A DNA stretch of 64,000 nucleotides from Inquilinus sp. Marseille-Q2685 (lineage in GTDB: Bacteria; Pseudomonadota; Alphaproteobacteria; DSM-16000; Inquilinaceae). The position numbers were made by a program, and so were the translations under genes. Positions 1 to 64,000 of this stretch are shown piece after piece (the stretch's first letter is position 1; every line of letters starts with the position of its first letter). Location of the stretch: NCBI RefSeq assembly GCF_916619195.1, contig NZ_CAKAKL010000001.1, positions 434,001 through 498,000 of the forward strand, in the 5' to 3' direction. Under the pieces are notes generated by a model. The model saw only the letters and a list, made by a program, of their open reading frames with translations, ran no database searches and had not been told where the DNA came from.

Positions 1-398
1 TCGCGGGTGCGGGCGCGCTCGCCGAAGATCTCGAGGATCAGGCCGGTGCGGTCGATCACCTTGGCCTTCCAGCGCCTCTCGAGGTTGCGCTGCTGCACCG
101 GGCTGAGGGTGGCATCGACCACCACCAGCCCGGCCTCGGTGGCGGCGACCACCGAGGACAGCTCCTCCAGCGCGCCCTCGCCGATCAGGGTCGAGGGCTG
201 CGGCCGCGACACCCGGACGCAACGGGCCTCGGCGACGTCGAGCGAGATCGCGCGCGACAGCCCGACCGCCTCCTCCAGCGAGGCTTCGGCGGTACGCCCG
301 GCATCGTTGCGGGCACCCGGAAGCACCGGATGAATGACGATGGCGCGCCCCGAGGACGCGCCATCCGCACCGTGATTTGGCCCCGAAGTCTGGCCCAA
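1..398 (-). CDS. hflX: GTPase HflX, N-terminal part (runs off the left edge)
   Basis: The N-terminal ~132 residues of HflX, a ribosome-associated GTPase linked to ribosome splitting and rescue. The minus-strand frame reads VIDRTGLILEIFGERARTR close to the edge, preceded by a segment with LIGEGALEEL and VVVDATLSPVQQRNLERRW, all typical of the HflX N-terminal domain. The G domain lies outside the window. No in-frame ATG exists upstream; a TTG at 398 has a purine-rich AAGGAAGAGG about 9 nt before it, inside the hfq 3' end, so I take TTG as the start. It begins 5 nt after the hfq stop codon, the usual hfq-hflX operon. Start is moderately sure, identity sure. Confidence 0.88.
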   Translation of the reverse strand, partial: MGQTSGPNHGADGASSGRAIVIHPVLPGARNDAGRTAEASLEEAVGLSRAISLDVAEARCVRVSRPQPSTLIGEGALEELSSVVAATEAGLVVVDATLSPVQQRNLERRWKAKVIDRTGLILEIFGERARTR

Positions 399-403
399 AG
401 GGA

Positions 404-646
404 TCAGGCCTCTTCCTTCTGCGGCTCGAACAGCTGGATCGGATGCGCCGGCATCACGGTCGAGATCGCATGCTTGTACACCAGCTGCGAATGGGCATCC
501 CGACGGAGCAGGACCGAGAAGTTGTCAAACCAGGTGATGATTCCTTGCAGCTTCACCCCGTTGACGAGGAAGATGGTCACCGGGATCTTGTTCTTCCGGA
601 CGTTGTTGAGGAAGACGTCCTGAACGTTTTGCGCCTTTTCTGACAT
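404..646 (-). CDS. hfq: RNA chaperone Hfq
   Basis: 80-residue Sm-like RNA chaperone that promotes sRNA-mRNA pairing as a hexameric ring. The Sm1 segment runs from about residue 9 (VQDVFLNN) through [16 protein letters not shown], and the Sm2 motif is visible as [12 protein letters not shown] near residues 56-67. Length and motifs match alphaproteobacterial Hfq with its short C-terminus. An AGGA lies about 9 nt before the ATG. The gene sits between the aminotransferase and hflX, all on the minus strand, the usual ntrYX-dat-hfq-hflX order. The 119-bp spacer upstream holds a 5-bp inverted repeat (CCACA/TGTGG, 696-708) of unknown meaning. Confidence 0.97.
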
Positions 647-765
647 TAGTTGGGATCCTGCTGCTTGATCTTATTGGAGCCCCGAGAGGCCCGAGCCACA
701 CGATGTGGCACCGTCCGACAATATGGGAAGCGCCGGCCCGGAGAAAAGAGAGCAATGGCGCATGG

Positions 766-1620
766 TCACGATGCGCCGATGCCGGAGGCGTGGGCGAGAT
801 AGGCCTCGAGCAGCCTTCGGCCCAGCGGGCCGGGGGTGCCGTCGCCGACCGTACGGTCGTCGATCCTCAGCACCGGCGTCACGAAACTGGTGGCGCTGCT
901 GACGAAGGCCTCGCGCGCGGCGTGGGCCTCGTCCAGGCTGAACGGCCGCTGTTCGAAGCGCAGCCCCTCCGCCGCCGCGATCTTCAGGATCGACTGGCGG
1001 GTGATGCCGTTGAGGATGTCGTGGCTGGCCGGGCGGGTGACCAGCGCGCCGTCGGCGGTCACGATCCAGGCGTTGGACGAGGTGCCTTCGGTGACGAAGC
1101 CGTCCTCATCCACCTGCCAGGCCTCGAAGGCGCCGCGCTCCGCCGCCTCCTGCTTGCCCAGCACCTGGGCCAGGAGGCCGACCGTCTTGAGGTCCCGGCG
1201 CTTCCAGCGGATGTCGGGGATGGTGACGATGCGGACGCCCGTCCGCGCATTCGCCGCCAGGGTCAGCCGCCGGGTAGTCATCACCAGGGTCGGCCGGGCC
1301 GCCGCCGGGAAGCGGAAGTCGCGCGGAGCGGCGCCGCGGGTGACCTGGATGTAGATCAGGCCATCGCGCACGCCGTTGCGCTGCAATAGCTGCCGCATCA
1401 ACAGCCGCAGCACCCGCCGCTCGCACGGCCAGGCGATGCGCAGCTCGCGCAGCGAATAGTCGAGACGGTCGAGATGGCCGTCCTCGTCGATCAGGCGGCC
1501 CTGGCGGACGCACACCACCTCGTAGACGCCGTCGGCGAACTGGAAACCGCGATCCTCGACATGCACCGCCGCCCGGGCATGCGGCACATAGCGCCCGTTG
1601 ACATAGGCGTCGCGCGCCAT
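766..1620 (-). CDS. dat: class IV aminotransferase, probably D-amino acid aminotransferase
   Basis: 284-residue PLP fold-type IV aminotransferase, probably D-alanine/D-amino acid transaminase, which interconverts D-amino acids and 2-oxo acids. The Schiff-base lysine is K145 in WKRRDLKTVGLL and the pyridine-N partner is E178 in FVTEGTSSNAW; both positions match D-amino acid aminotransferases. N-terminal VNGRYVPHARAAVHVEDRG is also typical. Branched-chain aminotransferases and aminodeoxychorismate lyase share this fold, so the substrate is inferred from length, motifs and the conserved place between ntrX and hfq in alphaproteobacteria. A palindromic repeat separates it from ntrX. Confidence 0.88.
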   Translation of the reverse strand: MARDAYVNGRYVPHARAAVHVEDRGFQFADGVYEVVCVRQGRLIDEDGHLDRLDYSLRELRIAWPCERRVLRLLMRQLLQRNGVRDGLIYIQVTRGAAPRDFRFPAAARPTLVMTTRRLTLAANARTGVRIVTIPDIRWKRRDLKTVGLLAQVLGKQEAAERGAFEAWQVDEDGFVTEGTSSNAWIVTADGALVTRPASHDILNGITRQSILKIAAAEGLRFEQRPFSLDEAHAAREAFVSSATSFVTPVLRIDDRTVGDGTPGPLGRRLLEAYLAHASGIGAS

Positions 1621-1668
1621 CGGTTAGTTTCTCCCCTCGCGCCGAGCGCCTTGGCACGCCCTACCCTC

Positions 1669-1760
1669 ACCGTCATTGCGAGGAGGCGAAGCCGACGAAG
1701 CAATCCAGGGGCCGGTGCGCACCGGCCCCTGGATTGCTTCGCTGTGCTCGCAATGACGGT
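1669..1760. repeat. long intergenic palindrome (GTCATTGCGAG-type repeat)
   Basis: A 92-bp imperfect palindrome between ntrX and dat. The outer arms ACCGTCATTGCGAG and CTCGCAATGACGGT are complementary. The inner part is a perfect 22-bp inverted repeat without spacer (1697-1718 against 1719-1740, containing GCAATCCAGG and CCTGGATTGC). As RNA it would form a very long hairpin after the ntrX stop and could act as a terminator or mRNA stabiliser. Related elements sit at 24297 and 48770. Confidence 0.9.
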
Positions 1761-1801
1761 GTCGGAATTCCGAAAGGCCCAACAAGCGAGTCATCCGGAT
1801 C

Positions 1802-3205
1802 TCAGTCGACGAGCTTGCGGTCGCCGGCGCCGTGCACGCCCAGGCTCTTCATCTTGCGATGCAGGGCCGAGCGCTCCATGCCGATGAACTCGGCGGTGCG
1901 GCTGATGTTGCCGCCGAAGCGGGTGACCTGGGCGATCAGGTACTCGCGCTCGAACAGCTCGCGGGCGTCGCGCAGCGGCAGCCCCATGATCTCGCTGCCG
2001 CGGTCGCCGCGCAGCACCGCAGGCGCAATGGCGCCGATCTCCGGCGGCAGCATGTCGGCATGGATCGGCATGCTGTTGTCGCCCGCCGCCATGATCAGCA
2101 GCCATTCGATCACGTTGCGCAGTTGCCGGACATTGCCCGGCCAGCTGTAGGCCTGCAGCGCCGCCATCGCGTCCTCGCCGACCTGCCGCGGCATCAGCCC
2201 CTGGCTGTCGGCGGCGCGCTGCATGAAATGGCGGGCCAGCAGCGGGATGTCCTCGCGCCGGCTGGCCAGCGGCGGCACCGCGATCGGCACGACGTTGAGC
2301 CGGTAGTACAGATCCTCGCGGAACCGGCCCTCGGCGATCTCGCTCGGCAGGTCCTTGTTCGAGGAGGCGATCACCCGGACGTCGACCTCGACCTTGGTGG
2401 CGCCGCCGACGCGGACGAAGGTCTGCTCCTGCAGCACCCGGACGATCTTGCCCTGGGTGGCGAGCGGCATGTCCGCCACCTCGTCCAGCAGCAGCGTGCC
2501 GCCATGCGCCTGCTCGAAGGTGCCGATCTTGCGGGTGGCGATGGTCCCGTCGACCATGGCCTCGACGCCGAACAGCTCCTCCTCCAGCCGGTCCGGATGC
2601 ATCGCCGCGCAGTTCAGCGCGATGAACGGGCCCTCGGCGCGCTTGGACAGGGCGTGCAGCTGGCGGGCCACGACCTCCTTGCCGACGCCGGCCGGGCCGG
2701 TGATCAGCACCCGGCTGCCGGTCGGCGCCACGCGCTCGATCTGCTGGGTCAGCTGGCCGATCACCGGCGACTGGCCGATCAGCTCGACCTCGGTGCCGGC
2801 GCGCAGCCGCAGCTCGGCGTTCTCGCGCCTGAGGCGCGCCGCCTCGATGGCACGCTCCACCATCAGCAGCAGCCGGTCCGACTTGAAGGGCTTCTCGATG
2901 AAGTCGTAGGCGCCGTGCTTGATCGCCGTGACCGCGGTCTCGATGTTGCCGTGGCCGCTGATCATCAGCACCGGCACGCCCGGATGGTCGCGCCGGATGA
3001 TGTCGAGCAGCTCCAGCCCGTCGATCGGGCTGCCCTGCAGCCAGACGTCGAGAATCACCAGGCTGGGCTGGCGCGCGGCGAGCTCGTGCTGCGCCTGCGT
3101 CGTGTCGCCCGCTTCCCGCGTCGTATAGCCTTCGTCGTCCAGGATGCCCGAGATGAGCATCCGAATATCCGCCTCGTCGTCGACGACGAGAATGTCATGC
3201 GCCAT
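1802..3205 (-). CDS. ntrX: nitrogen response regulator NtrX
   Basis: 467-residue NtrC-family response regulator, partner of NtrY. Receiver domain at residues 1-120 with phospho-acceptor D53 (LVILDVW) and K near 105 (FIEKPF). The AAA+ domain starts near 145 with Walker A GPAGVGKE and Walker B GGTLLLDEVADMP. The C-terminal Fis-type HTH holds ISRTAEFIGMERSALHRKM. The sigma-54-contacting GAFTGA loop is absent: the stretch after LFGVEA reads MVDGTIATRKIG. Missing GAFTGA is known for NtrX and suggests it acts other than as a classical sigma-54 activator. Its start overlaps the 3' end of ntrY by 11 bp. Confidence 0.95.
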   Translation of the reverse strand: MAHDILVVDDEADIRMLISGILDDEGYTTREAGDTTQAQHELAARQPSLVILDVWLQGSPIDGLELLDIIRRDHPGVPVLMISGHGNIETAVTAIKHGAYDFIEKPFKSDRLLLMVERAIEAARLRRENAELRLRAGTEVELIGQSPVIGQLTQQIERVAPTGSRVLITGPAGVGKEVVARQLHALSKRAEGPFIALNCAAMHPDRLEEELFGVEAMVDGTIATRKIGTFEQAHGGTLLLDEVADMPLATQGKIVRVLQEQTFVRVGGATKVEVDVRVIASSNKDLPSEIAEGRFREDLYYRLNVVPIAVPPLASRREDIPLLARHFMQRAADSQGLMPRQVGEDAMAALQAYSWPGNVRQLRNVIEWLLIMAAGDNSMPIHADMLPPEIGAIAPAVLRGDRGSEIMGLPLRDARELFEREYLIAQVTRFGGNISRTAEFIGMERSALHRKMKSLGVHGAGDRKLVD

Positions 3206-5522
3206 GGCCCACCGCGTCCTTGGAGCCCGCAGCCGTCACCCGATCGGTCGATGCATCCGGCTCGTCGCCGGTTGGAACGGCCGGCACGCCCGCCTGTTCC
3301 AACGGAAAGACGAGGCTCACCCGGGCCCCACCGCCCGGGCGGTCCTCGAGGACCAGCCGGCCGCCGTGATCCTCCATGATTTTCTTGACGATGGCGAGCC
3401 CCAATCCGGTGCCTTTGGTCCGCGTCGTCACATAGGGTTCCGTCAGCCGGTCGCGGTCGACGGTGGGCAGGCCCTTGCCGTTGTCCTCGACCGTGATCCA
3501 GGCCTCGCCATCGGCATAGTCCAGCACCATCCGCACCTGCCCCTTCGGCAGCTCGCGGCCCTCGGCGATGCGGCCCTCGATCGCGTCCGCGGCATTCTGC
3601 AGCAGGTTGGTGACGGCCTGGGACAGCTGCCGGGAATCGCACGGCACCAGGGGCCGGTCGTCGGGCTGGCTGAAGGCGAAGCCGATCTTCGGATGGGCGT
3701 TGCGCTGCAGGAAGATCGCCTGCTGGCAGGTCTCCGACAGGTCGATCGCCTTCATCACCGGCGACGGCATGCGGGCGAAGGCCGAGAACTCGTCGACCAT
3801 CCGGCCGATGTCGCCGACCTGCCGCACGATCGTCTCGATGCAGGTGATGAAGGTCTGAGGATCATCCGATATCTGCTTGAGATATTTGCGCTTCAGCCGT
3901 TCCGCCGAGAGCTGGATCGGAGTCAGCGGGTTCTTGATCTCATGCGCGATCCGGCGGGCCACATCGGCCCAGGCCGCCTTGCGCTGGGCCGACAGCAGCT
4001 CGGTGACGTCGTCGAAGGTGACGACGAAGCCCTGGATCTCGCCGTCGAGGCGCTCCGCGGCGATGCGGGCCAGGAGCGTGCGCAGCTCGCCGTGCCGGCG
4101 GATCTTCACCTGGCCCTCGACCCCCCGGCCCTGCCGGCTGCGGGCGCTCTCCAGCAGCTCCTTCATCCCCGGCACCGCCGATTCCAGCGGCTGGCCGACC
4201 AGCTCGTCGACCGTGCGGCCGAGCAGGTCGGTGGCCGAACGGTTCGGCAGATGGACCCGGCCGTCATGGTCGAGGCCGAGCACGCCGGCCGAGACGCCGG
4301 ACAGCACCGTCTCGGTGAACTGGCGGCGCTGGTCGAGCTGGCGGTTGGCCTCGATCAGCTCGCGCCGCTGGCTTTCCAGCTGATTGGTCATGCGGTTGAA
4401 GGACCGGGCCAGGCTGCCCAGCTCATCGGTGCTGTCGCTGCCCTGGACCCGGATCGACAGGTCGCCCGCCCGCACCCGCTCCGACGCCATGATCAGCTCG
4501 CGCAGCGGCCGCACCAGCGTGTCGGCGAAAACCAGGCCGATCCACACCGCCGCCATCAGCAGCAGCACGGCGACGGTAACGTAGATCGCGGTGAAGATCA
4601 GCTGCAGCTGCGACCGCCGCCCTTCCAGCGCCCGGTAGTCGGCGACGGCGCCCTTGGTCTGCTCGACATAGGCCAGCGCCTCCGGATCGACCTGCTTGCC
4701 GATCAGAAGGAAGGCCTCGAACGGGAAGCCGTTCAGCCGCACCAGGGCACGCACCCGGTCGCCCTGGCTGTCGACGATCAGCTCGACCGGGCCGTACCCG
4801 GCATCGCCGGAGGTCGCCCGCTCGAAATGCTCCTGGCCGACCATCTCCAACTTCAGTCCCTTGGCGAAGGCCGATTCCGCGACGACCTGGCCCTTGCGGT
4901 CGATGATCCGGATGTCCGGGATGCCGTAGGTCGAGGTCATGCTGCTGAGGATGCCGACCAGGGCGGACCGGTTGCCAGAGATGAACTCGGGATACTGCGC
5001 ATAGGCGCGCTCGACCGTGTAGGCGATGCTCTGCGCGGCGTAGCGGATGCTCTTCTGGTTCTCCTCGAGATAGACCTGGGCGACCGAGAGCGATTCGTTG
5101 ACCGCGGTCGAGACCCGCTCGGAGAACCAGGTCTGCACGCCGATGTTGAAGATCACGGCGGAGAAGATGGCGACCAGGATGGCCGGCGCCACCGCCACCA
5201 CGGCAAACAGCGCCACCAGCCGGACATGCAGGCGCGACCCGGCCGAGCCGCGGCGCCGCGCGGCCCAGATCCCGACCAGCCGCCGCGCCACGATCGCGCC
5301 GAGCATCAGGAGGATGGTCAGGTCGAGCACCAGCAGCAGCGACACCCGGTCGGCGTCCTTGCCGAACAGCGAGTTGCTGCTGAGCGCGGTGTATGTCGCG
5401 ATGCCGGAGGCGACGGCGGCGAAGATCAGCACCACCGCCAGCTTGTTCTCAAGCCCGATCCGGGCCGCCCATTGGTACAGCTGCCGCCAGAGGGAGGAAG
5501 GGCTCGCGGCGTTGGTGGTCAT
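3195..5522 (-). CDS. ntrY: nitrogen sensor histidine kinase NtrY
   Basis: 775-residue membrane sensor kinase paired with NtrX, implicated in nitrogen and redox sensing. N-terminal membrane segments lie near residues 28-45, 60-80 and 100-125, followed by an extracytoplasmic region and another membrane segment near 310-330. A HAMP domain follows (LVRPLRELIMASERVRAGDL), then a PAS-like domain (FTETVLSGVSAGVLGLDHDG), then HisKA with H527 in [20 protein letters not shown]. The ATPase domain has the N box LLQNAADAI and G boxes DNGKGLP and GTGLGLAIVKKI. It overlaps ntrX and follows ntrC, the usual alphaproteobacterial order. Confidence 0.96.
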   Translation of the reverse strand: MTTNAASPSSLWRQLYQWAARIGLENKLAVVLIFAAVASGIATYTALSSNSLFGKDADRVSLLLVLDLTILLMLGAIVARRLVGIWAARRRGSAGSRLHVRLVALFAVVAVAPAILVAIFSAVIFNIGVQTWFSERVSTAVNESLSVAQVYLEENQKSIRYAAQSIAYTVERAYAQYPEFISGNRSALVGILSSMTSTYGIPDIRIIDRKGQVVAESAFAKGLKLEMVGQEHFERATSGDAGYGPVELIVDSQGDRVRALVRLNGFPFEAFLLIGKQVDPEALAYVEQTKGAVADYRALEGRRSQLQLIFTAIYVTVAVLLLMAAVWIGLVFADTLVRPLRELIMASERVRAGDLSIRVQGSDSTDELGSLARSFNRMTNQLESQRRELIEANRQLDQRRQFTETVLSGVSAGVLGLDHDGRVHLPNRSATDLLGRTVDELVGQPLESAVPGMKELLESARSRQGRGVEGQVKIRRHGELRTLLARIAAERLDGEIQGFVVTFDDVTELLSAQRKAAWADVARRIAHEIKNPLTPIQLSAERLKRKYLKQISDDPQTFITCIETIVRQVGDIGRMVDEFSAFARMPSPVMKAIDLSETCQQAIFLQRNAHPKIGFAFSQPDDRPLVPCDSRQLSQAVTNLLQNAADAIEGRIAEGRELPKGQVRMVLDYADGEAWITVEDNGKGLPTVDRDRLTEPYVTTRTKGTGLGLAIVKKIMEDHGGRLVLEDRPGGGARVSLVFPLEQAGVPAVPTGDEPDASTDRVTAAGSKDAVGHGA

Positions 5523-5550
5523 CGGGAACGGTTCTGCAGCAGTTGAGGCC

Positions 5551-7004
<1,454 letters not shown>

Positions 7005-7008
<4 letters not shown>

Positions 7009-8147
7009 GCTTCGCTTCCGTTGTCTTCGCTGTCGCCGTTCGGCGCCGGTTCGGCGTGGATCGGCAGGGAAATCTTGAACACGGTACGGCGCGGCTCGCT
7101 CTCGAAGCCGATCAGCCCGCCATGGTCGCCGACGATCTTCGCCACCAGCGACAGGCCGAGTCCGGAGCCTTCCGCCTTGGTGGTGACGAAGGGGTCGAAC
7201 AGGTGGTCTTTCAGATCATCCGGGATGCCCGGGCCGTTGTCCTGGATCGCCACCATCAGCGGCAGGTTCAGGCGCTGGCTGGTGCCCTGCACCGCGATCG
7301 CCACGCCGCGCTGATAGGCGGTGGTCAGGATGATCTCGCCGTCCTCCGCCACCGCCTCGACCGCGTTCTTGATCAGGTTCAGGAACACCTGGACCAGCTG
7401 ATCGAACTGGCCCGGCACCGGCGGCAGCGACGGGTCGTAGCGCTCGATGAAGCGGACATGGCGGCCGAATCCGGTCTGCGCCACCTGGCGCGCCCGCTCC
7501 AGCACCTCGTGGATGTTGACCGGCTCGCGGTTCAGCGGGCTGGGGTCGGAGAAGGCATCCATGCGGTCGACCAGCCGGACGATGCGGTCGGTCTCCTCGC
7601 AGATCAGCCGGGTCAGCGCCCGGTCGTCGTCGCCGACCGTCTGCTCCAGGAGCTGGGCGGCGCCGCGGATGCCGGAGAGCGGATTCTTGATCTCATGCGC
7701 CAGCATCGCCGCCATCGCGGTCATCGACCGGGCGGCGTGGCGGCGGTTCAACTGGGTGTCGATCCGCCGCGCCACCGATTCCTCGAACAGGCTGACCACG
7801 GCGAGATCCGGCGGCTCGACCAGCGGCGCGACGGTCACGGAGACGGTGCGCCGGCCGATCCGCGGGCTTTCCAGCAGCATGCCGTAATCGGCGACGCTGC
7901 GGTCCTGCTGGATCGCCTGGTCGATCAGGGTGAAGAGCGGGCTGTCGCCCGGCACGAAGCCGGTCAGGTCCTGGCCCAGCAGGGCGGAGTCGCTGGCGTC
8001 GAGCAGCTGCTGCGCGGCCAGGTTGACGAAGCGGATCACCCGGTCGCGGCCGACCGCCAGCACCGCCACCGGCAGCGAGGCCAGAAGCGCGAAGGGGTCC
8101 GGTTGCGGCGCGGCCGCGGCGGCGGGGATCGGTTTCAGGTTCGGCAT
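7005..8147 (-). CDS. ntrB: nitrogen sensor histidine kinase NtrB
   Basis: 380-residue soluble kinase/phosphatase that controls NtrC phosphorylation in response to PII. A PAS domain spans about residues 20-125 ([20 protein letters not shown]). HisKA contains H151 in [20 protein letters not shown]. The ATPase domain has [17 protein letters not shown] and [12 protein letters not shown]. The frame stays open far upstream, but the family N-terminus begins at the ATG at 8147 (MPNLKPIP), which I use. dusB, the usual alphaproteobacterial gene just upstream of ntrB, is absent; a divergent OmpA-domain gene takes its place across a 259-bp spacer in which I could not find a convincing sigma-54 site. Confidence 0.95.
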
Positions 8148-8406
8148 CGGCGGCAAAGGGTCTGACAAATGCCAGATCAGCCCATCGCCTAAATTTTGTC
8201 CAATGAAAGTTTTGCCTAACCTATGAGCAGAAATGGCATCCATCCCCCTATTCTGAGGGGGAAGAAGTTCCTTGCGGGCAGCGCTACATGAGAGCCGGCC
8301 ACAGCTCAGGCCGAACACGGGGACGTTCTCTGCCAGGGAGACGGCCGTGGCTGGAGCAAGACAGCGCCGCGCCTCCGGGCCGGCGACGAGGATGGAGCAG
8401 AATCCT

Positions 8407-9402
8407 ATGAACTCGGTGATCGGGACGATCGGTCGCATCGCCGCACTGGCGTTGGCGCTGGCCGCCGTGGTGACGGCGCCGGCGGTGGCCGCCGACATCA
8501 AGGGGGCGAAGGACTATCCCGGGATCAAGCGCTTCGACGGCGCATCGATCGTGGTCTACAGCGCCCAGAAATTCACCCATTACACCCTGCCGCTCGGCCC
8601 CGCCGACGACGCCGACGACGACAACAAGCCGGTCTTCGCCGCCTCGAAGCAGGCCAGCGGCGCGCTGACCCGCCTCAGCTATACGGTCCCGGCCGGCATC
8701 TCGTCCGACGATGTGTTCGAGAACTACGAGAACGAGCTGGCGGCCAAGGGCTACCAAATCCTGTTCAAGGCCGATGGCGGAGCCATCGGCAAGCGCCAGG
8801 ACGCCATCTTCAGCGGGATCGGGACCCAGCTGTTCGACTACAGCCCGGAGGCGGCGCATCTCCTGACCGCCGAGCTGGCCAAGGACGGCGCCACGGTCGA
8901 CGTCGTCCTCTACGTCACCGAGTACGAGGACGGCTACACCCCGGGCATCGAGGTCGAGAAAGGCCAGGTCATCGTCCAGCTCGACGTCATCGAATCCGGC
9001 ACGCTGCAGGACAAGATGGTGACGGTGTCGGCGGCCGAGATCGAAAAGGGCCTGACGGCGCAGGGTCACATCGCCCTCTACGGCATCACCTTCGACTTCG
9101 CCAAGGCCGATCTGAAGCCGGACTCCAAGCCGGCGCTGGACCAGGTGGCGCAGTTCCTGAAGGACGACCCTGCGGCGAAGATCCATGTCGTCGGCCACAC
9201 CGACAATGTCGGCGGCCTGGAGACCAACATGGCGCTGTCGCGCGCCCGCGCCGCGGCCGTGGTGGCGGCGCTGGTCAAGCAATACGGCGTGTCCGCCGGC
9301 CGGCTGAACCCGGCGGGCGTCGGCCCGCTGGCGCCGGTGGCGCCGAACGACAGCGACGACGGCCGGGCCAGGAACCGCCGGGTCGAGCTGATCCCGCAAT
9401 AG
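8407..9402 (+). CDS. secreted OmpA-domain protein
   Basis: 331-residue envelope protein. A signal peptide covers about residues 1-28 ([10 protein letters not shown], then a hydrophobic alanine-rich core ending AVAAD). The first ~200 mature residues resemble no family I can name. The C-terminal ~105 residues are an OmpA-type peptidoglycan-binding domain with [30 protein letters not shown] and NRRVELIPQ. The start is the ATG at 8407, preceded by GGATGGAG, rather than an upstream in-frame ATG, because only this one gives a signal peptide. It sits divergent to ntrB and just upstream of ispDF. Likely a periplasmic or outer-membrane-associated anchor; exact role unknown. Confidence 0.85.
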
Positions 9403-9490
9403 CCGCGAGCCGCCGCGGCGCCTTCCGCTTGTCTCTCCCCGGGCGCCGCCCTATCGTGCGGCGCCTTTCGTCCAGGAGACCGAGCGGATC

Positions 9491-10639
9491 ATGCCACGCC
9501 ACGCCGCCGTCATCGTCGCCGCCGGAACCGGCGAGCGGTTCGGCGGCTCCCTGCCCAAGCAGTACCGCCCGCTGGCCGGCAGCACCGTGCTGCGCCGGTC
9601 GGTCGAGGCGTTCCGCGCCACCGGCCGGTTCGACGACATCGTCGTGGTGATCCGCGACGAGCACCGGCCGCTCTACGACGCCGCGACCGAGGACCTCGGC
9701 CTGCCCGAGCCGGTGACCGGCGGCGCCACCCGGCAGGACAGCGTCCGCGCGGCGCTGGAGTGGCTGGAGACCCGCGCCCCCGACCGGGTGCTGGTGCATG
9801 ACGCGGCGCGGCCGCTGGTCGACCGCGCCACCATCGACCGGGTGCTGGATGCGCTGGACGACGCCGAGGCGGCGATCGCCGCGGTGCCGGTGGTGGACAC
9901 GATCAAGCGGGCGGACGCCGGCATCGCCGCCGGCACGGTCGACCGCAGCGGCCTGTGGCAGGCGCAGACCCCGCAGGGCTTCCGTTTTCCGGCCTTGCTC
10001 GCCGCCCACCGCGCCGCCGCCGGCGAGGCGCTGACCGACGACGCCGCGGTGGCGGAGCGCCAGGGCATCGCGGTGCGCCTGGTCGAAGGCCATGTCGACA
10101 ACTTCAAGATCACCACGGAGGCGGATCTGACCCGCGCGGAACGACTGCTCGGCGGCGCTGCCGACATCCGGACCGGCACCGGCTTCGACGTGCATCGCCT
10201 GATCCCGGGCGACGCCGTCATCCTGTGCGGCATCCGCATCCCCCACGGATTCAAGCTGGAGGGCCATTCCGACGCCGATGTCGGGCTGCACGCCCTGACC
10301 GACGCGCTGCTGGGGGCCATCGGCGCCGGCGACATCGGCCAGCACTTCCCGCCCTCGGACGAGCGCTGGCGCGGCGCCGATTCCGCCGCCTTCCTGGCCC
10401 ATGCCGCCGAGCTGGTGCGGGCTCGCGGCACCATCCTCAACGTCGACGTGACGCTGCTGTGCGAACGGCCGAAGGTCGGCCCGCACCGCGCCGCCATGGT
10501 GGTCCGGATCGCCGAGATCCTGCGGATCGACGCCGAGCGGGTCAGCGTCAAGGCGACCACGACCGAGCGGCTCGGCTTCACCGGCCGCGAGGAGGGCATC
10601 GCCGCCCAGGCCTCGGCGAGCGTACGGATCGAGCGCTGA
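9491..10639 (+). CDS. ispDF: bifunctional IspD/IspF enzyme of the MEP isoprenoid pathway
   Basis: 382-residue fusion of 2-C-methyl-D-erythritol 4-phosphate cytidylyltransferase (residues 1 to ~222) and MEcPP synthase (~228-382). The IspD part has the nucleotide-binding [12 protein letters not shown] with LPKQYRPL, and VHDAARPLV. The IspF part opens with [10 protein letters not shown] (the DxH metal ligands), followed by [20 protein letters not shown] and the C-terminal [18 protein letters not shown]. It catalyses CTP-dependent activation of MEP and the later cyclisation to MEcPP. Such fusions are well known in alpha- and epsilonproteobacteria. The stop overlaps the start of pgpA (TGATG). Confidence 0.97.
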
Positions 10640-11127
10640 TGCCGTTCCGGCCGCTCCCGCCCGGCTGTACCTTCTGGCAGCCCACAACGCTGCTGGCGAC
10701 GATGGGCGGGATCGGGCTGATCCGGGTGGCCTCCGGCACCTGGGGGTCGCTCGCCGCCCTGCCCCTCGCCTGGCTGCTGTGGCGGCTGGGCGGACCGGTG
10801 GCGGTGGTGGCCGCCGGCGTCGCCATCGGCCTGGCCGGAGTCTGGGCGGCCGGCGCCGTCTGCCGCGGCGGCGAGGCGGATTCGAGCGCGATCGTGGTCG
10901 ACGAGGTGGCCGGCCAGCTGCTGGCTCTGGCCCCAGTCGCCGGCGTACTGTGGCTGTACCCCCTCGCCTTCGTGCTGTTCCGGCTGCTCGACATCGCCAA
11001 GCCCTGGCCGATCTCCTGGCTGGACCGCGAGCTCGGCGGCGGCTGGGGCGTGATGATGGACGACATCGCCGCCGGGGTGGCCGTCGCCGCGGCCGGCGCG
11101 GCGGTCCTGGCGGGAGGCCTGGCATGA
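10639..11127 (+). CDS. pgpA: phosphatidylglycerophosphatase A
   Basis: 162-residue inner-membrane phosphatase that converts phosphatidylglycerophosphate to phosphatidylglycerol. Family signatures are GLIRVASGTWGSLAALPLAW near the N-terminus, IVVDEVAGQ in the middle, and FRLLDIAKPWPISWLDR with GVMMDDIAAG towards the C-terminus. Three to four hydrophobic segments are visible. The ATG at 10639 overlaps the ispDF stop by one base and the stop overlaps the cinA start by four, so ispDF-pgpA-cinA form a tight operon. The open frame extends upstream through ispDF only as an out-of-frame shadow. Confidence 0.94.
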   Translation: MPFRPLPPGCTFWQPTTLLATMGGIGLIRVASGTWGSLAALPLAWLLWRLGGPVAVVAAGVAIGLAGVWAAGAVCRGGEADSSAIVVDEVAGQLLALAPVAGVLWLYPLAFVLFRLLDIAKPWPISWLDRELGGGWGVMMDDIAAGVAVAAAGAAVLAGGLA

Positions 11128-11642
11128 TCGGCGACGCGGATCTCACCCTGGCCGCGCAGGTGCTGGACGCCTGCCGGGCCCGGGGGCTGACGCTGGCGAC
11201 GGCGGAGAGCTGCACCGGCGGGCTGGTGGCGGCGGCGCTGACCGCGATCGCCGGCTCCTCCGACGTGGTCGAGCGCGGCTTCGTCACCTATTCCAACGCG
11301 GCGAAGGCCGAGCTGCTGGGTGTGCCGACGCGGCTGATCGCCGACAAGGGCGCGGTCAGCGCCGAGGTCGCGGCGGCGATGGCCGGGGGCGCGCTGATCC
11401 GCGCCCGGGTCGGCCTCGCCGTCTCCATTACCGGCATCGCCGGGCCGGGCGGCGCCACCCCGGGCAAGCCGGTGGGGCTGGTGCATTTCGGCTTGGCCCG
11501 GCAGGGTGCTGGGACGCGCACGGAACGGCGCGTCTTCGCCGGTGACCGGGCCGCGGTCCGGGCCCAGGCGCTGCGGCTGGCGCTGGAGCTGCTGCTGGCC
11601 GGCGCGCAAGCTGCAAAAACCGCATCCCCCCACGCCGGCTGA
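11124..11642 (+). CDS. pncC: nicotinamide-nucleotide amidase (stand-alone CinA C-terminal domain, PncC)
   Basis: 172-residue single-domain CinA C-terminal protein that hydrolyses nicotinamide mononucleotide to nicotinate mononucleotide in NAD salvage. Key segments are LATAESCTGGLVAAALT, FVTYSNAAKAELLGV, VSITGIAGPGGATPGKPVG and the C-terminal helix ALRLALELLL. There is no N-terminal molybdopterin-like domain. The start overlaps pgpA by 4 bp. The last ten residues (AAKTASPHAG) lie beyond the normal end of the domain and are encoded by the first copy of a 57-bp direct repeat that recurs downstream, so the 3' end of this gene looks rebuilt or marked by an insertion. Confidence 0.93.
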   Translation: MIGDADLTLAAQVLDACRARGLTLATAESCTGGLVAAALTAIAGSSDVVERGFVTYSNAAKAELLGVPTRLIADKGAVSAEVAAAMAGGALIRARVGLAVSITGIAGPGGATPGKPVGLVHFGLARQGAGTRTERRVFAGDRAAVRAQALRLALELLLAGAQAAKTASPHAG

Positions 11643-11657
11643 CGAATGTTGCGGGCC
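11601..11657 (+). repeat. direct repeat copy 1, spans the 3' end of cinA
   Basis: 57 bp matching 12472-12528. The first 44 bp differ at a single position; the remaining 13 bp match at most positions (shared GTTGC and GGCC). This copy encodes the last residues and stop codon of cinA. Copy start positions are 871 bp apart and enclose a toxin-antitoxin pair, as expected for target or attachment-site duplication, though a dispersed repeat is also possible. Confidence 0.85.
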
Positions 11658-11711
11658 ATCAGCCCCCGGATTGGCCGCTGACCGAGGGCGGTATTCTCGC
11701 TTCTGGAATTT

Positions 11712-11743
11712 GCAGCAATGCTGCCTTTGCTGTATTTTGCAGC
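11712..11743 (+). promoter_or_regulatory. candidate autoregulatory operator of the toxin-antitoxin pair
   Basis: Two inverted repeats sit just upstream of the antitoxin: a perfect GCAGC-AAT-GCTGC at 11712-11724 and GCTG-N7-CAGC at 11729-11743. They share the GCAGC half-site and lie 22 bp or more before the start codon, where Phd-type antitoxins usually bind their own promoter. Function is inferred. Confidence 0.5.
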
Positions 11744-11764
11744 ATCACAGGAGAGACCGCTGCC

Positions 11765-12025
11765 ATGTCGTCATACTCCACCAGCGACCTGTCGCGCAGG
11801 TCAGGCGACATCATCGCCGAAGCCCTCCGGCACCCGGTCACGATCCCCCAGCGGAACAAGCCCCGGCTGGTCCTTATGGCGATCGAGGTTTTTGAGCGCC
11901 TGCCCCGCCGGGCGGAAGACCCGCGCAAGGTCTATGTCTCGGGCGAGGAACCCGCCGATGTTCGCGCGGAGCTTCTGGCCGCCTTGGACGACATCATCGA
12001 CGACCGGCGCGATGGCGACGCCTAG
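11765..12025 (+). CDS. Phd/YefM-type antitoxin
   Basis: 86-residue probable antitoxin. The N-terminal ~45 residues have the Phd/YefM look (YSTSDLSRRSGDIIAEALRH, then VTIPQRNKPRLVLMAIEVFE): a DNA-binding and dimerisation fold, followed by an acidic tail (ELLAALDDIIDDRRDGDA) that would bind the toxin. AGGAGAG precedes the ATG at a normal distance. The stop lies 14 bp inside the next gene, a typical coupled antitoxin-toxin arrangement. Base composition is lower in G+C than the flanking operons. Family assignment is moderately sure from the N-terminal motif. Confidence 0.75.
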   Translation: MSSYSTSDLSRRSGDIIAEALRHPVTIPQRNKPRLVLMAIEVFERLPRRAEDPRKVYVSGEEPADVRAELLAALDDIIDDRRDGDA

Positions 12026-12437
12026 AACCGGTCAGCTCATCTGGTATCCGTACCTTTGGGCCCGGCAGCAGGCAGCCGGCGAGACCGAAGGGCGAAAGGA
12101 TCGCCCCTGTTGCATGCTGCTGCCGGTACGGAAGGCCGGATCGAAGGAAACCGTTCTCTACCTTCTGGCCGTCAGCACGGTTCCACCGACCGATCGCGAC
12201 GGTGCGATCGAAGTGCCTGAGATCGAGCGCCGAAGGGGCGGACTTTCGGAATGGAAAGCCCGCTGTTGGGTTTACGTCAACGAGTATAACCGCGACGTGG
12301 CCGAGCGCTCGTTCTACCTCGACCCCACCGCCGATCCGATCGGGGCTTTCGGTGCCTCGTTCGTGAACAAGATCGCTGTCGCATTCAGGGCGGCTGTGCT
12401 GGCCAAGGCTTCCGCCGCAGTCGATCGTCAGGACTGA
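12012..12437 (+). CDS. putative MazF/PemK-like toxin
   Basis: 141-residue protein overlapping the antitoxin by 14 bp. It starts GQLIWYPYLWARQQAAGE, followed by RKDRPCCMLLPVR and, after a gap, LLAVSTVPPTD. The order G-x-[LI]-[IV]-W then KxRP then L-x-x-x-[ST]-T resembles MazF/PemK-type endoribonucleases, but the protein is longer and the match is by eye only. The tail (YVNEYNRDVAERSFYLDP) is unlike classical MazF. With a Phd-like partner upstream and direct repeats on both sides, a toxin role is the best reading; an uncharacterised family is the alternative. Confidence 0.6.
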   Translation: MATPRTGQLIWYPYLWARQQAAGETEGRKDRPCCMLLPVRKAGSKETVLYLLAVSTVPPTDRDGAIEVPEIERRRGGLSEWKARCWVYVNEYNRDVAERSFYLDPTADPIGAFGASFVNKIAVAFRAAVLAKASAAVDRQD

Positions 12438-12471
12438 TCCGGCGGAGCGGTCGGCTCCGGGCCGGATCTCA

Positions 12472-12528
12472 GGCGCGCAAGCTGCGAAAACCGCATCCCC
12501 CCACGCCGGCTGACGCGGGTTGCCGGCC
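12472..12528 (+). repeat. direct repeat copy 2, downstream of the toxin
   Basis: Second copy of the 57-bp repeat (see 11601-11657), located 34 bp after the toxin stop codon and 48 bp before the hydrolase start. It contains the same GCATCCCCCCACGCCGGCTG core. Here it is non-coding. The rest of the 138-bp toxin-hydrolase spacer shows nothing else recognisable. Confidence 0.85.
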
Positions 12529-12575
12529 GGCGGGGCGCACCGCATCATGGCCGGCGAGACTCACACGAAAGTAGC

Positions 12576-14108
12576 GTGCCAGTGCGTCTGAACTCGGCCT
12601 CGAGCCTCTGGCCCTTTCTCGCCTTCGGCGCCCTGCTCCTGTTCGCCTTTCCGGCTTCCGCGGCCCCCGGCTTCGAGAGCGCGCGCTGCGTCTTCGCCGT
12701 GCCGCGCGGCGAGCGGGCGACCTGCGGCTTCGTCGCCGTGCCGGCGCATCGCGAGGGCGCGCGCGGCCGCAGCATCCGCCTCTATGTCGCGGTGCTGCAC
12801 AGCCAGGCCCCGTCGCCGCTGCCGGACCCGGTGATCTTCCTTAACGGCGGCCCCGGCGACGCCGCCTTCGGCGACGATGCCGACACCTGGTGGCAGATCA
12901 GCCGCCCGATCCGGGAGTCGCGCGACTTCATCGTCTTCGACCAGCGCGGCGTCGGCCAGTCGCGGCCCAGCCTGGACTGCCCGGAGCTGGACCGCATCGC
13001 CGAGCGGAACTGGAAGCCGGGGATGGGCCGGGCCGAGGTTCTGGCGCTGGAGCGGCCGGCGGCGCTGCGCTGCCACGACCGCCTGACCCGGTCCGGCATC
13101 GACCTGTCGGCCTACACCACAGCCGAGGCCGCGGCCGATGTCGACGACGTCGCCGCCGCGCTGAACTACGAGAGCTACAACCTGATCGGCGTCTCCTACG
13201 GCACCCGGGTGGCGCTGGCGGTGATGCGCGACTTCCCCGACCGGGTTCGCAGCGCGGTGCTGGACAGCGTCTATCCGCCGGGGATCTTCGACCTCGACAC
13301 CCAGCCGGCGCTGATCGCCCGCGTGTTCCGCCGGCTGTTCGGCGAGTGCAGGTCCAGCCCCGATTGCGACAACGCCTATCCGCTGCTGGAAGCGCGCTTC
13401 GACGGCATGCTGGCGCAGCTGCGGTCCCAGCCGGAGACGGTGCGCCAGGGCCGGCGCACCGTCCGGGCCGATGACGGGATCGTGCTCGACGCGCTCTACG
13501 CCACCTTCTACGATCCCACCGTCCTTCCGGAGCTGCCGGACCTGATCGACAAGGTGGCGCGCGGCGACCTCGCCGCCCTCGCCCCCTGGATCGGCCCGGT
13601 GTTCAGCGGCGGGCCGAACCGGTCCGACGGGCTGGCGCTGAGCGTCGCCTGCAGCGAGAGCTGGCCCTTCGCCACCCGCGACGCGCTGGCGGCGTCGGTG
13701 GCCGCCTCCGAGCCCTATGGCGACAACGCCGCCTATGCGCTGGAGTGGCAGGTCTGCGATTCCTGGCACGTGCCGCCGATCTCGGCGGTGGATGCGGTGG
13801 CGGTGTCGAGCACCACGCCGAGCCTGCTGCTGGCCGGCAGCTTCGACCCGATCACCCCGCCCGAATACGCCTATATCGCGGCGCGGACCCTGACCAATGG
13901 CCGGGTGGTGGAGTTCCGGGCCGGCAGCCATTCGATCCTGACCACCGAGAGCTGCGCGCCGGAGCTGGTGGCCCGCTTCATCGAGATGCCGGCGTCGCCG
14001 CTGGATTCGTTGTGCGCCGACCGCACCCTGGCGCCGCGCTTCACCGCGGCCGGGCTGGCGGATCAGCCCTCGGCCGCCGCCGCGGGCACCGAGGCGCGGT
14101 CGCCGTAG
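12576..14108 (+). CDS. secreted alpha/beta hydrolase, tripeptidyl-aminopeptidase/proline iminopeptidase-like
   Basis: 510-residue exported serine hydrolase, probably a peptidase. The GTG start at 12576 gives a clear signal peptide (about 29 residues, LAFGALLLFAFPASA before the mature end). The oxyanion segment is FLNGGPGDA. The nucleophile serine is in LIGVSYGTRVAL, the acid is D in LLAGSFDPITPP and the histidine is in AGSHSILTTESC. The last ~110 residues resemble the TAP-like C-terminal domain of Streptomyces tripeptidyl aminopeptidase. Six or more cysteines suggest periplasmic disulfides. It converges on ratA with a 46-bp tail-to-tail overlap. Substrate unknown. Confidence 0.85.
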   Translation: MPVRLNSASSLWPFLAFGALLLFAFPASAAPGFESARCVFAVPRGERATCGFVAVPAHREGARGRSIRLYVAVLHSQAPSPLPDPVIFLNGGPGDAAFGDDADTWWQISRPIRESRDFIVFDQRGVGQSRPSLDCPELDRIAERNWKPGMGRAEVLALERPAALRCHDRLTRSGIDLSAYTTAEAAADVDDVAAALNYESYNLIGVSYGTRVALAVMRDFPDRVRSAVLDSVYPPGIFDLDTQPALIARVFRRLFGECRSSPDCDNAYPLLEARFDGMLAQLRSQPETVRQGRRTVRADDGIVLDALYATFYDPTVLPELPDLIDKVARGDLAALAPWIGPVFSGGPNRSDGLALSVACSESWPFATRDALAASVAASEPYGDNAAYALEWQVCDSWHVPPISAVDAVAVSSTTPSLLLAGSFDPITPPEYAYIAARTLTNGRVVEFRAGSHSILTTESCAPELVARFIEMPASPLDSLCADRTLAPRFTAAGLADQPSAAAAGTEARSP

Positions 14109-14527
14109 AGCGCCCGGGCCCGGGCCTCGAAGGCGGCGACCATGCGGCGGAAGGCCTCGTGGAACACCGCGCCGATCAGGGTCTGCAGCACCCGCGAGCG
14201 GAACTCGAAATCGACATGGAAGTCGATCTCGCAGCCGGCGGGATGCGGCAGGAAGCGCCAGCAATTGGTCAGCCGCTTCATCGGCCCGTCGACGTAGGAG
14301 ACGTCGATCTGCCGGCCAGGCGTCAGTGTGACGCGGCTGGTGTAGCGCTCGCGGATCATCTTGAAGCCGATGACGAGGTCGGCCAGCAGCACATTGCCCT
14401 CGCGCTTGCGGATGCGCGCGGCGAGGCACCAGGGCAGGAAGCTTGGATAGGCCTCGATATCCGCCACCAGCTCATAGAGCTGCTGCGGGGTGAAGGGCAG
14501 GACGCGGCGTTCGGTGTGTGACGGCAT
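14063..14527 (-). CDS. RatA/Coq10-family START-domain protein
   Basis: 154-residue SRPBCC (START-like) protein of the RatA/Coq10 family. Signatures are RVLPFTPQQLYELVADIEAY, YPSFLPWCLAARI, then DLVIGFKMIRERYTSRV and FHVDFEFRSRVLQTLIGAVF. In alphaproteobacteria and mitochondria such proteins bind ubiquinone and aid respiration; E. coli RatA was reported to act on ribosome association, but nothing here suggests a toxin-antitoxin pair. It lies just downstream of lipA, a common alphaproteobacterial arrangement. Its last 46 bp overlap the hydrolase gene on the other strand. Confidence 0.9.
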   Translation of the reverse strand: MPSHTERRVLPFTPQQLYELVADIEAYPSFLPWCLAARIRKREGNVLLADLVIGFKMIRERYTSRVTLTPGRQIDVSYVDGPMKRLTNCWRFLPHPAGCEIDFHVDFEFRSRVLQTLIGAVFHEAFRRMVAAFEARARALYGDRASVPAAAAEG

Positions 14528-14592
14528 GATGGATCCGCGGGACGCTCGATGGTCTAGATTAGACCGTCGGCGGCGTCCCGCCAGTGCGACCT

Positions 14593-15576
14593 TCAGGCGC
14601 CCCGAGCCAGAGCGACCAAGTCGATCGATCCAGACGCTGCCGCCAGCTTGGCCAGGCGGGCGGCCTTCAGCTTCTCGAAATCGGCGCCGGCGTGATAGGA
14701 GGACCGGGTCAGCGGCGAGGCCGAGATCATCAGGAAGCCCTTGCCCCGCCCGATCCGCTCATAGCTCTGGAACTCCTCAGGCGTGACGAAGCGGTCCAGC
14801 CTGGCGTGCTTCGGCGTCGGCTGCAGGTACTGGCCGATGGTCATGAAGTCGACATCGGCGGCGCGCAGGTCGTCCATCACCTGCCCCACCTCCTCCGCCG
14901 TCTCGCCCAGGCCCACCATGATGCCGGACTTGGTGAAGATGGTCGGGTCCAGCTCCTTCACCCGCGACAGCAGCTGCAGCGAGGTGAAATAGCGGGCGCC
15001 GGGCCGGATCGAGGGATACAGCCGGGGCGCGGTCTCGAGATTGTGGTTGAAGACGTCCGGGCGCGCTTCGACAACGATCTCAACGGCTCCCGGCTTGTTC
15101 TTGAAGTCGGGAGTGAGGATCTCGATGGTCGTGTCCGGGGACGCGGCGCGGACCGCGCGGATGGTCTCGGCGAAATGCCGGGCGCCGCCGTCGTCCAGAT
15201 CGTCGCGGTCGACCGAGGTGATGACGATGTGGCTCAGCCCGAGGCGGCCGCACGCCTCGGCGACGTGCTGCGGCTCATGCGGATCGAGCTGGTCGGGCCG
15301 GCCGGTGGCGATGTTGCAGAAGGCGCAGGCCCGGGTGCAGATCGAGCCCAGGATCATCACCGTGGCATGGCCTTTGGCCCAGCACTCGCCGATATTGGGG
15401 CAGGCCGCCTCCTCGCACACCGTGTTCAGCTTGAGGTCCCGCATCAGCCGGCGGGTCTCGTGATACTCGGCCGAGACCGGCGCCTTGACCCGGATCCAGG
15501 CCGGCTTGCGCGGCACCGGATTGTCCGGGCGATGGGCCTTCTCGGGGTGGCGGAGATGGGGCTCTACAGCGGACAT
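14593..15576 (-). CDS. lipA: lipoyl synthase LipA
   Basis: 327-residue radical SAM enzyme that inserts two sulfurs into octanoyl-lysine to make lipoyl groups. Both iron-sulfur motifs are visible: auxiliary-cluster cysteines in [12 protein letters not shown] and the SAM-cluster CxxxCxxC in [13 protein letters not shown]. The C-terminal [13 protein letters not shown] holds the conserved RSSY serine ligand. The neighbours lpd and pdhC encode lipoyl-dependent pyruvate dehydrogenase components, so the cofactor maker is next to its clients, 85 bp downstream of lpd. Confidence 0.98.
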
Positions 15577-15661
15577 GGTCCGTCCTTGCGGGTTGCGGCC
15601 TGGCTCGGCGGCGCCTCACCCAAAGATGGGCAAACGCCGCCGGAAGCCAAGTTCGCTTTGA

Positions 15662-17059
15662 TCAATAGTGGATTGCGCGGCCGTAGGCGTCCAGGACGCT
15701 CTCATGCATCATCTCGCTGAGCGTCGGATGCGGGAAGATGGTGTGCATCAGCTCCGCCTCGGTCAGCTCGCCGGTCTTGGCGACGACGTAGCCCTGGATC
15801 AGCTCGGTGACCTCGGCGCCGACCATGTGGGCGCCCAACAGCTCGCCGGTCTTGGCGTCGAACACGGTCTTGACCATGCCCTCGGGCTCGCCCAGCGCGA
15901 TCGCCTTGCCGTTGCCGATATAGGGGAAGCGGCCGACCTTGACCTCGTATCCCGCCGCCTTGGCCTTCGCCTCGGTCAGCCCGACCGACGCCACCTGCGG
16001 CGTGCAGTAGGTGCAGCCCGGGATGTTGGTCACGGTCATCGGGTGCGGGTGCTGGCCGGCGATCTTCTCGACGCAGATCACGCCCTCGTGGCTGGCCTTG
16101 TGCGCCAGCCAGGGCGCGCCGGCGACGTCGCCGATGGCGTAGACGCCGGGCTCGTCGGTCTCGAGATACGGGCCGACCACGATATGGCCGCGGTCGACCT
16201 TTACCTTGGTGTTCTCGAGGCCGATGTTCTCGACATTGCCGTCGATGCCGATCGCCAGGATCACCCGGTCGGTGGTGATGGTCTCGGTCTTGCCGCCGAC
16301 CTCGATGGTGGCGGTGACGCTGTCGGCACCCTTCTCCAGCTTCTGGGTCTTGGCGCCGACCAGGATGCGCATGCCCTGCTTCTCGAACTGCTTCTTGGCG
16401 AAGGCCGAGATCTCCTCGTCCTCAACCGGCAGCACGCGGTCGAGCATCTCGACCACGGTCACCTCGGCGCCCATGTTGCGGTAGAAGCTAGCGAATTCGA
16501 TGCCGATGGCACCGGAGCCGATGACCAGCAGCGATTTCGGCATGGTCGGCGGAACCATCGCCTCCTTGTAGCTCCAGATCAGCTTGCCGTCGGCCTCCAG
16601 CCCCGGCAGGTTTCGCGCCCGGGCGCCGGTGGCGATGATGATGTGCTTGGCCGCGAGCGTCTCCTTGCCGCCGGCCTTCAGCGTCACCTCGACCTTGCCG
16701 CCGCCGAGCAGCTTTCCGGTGCCGTCGAACACCGGCACCTTGTTCTTCTTCAAGAGGTGCTTGACGCCGCCGGACAGCTGCGAAGCCACCTTGCGCGATC
16801 GTTCGACCACTTTCTTAAGATCGAATCTGATGTCCTTGGCCGAAAAGCCATATTGGTCGAGATGCTTCAGCAGGTGCGAGATCTCGGAGGAGCGCAGCAG
16901 CGCCTTGGTCGGGATGCAGCCCCAGTTCAGGCAGATGCCGCCCAGATGCTCGCGCTCGACCAACCCGGTCTTCAGCCCCAACTGGGCGGCGCGGATCGCG
17001 GCGACATAGCCGCCCGGGCCGCCGCCGATCACCAGGACGTCGAAGCTGGTATCAGCCAC
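15662..17059 (-). CDS. lpdA: dihydrolipoyl dehydrogenase (E3)
   Basis: 465-residue FAD-dependent disulfide oxidoreductase that reoxidises dihydrolipoamide with NAD+. The FAD motif [17 protein letters not shown] is near the N-terminus and the redox-active disulfide is in [16 protein letters not shown]. The NAD motif [21 protein letters not shown] and the C-terminal dimer-interface [13 protein letters not shown] with catalytic histidine are all present. It lies 91 bp downstream of pdhC, so it is the E3 of the pyruvate dehydrogenase complex, and it could also serve the aco complex, which has no E3 nearby. Confidence 0.97.
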
Positions 17060-17150
17060 TGTCGTGTCTCCTTGCTGCCTCCCGCGTCCCGGCGGAGGCT
17101 GTCACGGGGTCGCCGGTCGGGGGCCGGTTCGCGCCGGCCCCCGCGACCGG

Positions 17151-18485
17151 TCAGAGCATCATGCTGAGCGGGGCTTCGACGAGCGCCTTGAAGGCGGCCA
17201 GGTACTCGGCCCCGACCGCGCCGTCGACGGCGCGGTGGTCGACCGACAGGGTGCAGCTCATCACCGTGGCGATGGCGAGTGCGCCGTCCTTGACCACCGC
17301 CCGCTGGGTGCCGGCGCCGACCGCCAGGATGCAGGACTGCGGCGGGGTGATGATCGCCGCGAAGGCCTTGACCCCGAACATGCCGAGATTGGAGATCGAG
17401 AAGGGGCCGCCCTGGTACTCCTCGGGCTTCAGCTTGCCCTCGCGGGCGCGGGCGGCAAGGTCCTTCATCTCGCCGGAGATCGTGCCCAGGCCCTTGCGGT
17501 CGGCGTCCTTGATGATCGGGGTGATCAGGCCGCCCTCGGTCGCCACCGCGACCGAGACGTCGACCCGCTCGTACTGGATCATCGCCTCGTCGGTCCAGGA
17601 GGCGTTGGCCGCCGGGACCTTGCGCAGCGCCAGGGCCGCCGCCTTGATGATCAGGTCGTTGACCGACAGCTTGACGTCGCCGCGGTCGTTCAGCTCCTTG
17701 CGCAGCTTCAGGAGCGCGTCGAGCTCGATGTCGACGGTCAGGTAGAAATGCGGGACGGTCTGCTTCGACTCCAGGAGCCGGCGCGCCACCGTCTTGCGCA
17801 TGTTGCTGTGCTTCTGCTCGCTGTACGGGATGCCGTAGGCGTCCGCCAGCTGCTTGGCGTTCGGGCCGGCGGCTGCCGGCTTCGCGGCCGGAGTGGCGGC
17901 GGGCGCCGCGCTGGGCTTGGCCGCCTCGGGCGCCGCGGCGGCCGGCTTGGCCGCCGGGGCGCCGCCGGCCAGCGCCGCGGCGACATCCGCCCTGACGATG
18001 CGGCCATGCGGGCCGCTGCCCTGCAGCGCGGCCAGGTCGATGCCGGCCTGCTGCGCCATGCGGCGGGCCAGCGGGCTGGCGAAGACGCGGCTGTCGTCAT
18101 GGCCGTTGGCCGCCGGCTTCGCGGCCGGCGTCGGCTGCTCCGCCGGAGCCGGGGCTGCCTCGGCCTTCGGCTCGGCCGGAGCCTCCGCCTTGGCCTCGGG
18201 CTTCGCGGCGGGGGCGCCGCCCTTCAGCGCGCCGGCATCCTCGCCCTCCTCCAGGAGGATGGCGATGACCTCGTTGACCGGCACGTTCTCGGTGCCCTCG
18301 GCCACCAGGATCTTGCCGATGGTGCCTTCGTCGACCGCCTCGACCTCCATGGTCGCCTTGTCGGTCTCGATCTCGGCGATCACGTCGCCCGATTTGACCT
18401 TGTCGCCTTCCTTCTTGTGCCAGGTGGCGAGCGTGCCCTCGGTCATCGTGGGCGACAGCGCGGGCATCAGAATGTTGATCGTCAT
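17151..18485 (-). CDS. pdhC: pyruvate dehydrogenase E2, dihydrolipoyl acetyltransferase
   Basis: 444-residue E2 core of pyruvate dehydrogenase. One lipoyl domain at residues 1-80 carries K43 in [18 protein letters not shown] long alanine/proline/lysine linker leads to the peripheral-subunit-binding domain ([20 protein letters not shown]) near residues 130-165. A second Ala/Pro linker precedes the catalytic domain, which ends with [14 protein letters not shown] holding the active-site His and Asp. The lipoyl-domain DNA is exactly identical to that of pdhB over 90 nt. pdhB ends 27 bp upstream. Confidence 0.97.
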
Positions 18486-18512
18486 CGATCCCTCCCCTGT
18501 CCGGCGCCGGGC

Positions 18513-19916
<1,404 letters not shown>

Positions 19917-19974
19917 TGGGGAATTCTCCGGCAGCCGGCGGCGCCCGTCGCGGCGCCCGCCGGGTCGTGATGGC

Positions 19975-21000
19975 TCAGGCTTCGATCAGGACGTCGGTGT
20001 AGAGCTCCGACGGATCGGGCTCCGGGCTCTGCTGCGCGAATTCCGCCGCATCGTTGACGATGCCCCGGATCTCCTTGTCGATCGCCTTGAAGTCGTCCTC
20101 GCTGACGCCGCCGATCGCGTCGATCTTCTTGCGCACCAGATCGATCGGGTCGTGCGTCTCGCGCATCTTCGCCACCTCCTCCTTGCTCCGGTACTTGGCC
20201 GGATCGGACATGGAGTGGCCGCGATAGCGGTAGGTCATCATCTCGAGGATGGTCGGGCCGCCGCCCGAACGGGCGCGCTCCAGCGCCTCCTCAGCGGCCG
20301 CCTTGACCGCCAGCACGTCCATGCCGTCGACCTGGAAGCCCGGAATGCCGTAGGCCTGGCCGCGCAGATGCAGGTCGGCATTGGCCGAGGCGCGCTGCAC
20401 CGAGGTGCCCATGCCGTACTTGTTGTTCTCGATCACATAGACGACCGGCAGCTTCCAGAGAGCCGCCATGTTGAAGCTCTCATAGACCTGGCCCTGGTTG
20501 GAGGCGCCGTCGCCGAAATAGGTGACCGAGGCGCCGCCGTCCTCCTTGTAGCGATGGGCGAAGCCGAGGCCGGTGCCGAGCGAGACCTGGGCGCCGACGA
20601 TGCCGTGGCCGCCGAAGAACTTCTTCTCGCGGCTGAACATGTGCATCGAGCCGCCCTTGCCCTTGGAGTAGCCGCCGCGGCGTCCGGTCAGCTCCGCCAT
20701 CACGCCGCGCGGATCCATGCCGCAGGCCAGCATGTGGCCGTGGTCGCGATAGCCGGTGATCACGTCGTCGGCCGGGATCTGGGCCGCCTGCATGCCGACC
20801 ACCACGGCCTCCTGGCCGATATAGAGGTGGCAGAAGCCGCCGATCAGCCCCATGCCGTACAGCTGGCCCGCCTTCTCCTCGAAGCGGCGGATCAGCAGCA
20901 TGTCGCGGTAATAGCGCAGCAGCTCGTCCTTGCCGGCGGCGGCGGGAGCCACGGCTCCCGACGTCTTCTCCTGGGCAGGACGACGTTTCGTGGCGGCCAA
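19975..21000 (-). CDS. pdhA: pyruvate dehydrogenase E1 alpha subunit
   Basis: 341-residue TPP-binding E1-alpha that decarboxylates pyruvate. The TPP motif runs from [19 protein letters not shown] to VIENN. Substrate and phospho-loop segments [14 protein letters not shown] and [15 protein letters not shown] are present. It is the first pdh gene of the minus-strand run pdhA-pdhB-pdhC-lpd-lipA, with ftsB and eno upstream. The 143-bp gap to ftsB is large enough for its own promoter, though I could not define one. Confidence 0.97.
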
Positions 21001-21143
21001 TGGATCCTCCCTCAGACGGATGGCATCGGATTAGTAGGCGCGCATAGGACTTTCGCCTGGCCCAGTGCTACCCCGCACGGCCGGAATTTGCAAGGCGCAG
21101 GTCATGAAATGTCCCGCGCCGGCGCAGGGCTGCCGCGCGGGAT

Positions 21144-21485
21144 CTACTGGGCTGGGGCCTCGGCCGGCGCGGCCTTGGGGTAGAAGATGACGACGTCGTC
21201 CGGCCGGGCGACGTTCAGCATCGCCCGGGCCCGCTCGTCCAGCATGTCGAGATCGACCTGCTTCGGGTCGATCAGCGCGGCGCGCTTCTCCATCTCCATG
21301 CGTTGCGCCGTCAGCGCGTCCAGCGTGGACCTGGCCTGGGCGACCTCGCCCTGCAGGGCGTCGCGGGCGAAGATGCCGTGGTCGCCCTGGATCGCATGAT
21401 AGGTGAAGTAGGCGATCAGGCAGGCGCCGACCACCGGCCCGATGACGGGACGCAGTTTCCGCCGGAGATAGCGAAACATGCTCAT
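21144..21485 (-). CDS. ftsB: FtsB/DivIC-family septum formation protein
   Basis: 113-residue bitopic membrane protein, septum formation initiator family. After a short basic cytoplasmic start, one membrane segment (about residues 15-32, VIGPVVGACLIAYFTYHAI) is followed by a coiled-coil region (QGEVAQARSTLDALTAQRM) and the family segment DMLDERARAMLNVARPDDVV. It would join FtsL and FtsQ at the division site. Position between eno and pdhA is conserved in many alphaproteobacteria. Confidence 0.9.
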   Translation of the reverse strand: MSMFRYLRRKLRPVIGPVVGACLIAYFTYHAIQGDHGIFARDALQGEVAQARSTLDALTAQRMEMEKRAALIDPKQVDLDMLDERARAMLNVARPDDVVIFYPKAAPAEAPAQ

Positions 21486-21528
21486 GGCCCTAGGTCACCA
21501 TAGGTCGGGGTCGGCGTCAATCGAGGTA

Positions 21529-22995
<1,467 letters not shown>

Positions 22996-23008
22996 TCAAG
23001 GTATCGAA

Positions 23009-24244
23009 ATGCGGCTTCTCTCCCACATGCTGTCGCGCTTCGTGCAGGCGGGACGCCTGCGTGTGACGGACGCCGGCGGTGTGGTCCATGACTTCGCGGG
23101 CCAGCAGCCCGGGCCCTTCGTCTCGGTCCGGCTGCACGATCCGGCCCTGCCGCGGAAGCTGTTCGCGGCCCCGGCGCTGGTGGTCGGCGAAGCGTATATG
23201 GACGGCACGCTGACGCTGGAGGACGGCACCACGCTGCGCGACCTGTTCGCGCTGTACGGCCATAACTTCCAGGCGCTGGACGGCTATCCGCTGCAGGCGT
23301 TCCTGAACTCGCTCGGCCGCCGGCTGCGCCGGCTGCAGCAATACAACCCGATCGGCAAGGCGCAGGAGCACGTCGCCCATCACTACGACCTGTCGCGCGA
23401 GCTGTTCGAGCTCTTCCTCGACGAGGACATGCAGTATTCCTGCGCCTATTTCGGCGACGGAGTGCGCACGATCGAGGACGCGCAGATCGCCAAGAAGCGG
23501 CACATCGCCGCCAAGCTGCTGCTCGACGACGCCAAGACCGTGCTCGACATCGGCTGCGGCTGGGGCGGCATGGCGATGACGCTGGCCGACCTGGCGCCTG
23601 TCGAGGTGACGGGCGTGACCCTGTCGGTCGAGCAGCAGAAGCTGGCGCAGGAGCGCGCCGCCAAGCGGGGCCTGGGCAACCGGGTGAGGTTCGAACTGCT
23701 CGACTACCGCAAGCTCGACCGGCGCTTCGACCGGATCGTCTCGGTCGGCATGTTCGAGCATGTCGGCGCCAGCTATTATGACGAGTTCTTCGCCAAGGTG
23801 CGCAACCTCCTGGCCGAGGACGGCGTCATGCTGCTGCACTCGATCGGGCGGATGACGCCGCCGGGCAACACCGGCGCCTGGCTGCGGAAATACATCTTCC
23901 CGGGCGGCTACGTGCCGGCGCTGTCGGAGGTGCTGGCCGCGGTCGAGCGCCAGGGCCTGTGGGTCACCGACATCGAGATCCTGCGGGTGCACTACGCCGA
24001 CACGCTGGCGGCCTGGAACGAGCGGTTCCAGGCGCAGCGGGAGCGCATCGCCAAGCTCTACGACGAGCGCTTCTGCCGGATGTGGGAGTTCTACCTGCTG
24101 GGCTGCGAGAACGAGTTCCGGCTGGGCACCTGCATGGTGTTCCAGATGCAGCTGGCCCGGAAGCGCGACGCCGCCCCCCTCACCCGCGACTACATCACCG
24201 ACACCGAACGCCGCTACGCCACGATGGCCGCGGCGGCGGAGTAG
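23009..24244 (+). CDS. cfa: cyclopropane-fatty-acid-phospholipid synthase family methyltransferase
   Basis: 411-residue SAM-dependent enzyme that adds a methylene bridge to unsaturated acyl chains of membrane phospholipids. The SAM site is TVLDIGCGWGGMAMTLAD. Further family segments are EHVAHHYDLSRELFELFLD, DMQYSCAYFGDG, VSVGMFEHVGASYYDEFF and GCENEFRLGTCMVFQMQLAR. The start is the ATG at 23009, with AAGG about 8 nt upstream; the longer frame upstream lacks family similarity. A long palindrome downstream separates it from the convergent kdsA. Confidence 0.93.
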   Translation: MRLLSHMLSRFVQAGRLRVTDAGGVVHDFAGQQPGPFVSVRLHDPALPRKLFAAPALVVGEAYMDGTLTLEDGTTLRDLFALYGHNFQALDGYPLQAFLNSLGRRLRRLQQYNPIGKAQEHVAHHYDLSRELFELFLDEDMQYSCAYFGDGVRTIEDAQIAKKRHIAAKLLLDDAKTVLDIGCGWGGMAMTLADLAPVEVTGVTLSVEQQKLAQERAAKRGLGNRVRFELLDYRKLDRRFDRIVSVGMFEHVGASYYDEFFAKVRNLLAEDGVMLLHSIGRMTPPGNTGAWLRKYIFPGGYVPALSEVLAAVERQGLWVTDIEILRVHYADTLAAWNERFQAQRERIAKLYDERFCRMWEFYLLGCENEFRLGTCMVFQMQLARKRDAAPLTRDYITDTERRYATMAAAAE

Positions 24245-24296
24245 CGAGGACAGCCCGGATTCGTCACTGCGAACCTGGGCCGAGTGATTCCTCTTT

Positions 24297-24392
24297 TATT
24301 GTCATTGCCGGGCTTGACCCGGCAATCCAGGGGCACCGAGAGCGGCTCTTGAAAGCCCCTGGATCCTCGGGTCAAGCCCGAGGATGACAATA
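24297..24392. repeat. intergenic palindrome between convergent cfa and kdsA, possible bidirectional terminator
   Basis: 96 bp with outer arms TATTGTCAT and ATGACAATA and inner arms CCAGGGGC and GCCCCTGG. Two nested small hairpins (CCGGGCTTGACCCGG and CCTCGGGTCAAGCCCGAGG) give a cruciform shape. It lies where two genes converge, so it could end transcription from both sides. It belongs to the same GTCAT-arm repeat group as 1669-1760 and 48770-48852. Confidence 0.85.
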
Positions 24393-24423
24393 GAGAGGTC
24401 AGTCGAAGACGCAGCCTCCGGGC

Positions 24424-25266
24424 TCAGATCCGGACCGGGTCGGCCTTGGCGATGCGGTCGAGCGCGACCAGGGTGGTCAGCAGCGCCTCGAGCTTGTTCA
24501 GCGGCACCATGTTGGGACCGTCGCTCGGGGCGTGGTCCGGGTCCTGGTGGGTCTCGATGAAGACGGCGGCGACGCCGATCGAGACCGCGGCCCGGGCCAG
24601 CACCGGCACGAATTCGCGCTGGCCGCCCGAACTGGTGCCCTGCCCCCCCGGCTGCTGCACCGAATGGGTGGCGTCGAACACCACCGGATAGCCGGTCTGC
24701 GCCAGGATCGGCAGCGAGCGCATGTCGCTGACCAGCGTGTTGTAGCCGAAGCTGACGCCGCGCTCGGTCAGCAGCACCTTGTCGTTGCCGGTCGAGGCGA
24801 TCTTGGCGGCGACGTTCTTCATGTCCCAGGGCGCGAGGAACTGGCCCTTCTTGACGTTGATCGCCCGGCCGGTGGCGCCCGCGGCCAGCAGCAGGTCGGT
24901 CTGGCGGCAGAGGAAGGCCGGGATCTGCAGGATGTCGACCGCCTCGGCCACCGGGGCGCACTGCGCCGCGTCGTGGATGTCGGTCAGCACCGGGCAGCCG
25001 AATTTCTCGCGGATCTCGGCCATGATCGGCAGGCTCTTCTCCATGCCCAGGCCGCGCGCGGCCGAGGCGGAGGTGCGGTTGGCCTTGTCGAAGGAGGTCT
25101 TGTAGACCAAGCCGAGGCCCAGCCTGCCGGTGATCTCGACCAGCGCCTGGCTCATCTCCAGCGCGTGCTCGCGGCTTTCCAGCTGGCACGGGCCGGCGAT
25201 GATGGTCAGCGGGCGGTCATTGGCGAAGGTCAGGTTGCCGACGGTGACGGCACGGGCAGCGGTCAT
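24424..25266 (-). CDS. kdsA: 3-deoxy-D-manno-octulosonate 8-phosphate synthase
   Basis: 280-residue class I aldolase-like enzyme condensing phosphoenolpyruvate with arabinose 5-phosphate for lipopolysaccharide core synthesis. Motifs: [68 protein letters not shown] and [16 protein letters not shown]. The start is the ATG at 25266, 11 bp after pyrG, matching the family N-terminus; a longer overlapping open frame is only the out-of-frame shadow of pyrG. pyrG-kdsA-eno is a common alphaproteobacterial order. Confidence 0.97.
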
Positions 25267-25277
25267 GGTCCTGGTCC

Positions 25278-26906
<1,629 letters not shown>

Positions 26907-26937
26907 GGAATTCTACCCTACCCCAGATTCGTTCACC

Positions 26938-26970
26938 CAAAAACAGCGGGGCGGCCCCAAACCGGGGCCC
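26938..26970 (-). terminator. possible rho-independent terminator after secG
   Basis: Read on the minus strand, a GGCCCC/GGGGCC stem with a 5-nt loop (26953-26969) is followed, after a short GC stretch, by a run of five T (26940-26944 region). It lies 28 bp or more past the secG stop and just upstream of pyrG. The gap between stem and T run makes it non-ideal. Confidence 0.4.
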
Positions 26971-26997
26971 CCCCGACATGACAGTCATGCCGAACGG

Positions 26998-27324
26998 TTA
27001 TTCCGTCGTGGGAACACTCGGCCCCGCCGGCGCGGTGTTGGCCGGCGCAGTCTGCGCCGGCGCCGCCGGCACCTCGTTGACGATGGCGGAGCCGCCGCGG
27101 TGGGCGCCGGCCATGATCGCCAGGACGATGCTGGTCACCATGAAGGCGCCCGCCAGGCCGGCGGTGACCCGGGTCAGCAGGTTGGCCTGGCCGCGGATCG
27201 AAACCAGCCCGCCGCCGCCACCGCCGCCGATGCCCAGGCCGCCGCCCTCGCTGCGCTGGATCAGGATCACCCCGATCAGGGCCACGGCGATCAGTACGTG
27301 GATGACGAGCAAGACCTGCTGCAC
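26998..27324 (-). CDS. secG: preprotein translocase subunit SecG
   Basis: 108-residue small subunit of the SecYEG channel. The first membrane segment MQQVLLVIHVLIAVALIGVI is followed by LIQRSEGGGLGIGGGGGGG, the family glycine-rich loop, and a second membrane segment TRVTAGLAGAFMVTSIVLAI. The tail is Ala/Pro-rich. secG upstream of pyrG-kdsA is common; tpiA, often before secG, is not here. A 211-bp divergent spacer separates it from the molybdenum hydroxylase gene. Confidence 0.95.
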   Translation of the reverse strand: MQQVLLVIHVLIAVALIGVILIQRSEGGGLGIGGGGGGGLVSIRGQANLLTRVTAGLAGAFMVTSIVLAIMAGAHRGGSAIVNEVPAAPAQTAPANTAPAGPSVPTTE

Positions 27325-27535
27325 TGGACACCTGTCGACAAACGAAAACGGCCGGCTGCGCCCGGCAGCCGGCGATGGCGCTTATGTAGCGAAGACCAGC
27401 CCCCAATACCAGCCCCTCGCTGCGCCCGTGCACGATCCCGCCCTGCTTTCGGCGCTGCTATTGTCCGACATGGCATTGACGCCCGCGGCCCCACGGCCGA
27501 TCCTAAACCGATTCAGACCCCGGGAGGAGCACATC

Positions 27536-29860
27536 GTGGCGACGAAGTTCGGCATCGGCCAGCCCATGCGCCGCAGCGAAGATCCCCGCCTGCTGAAGGG
27601 CGGCGGCCGTTACACCGACGATGTCTCGGCCCCCGGCCAGGCGCAGGCCTGGTTCCTGCGCTCGCCCTTCGCCCATGCCGAGATCCGCGGCATCGACACC
27701 ACGGCCGCCGCGGCGATGCCGGGCGTGATCGGCATCGTCACCATCGCCGATCTCGACGCCGACGGGATCGCCGACCTGAAATGCTACGCCCCGGTGAAGA
27801 ACAGCGACGGCTCCGACCAGGTGCTGCCGCCGCGGCCGATCCTGGCGCGCGGCCGGGTGCGCCATGTCGGCGAGGCGGTGGCGCTGGTGGTGGCCGAGAC
27901 CATCGAGCAGGCCAAGGACGCCGCCGAGGCGATCGAGGTCGACTATGATTCGCTGCCGGCCGTCACCGATCCTGTCGGCACGCTCGAGGGCCCGGCGATC
28001 TGGGACGCGGCGCCGACCAACCTGTGCTTCGACTGGGAGTTCGGCGAGAAGGACAAGGTGGAGTCGCTGTTCGCCCAGGCCGATCGGGTGATCAAGGTCG
28101 ATCTGGTGAACAACCGCGTCGTCGCCTCGCCGATGGAGCCGCGCTGCTGCAACGCCGACTGGGACGCGACCGAGGGCCGGTTCGTGCTCTACGTCTCCTG
28201 CCAGGGCGTGCACATGCTGCGCGACATGCTGGCGAACGACATCTTCAAGCTGCCGCCGGAGAAGTTCCTGGTCCGCAGCACCGATGTCGGCGGCGGCTTC
28301 GGCATGAAGCTGTTCATGTATCCGGAGTACCCGGCGACGCTGTACGCCGCGCGCAAGTTCGGCCGGCCGGTGAAATGGACGTCGGAGCGGACCGAGGCCT
28401 TCATCAGCGACGATCACGGCCGCGACAACGTCACCACGGTCGAGCTGGCGGTCGACAAGGACGCCCGCTTCCTGGCGCTGCGCGTCGACCTGATCGCCAA
28501 TATGGGCGCGTATCTGTCGAACTTCGCGCCCTTCATCCCGACCATGGCGGGCGGCGCGCAGATGCTGAACGGCCTGTACATGCTGCAGGGCGTCTATGAG
28601 CGGGTGCGCGGCGTGTTCACCAACACCCAGCCGGTCGACGCCTATCGCGGCGCCGGGCGGCCGGAGGCGGCCTTCAACGTCGAGCGCATCGTCGACCACG
28701 CCTCCCGCGTGCTCGGCATCGACCCGGTCGAGCTGCGGCGGCGCAACTACATCCCGCCCTCGGCGATGCCCTACGCCACGGTCACCGGCGTGACCTATGA
28801 CAGCGGCGAGTTCACCCGCAACCTCGAGGAGGCGGCGCAGATCGCCGATGTCGCTGGCTTCGAGGCGCGGCGGCGCGACTCGGCCTCGAAGGGCAAGTAT
28901 CGCGGGCTCGGCATCGCGACCTATGTCGAGGCCTGCGCCGGCGGCGAGGACGAGGCTGCCGATGTCAGGGTCGCCCGCGACGGCAAGGTCACGGTCTATG
29001 TCGGCACCCAGACCAACGGCCAGGGCCACGAGACCGCCTACAAGCAGATCATCGCCGAACATCTCGGCGTCGAGCCCGACCAGGTCACCATCGTCCAGGG
29101 CGACACCGACCTGGTCCGCACCGGCAACGGCACCGGCGGCTCGCGCTCCGTGCCGGTCGGCGGCTCCGCGATCCAGGACGGATCGCTGAAGGTCCAGGAA
29201 AAGGCCAAGCTGCGGGCGGCGGACCTGCTGGAGACGGCGGCGGTCGACATCGCCTTCGCCGACGGCCGCTTCACCGTGGTCGGCACCGACCGGGCCCTGA
29301 CCCTGTCCGAGATCGCCGCCCAGACCGAGTCGGACAGCGAGATCGTGTTCGAGGAGCGCGGCAGCTTCACCCCGCCCTCGGCCACTTTCCCGAACGGCGC
29401 CCATATCGTCGAGCTGGAGATCGACGGCGACACGGGCGAGCTCGAGATCCTGCGCTACACCGTGGTCGATGATTTCGGCCGGGTGATGAACCCGCTGATG
29501 GTGGCCGGCCAGGTGCATGGCGGCATCGCCCAGGGCCTCGGCCAGGCGCTGCTGGAGCACGCCGTGTTCGACCCCGAGAGCGGCCAGCTGCTGTCCGGCT
29601 CCTTCATGGACTATGCCATGCCGCGGGCGGTCGACCTGCCCTATGTCACCTTCAAGTACAACGAGATCCCCTGCACCACGAACCCGCTGGGCATCAAGGG
29701 CGCCGGCGAGGCCGGGGCGATCGGCGCGCCGCCGGCGATCATCAACGCCATCGTCGACGCGCTGTCGCCGCTCGGGGTCGAGCATGTCGACATGCCGGCG
29801 ACGCCGCAGAAGCTGTGGCAGATCATCCACAGCCGCCAGCAGCGCCAGGCGGCGGAATAG
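27536..29860 (+). CDS. xanthine-dehydrogenase-family molybdopterin-binding subunit (CoxL-like, orphan)
   Basis: 774-residue molybdenum hydroxylase large subunit. N-terminal segment RRSEDPRLLKGGGRYTDDV, Moco-binding TDVGGGFGMK, active-site loop [29 protein letters not shown] and the catalytic glutamate in KGAGEAGAIGAPPAI. The AYRGAGR loop marks form II; true aerobic CO dehydrogenase (form I) has AYRCSFR, so no CO-oxidising role should be assumed. The start is the GTG at 27536, preceded by GGGAGGAG. No small (2Fe-2S) or FAD subunit gene lies next to it, so partners must be encoded elsewhere, possibly the locus at 59539-63216. It converges on lysR with a 6-bp gap. Confidence 0.88.
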   Translation: MATKFGIGQPMRRSEDPRLLKGGGRYTDDVSAPGQAQAWFLRSPFAHAEIRGIDTTAAAAMPGVIGIVTIADLDADGIADLKCYAPVKNSDGSDQVLPPRPILARGRVRHVGEAVALVVAETIEQAKDAAEAIEVDYDSLPAVTDPVGTLEGPAIWDAAPTNLCFDWEFGEKDKVESLFAQADRVIKVDLVNNRVVASPMEPRCCNADWDATEGRFVLYVSCQGVHMLRDMLANDIFKLPPEKFLVRSTDVGGGFGMKLFMYPEYPATLYAARKFGRPVKWTSERTEAFISDDHGRDNVTTVELAVDKDARFLALRVDLIANMGAYLSNFAPFIPTMAGGAQMLNGLYMLQGVYERVRGVFTNTQPVDAYRGAGRPEAAFNVERIVDHASRVLGIDPVELRRRNYIPPSAMPYATVTGVTYDSGEFTRNLEEAAQIADVAGFEARRRDSASKGKYRGLGIATYVEACAGGEDEAADVRVARDGKVTVYVGTQTNGQGHETAYKQIIAEHLGVEPDQVTIVQGDTDLVRTGNGTGGSRSVPVGGSAIQDGSLKVQEKAKLRAADLLETAAVDIAFADGRFTVVGTDRALTLSEIAAQTESDSEIVFEERGSFTPPSATFPNGAHIVELEIDGDTGELEILRYTVVDDFGRVMNPLMVAGQVHGGIAQGLGQALLEHAVFDPESGQLLSGSFMDYAMPRAVDLPYVTFKYNEIPCTTNPLGIKGAGEAGAIGAPPAIINAIVDALSPLGVEHVDMPATPQKLWQIIHSRQQRQAAE

Positions 29861-29866
29861 GCCCGT

Positions 29867-30775
29867 TCAGCCGCGCCGCGTGCCTTCGAGCGCGCGGCGC
29901 CGGCGGCGGAACAGGGCGGCCAGGGCCTCGGCCACGGCGCGGACGGCGGCGTCGCGGCGCAGGTCGCCATGCAGCATCAGGTAGATGTCCTCCGCCAGCT
30001 CCGGCACCGGGGCGCCGAGGCGCAGCAGTCGGTCGTCGGCATCGCCGAGGAAGCAGGGCAGCAGCGCCACGCCGAGCCCGTCGGCCGCCGCCCGGTGGCG
30101 CAGATAGACCTCGCCCAGCCGGCAGCGCAGCGTGCCCCGGGTGGCCACGGCGTCGAACCAGGCGGATTGCGACGGCGTCCGCTCCGGCTCCGGCAGGCCG
30201 ATGAAGTCCAGTCCGGCAAGGCCGGAGTCACCCGTCAGGCCGCGCGGTTCGAGATAGGCGCGGGCGGCGTAGAGGGCGAAGCCGATGCGGCCGATGCGGC
30301 GGGCCGCCAAATCGCCCTCCTCCGGCACCCGGCGCATGCGCAGCGCGATGTCGGCCTCGCGCCAGGCGAGATTGGCCCGGGCGCGCGAATTGCCGATCGC
30401 GATCGCCTGTCCGCTCTCGGCCAGGAGTTCCTGCAGATGGTCGGTCAGGAACAGCGAGACCGAGCTGGTGGCGGATACCCGCACCGGCTCGGACTCGGCC
30501 GCGGTGCCTTGGCGGAACTCCTGGAGCAGGGCGTCCGCCCCCTCCTCCATGCCGCTAGCGGCCTGCAGCAGCGCCCGGCCGCGCGCGGTCAGCTCCAGCC
30601 GGTTGGGCAGCCGGTCGAACAGCCGGGCGCCGGCCAGATCCTCCAGCGACCGCAGGTGCCGGCCGATGGTCGGCTGGCTCAGCCCGAGGCGCCTGGCAGC
30701 CTCGGTCAGGCTGCCGGTCCGGGCGACGGCGAGGAAGATGCGGATGTCGTCCCAGTTCGGCTCGCCGGTGGTCAC
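29867..30775 (-). CDS. LysR-family transcriptional regulator
   Basis: 302-residue LysR-type regulator. The N-terminal winged HTH reads RIFLAVARTGSLTEAARRLG then LSQPTIGRHLRSLE, followed by a helical linker and a periplasmic-binding-protein-like effector domain (from about residue 90). It starts 2 bp after the nudK stop, so it is cotranscribed with nudK and the upstream small gene rather than divergent from a target, which is less usual for LysR proteins. Its gene end faces the orphan molybdenum hydroxylase. Target and ligand unknown. Confidence 0.9.
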   Translation of the reverse strand: MTTGEPNWDDIRIFLAVARTGSLTEAARRLGLSQPTIGRHLRSLEDLAGARLFDRLPNRLELTARGRALLQAASGMEEGADALLQEFRQGTAAESEPVRVSATSSVSLFLTDHLQELLAESGQAIAIGNSRARANLAWREADIALRMRRVPEEGDLAARRIGRIGFALYAARAYLEPRGLTGDSGLAGLDFIGLPEPERTPSQSAWFDAVATRGTLRCRLGEVYLRHRAAADGLGVALLPCFLGDADDRLLRLGAPVPELAEDIYLMLHGDLRRDAAVRAVAEALAALFRRRRRALEGTRRG

Positions 30776-30777
30776 GC

Positions 30778-31365
30778 TCAGCCTAAGAGTCGATGGAGCT
30801 GGGCGTATTGCAGCAGGAGAATGGTCTTGCCGTCCATGATCTCGCCGCGCCCGACCATGGCCAGCGCCTCGGCCAGGGTCGGCTCCAGGATCTCGATGTC
30901 CTCGCCCTCCGCCGCCACCCCGCCGCCGTTCGCGGCCCGATCCGCCGGGCTGTATTCGGCGACGAAGAAGACCAGCCGCTCGGTCACCGATCCGGGGCTC
31001 ATGAAGGCCTCGAACGCCCGGCGCGGCGCCGCCACGCGGTAGCCTGTCTCCTCCTCCGCCTCCTCACGGATGGCGGTCTCCGGCTCGCGGTCGTCGAGCA
31101 GCCCGGCGCAGGCTTCGATCAGCGGCTCCGGATGGCCGTTGACATAGGCCGGGAAGCGAAACTGCCGGGTCAGCAGCACCCGGCCGCGCGCCGGGTCGTA
31201 CAGCAGGATCGCCGCGCCGTTGCCGCGGTCATAGGTCTCGCGGCTCAGGGTCTGCCAGCTGCCATCCCGGCGCTGATAGTCGAAAGTGGTCTTCTTCAGC
31301 ACATACCAGTCGTCCGACAGTGTCTCGACCGATCGGATCCGGATCCGGTCCTGCATCACGCGCAT
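30778..31365 (-). CDS. nudK: GDP-mannose pyrophosphatase NudK-like Nudix hydrolase
   Basis: 195-residue Nudix hydrolase. The Nudix box is GLLDDREPETAIREEAEEET ending in GY. Surrounding segments ETYDRGNGAAILLYDP, VLLTRQFRFPAYVNGH, EACAGLL, MSPGSVTE and the end DGKTILLLQYAQLH correspond closely to E. coli NudK, which hydrolyses GDP-mannose. I use the ATG at 31365 because GAGG lies 7 nt before it; an ATG at 31356 is the alternative. It overlaps the end of the upstream gene by 10 bp. Confidence 0.9.
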   Translation of the reverse strand: MRVMQDRIRIRSVETLSDDWYVLKKTTFDYQRRDGSWQTLSRETYDRGNGAAILLYDPARGRVLLTRQFRFPAYVNGHPEPLIEACAGLLDDREPETAIREEAEEETGYRVAAPRRAFEAFMSPGSVTERLVFFVAEYSPADRAANGGGVAAEGEDIEILEPTLAEALAMVGRGEIMDGKTILLLQYAQLHRLLG

Positions 31366-31709
31366 CCCGGGACCTCGGCCAGGCTGCGATAGACCGGCCG
31401 CCCAACCTGCCGGAAGATCGCCACCATCGCCTCGGCGCCGACCGAGGGACCGCCGATCCGCAGGCAGGCGTCGCAGCGCCGCGCCACACGCTCGCCGATC
31501 GGGTGGAAGATCTCGTCGAACACCGGGTCGCCGAGGCCGGTCGATCCGGCCGCCTCGACCAGCGGCAGGGCGAGAGCCTCGCCGGTGATGGGCAGGTGGC
31601 CGGTCCGGAACAGGCGCAGAGCGGCCTCGTTCATGGCCCGCATATTGGCCGCGATCAGCTTGGGATCGTCGCCGGTGCCCGAACGGTACGGGCCGGCGAC
31701 CAGGATCAT
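31356..31709 (-). CDS. DUF4406-like small nucleotide-binding-type protein
   Basis: About 117 residues. It opens with a beta strand and glycine loop, MILVAGPYRSGTGDDP, then NMRAMNEAALRLFRTGH, and ends with CDACLRIGGPSVGAEAMVAI. This pattern resembles DUF4406/nucleoside 2-deoxyribosyltransferase-like folds (beta-strand, GPYRSG loop, late GPSxGA motif). The ATG at 31709 has no good ribosome site; an in-frame TTG at 31724 has GGAGG 5 nt before it and may be the true start. It overlaps nudK and probably shares its transcript, suggesting a role in nucleotide-sugar or nucleotide clean-up (inference). Confidence 0.65.
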   Translation of the reverse strand: MILVAGPYRSGTGDDPKLIAANMRAMNEAALRLFRTGHLPITGEALALPLVEAAGSTGLGDPVFDEIFHPIGERVARRCDACLRIGGPSVGAEAMVAIFRQVGRPVYRSLAEVPGCA

Positions 31710-31826
31710 CAGAGGGGACGCCAAGATGCCTCCATCCATCATCGTCGATGAGGAAGGCATCCTGACCGCCGCTCGAAGGGCTGGGAGCACCCCAGCCCTG
31801 AACGGCGGGCATTCAGAATTGGAGGG

Positions 31827-33854
31827 CTAGCTCAGCCTCTCCCACAGGAAGGCGTGGATCAGCGCCTGGTTGAAGGCGGTCTGGGCGTTGTTCGCGGCGG
31901 CGCCGTGGCCGCCCTCGATGTTCTCGTAGTAGAGGACGTCCCGGCCCATCGCGATCATCTTCGCCGCCATCTTGCGGGCGTGGCCCGGATGCACCCGGTC
32001 GTCCCGGGTCGAGGTCAGGAACAGCACCGGCGGATAAGCTGCCTCCTGGCGCAGGTTCTGGTAGGGCGAGAAGGTCTTGAGGAATGCCCAGTCCTCCGGC
32101 TTGTCCGGGTCGCCGTATTCCGCGACCCAGGAAGCGCCGGCCAGCAGCCTGGTGTAGCGCTTCATGTCCAGGAGCGGCACGGCGCAGACGATGGCGCCGA
32201 ACAGCTCCGGATAGGTCGTCAGCATGTTGCCGACCAGCAGGCCGCCATTGCTGCCGCCCTCAATGCCGAGATGCGGCACCGAGGTGATGCCGCGGGCGAC
32301 CAGGTCGCGCGCCACGGCGGCGAAATCCTCATAGGCGCGCGGCCGGTTCTCGCGCAGCGCCGCCTGGTGCCAGCGCGGCCCGTATTCGCCGCCGCCGCGG
32401 ATGTTGGCGACGGCATAGACCCCGCCGCGGTCGAGCCACAGCCGCCCCTCGCCCGGGATGTAATGCGGCAACAGCGGCACCTCGAAGCCGCCATAGCCGG
32501 TCAGCAGGGTCGGGGCGCTGCCGTCGCGGGCCAAGTCCTTTCGCGCCACCACGAAATAGGGCACCCGCGTGCCGTCGGCCGAGGCGACGAAATGCTGCTC
32601 CACCGCATAGGGCGAGGCGTCGAAGAAGGCCGGCGCCTGCTTCAGCGATTCGAAGCCGGTCTCGCCGGCCGTGCCGCGATACAGCGTGTCCGGCTCGAGG
32701 AAGCCCGAAGCCAGCACCAGGATCTCGTCGTCCTGGTGCGGGGCGGTGCTGACATAGGCGATGGTGGCAGCCTCGGGCAGCCCCTCCAGGTTGCGGTGCC
32801 GCCAACCGCCCTCGCCCGGCGTCAGCACCTCGACCCGGCTCTTCACGTCGTCGAGGATCTGCAGGACCAGGTGGTTGCGGGTGCCGGACCAGCTCGACAG
32901 CGCCGTGGTCTCGCTCGGCTCGAACAGGATCGCGAGCTCGCGTTTGCCGGCGAGCCAGTCATCGAAGCGGGCGGCCAGCAAAGCGCCGCCGGGATAGGTC
33001 CGGCCGCCGACCGTCCAGTCCGTCCGCGGCGACACCAGCAGCCAGGGGCCATGGGTGCCGGCCTCGGCGTCGCGCGGCACGTCGATCAGGGTCAGGGTGC
33101 CGTCGTCGCCCAGCAGGAACAGCTCGCTGGTGTAGAAGTCGATGCGCCGGGCGACGAGATCGCGCTCGAAGCCGGGGAAGCGGTCGTGGAAGGCGTCGAC
33201 CGCGAGATCGTCCTCCTGCCCCTCATAAACCGTCGTGGCCGCCTCCAGCGGCTGGCCGCGCAGCCACAGCTTGGAGATCCGCGGATAGCCGGAGCGGGTC
33301 AGCGACCCCGGCCCGAAATCGGTGCCGACATAGATCGAATCGGCATCCTTCCAGCCGAAGCGGCTCTTCGCCTCGGGCAGATGGAAGCCGTCGGGAACGA
33401 AGGCGCGGCTTTCCAGGTCGAATTCGCGGACGACATGGGCGTCGGCGCCGCCGCGCGACAGGGCGACCAGGCAGCGCCTGAAGTCCGGCTCCAGCACGTC
33501 GGCGCCGTGCCAGACCCAGTTCTCGCCCTCGGCCTCGGCCAGCGCATCGAGGTCCAGCAGCACTTCCCACACCGGCTCGGCCGCGCGGAACGACGCCAAT
33601 GTCGTGCGCCGCCACAGGCCGCGCGGATGGGCCGCGTCGCGCCAGAAATTGTAGTAGCGGTCGCCGCGGCGCACGACGTGCGGCAGCTTCTCCTCGGAGT
33701 CGAGGATCTCCAGCATCTGCCGGCGCATCCGCTCGAACTCCGCCGTCTCGGCGAAGCGGCCGGTGCTCTCGGCATTGCGCGCCCGGACCCAGTCGAGCGC
33801 CGCCGCGCCGTCGATGTCCTCGAGCCACAGATAGGGATCGTCGGAAGCGTCCAT
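31827..33854 (-). CDS. prolyl oligopeptidase family serine peptidase (S9A)
   Basis: 675-residue S9-family peptidase cleaving short peptides, cytoplasmic since no signal peptide is visible. Residues 1 to ~400 form the N-terminal helix and beta-propeller (DDPYLWLEDIDGAAALDWVR). The C-terminal alpha/beta hydrolase domain has YGGFEVPLLPHYIPGEG, the nucleophile serine in IEGGSNGGLLVGNML, the aspartate in STRDDRVHPGHARKM and the histidine in GGHGAAANNAQ. It lies 95 bp after guaB and upstream of the nudK cluster on the same strand. Confidence 0.93.
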   Translation of the reverse strand: MDASDDPYLWLEDIDGAAALDWVRARNAESTGRFAETAEFERMRRQMLEILDSEEKLPHVVRRGDRYYNFWRDAAHPRGLWRRTTLASFRAAEPVWEVLLDLDALAEAEGENWVWHGADVLEPDFRRCLVALSRGGADAHVVREFDLESRAFVPDGFHLPEAKSRFGWKDADSIYVGTDFGPGSLTRSGYPRISKLWLRGQPLEAATTVYEGQEDDLAVDAFHDRFPGFERDLVARRIDFYTSELFLLGDDGTLTLIDVPRDAEAGTHGPWLLVSPRTDWTVGGRTYPGGALLAARFDDWLAGKRELAILFEPSETTALSSWSGTRNHLVLQILDDVKSRVEVLTPGEGGWRHRNLEGLPEAATIAYVSTAPHQDDEILVLASGFLEPDTLYRGTAGETGFESLKQAPAFFDASPYAVEQHFVASADGTRVPYFVVARKDLARDGSAPTLLTGYGGFEVPLLPHYIPGEGRLWLDRGGVYAVANIRGGGEYGPRWHQAALRENRPRAYEDFAAVARDLVARGITSVPHLGIEGGSNGGLLVGNMLTTYPELFGAIVCAVPLLDMKRYTRLLAGASWVAEYGDPDKPEDWAFLKTFSPYQNLRQEAAYPPVLFLTSTRDDRVHPGHARKMAAKMIAMGRDVLYYENIEGGHGAAANNAQTAFNQALIHAFLWERLS

Positions 33855-33949
33855 GGTGCCCGTGCCGGTTGAATCCGTGGCCGGCCAGAATAGGGACGGC
33901 CGCCGGAACGGGCCAGCGTCACGGGCAGGACTGCGACGGAAAGGTCTCT

Positions 33950-35479
<1,530 letters not shown>

Positions 35480-36220
35480 CTAGGGGGCCTGCGTTGCGTC
35501 CCGCGGATCTCGGCCTTTGAAGTCCGTGGCCACGACATAGACTTCGGAACTGTCCTGGCGGCTGGCGGGCGGCTTGACGTGGCGGACCTTGGCGAAGTTG
35601 CGCTTCAGGACGTCGAGCAGGTCCTTCTCCGCCCCGCCCTGGAACAGCTTGGCGACGAAGGCGCCGCCCGGCACCAGCACGTCGAGGGCGAAATCCGCAG
35701 CGGTCTCGGCCAGCGCCATGATTCGCAGGTGGTCGGTCGCCTGGTGGCCGACGGTCGGCGCCGCCATGTCGCTGAGCACGATGTCGGCCGGGCCGGCCAG
35801 CGCCTCCTTCAGCCGGGCCGGCGCCGCGGGGTCGAGGAAATCCATCTCCAGGATGGTCGCGCCCGGCACCGGATCCATGCCGAGATAGTCGATGCCCACC
35901 ACCTTGCCGCCCGGCCCGACCCGCTCCAGCGCCACCTGGACCCAGCCGCCAGGAGCACAGCCGAGATCGACCACGCGCATGCCGCGGCGCAGCAGCTGCA
36001 GCTTGTCGTCGAGCTGCACCAGCTTGAACGCGGCGCGCGAGCGATAGCCCAGGCGCTTGGCCTCGGCGACATAGGGATCGTTGAGCTGGCGCTCGAGCCA
36101 GCGGGTCGAGGACGGCGTCCGCTGCTTGGCGGTCTTGACCCGCACGGTCAGGCCGCGGCTGCCGCGGCCGCTCGGCCCCCCCGCCCTCGCGGTGCCGCCA
36201 GGCTTCTTCGGTGTCTTCAT
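35480..36220 (-). CDS. rlmE: 23S rRNA (uridine-2'-O-)-methyltransferase RlmE (FtsJ/RrmJ)
   Basis: 246-residue SAM-dependent methyltransferase acting on U2552 of 23S rRNA. A basic Gly/Pro-rich N-terminal tail of about 40 residues is followed by [17 protein letters not shown] (catalytic Lys), the SAM motif [29 protein letters not shown] (catalytic Asp), VAKLFQGG (catalytic Lys) and [16 protein letters not shown] (catalytic Glu). The long basic tail is common in alphaproteobacterial members. It is 15 bp downstream of ppx. Confidence 0.96.
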
Positions 36221-36235
36221 CGGTCCCGGATGTCG

Positions 36236-37282
36236 TCAGGCGCGGCGCTTCTGCGCCTCGGCCAGCAGGTCGAACAGGATGCCCTCGCGCACGCCGCGGT
36301 CGCCGACCCGCAGCCTGCCGACCGGCCAGGTGTCGCAGATCGCCTCGAGGATGGCGCAGCCGGCCAGCACCAGGTCGGCCCGGTCGCGCCCGATGCAGGG
36401 ATAGGACGACCGCGCCGCATAGTCGAGGCCGAGCAGCATGCGGCTGGCGCGCCGCGCCTCCTCGAAGGTCAGGGTGCAGCCGTCGACCTCGGAGCGGATG
36501 TAGCGCGGCAGGCCGAGATGCACCCCGGCCAGCGTGGTGACGGTGCCGGAGGAGCCGATCATCTGCACCCGGCCCTGGGCGATCAGCCCGCGCAGGTTGT
36601 TGCGCGCCTCGAATTCGGCCAGAGCGGCGGCGGTGGCGGCGGTCATCGACGCATAGGTCTCGGCCGAGACCTCGTGGCCGCCATGCTGCTCGGCCAGGGA
36701 GACGACGCCGAGCGGGATGCTGAGCGCGTCGAGCGTCACAGCATGACCGTCGGAATCGAACTCCAGCCAGGTCAGCTCGGTCGAGCCGCCGCCGATGTCG
36801 AAGATGATCGCGTGCGGGATCGCGGGGTCGAGCAGCGGGGCGCAGCCGGCCGCGGCCAGGCGTGCCTCCTCGGCCGCCGGGATCATCTCCAGCTGCAGAC
36901 CGGTCTCGCGCCGCACCCGGTCGCGAAAGGCCGGGAAGTTGCCGGCCTGGCGGCAGGCCTCGGTCGCCACCGCGCGCGACAGGATCACGTTCTGGCGCCG
37001 GATCTTGGCGGCGCAGATGCGCAGCGCCGACAGCGTGCGTTGCATCGCCTCGGGCTGCAGCCGTCCGGTCGCGCCGACGCCTTCGCCCAGCCGGACGATC
37101 CGGCTGAAGGCGTCGACCACCTGGAAGCCGCCGGTCGCGGCACGCGCGATCAGCAGCCGGCAGTTGTTGGTGCCGAGATCCACGGCGGCGTAAAGAGGTT
37201 CGGGCCTCGCTGCCCGACGTCGATCGCCGGCCGCGGTGGCCTCGGCGATTGCGATCGACTCCACCACTGACATTCCTTCCAT
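36236..37282 (-). CDS. ppx: exopolyphosphatase / pppGpp phosphohydrolase (Ppx/GppA family)
   Basis: About 348 residues, actin-like ATPase fold that hydrolyses polyphosphate or pppGpp. Signatures: YAAVDLGTNNCRLLIA, SRIVRLGEGVGATGRL, FDIGGGSTELTWLEF, and GSSGTVTTLAGVHL. It lacks the long C-terminal HD extension of E. coli Ppx, so it is the short form. The frame is open to 37402, but the first ~40 codons look unlike the family; ATG 37282 or 37273 fit better. Operon with rlmE and guaB downstream. Confidence 0.9.
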   Translation of the reverse strand: MEGMSVVESIAIAEATAAGDRRRAARPEPLYAAVDLGTNNCRLLIARAATGGFQVVDAFSRIVRLGEGVGATGRLQPEAMQRTLSALRICAAKIRRQNVILSRAVATEACRQAGNFPAFRDRVRRETGLQLEMIPAAEEARLAAAGCAPLLDPAIPHAIIFDIGGGSTELTWLEFDSDGHAVTLDALSIPLGVVSLAEQHGGHEVSAETYASMTAATAAALAEFEARNNLRGLIAQGRVQMIGSSGTVTTLAGVHLGLPRYIRSEVDGCTLTFEEARRASRMLLGLDYAARSSYPCIGRDRADLVLAGCAILEAICDTWPVGRLRVGDRGVREGILFDLLAEAQKRRA

Positions 37283-37410
37283 GGCCGTCCGTCCCGTTTC
37301 GAACGGCGCCTCCGTCCCTTCACCGAACTGTAGCGCAGGCACGGCCAAAGTGGAAATGGCCGCAGGGTCGCATCCGCTTTCGGCATGGCTGCCGTTCCGC
37401 AACGCGGGCC

Positions 37411-37439
37411 TTTACACGGGCGGATCGCTGGGGTAGACA
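37411..37439 (+). promoter_or_regulatory. candidate promoter of tRNA-Gln
   Basis: TTTACA at 37411-37416 and TAGACA at 37434-37439 are separated by 17 bp, a sigma-70-like pair. The predicted start falls about 10 bp before the mature tRNA 5' end at 37456, which fits a tRNA promoter. Both hexamers deviate from consensus. Confidence 0.5.
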
Positions 37440-37455
37440 CCCTCCCGCCGGCCGC

Positions 37456-37529
37456 TGGGGGATCGTCTAGTGGTAGGACAGCGGACTCTGACTCCGCCAG
37501 CCTAGGTTCGAATCCTAGTCCCCCAGCCA
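37456..37529 (+). tRNA. tRNA-Gln (anticodon CUG)
   Basis: 74 nt fold into a complete cloverleaf. The acceptor arms TGGGGGA and TCCCCCA pair, with discriminator G and encoded CCA. D stem GTC/GAC, anticodon stem GCGGA/TCCGC around loop CTCTGAC (anticodon CTG), T stem CTAGG/CCTAG around TTCGAAT. U at position 1 and anticodon CUG identify tRNA-Gln reading CAG codons. A terminator-like hairpin follows 25 bp later. Confidence 0.97.
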
Positions 37530-37554
37530 AACTTCCGGCATCAGCCGTTTCCAG

Positions 37555-37585
37555 GCCCCGCTTCGGCGGGGCTTTCTGCTTTTTG
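37555..37585 (+). terminator. rho-independent terminator after tRNA-Gln
   Basis: Stem GCCCCGC (37555-37561), loop TTCG, stem GCGGGGC (37566-37572), then TTTCTGCTTTTTG. A perfect 7-bp GC stem with a UUCG tetraloop and a U-rich tail just downstream of the tRNA. Confidence 0.85.
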
Positions 37586-37697
37586 ACCCTGCCGTTCCGC
37601 GATCCGCCGCGCCACAGCCGCAGATTGCAGATCGACACGGTGGTCACAATTTCGTAACAAAACGGCGAGGGGCATCGGTTCTTGGAGTTCCGCTTCA

Positions 37698-38408
37698 TTG
37701 GTTGCGTTCAGCCCGTCCCGTTTGCGGGCGGCCGATGACCTGCCTCTCGGCATTGCCGTCGTCCTGCCGCTCGTCCTGTTCCTGGTCTTCAGCCTCGCCC
37801 TCTATCTCCGTCCCGATCTCCGCCTGACCGTCCTCGAGGGCGAGCTCGGCGTTCTGGAAAACACCCAGGCGGCCGTCCTGCTGGTCGCCCTGATCGCCGC
37901 CCTGGTCCTGGTCGCCCGCGCCCGCGCCGCGCACGAGCGTGGCCTGGTCGTCTGGGCCGCCCTGCTGGCGCTGGGGTCGGCCTACATGCTCGGCGAAGAG
38001 ATCAGTTGGGGTCAGCACTATGTCGGCTGGGCGGCCGAAGGCTGGTTCGCCCGGGTCAACGACCAGCAGGAGACCAACCTGCACAACACCTCCGCCTGGT
38101 TCGACCAGAAGCCGCGCGCGCTGCTGGAGGCTGCGATCTATGTCGGCGGCCTCCTCTACCCGCTGGCGACGGCGGCGACCGGCCAGCTGCGCGTCGCCCG
38201 GCCGTGGTGGCTGATGCCGACCTTCGCTGGCTTCACCGCCGCGCTGCTGGTGCTGGTGACGATCCTGCCGGAATGGCTGCACCTGTTCGGCTTCGGCCAG
38301 GGCCCCAAGCCCTATCGCGCCGCCGAGCAGCAGGAGCTGTTCATCTATCTGTTCGTCTTCCTCTACACCCTGTCCCTGCTGCGCCGGCTCGGGTCGCGCC
38401 CGGCATGA
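37698..38408 (+). CDS. polytopic membrane protein of unknown function
   Basis: About 236 residues with six predicted hydrophobic segments (near residues 17-36, 55-74, 83-98, 145-160, 170-190 and 215-232). Between the third and fourth lie two polar motifs likely to be functional: GEEISWGQHYVGW and NDQQETNLHNTSAWF. Acidic, aromatic and histidine residues at a membrane edge suggest metal or lipid-headgroup chemistry, but I do not recognise the family and propose no function. The start is a TTG at 37698 with GGAG about 11 nt upstream; no in-frame ATG is suitable. It faces the ankyrin gene with a 10-bp gap. Confidence 0.75.
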   Translation: MVAFSPSRLRAADDLPLGIAVVLPLVLFLVFSLALYLRPDLRLTVLEGELGVLENTQAAVLLVALIAALVLVARARAAHERGLVVWAALLALGSAYMLGEEISWGQHYVGWAAEGWFARVNDQQETNLHNTSAWFDQKPRALLEAAIYVGGLLYPLATAATGQLRVARPWWLMPTFAGFTAALLVLVTILPEWLHLFGFGQGPKPYRAAEQQELFIYLFVFLYTLSLLRRLGSRPA

Positions 38409-38418
38409 CGGCCGCCGC

Positions 38419-39927
38419 TCATGCGCCGGAGTCGCCTACCGATCCGCCCTTCAGCACCGCGGCGACCTCGGGATGGCCGAAATGCTCGGCCCAGCCCAGC
38501 GGGGTGCTGTCGTAGGTCCGGTCGCGCAGGGCCGGGTCCGCCCCGTGCCGCAGCAGCAGGCGGGCGCCGCGCGAATCGTTGGCCCAGCCGGCCGCCATGT
38601 GCAGCGGGGTGACGTCGGCCGTATCGCCCCAGACGACCCGGCGGTTGACGTCCGCGCCCTGCCCGATCAGCCAGTCCGCCGCCTCCGCCCGATGGCTCAG
38701 CAGCGCCCAGTGGAGCGCGGCGCCGTTGTGGGGCGCGCCGTCGATGTCGGCACCGCGGGCCAGCAGGGCGGCCATCGCCTCGATCCGGCCGCTGCGCGCG
38801 GCCCAGGTCAGCGCCTCGTCCAGGATCTCCTGCGGCGAATCGGTCATGTGCCATTCCGGGAAGCCGCTGTGAGGGCGGTAGAAGCCGCGGTGATGCCCCG
38901 CCTCCGGCCGCAGGGTCCCGTCGGCCTCGAAGAAGAGGCCGATCAGGTCCATCCGCCCGAGGCCGGCGGCGATGCGCAGGTTGAGCGGCGCCACCACCTC
39001 CGCCGCCAGCCTTTCGGCCACCGTGCCGTGGCCCCAGAACAGCGCGACTGCCAGCGGCGTGCCGCCGTCGCCATAGGCCTCGGCCTCGACCGGGCTGCCC
39101 GCTGCGATCAGCCGGTCGAGCAGGGCCAGGCGCGCCTCCCGGTCGCCGCGGCCGCCGCCATAGGCGATGTCGTGCAGCGGGCCCCAGCCCTTGTCATTGG
39201 TGAGCGACGGGTCGGCGCCGGCGTCGAGCAGGTCGCCGGCCAGCACCAGGCGGTTCATCGAGATCGCCAGCATCAGCAGGCGGTTGCCGTTGGTCCCCTT
39301 GGCGTTGACCAGGCCGGGATGCGACGACAGCACCGCGGCCAGGGCGCCGCGGTCGTCGCCGCGGATCGCCTCGAAGGCGGTCCGGAACGGCTCCTCCACC
39401 CGGCCGGCCTGCATCGCCTCGATCCGCTCGGCGAAACCGGTCCAGTCGTCGAAGCCGTGGCTGCGGGCCACGATCAGCTCGGCGTCGGCCTGGCTCAATT
39501 CGGCGGCGCGGATCTCGGCCTCCGACGCCGCGGCGAATCGCGGATGGAAGCGCTGCGCCAGGCGCAGCGACCCGGCCTCGCCGGTGCGGTGATTGCTGCG
39601 AATGCCGGCGGCGCGGTCGCGATAGTATTGCAGCTCGGTCTCGAAGGGCCGGGCGATCTCCGGCAGCTCCCCGGCCAGATGGGCCTGCAGCTTTGGCCAA
39701 CTGGCGAAGCCGTATTCGCGGGCGATCACCCATTGCGCGTCGCTCAGCTTCGCCGCGGCGGCAAGCTCGGCATCGGCACGATGAGCCAGTCGCGGATGGC
39801 TGTAGCGGAACCGGGCGATCGCCTCGGCCTCGCCGGCGCGCAGCGCCTTCAGCAGGTCCTTGGCGCGCTTCTTCTGCTGCTCCGGATCGGGCGATGCGGG
39901 CAGGTCGCGGGCATAGGGATGAGGCAT
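38419..39927 (-). CDS. ankyrin-repeat protein
   Basis: 502-residue soluble protein with ankyrin repeats from about residue 165 to the end. Typical units are NGNRLLMLAISMNRLVLAGD with LLDAGADPSL, KGWGPLHDIAYGGG, MAALLARGADIDGAPHNGAA with LHWALLSHRAEAADWLIGQG, and DVTPLHMAAGWAND. The first ~160 residues form two helical SDAQWVIAREYGFASWPKL-like units (again ADAELIVARSHGFDDWTGF), a short repeated module found before ankyrins in related proteins. Probably a protein-protein interaction scaffold; partner unknown. No signal peptide. Confidence 0.9.
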   Translation of the reverse strand: MPHPYARDLPASPDPEQQKKRAKDLLKALRAGEAEAIARFRYSHPRLAHRADAELAAAAKLSDAQWVIAREYGFASWPKLQAHLAGELPEIARPFETELQYYRDRAAGIRSNHRTGEAGSLRLAQRFHPRFAAASEAEIRAAELSQADAELIVARSHGFDDWTGFAERIEAMQAGRVEEPFRTAFEAIRGDDRGALAAVLSSHPGLVNAKGTNGNRLLMLAISMNRLVLAGDLLDAGADPSLTNDKGWGPLHDIAYGGGRGDREARLALLDRLIAAGSPVEAEAYGDGGTPLAVALFWGHGTVAERLAAEVVAPLNLRIAAGLGRMDLIGLFFEADGTLRPEAGHHRGFYRPHSGFPEWHMTDSPQEILDEALTWAARSGRIEAMAALLARGADIDGAPHNGAALHWALLSHRAEAADWLIGQGADVNRRVVWGDTADVTPLHMAAGWANDSRGARLLLRHGADPALRDRTYDSTPLGWAEHFGHPEVAAVLKGGSVGDSGA

Positions 39928-40059
39928 GGCGCTCCTCCTTTCACAGGCCCGGCATCCGCATCACGGGCAGAAAGAAGGATCGGCGCAGGAAGGCTGCTCT
40001 CTCGCAAGTGGGCGCTGCCCTTCCCGCGGACCGGATGCGTCTTGCACGCGGGACGGAGG

Positions 40060-40347
40060 CTAGCGGGCCCTCCGGCGGGCCGCAAGGGCCTCCGGCGCCG
40101 GCGATGCCGTCGGCCCCGGCCGGGCATCGGCCGTCACCTGGGGTTTCCGATGATCGCTGAGCTGCGAGACATTGCTCCTGGCCGGAGCGGGCGGAGGCCC
40201 CGGTTGAGATATTCGCCATTGCTCGTGCGACAGAAACTCAAGTCCAAAATAAATCCAGTCTTTGCGCAAAAAGCCTCCGGTTCCGAAATATCCCTCCCAA
40301 GCCCTGAAAATGGCTCCGAGCGCCTTGATACTTCGGATGGATCTCAT
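40060..40347 (-). CDS. possible 95-residue protein of unknown function
   Basis: A minus-strand frame starting at ATG 40347 with a strong AAGGAGGG 7 nt upstream. The product begins basic (MRSIRSIKALGAIFRAWEG), continues with aromatic-rich GTGGFLRKDWIYFGLEFLSH, then becomes Pro/Ala/Arg-rich and low in complexity. The first half is less G+C-rich than neighbouring genes. I know no family for it. Support is only the ribosome site, the compositional break and an inverted repeat upstream; it could be a remnant of transferred DNA. Confidence 0.4.
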   Translation of the reverse strand: MRSIRSIKALGAIFRAWEGYFGTGGFLRKDWIYFGLEFLSHEQWRISQPGPPPAPARSNVSQLSDHRKPQVTADARPGPTASPAPEALAARRRAR

Positions 40348-40390
40348 GGGATCGCCCTCCTTTCGAAGGGAATTCACTAGTCCATATCTA

Positions 40391-40406
40391 TGTCATACAA
40401 ATGACA
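40391..40406. promoter_or_regulatory. perfect small inverted repeat, possible operator
   Basis: TGTCAT-ACAA-ATGACA, a perfect 6-bp inverted repeat in an A+T-rich patch 44 bp upstream of the possible 95-residue gene. Position and symmetry fit a regulator-binding site; no factor can be named. Confidence 0.35.
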
Positions 40407-40497
40407 ATTCTCACGAAATCTGTCCTGAAGACGAAGAATCCATGAGAATCTGCTTTGCCGCTGGCGAACTCAGCCGCAGAATCTGCTCGTGCAGCGA

Positions 40498-40582
40498 GTA
40501 GGTTGGGTTCGCCCGGCGAACCCAACACTCTTCGATGATCAGGCGATGCAATGTTGGGTTCGCAATCGCGAACCCAACCTAC
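40498..40582. repeat. GTTGGGTTCGC palindromic repeat, overlaps the acoC stop codon
   Basis: 85-bp palindrome with perfect 15-bp outer arms GTAGGTTGGGTTCGC and GCGAACCCAACCTAC, plus inner arms GCGAACCCAACA and TGTTGGGTTCGC. The right arm supplies the TAG stop of acoC (40579-40581). A diverged second copy lies at 54582-54664. A dispersed intergenic repeat that may also work as a terminator. Confidence 0.9.
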
Positions 40583-41697
40583 GCGGCCGCGATGAACGCC
40601 TCGATCAGACGGTTCACCTCGGCCGCGGCTTCCATATGGACCATGTGGCCCTTGCCGTCGAAGCGGTGGACCGGGACCGAAGCCGGCAGTCCATCGGCAT
40701 GGGCGGCCGGCAGGATGGCGTCCGCCGTGCCCCAGATCACCTGGACCGGCACCTTGGCACCGCCGATCCGGTCGCGCAACGACGCCGCCTGGCGGCCGCC
40801 GGGGAAGACAGCGCCGGCGATCGTCTTCAGCGCCGCCTCGACCCCGTCCAGGCGTTTGTACTTCAGCACGTCCTCGACCAGGTCGCGGGTCACCAGCTCC
40901 GGATCGGCGAACAGCGCCTCGAGATGCGGCTTCAGGTCCTTGCGCTTCTGCGCGCCGATGAAGCCGTCGATATAGCCGCCGTTGATCTCCGCCCCGAGTC
41001 CGGCCGGGGCGATCAGCGTCGCCGAGGCCACCCGGTCGGGCGCATCCAGCGCCAGGGACAGCGCCACGGCGCCCCCCATGGAATGGCCGGCCAGATGCGC
41101 CCTGGCGATCCCGGCGGCATCCAGATAGGCCAGCACCGCGCCGGCCAGGGCCGCGATGTCGCCCGCGCCCACATCCTTGCCGGAGCCGCCATGGCCCGGC
41201 AGGTCGATGGCGTGGACCGGACGGCCGGCCAGCGCCGGCTGGGTGAACAGCCAGTTGTTGAGGTCGCCGCCGAAACCGTGGATCAGGACGATCGGCGTGC
41301 CGTCGCCCTCCCCCGTCACCAGGGCCCGGATCGGCCGGCCACCGGCCTGCACGATCTTGGGTTCCGGCGGCGGGGCGGCGCTTTCCGCCGCGGCCGCTAC
41401 CTCGGCCTGGGAGGCCTCGATGAAGCGGGCGAGCTCGGCCTCGTCGACCCCGCCCTCGACCACCACGCCCCGCAGCGCGCCGACCGGCGGGGCCGGGCCC
41501 TCCGCCGCCCCCCGCCGGCGCAGCGTGCCGCCGACCGGCGATTCCAGCGCGTTGGTGATCTTGCTGGTCTCGATGTCGACGATCTCGGTGCCCGGCTCGA
41601 TCCGCGCGCCCTCCTCCGCCGTCCAGGCGGCGAGCAGGCCCTCGGTCATCGCCAGGCCCCATTTCGGCATCGTGATCGGGTGAATCGTTCCCGTCAT
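40579..41697 (-). CDS. acoC: acetoin dehydrogenase E2 (AcoC-type), lipoyl domain plus alpha/beta hydrolase domain
   Basis: 372 residues. Residues 1-80 are a lipoyl domain with the lysine in VDIETSKITNALESPVGG. After a short linker, residues ~115-372 form an alpha/beta hydrolase fold (IVLIHGFGGDLNNWLF, nucleophile serine in LAGHSMGGAVAL, histidine in GKGHMVHMEA) instead of the usual E2 catalytic domain. This architecture is known for acetoin dehydrogenase AcoC. The start overlaps the acoB stop by 4 bp. The stop codon lies in a palindromic repeat. Substrate could be acetoin or another 2-oxo compound. Confidence 0.85.
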   Translation of the reverse strand: MTGTIHPITMPKWGLAMTEGLLAAWTAEEGARIEPGTEIVDIETSKITNALESPVGGTLRRRGAAEGPAPPVGALRGVVVEGGVDEAELARFIEASQAEVAAAAESAAPPPEPKIVQAGGRPIRALVTGEGDGTPIVLIHGFGGDLNNWLFTQPALAGRPVHAIDLPGHGGSGKDVGAGDIAALAGAVLAYLDAAGIARAHLAGHSMGGAVALSLALDAPDRVASATLIAPAGLGAEINGGYIDGFIGAQKRKDLKPHLEALFADPELVTRDLVEDVLKYKRLDGVEAALKTIAGAVFPGGRQAASLRDRIGGAKVPVQVIWGTADAILPAAHADGLPASVPVHRFDGKGHMVHMEAAAEVNRLIEAFIAAA

Positions 41698-42725
41698 TCC
41701 GCGGCCTCCCGCCGGTCCGGCGCGCCCATCACCGTGCGCACCGCCGCCGCCACCTTGTCGGCGTTCGGGATGTACAGGTCCTCCAGCGCCGCCGAGAACG
41801 GCACCGGCACATGCGGCGGCGACACCATCTTGATCGGCGCCTTCAGCGCGCCGAAGGCCTGGTCCGCCACCTGGGCCGAGATGTCGGTCGCCATGTTGCA
41901 GCGCGGGCTGGCCTCGTCCACCACCACCAGCCTTCCGGTCTCCTCCACGCTCTCCAGGATCGTATCCAGGTCGAGCGGCGAGGTCGTGCGCGGGTCGATG
42001 ATGGCGCAGTCGACGCCTTCCTTCGCCAGGACATCCGCCGCCGCCCTGGCCATCTGCACCATGCGGCCGATGGCGACGATGGTGACGTCTTCGCCCTCGC
42101 GCACCAGATTCGCCTCGCCGAAGGGGATGGTGTAGGGCTCGTCCGGCACCTCCTCCTCCATGTCGTACAGCACCTTGTGCTCGAAGAAGATCACCGGGTC
42201 GTCGTCGCGGATCGCCTGGATCAGCAGGCCCTTCGCCTCATAGGGCGAGGACGGGATGACGCATTTCAGGCCGGGGATGTGGGTGAACACCGGGTACAGG
42301 CACTGGCTGTGCTGGGCCGCGGCGCGGAAGCCGGCGCCGTACATGGTGCGGATGGTCAGCGGCGTCACCGCCTTGCCGCCGAACATGTAGCGGAACTTGG
42401 CGGCCTGGTTGAAGATCTGGTCGAAGCAGACGCCCATGAAGTCGACGAACATCAGCTCGGCGACGGGGCGCAGCCCGCTGGCCGCGGCACCGGCCGCGGC
42501 GCCGATGAAGGCGCTCTCGGTGATCGGCGTGTCCAGGACGCGGCTGGGCCCGAACTCCTTGTACAGCCCCTTGGTGACGCCGAGGGGCCCGCCCCAGGCG
42601 TCCTGCTCGCCCGGCGAGCCGGAGCCGCCGGAGATGTCCTCGCCCATCAGGATCACGCGCGGGTCGCGCCGCATCTCCTGCGCCAGCGCCTCGTTGACCG
42701 CCTGGCGGAAGCTCTTCCTGCTCAT
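41694..42725 (-). CDS. acoB: acetoin dehydrogenase-type E1 beta subunit
   Basis: 343-residue transketolase-like beta subunit without an N-terminal lipoyl domain. Segments: SFRQAVNEALAQEMRRDPRV, ILMGEDISGG, RVLDTPITESAFIGAAAGA, AQHSQCLYPVFTHIPGLK and VVVDEASPRCNMATDI. It is shorter than pdhB of the same window because it lacks the lipoyl arm. Gene order acoA-acoB-acoC with tight spacing indicates one complex. Substrate assignment rests on the AcoC-type partner. Confidence 0.87.
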   Translation of the reverse strand: MSRKSFRQAVNEALAQEMRRDPRVILMGEDISGGSGSPGEQDAWGGPLGVTKGLYKEFGPSRVLDTPITESAFIGAAAGAAASGLRPVAELMFVDFMGVCFDQIFNQAAKFRYMFGGKAVTPLTIRTMYGAGFRAAAQHSQCLYPVFTHIPGLKCVIPSSPYEAKGLLIQAIRDDDPVIFFEHKVLYDMEEEVPDEPYTIPFGEANLVREGEDVTIVAIGRMVQMARAAADVLAKEGVDCAIIDPRTTSPLDLDTILESVEETGRLVVVDEASPRCNMATDISAQVADQAFGALKAPIKMVSPPHVPVPFSAALEDLYIPNADKVAAAVRTVMGAPDRREAAE

Positions 42726-42737
42726 GCCCTGCCTCCC

Positions 42738-43706
42738 TCAGTACGAGACGTAGACGTCGGTCAGAAGATCGGCCGGCCCCGGCACCGGGGCGGCCTTGGC
42801 GTCGACCACGGCGCGGTCGATCGCCTGCCTGATCTCCGCGTCGATGGCCTCCATCTGCGCGATCTCCAGCAGCCCGGCCTCGGTGACCCGGCTGCGGAAC
42901 AGGTCCAGGCTGTCGCGCTGGGCCCGGATCGCCTCGACCTCGCCGGGGGCGCGGTAGGTCTGGGCGTCGCCCTCGAAATGGCCGTAATAGCGGTTCAGCT
43001 TGACTTCGAGCAGGGTCGGGCCGCCGCCGGAGCGCGCCCGCTCGACGGCCTCCCGCGCCGCTTCCCACACCGCGAAGAAGTCGTGGCCATCGACCTGGAC
43101 GCCGGGCATGCCGAAGGCCTGGGCGCGCTCGACGATGTCCTTGCAGCTGACCGAATACTTGCTCGAGGTCGCCTCGGCATAGCCGTTGTTCTCGAACACG
43201 AAGATCGCCGGCAGCTTCCACACGGTGGCCAGGTTCATCGCCTCGAAGGTGGTGCCCTGGTTCGACCCGCCGTCGCCGACGAAGGCCACGGCGACGCCGC
43301 CGGTGCCCAGCGTCTTGGCCGCCAACGCGGCGCCGCAGATCAGCGGCGGGCCACCGCCGACGATGCCGTTGGCGCCCATCATGCCCTTGGACAGATCGGC
43401 GATGTGCATCGACCCGCCCTTGCCGCCGCACAGCCCGTCGCGGCGGCCGTAGATCTCCTTCATCATCGCCACCGGATCGCAGTCCTTGGCGATGCAGTGG
43501 CCGTGGCCGCGATGGGTGCTGGCGATCGAATCGCGGTCGGTCAGATGCAGGCAGACGCCAACGGCGCTGGCCTCTTCACCGGCATAGAGATGGACAAAAC
43601 CCGGAATTTCCCCGGTGGCGAATTCGAGATGGACCCGATCCTCGAACTCCCGGATCAGGCGCATCTGGCGATAGGCACGCAAAAGGTCATCGCGACTCAG
43701 CTGCAT
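42738..43706 (-). CDS. acoA: acetoin dehydrogenase-type E1 alpha subunit
   Basis: 322-residue TPP-dependent E1-alpha. The TPP motif is VGDGGSNQGTTFEAMNLA with the closing FENN; STHRGHGHCIAKDCDP and YYGHFEGDAQTYR are also typical. The start is the ATG at 43706 with GGGAGGA 6 nt upstream; an upstream in-frame ATG is less likely. First gene of acoABC. No acoR-like regulator or dedicated E3 gene is adjacent, so lipoamide reoxidation likely depends on lpdA at 15662 or another copy. Confidence 0.88.
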   Translation of the reverse strand: MQLSRDDLLRAYRQMRLIREFEDRVHLEFATGEIPGFVHLYAGEEASAVGVCLHLTDRDSIASTHRGHGHCIAKDCDPVAMMKEIYGRRDGLCGGKGGSMHIADLSKGMMGANGIVGGGPPLICGAALAAKTLGTGGVAVAFVGDGGSNQGTTFEAMNLATVWKLPAIFVFENNGYAEATSSKYSVSCKDIVERAQAFGMPGVQVDGHDFFAVWEAAREAVERARSGGGPTLLEVKLNRYYGHFEGDAQTYRAPGEVEAIRAQRDSLDLFRSRVTEAGLLEIAQMEAIDAEIRQAIDRAVVDAKAAPVPGPADLLTDVYVSY

Positions 43707-43832
43707 GGCCGTTCCTCCCGTTGCGGATCTTATGTCCGGCAAACAGCCTAACGCGCCGTCCTTCGGGTTGGGAACCCGTTGCGTACCGCCTCCGCCTTTG
43801 GTCGAAGAAATCCTGTCCGGATCAGCCTCGGC

Positions 43833-44471
43833 TCACTGGCCGTTGGGCCGGATCGTCAGCTCCACCCGCCGGTTCTCCTGCCGCCCGGCGGCCGTGGCGT
43901 TGCTGGCCTTCGGCTGATCCTCGCCGACACCGCCGATATTGATCCGCGGCGGATAGACCCCGCGCGAGGAGATGTAGTCGGCGACCGAGCGCGCCCGCGC
44001 CTCCGACAGCCGCTGGTTGTATTCGGCCGGGCCGGTGTTGTCGGTATGGCCGACCACGTCGATATAGGTGTTGGTGTACTGGTTCAGCGTCGCCGCGACG
44101 CTGTCGAGCGGGCCGTAGAAGGCCGGCCGGATAGTCGCGGAATCGGTGGCGAAGGTGACGTCGCCCGGGATCTCCAGCACCAGGTTGTCGCCGCGGCGGT
44201 TCACGCCGATGCCGGTGCCTGCGAGATTGCGCCGCAGCTCGGCCTGCTGCCGATCCATGTAATTGCCGATGGCGCCGCCCGCGAGCGCGCCGACGCCGGC
44301 GCCGATCAGCGCGCCCGTGCCCCGGTTGCCGCCGCTGACCAGGGCGCCGATGCCGGCCCCGGCCAGGCCGCCGGCAGCGGCCCCGCCGATCGTGTTCGGC
44401 GCGCTGTCGAACTGGCAGGACGCGACCGAAGCGGCGAGTGCGACCACGATCAGGCATTTCGGGAAACGCAT
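43833..44471 (-). CDS. OmpA-family lipoprotein with glycine-zipper segment
   Basis: 212-residue outer-membrane lipoprotein. The signal peptide [19 protein letters not shown] ends in a lipobox with Cys19. Residues ~30-75 form a glycine-zipper region ([18 protein letters not shown] and [20 protein letters not shown]), as in YiaD-like proteins. The C-terminal OmpA domain has [20 protein letters not shown] and [14 protein letters not shown]. The ATG at 44471 follows GGGAGGA and alone gives the lipoprotein signal. It lies 64 bp downstream of a lytic transglycosylase, so both act at the cell wall. Confidence 0.9.
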
Positions 44472-44535
44472 GACATCCTCCCTCGCAGGCAGTGGATTGA
44501 GGATCGGTGCGAAGCGGCGGGACTTCAAGTCCCGC

Positions 44536-45381
44536 TCAGTTGCGCAGCACGATGCAGGCGCCGCCGGCCCGGCGCAGGCGGCTGCAGAACTGGTTGCCCT
44601 CGGCCCGGCTCTGCGCCGGCACGCTGACCCGGTAGAATCGCCGCGTGCCCATGCTGAGCATGCGGGTGCCGACGATCATCGGCTGGATCCCCGCCATCAG
44701 CTGCGGAAAGCGCCGGCGGACGCGGTTGTAGGACGCCAGCGCCCGGCCCTTGGAGAAGTTGCCGGCGATCTGCACGTGCCAGGGCGCGGTCGGCGAGACC
44801 AGCTCGTCCCGGTCCGCCTCGGTCTTCAGCGACGCCAGCAGCTCCAGGCAGGATTTCGGGCTGCCGTCGAAGCTGGGGACGCTGCCGTCGGCCTTCGGCA
44901 CCCAGTCGTCGGCCGGGCGCTTGGTGACGAACAGCACGTAGTCCTCGGTCTCCAAAGGCAGGAAGCCGCGGCCGCCGACCCAGCTCTCGACCCGGTTCGG
45001 CCCGGCATTGTAGCCGGCGGCGGCGAGGCCGAGATTGCCGAACTGGTCGCGCAGCTCGGCCAGGAAAGCGGCGGAGGCCGGCAGCGCCGTCTCCGGGTCG
45101 AAGGGGTCCTCCAGGTCGCGCAGCTTGGCGGTGCCGGGCATGAACTGGGCTACGCCCTGCGCCCCTTTCGGGCTGACCGCGCGCGGCCGGAACCGGCTCT
45201 CCTTCCAGATCAGCCGGGTGAAGAACTCCAGCGGCAGGTTCTCGGCGGCGGCGGATTGCTCGATCAGCCGGCACACCGCCTGCTCGACCGTCTCGTCCTT
45301 GCCCTGCGCCGCACCGGCTGCCGACGACAGCAAGGCGCAGACGATCGCAATCCAGCCCAACGAACGCATGCGCAGCCACAT
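44536..45381 (-). CDS. lytic murein transglycosylase (SLT domain) with C-terminal SPOR-like segment
   Basis: About 281 residues. Signal peptide from the ATG at 45381 ([23 protein letters not shown] 45369 is an alternative). The SLT domain carries the catalytic glutamate in [20 protein letters not shown], then [13 protein letters not shown] and [12 protein letters not shown]. After a cysteine-containing linker, the C-terminal ~80 residues ([40 protein letters not shown]) resemble a SPOR peptidoglycan-binding repeat. It would cleave glycan strands in the periplasm. The long open frame upstream is antisense to the gntR gene and is not part of it. Confidence 0.88.
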
Positions 45382-45488
45382 CACCGTCGAATCGAGCACC
45401 GGCAATCCCGTAAGGATATTGCGATTTGGCGCCGCCGTAGCCTCCACCTTAAACCGATATTGACGGCATTCGATACATCCGTCCAAAG

Positions 45489-45507
45489 TGGTCGGGATGT
45501 CAGACCA
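45489..45507 (+). promoter_or_regulatory. candidate GntR operator
   Basis: TGGTC-N9-GACCA, an inverted repeat 23 bp before the gntR start. FadR-subfamily GntR regulators bind short TGGT/ACCA-type palindromes, usually with shorter spacers, so this is a tentative autoregulatory site. Confidence 0.35.
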
Positions 45508-45529
45508 ATTTTGACGCCCTGCCGCCGCG

Positions 45530-46258
45530 ATGTCCGCCCGCCTCCGCCCTTCCCTGCTGCCGGTCCGCACGCCGACGCGTGACGAGGCGGCGCTGGCGGC
45601 GATCGCGGAGCATGTCGAGCGCGCCGGCATCAAGCCCGGCGAGCGGCTGCCGCCCGAGCGCGAGCTGGCGGAGCAGCTGCAGGTCAGCCGTTCCACCGTT
45701 CGCGAGGCGCTGAAGCGCTGGGAGGGCCTCGGCATCGTCGAGATGCGCAAGGGCAGCGGCACCTATCTCAAGGTGCCGGTATCGACCGCCAGCATCCACA
45801 TGCCGCTGACCATCGACCGCGCCTCCGACGTCGCCACGCTGCTGCACACGCTGGAGGTGCGGCGGGCGTTGGAGGGCGAGGCCGCGGCGATCTGCGCCCG
45901 CCGGGCGACGGAAGAGCAGATCGCCGAGATCGGCCGCCGCCTCGACATCATGGAGGCGCACCACACCAAATACGGCGACGCGCCGGAGCAGGACTGGGAG
46001 TTCCACCAGTCGATCTTCCGCGCCACCGAGAACCCGATCTTCGGCCAGATCCTGGCCAGCATGCGGGACGCCTTCCACCGCTTCTGGGAGAACCCGCTGG
46101 ACATGCCGGATTTCGCCGGCCGCACCTTCCCCTATCACCGCGTGATGTATGACGCGATCGTCCGGCGCGACCCGGACGGCGCGCGCGCCGCCGCGCTGAC
46201 CATCATCGACATGGTCGATGAGGACATCCGAGACGCCGACCGCAGACGGACCCGATGA
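45530..46258 (+). CDS. FadR-subfamily GntR transcriptional regulator
   Basis: 242 residues. The N-terminal winged HTH includes GIKPGERLPPERELAEQLQV then SRSTVREALKRWEGLGIVEM. The C-terminal FCD domain (about residues 95-235) has LEVRRALEGEAAAICARRAT, a potential metal/ligand pocket with Asp and His residues (EQDWEFHQSIF, YHRVMYDAI). Its stop overlaps the next gene start by 4 bp (ATGA), so it is the first gene of the downstream operon and its likely local repressor, inducible by the transported or degraded compound. Confidence 0.93.
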   Translation: MSARLRPSLLPVRTPTRDEAALAAIAEHVERAGIKPGERLPPERELAEQLQVSRSTVREALKRWEGLGIVEMRKGSGTYLKVPVSTASIHMPLTIDRASDVATLLHTLEVRRALEGEAAAICARRATEEQIAEIGRRLDIMEAHHTKYGDAPEQDWEFHQSIFRATENPIFGQILASMRDAFHRFWENPLDMPDFAGRTFPYHRVMYDAIVRRDPDGARAAALTIIDMVDEDIRDADRRRTR

Positions 46259-47433
46259 CCGACGATTTCCCCGCCCCCGACGTCTTCGGGGCCGCCACCA
46301 CCCTGGCGCATGACGACAGCTTCCCCGCCGGCGCCGTGGTGCCGCCGATCTACCAGACCTCGCTGTTCACCTTCGCCAGCTATGCGGAGATGGAGGCGGC
46401 ATTCTCCGGCCAGGTGAGGCGCCCGGTCTATTCCCGCGGCGACAACCCGACGGTGCAGGAGTTCGAGCGCAAGGTGGCGGCGCTGGAGGGGGCCGAGGCC
46501 GCCCGCGGCACCGCCAGCGGCATGGCGGCGATCAGCGCGGCCGTGCTCAGCATCGCCGGGTCCGGCGACCGCATCCTGTGCACCCGCCATGTCTATGGCG
46601 ACGCCTACCGCCTGTTCGAGAAGCTGCTGCCGCGGCTGGGCATCACCGTCGATTATGTCGACCTGGGCGACCTGGGCGCGGTCGAGGCAGCGCTGCCGGG
46701 GGCGAAGCTGCTGTATCTCGAGAACCCGACCTCGATGATGTTCGAGCTGCAGGAGATCGGGCGGCTGGCGGCGCTGGCCAAGGCGCAGGGCGCGGCCACC
46801 ATCATCGACAATTCCTGGGCCACGCCGCTGTTCCAGCAGCCGATCCGGCACGGCGTCGACCTGGTGGTGCATTCGGCCTCGAAATACCTGTCGGGCCACA
46901 GCGACACGGTGGCCGGGGTGATCGCCGGCTCAGCCGAGCGCATCGCCCGGGTCAACGACATCACCCACCCCTATCTCGGCGGCAAGCTGTCGCCCTTCGA
47001 AGCCTGGCTGCTGGTCCGCGGCATGCGCACCCTGCCGCTCAGGATGCGGCAGCACCAGGAGAGCGGCCTGGCCATCGCCCGCCGCCTCGCCGACCACCCG
47101 CTGGTCACCCGGGTGCTGCACCCCGCCTTCTCCAACCACCCGGGCGGCGCCACGCTGACCGGCCACAGCGGCCTGTTCTCCTTCGAGGTCGAGGAGAAGG
47201 TCGACGTGGTCCGGCTGGTCGACGCGCTGAAGCTGTTCAAGCTCGGCGTCAGCTGGGGCGGGCATGAGAGCCTGGTGGTCCCGGCCCGGGCCACGCTGCG
47301 CCAGGCCCAGGGCCCGAATTCCTTCGCCGCCTTCGGGGTCTCGCCGCGCCTGGTCCGGCTGGCGGTCGGGCTCGAGGACACTGAGGACCTGTGGGCCGAT
47401 CTCGAGCGCGCGCTCGCCGGCTCCGTCACCTGA
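46255..47433 (+). CDS. Cys/Met-metabolism PLP-dependent enzyme (cystathionine gamma-synthase/lyase family)
   Basis: 392-residue fold-type I PLP enzyme. Family segments: VVPPIYQTSLFTFASYAEME, YSRGDNPTVQEFERKVAALE, ASGMAAISAAVLSI, YLENPTSMMFELQEI, and the PLP lysine K210 in VVHSASKYLSGHSDTVAG. The C-terminal SWGGHESLVVP and RLAVGLEDTEDLWADLE are typical. Substrate among C-S lyases, synthases and related activities cannot be read from sequence. Overlap with gntR and the importer genes following suggest a catabolic role on an imported compound rather than methionine biosynthesis (inference). Confidence 0.9.
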   Translation: MTDDFPAPDVFGAATTLAHDDSFPAGAVVPPIYQTSLFTFASYAEMEAAFSGQVRRPVYSRGDNPTVQEFERKVAALEGAEAARGTASGMAAISAAVLSIAGSGDRILCTRHVYGDAYRLFEKLLPRLGITVDYVDLGDLGAVEAALPGAKLLYLENPTSMMFELQEIGRLAALAKAQGAATIIDNSWATPLFQQPIRHGVDLVVHSASKYLSGHSDTVAGVIAGSAERIARVNDITHPYLGGKLSPFEAWLLVRGMRTLPLRMRQHQESGLAIARRLADHPLVTRVLHPAFSNHPGGATLTGHSGLFSFEVEEKVDVVRLVDALKLFKLGVSWGGHESLVVPARATLRQAQGPNSFAAFGVSPRLVRLAVGLEDTEDLWADLERALAGSVT

Positions 47434-47461
47434 CACTCGCTTTGCAAACAGGGAGGCAACA

Positions 47462-48730
47462 ATGAAACGTCTGATGCTCCTGGCCGGCCTGGCCTCGATC
47501 GCCTTCACCGGCCCGGCGCTGGCCGACACCAACCTGAAGCTGGTCGAGGTCATCACCAGCCCGCAGCGCACCGAGTTCCTGAAGGGCCAGATCGCCAAGT
47601 TCGAGGCCGCCAACCCGGGCGTGAAGGTCGAAATCGTCTCGCTGCCCTGGGGCGAGGCCTTCGAGAAGTTCCTGACCATGGTGCAGGCCGGCGAGACCCC
47701 GGACATCGCCGAAATGCCGGAGCGCTGGATGTCGCTCTACGCCAACAACGGCCAGCTCGAGGACCTGTCCTCCTACATCGCCAAGTGGGACGAGGCCTCG
47801 ACTCTGAGTGACCGGACGGTGCAGTTCTCGAAGACCGTGAACGACACCCCCTACATGGTGCCCTACGGTTTCTATCTGCGCGGCCTGTACTGGAACAAGA
47901 AGCTGTTCCAGGAGGCCGGCATCAAGGAGCCGCCGAAGACGCTCGACGAGTTCATGGACGTCTCGAAGAAGATCGCGGCGCTGGGCGGCGGCAAGACCGG
48001 CTACTGCCTGCGCGGCGGCAAGGGCGGCACCGGCGGCACCGCCTTCTTCATGCTGACCATGGACGGCAAGGGCACGTTCTTCAACGAGGACGGCACCTCG
48101 ACCCTGGGCGACGAGGGCGCGGCCAAGGGCATGCAGTTCCTGGTCGACCTGTACAAGGCCGGCGGCGCGCCGAAGGACAGCCTGAACTGGGGCTTCAACG
48201 AAACCGTCACCGGCTTCTACTCCGGCACCTGCGCGATGCTGGACAACGACCCGGACGCCATGATCGGCATCCTCGACCACATGAAGCCCGAGGATTTCGC
48301 GGTGGCGCCGATGCCGCTCGGCCCCGGCGGCCACGCCTATCCCTCGATCGGCTATGCCGGCTGGTCGATGTTCGCCAACAGCGAGCACAAGGAGGAGAGC
48401 TGGAAGCTGATGTCCTTCCTGCTCGACGCCGACCAGAACATCGAATGGGCCAAGTTCGTCGGCGTCCTGCCGATCCACAAGGGCGCCGAGAAGAACGAGC
48501 ATTTCGCCGGCGAGCGCTATGCCGGCTGGTTCCAGGAGCTGAACGACCCGCGCTGGCAGCCGCTGCCCTGGCCGGCCCATCTCGAGGAGTTCGGCTATTT
48601 CTTCGACGTGATGTCGGTGCAGAGCTTCCAGGAGGCCCTGCTGGGCCAGAAGCAGACCGCCGACGTCGCCAAGGAGTGGGCCGACTACCTCACCGCCGCC
48701 CAGCAGAAGTTCCTGGCCAGCAAGAAGTGA
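47462..48730 (+). CDS. ABC-transporter extracellular solute-binding protein (family 1, sugar type)
   Basis: 422 residues with a signal peptide MKRLMLLAGLASIAFTGPAL then ADTN. Mature part: TEFLKGQIAKFEAANPGVKV, EAFEKFLTMVQAGETPDIAE, YMVPYGFYLRGLYWNKKLF and FMDVSKKIAALGGGKTGY, typical of MalE/UgpB-like family 1 binding proteins. AGGGAGG precedes the ATG. A palindromic repeat follows the stop, separating it from the permease genes; such an element may let the binding protein be made in excess. Ligand unknown. Confidence 0.93.
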   Translation: MKRLMLLAGLASIAFTGPALADTNLKLVEVITSPQRTEFLKGQIAKFEAANPGVKVEIVSLPWGEAFEKFLTMVQAGETPDIAEMPERWMSLYANNGQLEDLSSYIAKWDEASTLSDRTVQFSKTVNDTPYMVPYGFYLRGLYWNKKLFQEAGIKEPPKTLDEFMDVSKKIAALGGGKTGYCLRGGKGGTGGTAFFMLTMDGKGTFFNEDGTSTLGDEGAAKGMQFLVDLYKAGGAPKDSLNWGFNETVTGFYSGTCAMLDNDPDAMIGILDHMKPEDFAVAPMPLGPGGHAYPSIGYAGWSMFANSEHKEESWKLMSFLLDADQNIEWAKFVGVLPIHKGAEKNEHFAGERYAGWFQELNDPRWQPLPWPAHLEEFGYFFDVMSVQSFQEALLGQKQTADVAKEWADYLTAAQQKFLASKK

Positions 48731-48769
48731 CGCGGCAGCGGGACATATCGACCCGCGGCCATTCCCAAG

Positions 48770-48852
48770 CCGTCATGGCGAGCCCCGAAGGGGCCTGGCC
48801 ATCCAGGGCCGCTCGCACCGGCCACTGGGCGCTGCGCGCCTCGCCATGACGG
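48770..48852. repeat. intra-operon palindrome between binding protein and permease genes
   Basis: 83 bp with perfect 13-bp outer arms CCGTCATGGCGAG and CTCGCCATGACGG, and partly complementary interior. It is a variant of the GTCAT-arm repeats at 1669 and 24297. In this place the hairpin could protect the upstream mRNA and reduce read-through into the permeases. Confidence 0.88.
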
Positions 48853-48865
48853 ATTCAAACTTGCG

Positions 48866-49798
48866 ATGGCGAGTATGACCGTGACCCATGCGATCCCAGG
48901 CACCCGCCCGGGATCTTTCCGCCGCGCGCTGGGCAACGCGCTGGAGCCCTGGCTCTATCTCAGCCCGGCCATCATCCTGCTGACGCTCAGCATGCTGGTG
49001 CCGCTGATCGTCGGGCTGTCCTATGCCTTCCAGAATTTCTCGCCGTTCGGCAAGGCCACCTGGGTCGGGCTGAAGAACTTCGAGATGCTGGTGCACGACG
49101 CCAATGTCTGGCGGGCGCTCAAGAACACCGTCTGGTGGACCGTCGGCAGCCTGGTGTTCCAGTTCCTCGGCGGGCTCGGCCTGGCCCTGCTGCTGAACCG
49201 GCCGTTCCGCGGCAAGCGCGTGGTCCAGGCGCTGGTGTTCCTGCCCTGGGCGGTGCCGACCTTCCTGTCCGGCCTGGTCTTCGCCTGGCTGTTCAACCCG
49301 GTGGTCGGCCCCCTGCCCTACTGGATGGCCGATCTCGGCCTGCTGCCGGAGCCCTTGAACATCCTGTCCGACCCGGACCTGGCGATGTGGGGACCGATCC
49401 TGGCCAATATCTGGTTCGGCATCCCGTTCTTCGCCATCACCCTGCTGGCGGCGCTGCAGGCGATCCCGTCCGACTTCTACGAGGCGGCGGCGATCGACGG
49501 CGCCACCGCCTGGCAGCGCTTCACCCAGATCACCATCCCGTTCCTGGCCCCGACCATCGCCATCACCGTGCTGCTGCGCACGATCTGGATCGCCACCTTC
49601 GCCGACCTGATCTGGGTGATGACCAATGGCGGGCCGGCCAACGCCACCAGCATCCTGTCGACCTACATCTTCGCCCAGGCCTTCACCCGGCTGAATTTCG
49701 GCTACGCCTCGGCCGTGGCGACGATGCTGCTGCTTCTCCTCCTGCTCTATGCCGCCATCCTGATCCGGATGCGCAAGAGCCTGCTCGCGGGGCAATGA
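48866..49798 (+). CDS. ABC sugar-type permease, MalF/UgpA-like
   Basis: 310 residues, six membrane segments beginning with PWLYLSPAIILLTLSMLVPL. The ATPase-contact EAA loop reads DFYEAAAIDGATAWQRFTQI TIPFLAPT. It forms a heterodimeric permease with the next gene, one base downstream. The start may be ATG 48866 or 48875. No ATPase gene lies in the operon. Confidence 0.93.
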   Translation: MASMTVTHAIPGTRPGSFRRALGNALEPWLYLSPAIILLTLSMLVPLIVGLSYAFQNFSPFGKATWVGLKNFEMLVHDANVWRALKNTVWWTVGSLVFQFLGGLGLALLLNRPFRGKRVVQALVFLPWAVPTFLSGLVFAWLFNPVVGPLPYWMADLGLLPEPLNILSDPDLAMWGPILANIWFGIPFFAITLLAALQAIPSDFYEAAAIDGATAWQRFTQITIPFLAPTIAITVLLRTIWIATFADLIWVMTNGGPANATSILSTYIFAQAFTRLNFGYASAVATMLLLLLLLYAAILIRMRKSLLAGQ

Positions 49799-49799
49799 G

Positions 49800-50651
49800 A
49801 TGACCATCGTCGGACGCTCGCCCCTCGGCCGCCTCGCCGGCGGCATCGGCTTCTATCTCGGCATCGGCGCCTATCTGCTGTTCGCGCTGTTCCCGCTGTA
49901 CTGGCTGGTCAAGATCTCGGTCACGCCGACCCGGCTCCTGTTCTCCGAAGGCATCACCTTCTGGCCGTCGGAATGGACGCTGGGGAACTTCGATTCGGTC
50001 CTGACCGCCAGCAACTTCCCGCGCTATTTCCTGAACAGCGTCATCGTCTCGGTCGCCACCGCGGCGGTGGTCACGCTCTGCGCCTCGGCCTCCGGCTACG
50101 CCTTCTCGCGCTTCCGCTTCAAGGCCAAGCCGGCGGTGATGTTCGTGCTGCTGCTGACCCAGACCTTCCCGCTGGTGATGATCATCCCGCCGGTCTACCG
50201 GCTGATGGCGCCGCTGGGCCTGACCAACAACCTGATGGGGCTGATCGTCATCTACAGCGCCTTCAACGTCGCCTTCGCCACCTTCCTGATGCAGTCCTTC
50301 TTCGACGCCATCCCGAAGGACCTGGAGGAGGCGGCTATGATCGACGGCTGCAGCCGCTTCCAGGCGCTGCGCCGGGTGGTGCTGCCGCTGACTCTGCCGG
50401 GCATGGGGGCGACGCTGGGCTTCGTCTTCACCGCGGCCTGGAGCGAGATGCTGTTCGCGCTGATGCTGATCAACTCCGACAGCCAGAAAACCTTTGCGGT
50501 CGGCCTGTCGACCTTCGTCGCCAAGTTCGGCGTCGACTGGGGGCAGATGACCGCGGCCTCGGTGCTGGCGCTGATCCCGGTCTGCATCTTCTTCGCCGTG
50601 ATCCAGCGCTATCTGGTGCAGGGGCTGACCGCCGGCGCCGTGAAGGGTTGA
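49800..50651 (+). CDS. ABC sugar-type permease, MalG/UgpE-like
   Basis: 283 residues with six membrane segments. First segment FYLGIGAYLLFALFPLYWLV; EAA loop KDLEEAAMIDGCSRFQALRR VVLPLTLPG. Second subunit of the importer. The next gene is an amidase 52 bp downstream and no ABC ATPase follows, so a shared MsmK/MalK-like ATPase from elsewhere is needed. Confidence 0.93.
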   Translation: MTIVGRSPLGRLAGGIGFYLGIGAYLLFALFPLYWLVKISVTPTRLLFSEGITFWPSEWTLGNFDSVLTASNFPRYFLNSVIVSVATAAVVTLCASASGYAFSRFRFKAKPAVMFVLLLTQTFPLVMIIPPVYRLMAPLGLTNNLMGLIVIYSAFNVAFATFLMQSFFDAIPKDLEEAAMIDGCSRFQALRRVVLPLTLPGMGATLGFVFTAAWSEMLFALMLINSDSQKTFAVGLSTFVAKFGVDWGQMTAASVLALIPVCIFFAVIQRYLVQGLTAGAVKG

Positions 50652-50703
50652 ACCGGCAACCGAAAGAGACGAGCGTGTCGGCTCCACCGGAGGGGACCCG
50701 ATC

Positions 50704-51642
50704 ATGTCGCGACACCATGTGCCCGCGTCGGCCGAGACCTGTGCCTGGGGCTATTTCGACGCGACGCGAGAGCCGGTGCTGACGGTCGACAGCGGCGACA
50801 CGGTCGTGATCGACACCGTGACCGGAGGGCCGGAGGTGCTGCCCAATGGCGATTTCCATATCCCGCCCGAGCTCCACGAGATCCACCAGCGCTGCGACCG
50901 TTCGACGCCGGGCCACATCCTGACCGGCCCGGTCGCGGTCCGCGGCGCCAAGCCTGGCCGGGTGCTGGAGGTGCGGATCCTCGACGTCTCGCTGCGCCAG
51001 GACTGGGGCTACAACGTAATCCGGCCGCTGGCCGGCACCCTGCCCTATGACTTCGAGGATTCGCGCCTCCTCAACATCCCGCTCGACGCCGGGCGCGGCA
51101 CCGCGCGCCTGCCCTGGGGGCTGGACCTGCCGCTCCGGCCCTTCTTCGGCGTCATGGGCGTGGCACCGCCGAAGGGCTGGGGCCGGATCAGCTCGATCCA
51201 GCCGCGCGCCCATGCCGGCAACATCGACAACAAGGAGCTGGTGGCCGGCACCACCCTCTACCTGCCAGTGTTCACCGACGGCGCCCTGTTCTCCTGCGGC
51301 GACGGCCACGGCGCCCAGGGCGACGGCGAGGTCTGCGTCACCGCGATCGAGACGGCGCTGCAGGGCACCTTCCAGCTGATCGTCCGCGACGATCTCGGCT
51401 TCACCTATCCCCGCGCCGAGACGCCGACCCACCACATCACCATGGGGATGGACCCCGACCTCGACCGCTGCGCCGAGATGGCGCTGCGCGACATGATCCG
51501 GCTGCTCGGCGAGACCGCCGGCCTGTCGCGCGAGGACGCCTACACCCTGTGCAGCCTAGCCGGCGACCTGCGGATCACCCAGACGGTGAACGGCTGCAAG
51601 GGCGTGCACATGATGATGGCGAAGGAGCTGCTGGGCCGATGA
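50704..51642 (+). CDS. acetamidase/formamidase family protein
   Basis: 312 residues of the FmdA/AmdA family, which hydrolyses formamide, acetamide or related small amides to the acid and ammonia. Segments: HHVPASAETCAWGYFDATRE, HILTGPVAVRGAKPGRVLEV, FFGVMGVAP, GNIDNKELVAGTTLYLPV and GALFSCGDGHGAQGDGEV. It is the last gene of the gntR-PLP enzyme-ABC importer unit, so an imported amide (or an amide made by the PLP enzyme) is the likely substrate (inference). Cytoplasmic; no signal peptide. Confidence 0.9.
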   Translation: MSRHHVPASAETCAWGYFDATREPVLTVDSGDTVVIDTVTGGPEVLPNGDFHIPPELHEIHQRCDRSTPGHILTGPVAVRGAKPGRVLEVRILDVSLRQDWGYNVIRPLAGTLPYDFEDSRLLNIPLDAGRGTARLPWGLDLPLRPFFGVMGVAPPKGWGRISSIQPRAHAGNIDNKELVAGTTLYLPVFTDGALFSCGDGHGAQGDGEVCVTAIETALQGTFQLIVRDDLGFTYPRAETPTHHITMGMDPDLDRCAEMALRDMIRLLGETAGLSREDAYTLCSLAGDLRITQTVNGCKGVHMMMAKELLGR

Positions 51643-51650
51643 CGGAAAGG

Positions 51651-51673
51651 CCCGAGCTCAGCTGAGCCCGGGA
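51651..51673. repeat. palindrome left of the signal-peptidase-like gene
   Basis: 23 bp starting CCCGAGCTCAGCTGAGCCCG, matching 52416-52438 at 21 of 23 positions. Each copy forms a 9-bp hairpin (this one with a single mismatch). Found 8 bp after the amidase stop, it may terminate that operon. Confidence 0.75.
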
Positions 51674-51741
51674 GGCGAGATGACATCAAATCAGCTCTCC
51701 GCCATCATCTGTGATTGAGATCGCTATTGGGACCGGAGGCC

Positions 51742-52430
51742 ATGGTCGGACGCCGTGCGGCACTGCTTCTCCTTGGCTCCGCGGGCCTGTCGCTATCCGC
51801 ACGCTCCAGCCAATCGGCCCCGCCTCAAGCCAAACTTGATAGCGCAGCCATCATCGCGCGCTTCTCTCAGGCCGGAATTCCGATCGACATCTTGCGTGTC
51901 GCCAGCGGAGCGATGATCCGGAACTGGAAGTCGACGATGCCGTCCTTGCCGACCTGCGGACGGCCGGACAGTTGCCGAAGCGGGGCGAGGTCGTCGTCTT
52001 CAGGCGACCGGATGGCGATGGCAAGGCGATGTTTCGCGTGATTGGCCTGCCGGGAGACAAGATCGCCGTGAATTCGGGACAGCTGACCCTGAACGGCATC
52101 AGAGTTGCCCGGGCTCCTCAAGGGACGATCAGAAGGCAAGTTCCCGAGCGATGGGAAACTTTGAGCGTATACTCCGAGACGCTCCCGGAGGGCCTATCTT
52201 ATGAAGTCGCGGAATCCCCTACACCCGGCCGTTTCGACGAGATTCCGGAGACGGCAGTTGCAGCAGGAGCCATATATGTCTTGGGAGACAATCGCGACTA
52301 TGCCGACGACAGCCGCTCTGCGCAGTTGGGGGATATCCCGCTCGATCACATCGTCGGCCGCGTCGTGTTCCGGCTGCGGCCCGATCCCAGCTGGCTGGTG
52401 CCGCCGGAGACGGTTCCCGGGCTCGGCTGA
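51742..52430 (+). pseudogene. degenerate signal peptidase I (S26)-like gene, frameshifted and missing catalytic residues
   Basis: The N-terminal part has a signal-peptide-like start (MVGRRAALLLLGSAGLSLSA) and continues to VASGAM. There the frame breaks near 51917; one extra C in the ATCCGG run would restore IPELEVDDAVLADL, leading into LPKRGEVVVFRRPDGDG, RVIGLPGDKIAVNSG and the box E motif GDNRDYADDSR. Even with the frame repaired, the nucleophile position of the SGSM motif is Ala (SGAM), and the general-base Lys before R-x-x-G-x-P-G-D is Phe (MFRVIGLPGD). So it is probably inactive. Codon use looks less G+C-biased than in neighbours. Either a decayed foreign gene or a non-catalytic homologue with a sequencing error. 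Confidence 0.75.
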
Positions 52431-52438
52431 GCCCGGGA
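52416..52438. terminator. perfect hairpin overlapping the end of the signal-peptidase-like gene
   Basis: CCCGGGCTC-GGCT-GAGCCCGGG, a perfect 9-bp stem with a 4-nt loop, one base more at the 3' end in common with the copy at 51651. It contains the stop codon (52428-52430) and lies between convergent genes, so it could stop transcription from both sides. No T run follows, so it is not a classical intrinsic terminator. Confidence 0.5.
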
Positions 52439-52447
52439 ACGCGATCA

Positions 52448-53116
52448 TCAGTCGCGCGGCTGAGCAACGGTGCGGAGATAGGGCTTGAGGGTCTTGAAGC
52501 CGGCCGGGAACTTCTGTTTCGCCTCCTCGTCCGAGACCGAGGTGACGATGATGACGTCCTCGCCGTTCTTCCAGTCGGCCGGCGTCGCCACCTTGTGCTT
52601 GGCGGTCAGCTGCAGCGAGTCGATCACCCGCAGGATCTCGTCGAAGTTGCGCCCGGTGGTCATCGGGTAGGAGATCACCAGCTTGATCTTCTTGTCCGGC
52701 CCGATGACGTAGACGTTGCGCACGGTCTGGTTGTTGACCGCGGTGCGGCCTTCCGAGGTGGTGCCGGCATCGGCCGGCAGCATGCCGTAGAGCTTGGAGA
52801 CGACGAGCTCGGAATCGCCGATCACCGGGAAGTTCGGGGCGACACCTTGCGTCTCCTTGATGTCCTGGGCCCAGCTCTCATGCCGGTCGACCGGGTCGGC
52901 GCTGAGGCCGATCACCTTGACGTTGCGCTTGTCGAATTCGGGCTTCAGCTTGGCCACGGCGCCGAGCTCGGTGGTGCACACCGGGGTGAAGTCCTTGGGA
53001 TGCGAGAAGAGCACGCCCCAGGACGAGCCGAGCCAGTCGTGGAAGCGGATCCGCCCCTCGGTGGTCTCGACTTCGAAATCGGGCGCGTCCTCACCAATCG
53101 CGAGCGGACCGGCCAT
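52448..53116 (-). CDS. peroxiredoxin, 1-Cys (Prx6/AhpC-TSA) type
   Basis: 222-residue thiol peroxidase reducing peroxides. The peroxidatic cysteine is in SHPKDFTPVCTTELGAVAKL. The long C-terminal domain (GRNFDEILRVIDSLQLTAKH, TPADWKNGEDVIIV) is typical of 1-Cys Prx6-type enzymes; no resolving cysteine is seen. The start is the ATG at 53116 with GGAGG 6 nt upstream. It converges on the signal-peptidase-like pseudogene. Confidence 0.95.
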   Translation of the reverse strand: MAGPLAIGEDAPDFEVETTEGRIRFHDWLGSSWGVLFSHPKDFTPVCTTELGAVAKLKPEFDKRNVKVIGLSADPVDRHESWAQDIKETQGVAPNFPVIGDSELVVSKLYGMLPADAGTTSEGRTAVNNQTVRNVYVIGPDKKIKLVISYPMTTGRNFDEILRVIDSLQLTAKHKVATPADWKNGEDVIIVTSVSDEEAKQKFPAGFKTLKPYLRTVAQPRD

Positions 53117-53148
53117 TTTTACCTCCAATTAGCGTTAATTGCGGAATT

Positions 53149-53295
53149 TTACCGCGCCGTGAGATCGGTGTCATCAGGAGCATCATCTTCGACAAAAACG
53201 ATCTCCGGCTCCGGCGCGGGATCGTCGATCTCCGGGAAGTCCTTGTTCAACGGCTTCATCGTCCTGAGCAGGGCCACAAGTCCGCACTCGTTCAT
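53149..53295 (-). CDS. possible 48-residue acidic protein
   Basis: Starts at ATG 53295 after a strong GGGGAGGAG. The product is MNECGLVALLRTMKPLNKDF followed by PEIDDPAPEPEIVF and an acidic tail. The DFPEIDDP-x-PEP stretch resembles C-terminal tails of AbrB/MazE-type antitoxins, but the DNA-binding part is missing, so this may be a remnant or an unrelated small protein. It ends 32 bp upstream of the peroxiredoxin start on the same strand. Confidence 0.4.
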   Translation of the reverse strand: MNECGLVALLRTMKPLNKDFPEIDDPAPEPEIVFVEDDAPDDTDLTAR

Positions 53296-53385
53296 GGGCT
53301 CCTCCCCGGCCATGCAGGAGACATGTGCCATCGGATGCCTTGCCGCAAGACCTCCAAATGGTCGCTCCAACCAAACGGGCCCGCG

Positions 53386-53414
53386 TTGACAGGGCGGTCG
53401 CTCGACCCGATGAT
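53386..53414 (+). promoter_or_regulatory. candidate promoter of the thiBPQ riboswitch transcript
   Basis: A consensus -35 TTGACA at 53386-53391 and a weak -10 GATGAT at 53409-53414, spaced by 17 bp. The expected transcription start is about 53421, exactly where the TPP riboswitch begins. Confidence 0.5.
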
Positions 53415-53420
53415 GCGCGC

Positions 53421-53510
53421 GTCTTGCCGGGGTGCCCGAACGGGGGCTGAGAGGCGTGTCAGCGCCAACCCGACGAACCTGATCCGGGTCATGCCGGCGA
53501 AGGGAGAACG
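53421..53510 (+). promoter_or_regulatory. TPP riboswitch (THI box) controlling thiBPQ
   Basis: All conserved THI-box parts are present in order: CCGGGGTGCCC in P1-P2, GGGCTGAGAGG (the TPP pyrimidine-sensing CUGAGA), CAACCCGACGAACCTGATC (the ACC(U)GAUCCGG pyrophosphate region), then GGGTCATGCCGGCGAAGGGA. It lies 64 bp before the thiB start. High TPP would be expected to repress the transporter, by terminator formation or by masking the ribosome site; the GAGGAAC before the thiB ATG could be sequestered. Confidence 0.95.
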
Positions 53511-53573
53511 AGACGGCGCCTCAGGCATCGGCAGGTTCCCTTTCCGCCCGGCTGCGCCCCGCGGAGGAACAAG

Positions 53574-54575
53574 ATGCGCCTGATTGCCGCCGTCCTGCTG
53601 ACGGCCCTGACCTCCGCCGTCGCCGGGCCGGCCGCGGCCGAGACCCCGGTGCTCAAGGTTTACACCTATGAATCCTTCACCGCCGAATGGGGGCCGGGGC
53701 CGCAGGTGAAGAAGGCCTTCGAGGCCGAATGCGGCTGCACGGTCGAGTTCACCTCGGTCGAGGACGGCGTCGCCCTGCTGTCGCGGCTGAAGCTGGAGGG
53801 CAAGTCGACCCAGGCCGATGTCGTGCTGGGCTTCGACACCAACCTGACCGCCGAGGCGGCGGCGACCGGGCTGTTCGCGCCGCACGGCATGACGCTGGAC
53901 GGTTTGTCGCTGCCGGTCGCCTGGACCGACCCGGTCTTCGTGCCCTTCGACTGGAGCTATTTCGCCTTCGTCTACGACAAGACGAAGGTGCCGAACCCGC
54001 CGAAGAGCCTGCACGACCTGGTCGAGAGCAGCGACCTTGAGCTGACCATCCAGGATCCGCGCACCAGCACGCCGGGCCTCGGCCTGCTGCTCTGGGTCAA
54101 GCAGGTCTATGGCGACAAGGCGCCGGAGGCCTGGGCGAAGCTGAAGCCGCGCATCCTCACCGTCACCCCGGGCTGGAGCGAGAGCTACGGCCTGTTCCGC
54201 AAGGGCGAGGTGCCGATGACCTTCAGCTACCTGACCTCGCCGCCCTATCACGTGATCGCCGAGAACGACGGCAATGTCGGCGCCGCGGTGTTCAGCGAGG
54301 GCAACTACCTGCAGGTCGAGGTCGCGGCCAAGCTCGCCTCCTCGAAGCATCCCGAACTGGCCGACAAATTCCTCGCCTTCATGCTGAGCCCGGCCTTCCA
54401 GGACCTGCTGCCGACGACGCAGTGGATGTACCCGGCGGTGACGCCGAAGGCCGGGCTGCCCGACGCCTACAAGGCGCTGCCGGCCCCGGCCAAGGCGCTG
54501 CTGTATCCGCCGGAGGAGGTCGCGGCCAACCGCGCCGCCTGGATCGCCGAATGGCTGCAGGCGACCAGCCGTTGA
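53574..54575 (+). CDS. thiB: thiamine ABC transporter substrate-binding protein ThiB
   Basis: 333-residue periplasmic thiamine/TPP-binding protein. Signal peptide MRLIAAVLLTALTSAVAG, cleaved near PAAAETP. The mature part has LKVYTYESFTAEWGPGPQVK, GVALLSRLKLEGKSTQADVV and VPFDWSYFAFVYDK, closely following ThiB proteins. A TPP riboswitch precedes it and GGAGGAAC lies just before the ATG. It is followed by thiP and thiQ. Confidence 0.96.
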   Translation: MRLIAAVLLTALTSAVAGPAAAETPVLKVYTYESFTAEWGPGPQVKKAFEAECGCTVEFTSVEDGVALLSRLKLEGKSTQADVVLGFDTNLTAEAAATGLFAPHGMTLDGLSLPVAWTDPVFVPFDWSYFAFVYDKTKVPNPPKSLHDLVESSDLELTIQDPRTSTPGLGLLLWVKQVYGDKAPEAWAKLKPRILTVTPGWSESYGLFRKGEVPMTFSYLTSPPYHVIAENDGNVGAAVFSEGNYLQVEVAAKLASSKHPELADKFLAFMLSPAFQDLLPTTQWMYPAVTPKAGLPDAYKALPAPAKALLYPPEEVAANRAAWIAEWLQATSR

Positions 54576-56257
54576 GCCAGCGTAGGTTGGATTCGCGGCA
54601 CGCGAACCCAACATCCCGCGACGGCGCCGGCCTGTTGGGTTCGCCGTGGCGGACCCAACCTGCGGCGAATCGGATCGCATCGCTCCCCGGCCTCCTCGCG
54701 CTCCTCGCCATCCTGGCGCTGATCGCCACCGCGGCGACCGGCCTGATCCGCGCCGCCACCGAGTTCGACCTGCTGTCCGTCTGGGCCGATCCCTATCTCT
54801 GGTCGGTGCTGCGCTTCACGGCGCTGCAGGCCGGGCTGTCGGCGCTGATCAGCGTCGCCATCGCCATCCCGGTCGCCCGCGCCCTGTCGCGCCGCCGCTT
54901 TCCCGGCCGCACCCTGCTGCTGCGCCTGTTCGGCCTGCCGATGATCGTGCCGGCGGTGGCCGGCGCCTTCGGCATCCTGACGGTGTTCGGCCGCTCCGGC
55001 CTGCTCGCCGACCTGTTCGCGGCGCTGGGGCTGACCATCCGGCCGAACATCTACGGCCTGACCGGCATCCTGCTGGCCCACGTCTTCTTCAACATGCCCT
55101 TCGCCGTGCGCGTGCTGCTCTCGGCCTGGGGCACGATCCCGGCCGAGAGCTGGCGCCTGGCGTCGATGCTGGGGCTGCGCGGCGCCGACCTGTTCCGCCT
55201 GGTCGAATGGCCGATGCTGCGGCGCCAGCTGCCCGGCCTGACCGCCCTGATCTTCCTGCTGTGCTTCACCAGCTTCGCCGTGGTGCTGACGCTCGGCGGC
55301 GGCCCGGCCTCGGCCACCATCGAGATCGCGATCTACCAGGCGCTGCGCTTCGACTTCGACCCCGGCCGCGCCGTCGCCCTGTCGCTGCTGCAGGTCGCCC
55401 TCTGCGCGCTCCTGGTGCTGGCGGCGATGCGGCTGACCGGCCGGGTCGCCGACGAGGGCGGCGTCGGCCGGCCGGTGCTGCGCGGCGACGGCCGGACCGC
55501 GGCGGCCCGTGCGATCGATGCGACGGTGCTGGTCCTGGCCGCCGGCTTCGTGCTGCTGCCGCTGGTCGCGATCCTGGTCGAAGGCCTGGGCGGCATCGGC
55601 AAGCCGATCCTGTCCAGCCCCTCTTTGTGGCACGCCGCCGGGCGCAGCCTGGCCGTCGCCCTCGGCGCCGCCACGCTCGCCCTGGTGCTGGGCTGGGCGC
55701 TGGCGCACAGCATCGCCGTGCTGCGCATCGGCCGCCGGCGTCGGCGGCTGGCGCGGCTGTTCGAGCTGAGCGGCACCGTGGTGCTGGTGGTGCCGCCGCT
55801 GGCGCTCGGCGCCGGCCTGTTCGTCATGCTGCTCGGCACCGCCGACCTGCAGCGCTGGGCGCTGCCGATCGTCGCCATGGTCAACGCGCTGATGGCCCTG
55901 CCCTTCGTGCTGCGCCTGCTGGTCGGCGCCGCCGAGCTGGCGCAGCATCGCCACGGGCGGCTGGCCGACAGCCTGGGCCTGTCCGGCTGGGCCCGCCTTC
56001 GGCTGGTCGAATGGCCGCTGCTGCGCCGGCCCGCCGGCTTCGCCCTGGCGATCGCGGCCGGCCTGGCCTTCGGCGATCTCGGCGCCGCCGCGCTGTTCGG
56101 CGGCAACGGCAACGAGACGCTGCCGGTGCTGGTGGCGCAGCTGCTCGGCGCCTACCGCCTGCAGGAGGCGTCGACCGTCGTGCTGCTGCTGGTGCTGATG
56201 GGGCTGGCCCTGTTCGGCCTGATCGAAAGGATCTTCGGTGGCCACACGCGCGATTGA
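54572..56257 (+). CDS. thiP: thiamine ABC transporter permease ThiP
   Basis: Fused double permease with about twelve membrane segments in two halves; each half carries an EAA-like loop (AESWRLASMLGLRGADLFR and LADSLGLSGWARLRLVEWPL). The first membrane segment is LPGLLALLAILALIATAATG. The start is uncertain: a TTG at 54572 overlaps the thiB stop (TTGA) and gives 561 residues, but the next ~25 codons are a palindromic repeat. A TTG at 54635 gives 540 residues, nearer the usual ~536. Overlaps thiQ by 20 bp. Confidence 0.92.
   Translation: MSQRRLDSRHANPTSRDGAGLLGSPWRTQPAANRIASLPGLLALLAILALIATAATGLIRAATEFDLLSVWADPYLWSVLRFTALQAGLSALISVAIAIPVARALSRRRFPGRTLLLRLFGLPMIVPAVAGAFGILTVFGRSGLLADLFAALGLTIRPNIYGLTGILLAHVFFNMPFAVRVLLSAWGTIPAESWRLASMLGLRGADLFRLVEWPMLRRQLPGLTALIFLLCFTSFAVVLTLGGGPASATIEIAIYQALRFDFDPGRAVALSLLQVALCALLVLAAMRLTGRVADEGGVGRPVLRGDGRTAAARAIDATVLVLAAGFVLLPLVAILVEGLGGIGKPILSSPSLWHAAGRSLAVALGAATLALVLGWALAHSIAVLRIGRRRRRLARLFELSGTVVLVVPPLALGAGLFVMLLGTADLQRWALPIVAMVNALMALPFVLRLLVGAAELAQHRHGRLADSLGLSGWARLRLVEWPLLRRPAGFALAIAAGLAFGDLGAAALFGGNGNETLPVLVAQLLGAYRLQEASTVVLLLVLMGLALFGLIERIFGGHTRD
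54582..54664. repeat. GTTGGGTTCGC palindromic repeat at the thiB/thiP junction
   Basis: Degenerate second copy of the 40498 repeat: GTAGGTTGGATTCGC on the left, GCGAACCCAACA and TGTTGGGTTCGCC inside, GGACCCAACCTGCG on the right. It is open in the thiP frame, so it is either an untranslated spacer or part of the thiP N-terminus. Confidence 0.85.
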
Positions 56258-56963
56258 GATCGAGGGCCTGACCTATCGCTACGAGGCGATGGAGATGCGC
56301 TTCGATCTGACGGTCGAGGCCGGCGCCTTCGTCGTGCTGTTCGGGCCCAGCGGCGCCGGCAAGAGCACGCTGCTGAACCTGATCGCCGGCTTCGAGGCGC
56401 CGCTGTCCGGTTCGTTGCGGCTGCTCGGCCGCGACGCGCTGGGCCTGCCGCCGGCGGCGCGGCCGGTCACCACCCTGTTCCAGGACCACAACCTGTTCCC
56501 GCATCTCACGGCGGCGAAGAACGTGGCGCTGGGCTTGCATCCGGGCCGGCTGAGCCCGGCCGAGACGGCGCAGGTGACGGAAGCGCTGGCCCATGTCGAC
56601 CTGCAAGGGCTGGAGGCGCGCCGGCCGGCCGAGCTGTCCGGCGGCGAACGCCAGCGCGTCGCCCTGGCCCGCAGCCTGGTGCGCGACCGCCCGATCCTGT
56701 TGCTGGACGAGCCCTTCGCCGCGCTGGGCCCGGCGCAGCGGCGCGAGATGGTCGGGCTGGTCGACCGGCTGCGGCGGGAGCGCGGCCTGACCGTGCTGAT
56801 GGTCAGCCACCAGCTCGACGCCCTGCCCGGCATCGACGCGCAGGCCGCCTTCGTCGAGGACGGCCGCATCGCCGCCACCGGCCCGGCGACCGAGCTGCTG
56901 ACCCGCCCGCCGCTGCCGGAGATCGCCGACTATCTCGGCTATGTCGGGCCTGCGGGCGAGTGA
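56238..56963 (+). CDS. thiQ: thiamine ABC transporter ATPase ThiQ
   Basis: 241-residue ABC ATPase energising thiamine uptake. Walker A LFGPSGAGKSTLLNLIAG, Q-loop TLFQDHNLFPHL, signature LSGGERQRVALARSLVRDRP, Walker B ILLLDEPFAALG and the switch histidine in LMVSHQLDAL. The GTG start lies within the thiP 3' end (20-bp overlap), so it is coupled. It ends 1 bp from the convergent antiporter gene. Confidence 0.96.
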   Translation: MATRAIEIEGLTYRYEAMEMRFDLTVEAGAFVVLFGPSGAGKSTLLNLIAGFEAPLSGSLRLLGRDALGLPPAARPVTTLFQDHNLFPHLTAAKNVALGLHPGRLSPAETAQVTEALAHVDLQGLEARRPAELSGGERQRVALARSLVRDRPILLLDEPFAALGPAQRREMVGLVDRLRRERGLTVLMVSHQLDALPGIDAQAAFVEDGRIAATGPATELLTRPPLPEIADYLGYVGPAGE

Positions 56964-56964
56964 C

Positions 56965-58410
56965 TTACGGCCCGGCGTAGAACACCAGCGACACCAGCAC
57001 GAACAGCGGCAGCAGGATGCCGCAGGACCAGGCCATGTAGCCGAAGAAGCTGGGCATCTGCACGCCGCGCTCCTGCGCGATCGAGCGCACCATGAAGTTC
57101 GGCGCGTTGCCGATATAGGTGTTGGCGCCCATGAACACCGCGCCGGCCGAGATGGCGCCGAGCGTTGTCGCCCAGGCCCCCATCAGGTGCTGCGGGTCGG
57201 CGCCGGCCATGTTGAAGAAGACGAGATAGGTCGGGGCGTTGTCGAGGAAGCTGGACAGCGCGCCGGTCAGCCAGAAATAGGCCAGGTTGTTCGGGTCGCC
57301 GGCGCCGCCGACGAGGTCGACCAGGTCAGCCAGCGCCCCGTTCCGGCCGGCGCGCAGAATCGCGATCGCCGGCACGATGGTGACGAAGATCGCGGCGAAC
57401 AGCTTGCCGACCTCGACGATCGGGAACCAGTTGAAGTCGTTCAGCCGCCGGCTCTCCCGGCTGGTCAGCACCCAGGACAGGCCGATGATCGCGAGCAGCA
57501 GCAGGTCGCGGACCAGATTCTCCAGCTGCACCGGCACGCGATAGACGACGAGAGCGACGCCCGGCTTCCAGACGCCGCTCAGCAGCACCGCGCCGACGAC
57601 GCCGGCCAGCAGCAGCAGGTTGATCCCGCCTTCCAGGCCGAACGGCACGCGCGGTTCCGGCGGCACTTCGCGCAGCGCGTGCTCGCGCCGGAACAGCACG
57701 GTGTCGATGGCGAAATAGAGGGCCAGGAGGATCGCCGAGCAGACCAGCATCGGCAGCAGCAGGTGCTGCGTCGGCCAGAAGAACGACACCCCCTGCAGGA
57801 AGCCGAGGAACAGCGGCGGGTCGCCCAGCGGCGTCAGCGCCCCGCCGATATTGCCGACCAGGAAGATGAAGAACACCACGGTGTGCACGCGGAAGCGCCG
57901 GTTCTCGTTGGCGCGCAGCAGCGGCCGGATCAGCAGCATGCAGGCGCCGGTGGTGCCCATCCAGCTGGCGATCGCGGTGCCGATGGCGAGGATGCCGAGA
58001 TTGACCGCCGGCGTGCCGACCAGCGTGCCCTTGACCCGTACCCCGCCGGCGACGACGAACAGCGACGCCAGCAGGATGATGAAGGGCAGGTACTCGGTCA
58101 GGGCGACGGCGATCACCTCGTACAGGGCGAGGTCGGCGCCATGGACCGCGGCGAAGGGCAGCAGGAAGGCCAGCCCCCAGAAGGCGGCGACCTTGCCGAA
58201 ATGCCGGTGCCAGAAATGCGGCCGCACCAGCGGGAACAGCGCGATCGACAGCAGGATGCCGACGAAGGGGATGATCCAGGCCAGGCCGAGCTCCGACCCG
58301 TCCAGATGCGGCGCGCCGTCGGCGGCGGCCCGGGCCGGTGCGATCGACATGAAGGCTAGCGTTCCCGCCGCGGCTCCCAGGCAGCGGCGGACATGTCGAG
58401 ACACCGGCAT
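56965..58410 (-). CDS. nhaD: NhaD-type sodium:proton antiporter
   Basis: 481-residue membrane protein of the ion transporter (IT) superfamily with 11 or more hydrophobic segments and an N-terminal cleavable-looking signal. Signatures: VGNIGGALTPLGDPPLFLGF, ALSSFLDNAPTYLVFFNMAG and GANTYIGNAPNFMVRSIAQE, matching NhaD/CitM-like antiporters; the two GDPP and NAP(T/N) motifs form the ion site in relatives. ATG 58410 is chosen since AAGGG lies 6 nt upstream; an ATG at 58416 is too close. Substrate ions are inferred from the family. Confidence 0.88.
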   Translation of the reverse strand: MPVSRHVRRCLGAAAGTLAFMSIAPARAAADGAPHLDGSELGLAWIIPFVGILLSIALFPLVRPHFWHRHFGKVAAFWGLAFLLPFAAVHGADLALYEVIAVALTEYLPFIILLASLFVVAGGVRVKGTLVGTPAVNLGILAIGTAIASWMGTTGACMLLIRPLLRANENRRFRVHTVVFFIFLVGNIGGALTPLGDPPLFLGFLQGVSFFWPTQHLLLPMLVCSAILLALYFAIDTVLFRREHALREVPPEPRVPFGLEGGINLLLLAGVVGAVLLSGVWKPGVALVVYRVPVQLENLVRDLLLLAIIGLSWVLTSRESRRLNDFNWFPIVEVGKLFAAIFVTIVPAIAILRAGRNGALADLVDLVGGAGDPNNLAYFWLTGALSSFLDNAPTYLVFFNMAGADPQHLMGAWATTLGAISAGAVFMGANTYIGNAPNFMVRSIAQERGVQMPSFFGYMAWSCGILLPLFVLVSLVFYAGP

Positions 58411-58595
58411 GAACATCCCTTCTGGCTTCGAAATTTTTGCCGGCGGAGTATGGCGGCGAAGACGGGAGCAGCCAACTTTTTCGGCCGGGCCGATGCGCGG
58501 TGGCCGGCACCTCGAAGGTAGGGTTGTCGCGGCCGGTGGCCCGCACTAGCTTCGACAGGACGGAGCCGACCGGCTCGAGACAAGGGAATCGCACC

Positions 58596-59390
58596 ATGGA
58601 GATGACGGGCGAGCATCGGATCGCGGCGCCGCGGTCGGTGGTCTGGGAAGGGCTGAACGACCCCGAGGTGCTGCGCCGGTCGATTCCCGGCTGCGACAGC
58701 CTGGAGAAGACCTCGCCGACCGAGATGACGGCGACCGTCACCGCCAAGGTCGGGCCGGTCAAGGCCAGCTTCGGCGGCCAGGTCACCCTGTCCAACCTGA
58801 ACCCGCCGGAGAGCTACACCATCTCCGGCGAGGGCAAGGGCGGCGCCGCCGGATTCGCCAAGGGCGGCGCCGACGTCAGGCTGGTCGAGGATGGCGACGG
58901 CACCCTGCTGCAATACGCCGTGAAGGCCAATATCGGCGGCAAGCTGGCGCAGCTCGGCGCGCGGCTGATCGACGGCACCGCCAAGAAGATGGCGGACGAC
59001 TTCTTCGCCCGCTTCGCCGCCGAGATGGAGCAGCGCGCCGGCGCCGCCGCGCCCGCCCCTGCCCCGGCGGCCGAGCCCTTGGCGCCCGCGCCGGCCGAGG
59101 CAGCGCCGGCCGCGACCGAGATCCCGGTGCCGATTCCGGTCCCGGCCGAGACGGTGGTGACGCCGCCGAGCCCGGCCGAGGCGCCCAGCTTCGGCACCGC
59201 CGAGCCTGTCCCCGCGCCGCAGCCGGTGCCGGCCGCAGAGCCGGCGCCGAAGCCCGAACCCGCGGCCGCCGCCCCGCCCCGCCCCGCCCCGGCTCCCGCG
59301 CCCGAGGAGCGCCGCGGGGGCTTGAGTCCGGCAGTCTGGATCACGGCCCTGATCGTGATCGTGCTGGTGCTGCTGTACCTGTATTTGTAA
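58596..59390 (+). CDS. coxG: CoxG-like SRPBCC protein with membrane anchor
   Basis: 264 residues. Residues 1 to ~145 form the CoxG/SRPBCC domain: [52 protein letters not shown] and [15 protein letters not shown] long Pro/Ala-rich linker (~150-235) leads to one C-terminal membrane segment [18 protein letters not shown]. In Oligotropha, CoxG helps recruit CO dehydrogenase to the membrane; here it likely anchors the molybdenum hydroxylase encoded next. The start is ATG 58596 with AAGGGA upstream; the frame extension before it lacks similarity. Divergent from nhaD across 185 bp. Confidence 0.88.
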
Positions 59391-59538
59391 CGCAGGCGGA
59401 ACCGTACCCTCGGCCGGCTTGACCGATCGTCGGACGAAACCTTAGCCTTCGCTCCGGGTGGCCTGATCGGGCACCGCAAGCGGCGTGCAACAGCCGCAGC
59501 CGGTGCCCGGCGGCCTGACGCCAGCTTGGGAGGATTCC

Positions 59539-60030
<492 letters not shown>

Positions 60031-60043
60031 GGGGGGCGCGGTC

Positions 60044-62407
60044 ATGGCACAAGACGGCATCGGCGCCCCGCTGCGCCGCAAGGAGGATTATCGTTTCCTG
60101 ACCGGCAACGGTCACTATACCGACGACATCAACCGCCCCGGCCAGGCCTACGCCTATTTCCTGCGTTCGCCGGTGGCGCATGCCCGGATCCGCGGCATCG
60201 ACACCAGCGCGGCCGAGGCGGCGCCCGGCGTCATCGCCGTGTTCACCGGCGAGGACCTGGCGAAGGACAAGGTCGGCGGGCTGATCTGCGGCTGGCTGGT
60301 CAAGTCGAAGAACGGCGAGCCGATGAAGGCCGGGCCGCACCCGGCTCTGGCCCAGGGCAAGGTCCGCTATGTCGGCGACCATGTCGCGGTGGTGATCGCC
60401 GAGACCAAGGACCAGGCCAAGGATGCGGCCGAGAAGATCAACGTCGACTACGAGGAGCTGCCGCCCGTCGTGCTGCCCGAGAAGGCCCGCGACGCCGGCG
60501 CCGCCCTGGTGCACGACGACATTCCGGCCAACACCGTCTACGAGTGGGAGTTGGGCAACAAGGCCGATGTCGAGGCCGCCTTCGCCCGCGCCGCCCATGT
60601 CACCAAGCTGGATCTGCAGAACAACCGGCTGATCCCGAACGCGATGGAGCCGCGGGCGGCGATCGGCGAATACGACCGCGGCTCGGACAGCTTCACCCTC
60701 TACACCACCAGCCAGAACCCGCATGTGGCGCGGCTGGTGCTGTCCGCCTTCATCGGCATCGCGCCGGAGCACAAGCTGCGGGTGATCGCGCCCGATGTCG
60801 GCGGCGGCTTCGGTTCGAAGATCTTCATCTATGCCGAGGAGACGGTCTGCGTCTGGGCGGCGAAGAAGGTCCGCCGGCCGGTGAAATGGACCGGCGAGCG
60901 CAGCGAGAGCTTCCTGGCCGACGCCCATGGCCGCGACCACGTCACCCATGCCGAGCTGGCGATGGACCAGGATGGCAAGTTCCTGGCCCTGCGCGTGCAC
61001 ACCACGGCCAATCTCGGCGCCTATCTCTCGACCTTCGCCAGCTGCGTGCCGACCTTCCTCTACGCGCCGCTGCTGTCGGGGCAATACGCCATCCCGGCGA
61101 TCTATTGCGAGGTCGACGGGGTCTACACCAACACCGCGCCGGTCGACGCCTATCGCGGCGCCGGGCGGCCGGAGGCGACCTATGTCATCGAGCACATCGT
61201 CGAGCTGGCGGCGCGCGAGCTGAAGCTGGACCCGGCGGAGCTGCGGCGCCGCAACTTCGTCCAGCCGAACCAGTATCCGTACCAGACGCCGGTGATCATG
61301 ACCTATGATTGCGGCGACTACCCGAAGGCGCTGGAGGAGGCGCTGAAGCTGGCCGACTACGCCGGCTTCCCGGCCCGCAAGGCCGAGAGCCAGAGCCGCG
61401 GCAAGCTGCGCGGCATCGGCTTCTCCAGCTACATCGAGGCTTGCGGCATCGCGCCGTCGGCCGCGGTCGGCTCGCTCGGCGCCGGCGTCGGCCTGTGGGA
61501 ATCGGCGAAGATCCGGTTCAACCCGACCGGCAATGTCGCCGTCTTCACCGGCAGCCACAGCCACGGCCAGGGGCACGAGACCGCCTTCGCCCAGCTGCTG
61601 TCGAGCACTCTCGGCGTGCCGGCCGACCAGGTCGAGGTCGTGCACGGCGACACCGACAAGACGCCCTTCGGCATGGGCACCTACGGCTCGCGCTCGCTGG
61701 CCGTCGGCGGATCCGCCATCGTCAAGGCGGCGGAGAAGATCATCGCCAAGGGCAAGAAGATCGCGGCCCACCAGCTCGAGGCGGCTGAGGCCGACATCGA
61801 GTTCAAGGACGGAAAGTTCACCGTGGCCGGCACCGACCGGTCGAAGACGATCCAGGAGGTCGCCTTCGCCGCCTATGTGCCGCACAACTATCCCGCGGGG
61901 GTGGAGCCGGGGCTGGAAGAGAGCGCCTTCTACGACCCGATCAACTTCACCTTTCCGGCCGGCACCCAGATCTGCGAGGTCGAGATCGACCCGGAGACCG
62001 GTGTGGTCACCGTCGCCAACTACACGGCGGTGGACGATTTCGGCCGGGTGATCAACCCGATGATCGTCGAGGGCCAGGTGCATGGCGGCGTGGCGCAAGG
62101 CCTGGGCCAGGCGCTGCTGGAGAACTGCGCCTATGATCCGGAGACCGGGCAGCTCCTGACCGGCTCCTTCATGGACTACTGCATGCCGCGGGCCGACGAC
62201 CTGCCCAGCTTCAAGGTCGGCATGATCGAGACCATCAACCCCTCCAACCCGCTCGGGGTGAAGGGCTGCGGCGAGGCCGGGGCGATCGCGGCGCCGGCGG
62301 CGCTGATGAACGCGATCACCGATGCGATCGGCCGCGACATGACCATGCCGGCGACGCCGGAGCGGGTGTGGCGGGCGATCCACACGCCCGCGATGGCGGC
62401 CGAGTGA
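60044..62407 (+). CDS. coxL: molybdenum hydroxylase large subunit, form II (CoxL-like)
   Basis: 787-residue Moco-binding catalytic subunit. Segments: [37 protein letters not shown], active-site loop [32 protein letters not shown] and the catalytic glutamate in [15 protein letters not shown]. The AYRGAGR loop makes it form II, and form I CO dehydrogenase needs AYRCSFR, so the substrate is probably not CO and remains unknown. It is about 13 residues longer than the orphan at 27536. Operon coxS-coxL-coxM with spacers of 13 and 11 bp. Confidence 0.92.
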
Positions 62408-62418
62408 GGAGATAGACC

Positions 62419-63216
62419 ATGTATGCGTTCAATTACCAGAAGGCCTCCTCCGCGGCCGACGCGGTGGCCAAGCTGACCGCCGCCTCCGACGGGAAATTCC
62501 TGGCCGGCGGCATGACCTTGATCCCGACGCTGAAGCAGCGCCTGGCCTCGCCCTCCGACCTGGTCGACCTGGGCGGCGCGGCCGAGCTGAAGGGGATCAG
62601 GGAAGAGAATGGCGGCCTGACCATCGGCGCCATGACCACCCATGCCACGGTCGCGGCTTCCGACGTGGTGCGGCGGGTGATCCCCGCCCTCGCCGCCCTG
62701 GCCGGCGACATCGGCGACGCCCAGGTGCGCAACCGCGGCACCATCGGCGGCTCGGTCGCCAACAACGACCCCAGCGCCGACTACCCGGCGGCGGTACTGG
62801 CGCTCGGGGCGACGGTGCGCACGACCAAGCGCGAGATCGCGGCCGACGACTTCTTCCAAGGCCTGTTCACCACGGCGCTGGAGGAGGACGAGCTGATCAC
62901 TGCGATCCACTTCCCGAAGCCGGAGAAGGCCGCCTACATCAAGTTCGACAACCCGGCCAGCCGCTACGCCATGGTCGGGGTGTTCGTGGCGAAGACGGCG
63001 GGCGGCATCCGCGTCGCGGTCACCGGCGCGGGGTCGGACGGGGGGTTCCGCTGGGCGGAGGCCGAGCAGGCGCTGTCCGGCAATTTCTCCGCCGCGGCGC
63101 TGGACGGGCTGTCGGTCGACCCCGCCGGCATGAACGGCGACATCCACGGCTCGGCCGAATACCGGGCCCATCTGGTCAAGGTGATGGCCAAGCGCGCGGT
63201 CCAGGCCGCCGGCTGA
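62419..63216 (+). CDS. coxM: molybdenum hydroxylase medium subunit, FAD-binding (CoxM-like)
   Basis: 265-residue FAD subunit. FAD pyrophosphate loops are KFLAGGMTLIPTLKQRLA and the GDIGDAQVRNRGTIGGSVAN stretch followed by NDPSADYPA. The C-terminal domain includes VKVMAKRAVQAAG. It completes the small-large-medium set and would pass electrons on to a quinone or other acceptor. AGGAG lies just before the ATG. Confidence 0.94.
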   Translation: MYAFNYQKASSAADAVAKLTAASDGKFLAGGMTLIPTLKQRLASPSDLVDLGGAAELKGIREENGGLTIGAMTTHATVAASDVVRRVIPALAALAGDIGDAQVRNRGTIGGSVANNDPSADYPAAVLALGATVRTTKREIAADDFFQGLFTTALEEDELITAIHFPKPEKAAYIKFDNPASRYAMVGVFVAKTAGGIRVAVTGAGSDGGFRWAEAEQALSGNFSAAALDGLSVDPAGMNGDIHGSAEYRAHLVKVMAKRAVQAAG

Positions 63217-63279
63217 CCTACCGCTCGCGATGGACGGCCTGTCTCCGGGAGACCGGGGACAGGCCGTTGTCGTCTCGGC

Positions 63280-63318
63280 ATGACAGTCTTTGCCATGACA
63301 CTTGGCAAAGACTGTCAT
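63280..63318. promoter_or_regulatory. perfect 15-bp inverted repeat, probable parDE operator
   Basis: ATGACAGTCTTTGCC, 9-bp spacer, GGCAAAGACTGTCAT. The arms are exactly complementary. It ends 30 bp before the antitoxin start codon, where a ribbon-helix-helix antitoxin would bind to repress its own promoter. Confidence 0.75.
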
Positions 63319-63348
63319 ATCATGGCCCGGCCACCGCAGGAGGGCGCC

Positions 63349-63594
63349 ATGGCCACGATGAATGTTTCCCTGCCTGACACCTTGAAGGCTTGGGCGGAGA
63401 GGCAGGCTGAAGGCGGCCGCTACGGCAATGTTAGCGACTACGTCCGGGACCTGATCCGCAAGGACCAGGAGCGGACGGAAGCGATCGCCGCCTTGCAGGC
63501 TGCCATTACCGAGGGGGTCGAAAGCGGGGAACCCGAACCCTTCGACGCCGTGGCCTTCAAGCGTCGGATGCGACGACAGCATGCCGCCAAGTGA
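63349..63594 (+). CDS. parD: ParD-type antitoxin
   Basis: 81-residue ribbon-helix-helix antitoxin. ATMNVSLPDTLKAWAERQAE is the beta strand and first helix; YGNVSDYVRDLIRKDQER is the second helix. The C-terminal part (EPFDAVAFKRRMRRQHAAK) binds ParE. The start is ATG 63349 with GGAGGG upstream. It overlaps parE by 14 bp. Confidence 0.92.
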   Translation: MATMNVSLPDTLKAWAERQAEGGRYGNVSDYVRDLIRKDQERTEAIAALQAAITEGVESGEPEPFDAVAFKRRMRRQHAAK

Positions 63595-63901
63595 GGCAGA
63601 CCGGTATCGCCTGACTCCGGCTGCCCTGACCGATCTCGACGATATCTGGCGGTATTCGGCCGAAACTTGGTCCGCCGCGCAGGCCGATCGCTATTTGGAC
63701 GAACTCGTGCGTGTCTTCGAGATGATCGCTTCCGTGCCAACCCTGGCTCGGGAGCATCGCGAGTTCAATCCGCCGGTCCGCATCCATGCGTACCAAAGTC
63801 ATCTGATCATCTACACGCACGCAGGTGACCACGTCGCCATTCTACGCCTGCTCGGCGGACGGCAGGACTGGCTTGCCATCCTGAAAGCGGCGGACATCTG
63901 A
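63581..63901 (+). CDS. parE: ParE/RelE-superfamily toxin
   Basis: 106 residues. Family features: YRLTPAALTDLDDIWRYSAE, W then QADRYLDELVRVFEMIASVP, YQSHLIIYTHAGDHVAIL and LLGGRQDW at the end, the ParE core. It likely inhibits DNA gyrase as known ParE do, though RelE-like RNase action cannot be excluded. It follows parD with a 14-bp overlap; AGACGGAAG-type ribosome sites are weak, so translation is probably coupled. Confidence 0.92.
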   Translation: MPPSEADRYRLTPAALTDLDDIWRYSAETWSAAQADRYLDELVRVFEMIASVPTLAREHREFNPPVRIHAYQSHLIIYTHAGDHVAILRLLGGRQDWLAILKAADI

Positions 63902-63952
63902 GAATCCTCTGCCCCCTTCCCGAAACCGCGACCACCGCGCATTCTCGGGACC

Positions 63953-64000
63953 ATGCTCGACCCCGATGAGATCATCGGCTGGCTGCTCGGGCCGGCTCGC
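63953..64000 (+). CDS. start of an unidentified gene (runs off the right edge)
   Basis: An ATG at 63953 opens a frame reading MLDPDEIIGWLLGPAR up to the window end. Only 16 codons are visible, too few to name the product; an upstream ribosome site is not obvious (CGGGACC only). It is the only candidate for the last bases. Confidence 0.4.
   Translation, partial: MLDPDEIIGWLLGPAR

Follow-up and report, generated by a model that had tools for sequence, protein, structure and literature searches.

We analyzed a window of 64,000 nucleotides (the whole stretch of DNA under study) from Inquilinus sp. Marseille-Q2685 and centered on a signal peptidase I (S26) homologue on the forward strand at 51742-52430 whose frame is interrupted near 51916 by a shift of one base (Table 1). 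The amidase/formamidase-like gene located just 5' of the S26 gene closes a sugar-type ABC transporter operon; on the other side lies the peroxiredoxin gene, which faces the S26 gene. The neighbours are metabolic and transport genes, and no pilus or sortase-type partner was found beside the S26 gene. Elsewhere in the window, ARAGORN reported a tRNA-Arg (tcg) at 39311-39405 on the reverse strand, which at 95 bases is unusually long for a tRNA-Arg.

Table 1. Coordinates, in window positions, of the features at the S26 locus.
Feature	Position	Strand	Description	Basis
Acetamidase/formamidase-like gene	50704..51642	+	Upstream syntenic anchor; 92-95% identical in congeners
S26 3'-end stub	51651..51688	+	Just after amidase stop; resembles 3' end and following hairpin of the S26 gene of the locus
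17-base direct repeat CTCRGCTGAGCCCGGGA, upstream copy	51657..51673	+	Core of the stub; brackets the S26 gene
S26 gene, 5' part	51742..51915	+	Twin-arginine-like signal sequence, then the beginning of the S26 domain; ends SGAM (Ala at nucleophile site)	Translation, homology to congener proteins
Frame break	51916..51917	+	One base out of register; congener copies open at the same site
S26 gene, 3' part (next frame)	51918..52430	+	MFRVIGLPGD (Phe at general-base site), GDNRDYADDSR; ends VPGLG, stop
17-base direct repeat, downstream copy	52422..52438	+	Overlaps stop codon and hairpin CCCGGGCTC..GAGCCCGGG
Peroxiredoxin gene	52448..53128	-	Downstream syntenic anchor; 94-96% identical in congeners

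The first frame, from the ATG at 51742, begins MVGRRAALLLLGSAGL, with the short signal-like start MVGRRAALLLLGSAGLSLSA, and continues to ILRVASGAM, beyond which the homologous register is lost. The register resumes in the next frame from 51918 with PELEVDDAVLADLRTAGQLPKRGEVVVF, followed by MFRVIGLPGDKI and VLGDNRDYADDSR, and ends in VPGLG with a stop at 52430. Translation thus placed the break at 51916-51918 and confirmed the one-base frameshift that the first-pass annotation had put near 51917. Profile searches with the read-through protein, carrying X at the broken codon, matched Pfam PF10502 (Peptidase_S26) with 82.7 bits (E = 3.9e-23; cut-off 22.9) and the signal peptidase I model TIGR02227 of NCBIfam with 84.8 bits against 47 (E = 6e-24), bearing out the earlier recognition of an S26 homologue with readable boxes that include GDNRDYADDSR. 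Judged from its sequence, the gene is by descent a member of the peptidase S26/signal peptidase I family. The two parts, if translated separately, would each miss half of the S26 fold.

Both catalytic residues are replaced, as had been proposed from the SGAM and MFRVIGLPGD motifs. In an alignment to the solved signal peptidase 4me8, the nucleophile Ser lines up with the Ala of SGAM and the general-base Lys with the Phe of MFRVIG, and alignment with the congener genes gave GCG (Ala) in place of TCG or AGC (Ser) at the first site and TTT (Phe) in place of AAG or AAA (Lys) at the second. Since no Lys codon can be reached from TTT by fewer than two base changes, the loss of the Lys is not a single base-call error. 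We considered a substitute active-site Lys, by comparison with a nearby Lys in SipA of Streptococcus pyogenes, and rejected it; the nearest Lys lies 3 residues before the Phe, and a role as the base was considered improbable for the nearby Lys of SipA (PMC4049620). The gene lacks three features of an active enzyme, namely the Ser of the SxSM box, the Lys before RVIGLPGD and an unbroken frame through the domain.

Against the congener majority, the gene has one frame break, no in-frame stops and no further indels over ~228 codons. This lone one-base break, with nothing else disrupted, is what a sequencing error would leave, in which case a full-length non-peptidase protein would be made today. 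We regard that reading as highly unlikely: the assembly is of good quality, with 18 contigs, a completeness of 100 and a contamination of 2.77, no more than two identical bases follow each other at the break site, and further conserved columns are eroded. A programmed -1 frameshift was also rejected, as inspection by eye found no slippery heptamer at the break and the congeners carry no shift.

The S26 gene is found between the amidase and peroxiredoxin genes in all five of the same-genus genomes examined (G001-G005). Four of these (G001, G002, G003 and G005) keep both the Ser and the Lys in a single copy each, while G004 holds two S26 copies that flank the amidase gene (L039, 6934-7455 and 8687-9208). 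The upstream copy of G004 has Ser and Lys; the downstream copy has Gly for Ser and keeps the Lys. All six congener copies have open frames, and none shares the Ala/Phe pair of the window gene. The expectation that Ala and Phe would be conserved among homologues thus failed when it was checked, and five of the six copies are canonical, close to the state in all homologues that had been named in advance as counting against a non-catalytic protein. A search of contigs for further relatives returned nothing beyond a single true relative, the G005 record, and a distant S26 gene. Beside the short S26 genes of another genus in the family, neither the same amidase gene nor the peroxiredoxin gene was found within the 1.5-kb flanks.

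The S26 proteins of the locus (congener copies in L036-L040 and the window gene at 51742) have, by eye, a twin-arginine-like signal sequence at the start that ends in an AxA-type site, for example MMRRREAMGLAGSALLALSAGRAAAA; profile searches gave no Tat profile match to these proteins. The S26 protein encoded in one record deposited as Mycobacterium sp. KBS0706 (NZ_VCCH02000009.1; L041) and that of G005 (G005:C439) are 100% identical. The Mycobacterium label looks wrong, or else the assembly is mixed (contamination about 10).

The divergence of the window gene is out of step with that of its surroundings. Most flanking proteins are 92-98% identical between the window and the congeners, with dS of 0.09-0.30 and dN of 0.01-0.05, whereas the S26 gene is 41-48% identical over its length to any congener copy, with dS of about 0.9-1.4 and dN of 0.50-0.61. 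Its GC3 is 0.70, compared to 0.92-0.95 for the neighbours and 0.76-0.90 for the congener copies. Of the 77 columns that do not vary among the other six copies, it has lost 17, the catalytic Lys and the MxPT-box Thr among them. A tree that includes other signal peptidases puts the gene inside the locus clade (support 100/100); its branch measures 1.4, compared to 0.09-0.19 for the nearest sisters, and its exact placement among the locus genes is unsure because this branch is so long. The operon position and the grouping with the congener copies are what would be expected of a vertically inherited orthologue that underwent nothing but neutral decay once the species had separated. We find this explanation unlikely, since a dN of about 0.5 exceeds the flank dS, and the divergence of the S26 gene is far above the flank level and more than decay since the species split allows, even though codon bias lowers flank dS.

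Neutral decay is also at odds with the pattern of substitution. A branch model rejected omega = 1 on the window-gene branch (lnL -4099.3, against -4064.3 with omega free), the estimate of omega itself being unreliable given saturated synonymous change and shifted composition. In the 3' part, conservation is 0.63-0.71 at codon position 2 and 0.40-0.46 at position 3. Together, the two results indicate that the gene was constrained during much of its divergence, and the rejection of omega = 1 over the whole branch means that decay fills at most part of it. With saturation and the shift in composition, these tests reveal past constraint rather than the date at which it ended or whether it outlived the catalytic residues. 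The stop-free 3' part was considered as proof of function and set aside as weak, as simulations of neutral decay of this part at 0.4-0.5 substitutions per site left it free of stops in about 2-20% of runs.

The first-pass annotation had offered a non-catalytic binding protein that later decayed. The decay fits our results; a conserved non-catalytic function is unsupported, given that no congener has Ala/Phe. We nevertheless weighed a non-catalytic protein of the S26 fold, of a peptide-binding or chaperone kind similar to SipA, that was once functional and was broken recently by a true frameshift. The non-neutral pattern over the whole branch and the few disruptions agree with such a protein, as do the retained GLPGD and GDNRD..DSR boxes, and S. 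pyogenes SipA sets the precedent of a catalytically dead yet required S26 protein (PMC4049620). However, the Ala/Phe state occurs in no congener, the constraint may equally predate the loss of Ser and Lys, the GC3 is eroded and the gene lacks a pilus or sortase-type neighbour, and we consider this explanation quite improbable.

The ends of the gene have a different history from its core. Along the window gene, the last ~80 bases are 80-100% identical to most congener copies, and most of the core is 40-65% identical. The stub behind the amidase gene aligned locally to the 3' end of the gene itself with a score of 42, where 500 shuffles reached 30 at most, and to G004a with a score of 42, compared to 35 in shuffles. 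The spacer between the amidase and S26 genes that holds the stub is absent in the congeners, where the S26 start lies at or overlaps the amidase stop codon. In the 7.29 Mb genome, the 17-base repeat has exact matches only at the two positions that bracket the S26 gene; a third match differs at one base and corresponds to the opposite arm of the downstream palindrome. The downstream copy of G004 likewise combines conserved ends with a divergent core, with the same mosaic at both ends. A common origin of the 5' end of the window gene and the G004 upstream copy was dropped, as the similarity was only borderline against shuffles. The mosaic ends and the genome-unique repeat suggest that this is a site of recombination at which a divergent copy took the place of an older one. 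Simple vertical decay accounts poorly for a near-identical 3' end joined to a diverged core, with the stub of an older copy upstream.

The genome has five S26-type matches. Apart from the window gene, two of them are complete signal peptidases whose Ser and Lys boxes are intact, so the cell is probably independent of the window copy for ordinary signal-peptide cleavage. We conclude with good confidence that the window gene, as a divergent copy of the genus-specific signal-peptidase-I-like gene found between the amidase and peroxiredoxin genes, is a pseudogene. The frame is broken and conserved residues are lost where the relatives are intact, as expected of a pseudogene, and ordinary gene decay is the most likely explanation, rather than a new kind of protein. 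The locus may exchange or duplicate its S26 gene through recombination at the conserved ends; in the window genome, the older copy would have been cut down to its 3' stub, with the divergent copy now behind it. The Ser and Lys would have been lost once the peptidase was no longer needed, and a late frameshift would have ended production of the full-length protein. The gene probably encoded an active peptidase during most of its history, after which the need, the active site and the frame were lost, in whichever order, with general signal-peptide cleavage presumably left to the remaining S26 genes. A more speculative proposal, to which we attach very little probability, is that divergent, twin-arginine-targeted, exported S26 copies repeatedly replace one another at this locus in the genus, with the Ser lost in different ways in two of the seven, and that the fold could have a second, non-proteolytic use that tolerates the loss of catalysis.

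In practical terms, the gene is unsuited to annotation as a signal peptidase or to proposal as a new binding protein; being a dead copy of an enzyme type already known, it matters little as it stands. The locus, with its similar flanks, divergent S26 gene, mosaic ends and changing copy number, could serve the study of how accessory signal peptidases are lost or replaced.

Compared to bacterial signal peptidase I (LepB; MEROPS S26A, PF10502, TIGR02227), the window gene shares the domain order and the SxxM..P, RGD/E-VVF, RVIGLPGD and GDNRD..DSR boxes, and the congener copies are also LepB-like in retaining Ser and Lys. It departs from LepB in its Ala for Ser, its Phe for Lys and its broken frame, and in having a twin-arginine-like signal sequence in place of the usual membrane anchor. 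Two S26 proteins with altered active sites are closer in that respect. S. pyogenes SipA has the S26 fold with Asp48 and Gly85 at the catalytic sites and is required for pilus assembly (PMC4049620); both catalytic positions are replaced, as in the window gene, but SipA has an intact frame and belongs to a pilus operon, whereas the window gene is broken and without such context. Staphylococcus aureus SpsA lacks two conserved catalytic residues and is dispensable in a genome that also encodes the active enzyme (PMC12445088). The window gene resembles it as an inactive-site paralogue with an active enzyme elsewhere in the genome, but SpsA is reported as an inactive homologue with no mention of a frameshift, and its host and context are unrelated. 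For a class of the SipA/SpsA type, the absence of the catalytic pair should be common to relatives, and it is shared by none of the six congener copies. We therefore assigned the window gene as an S26 pseudogene rather than to the SipA/SpsA type, because the loss is not shared by its relatives, its frame is broken and its operon holds no comparable partners.
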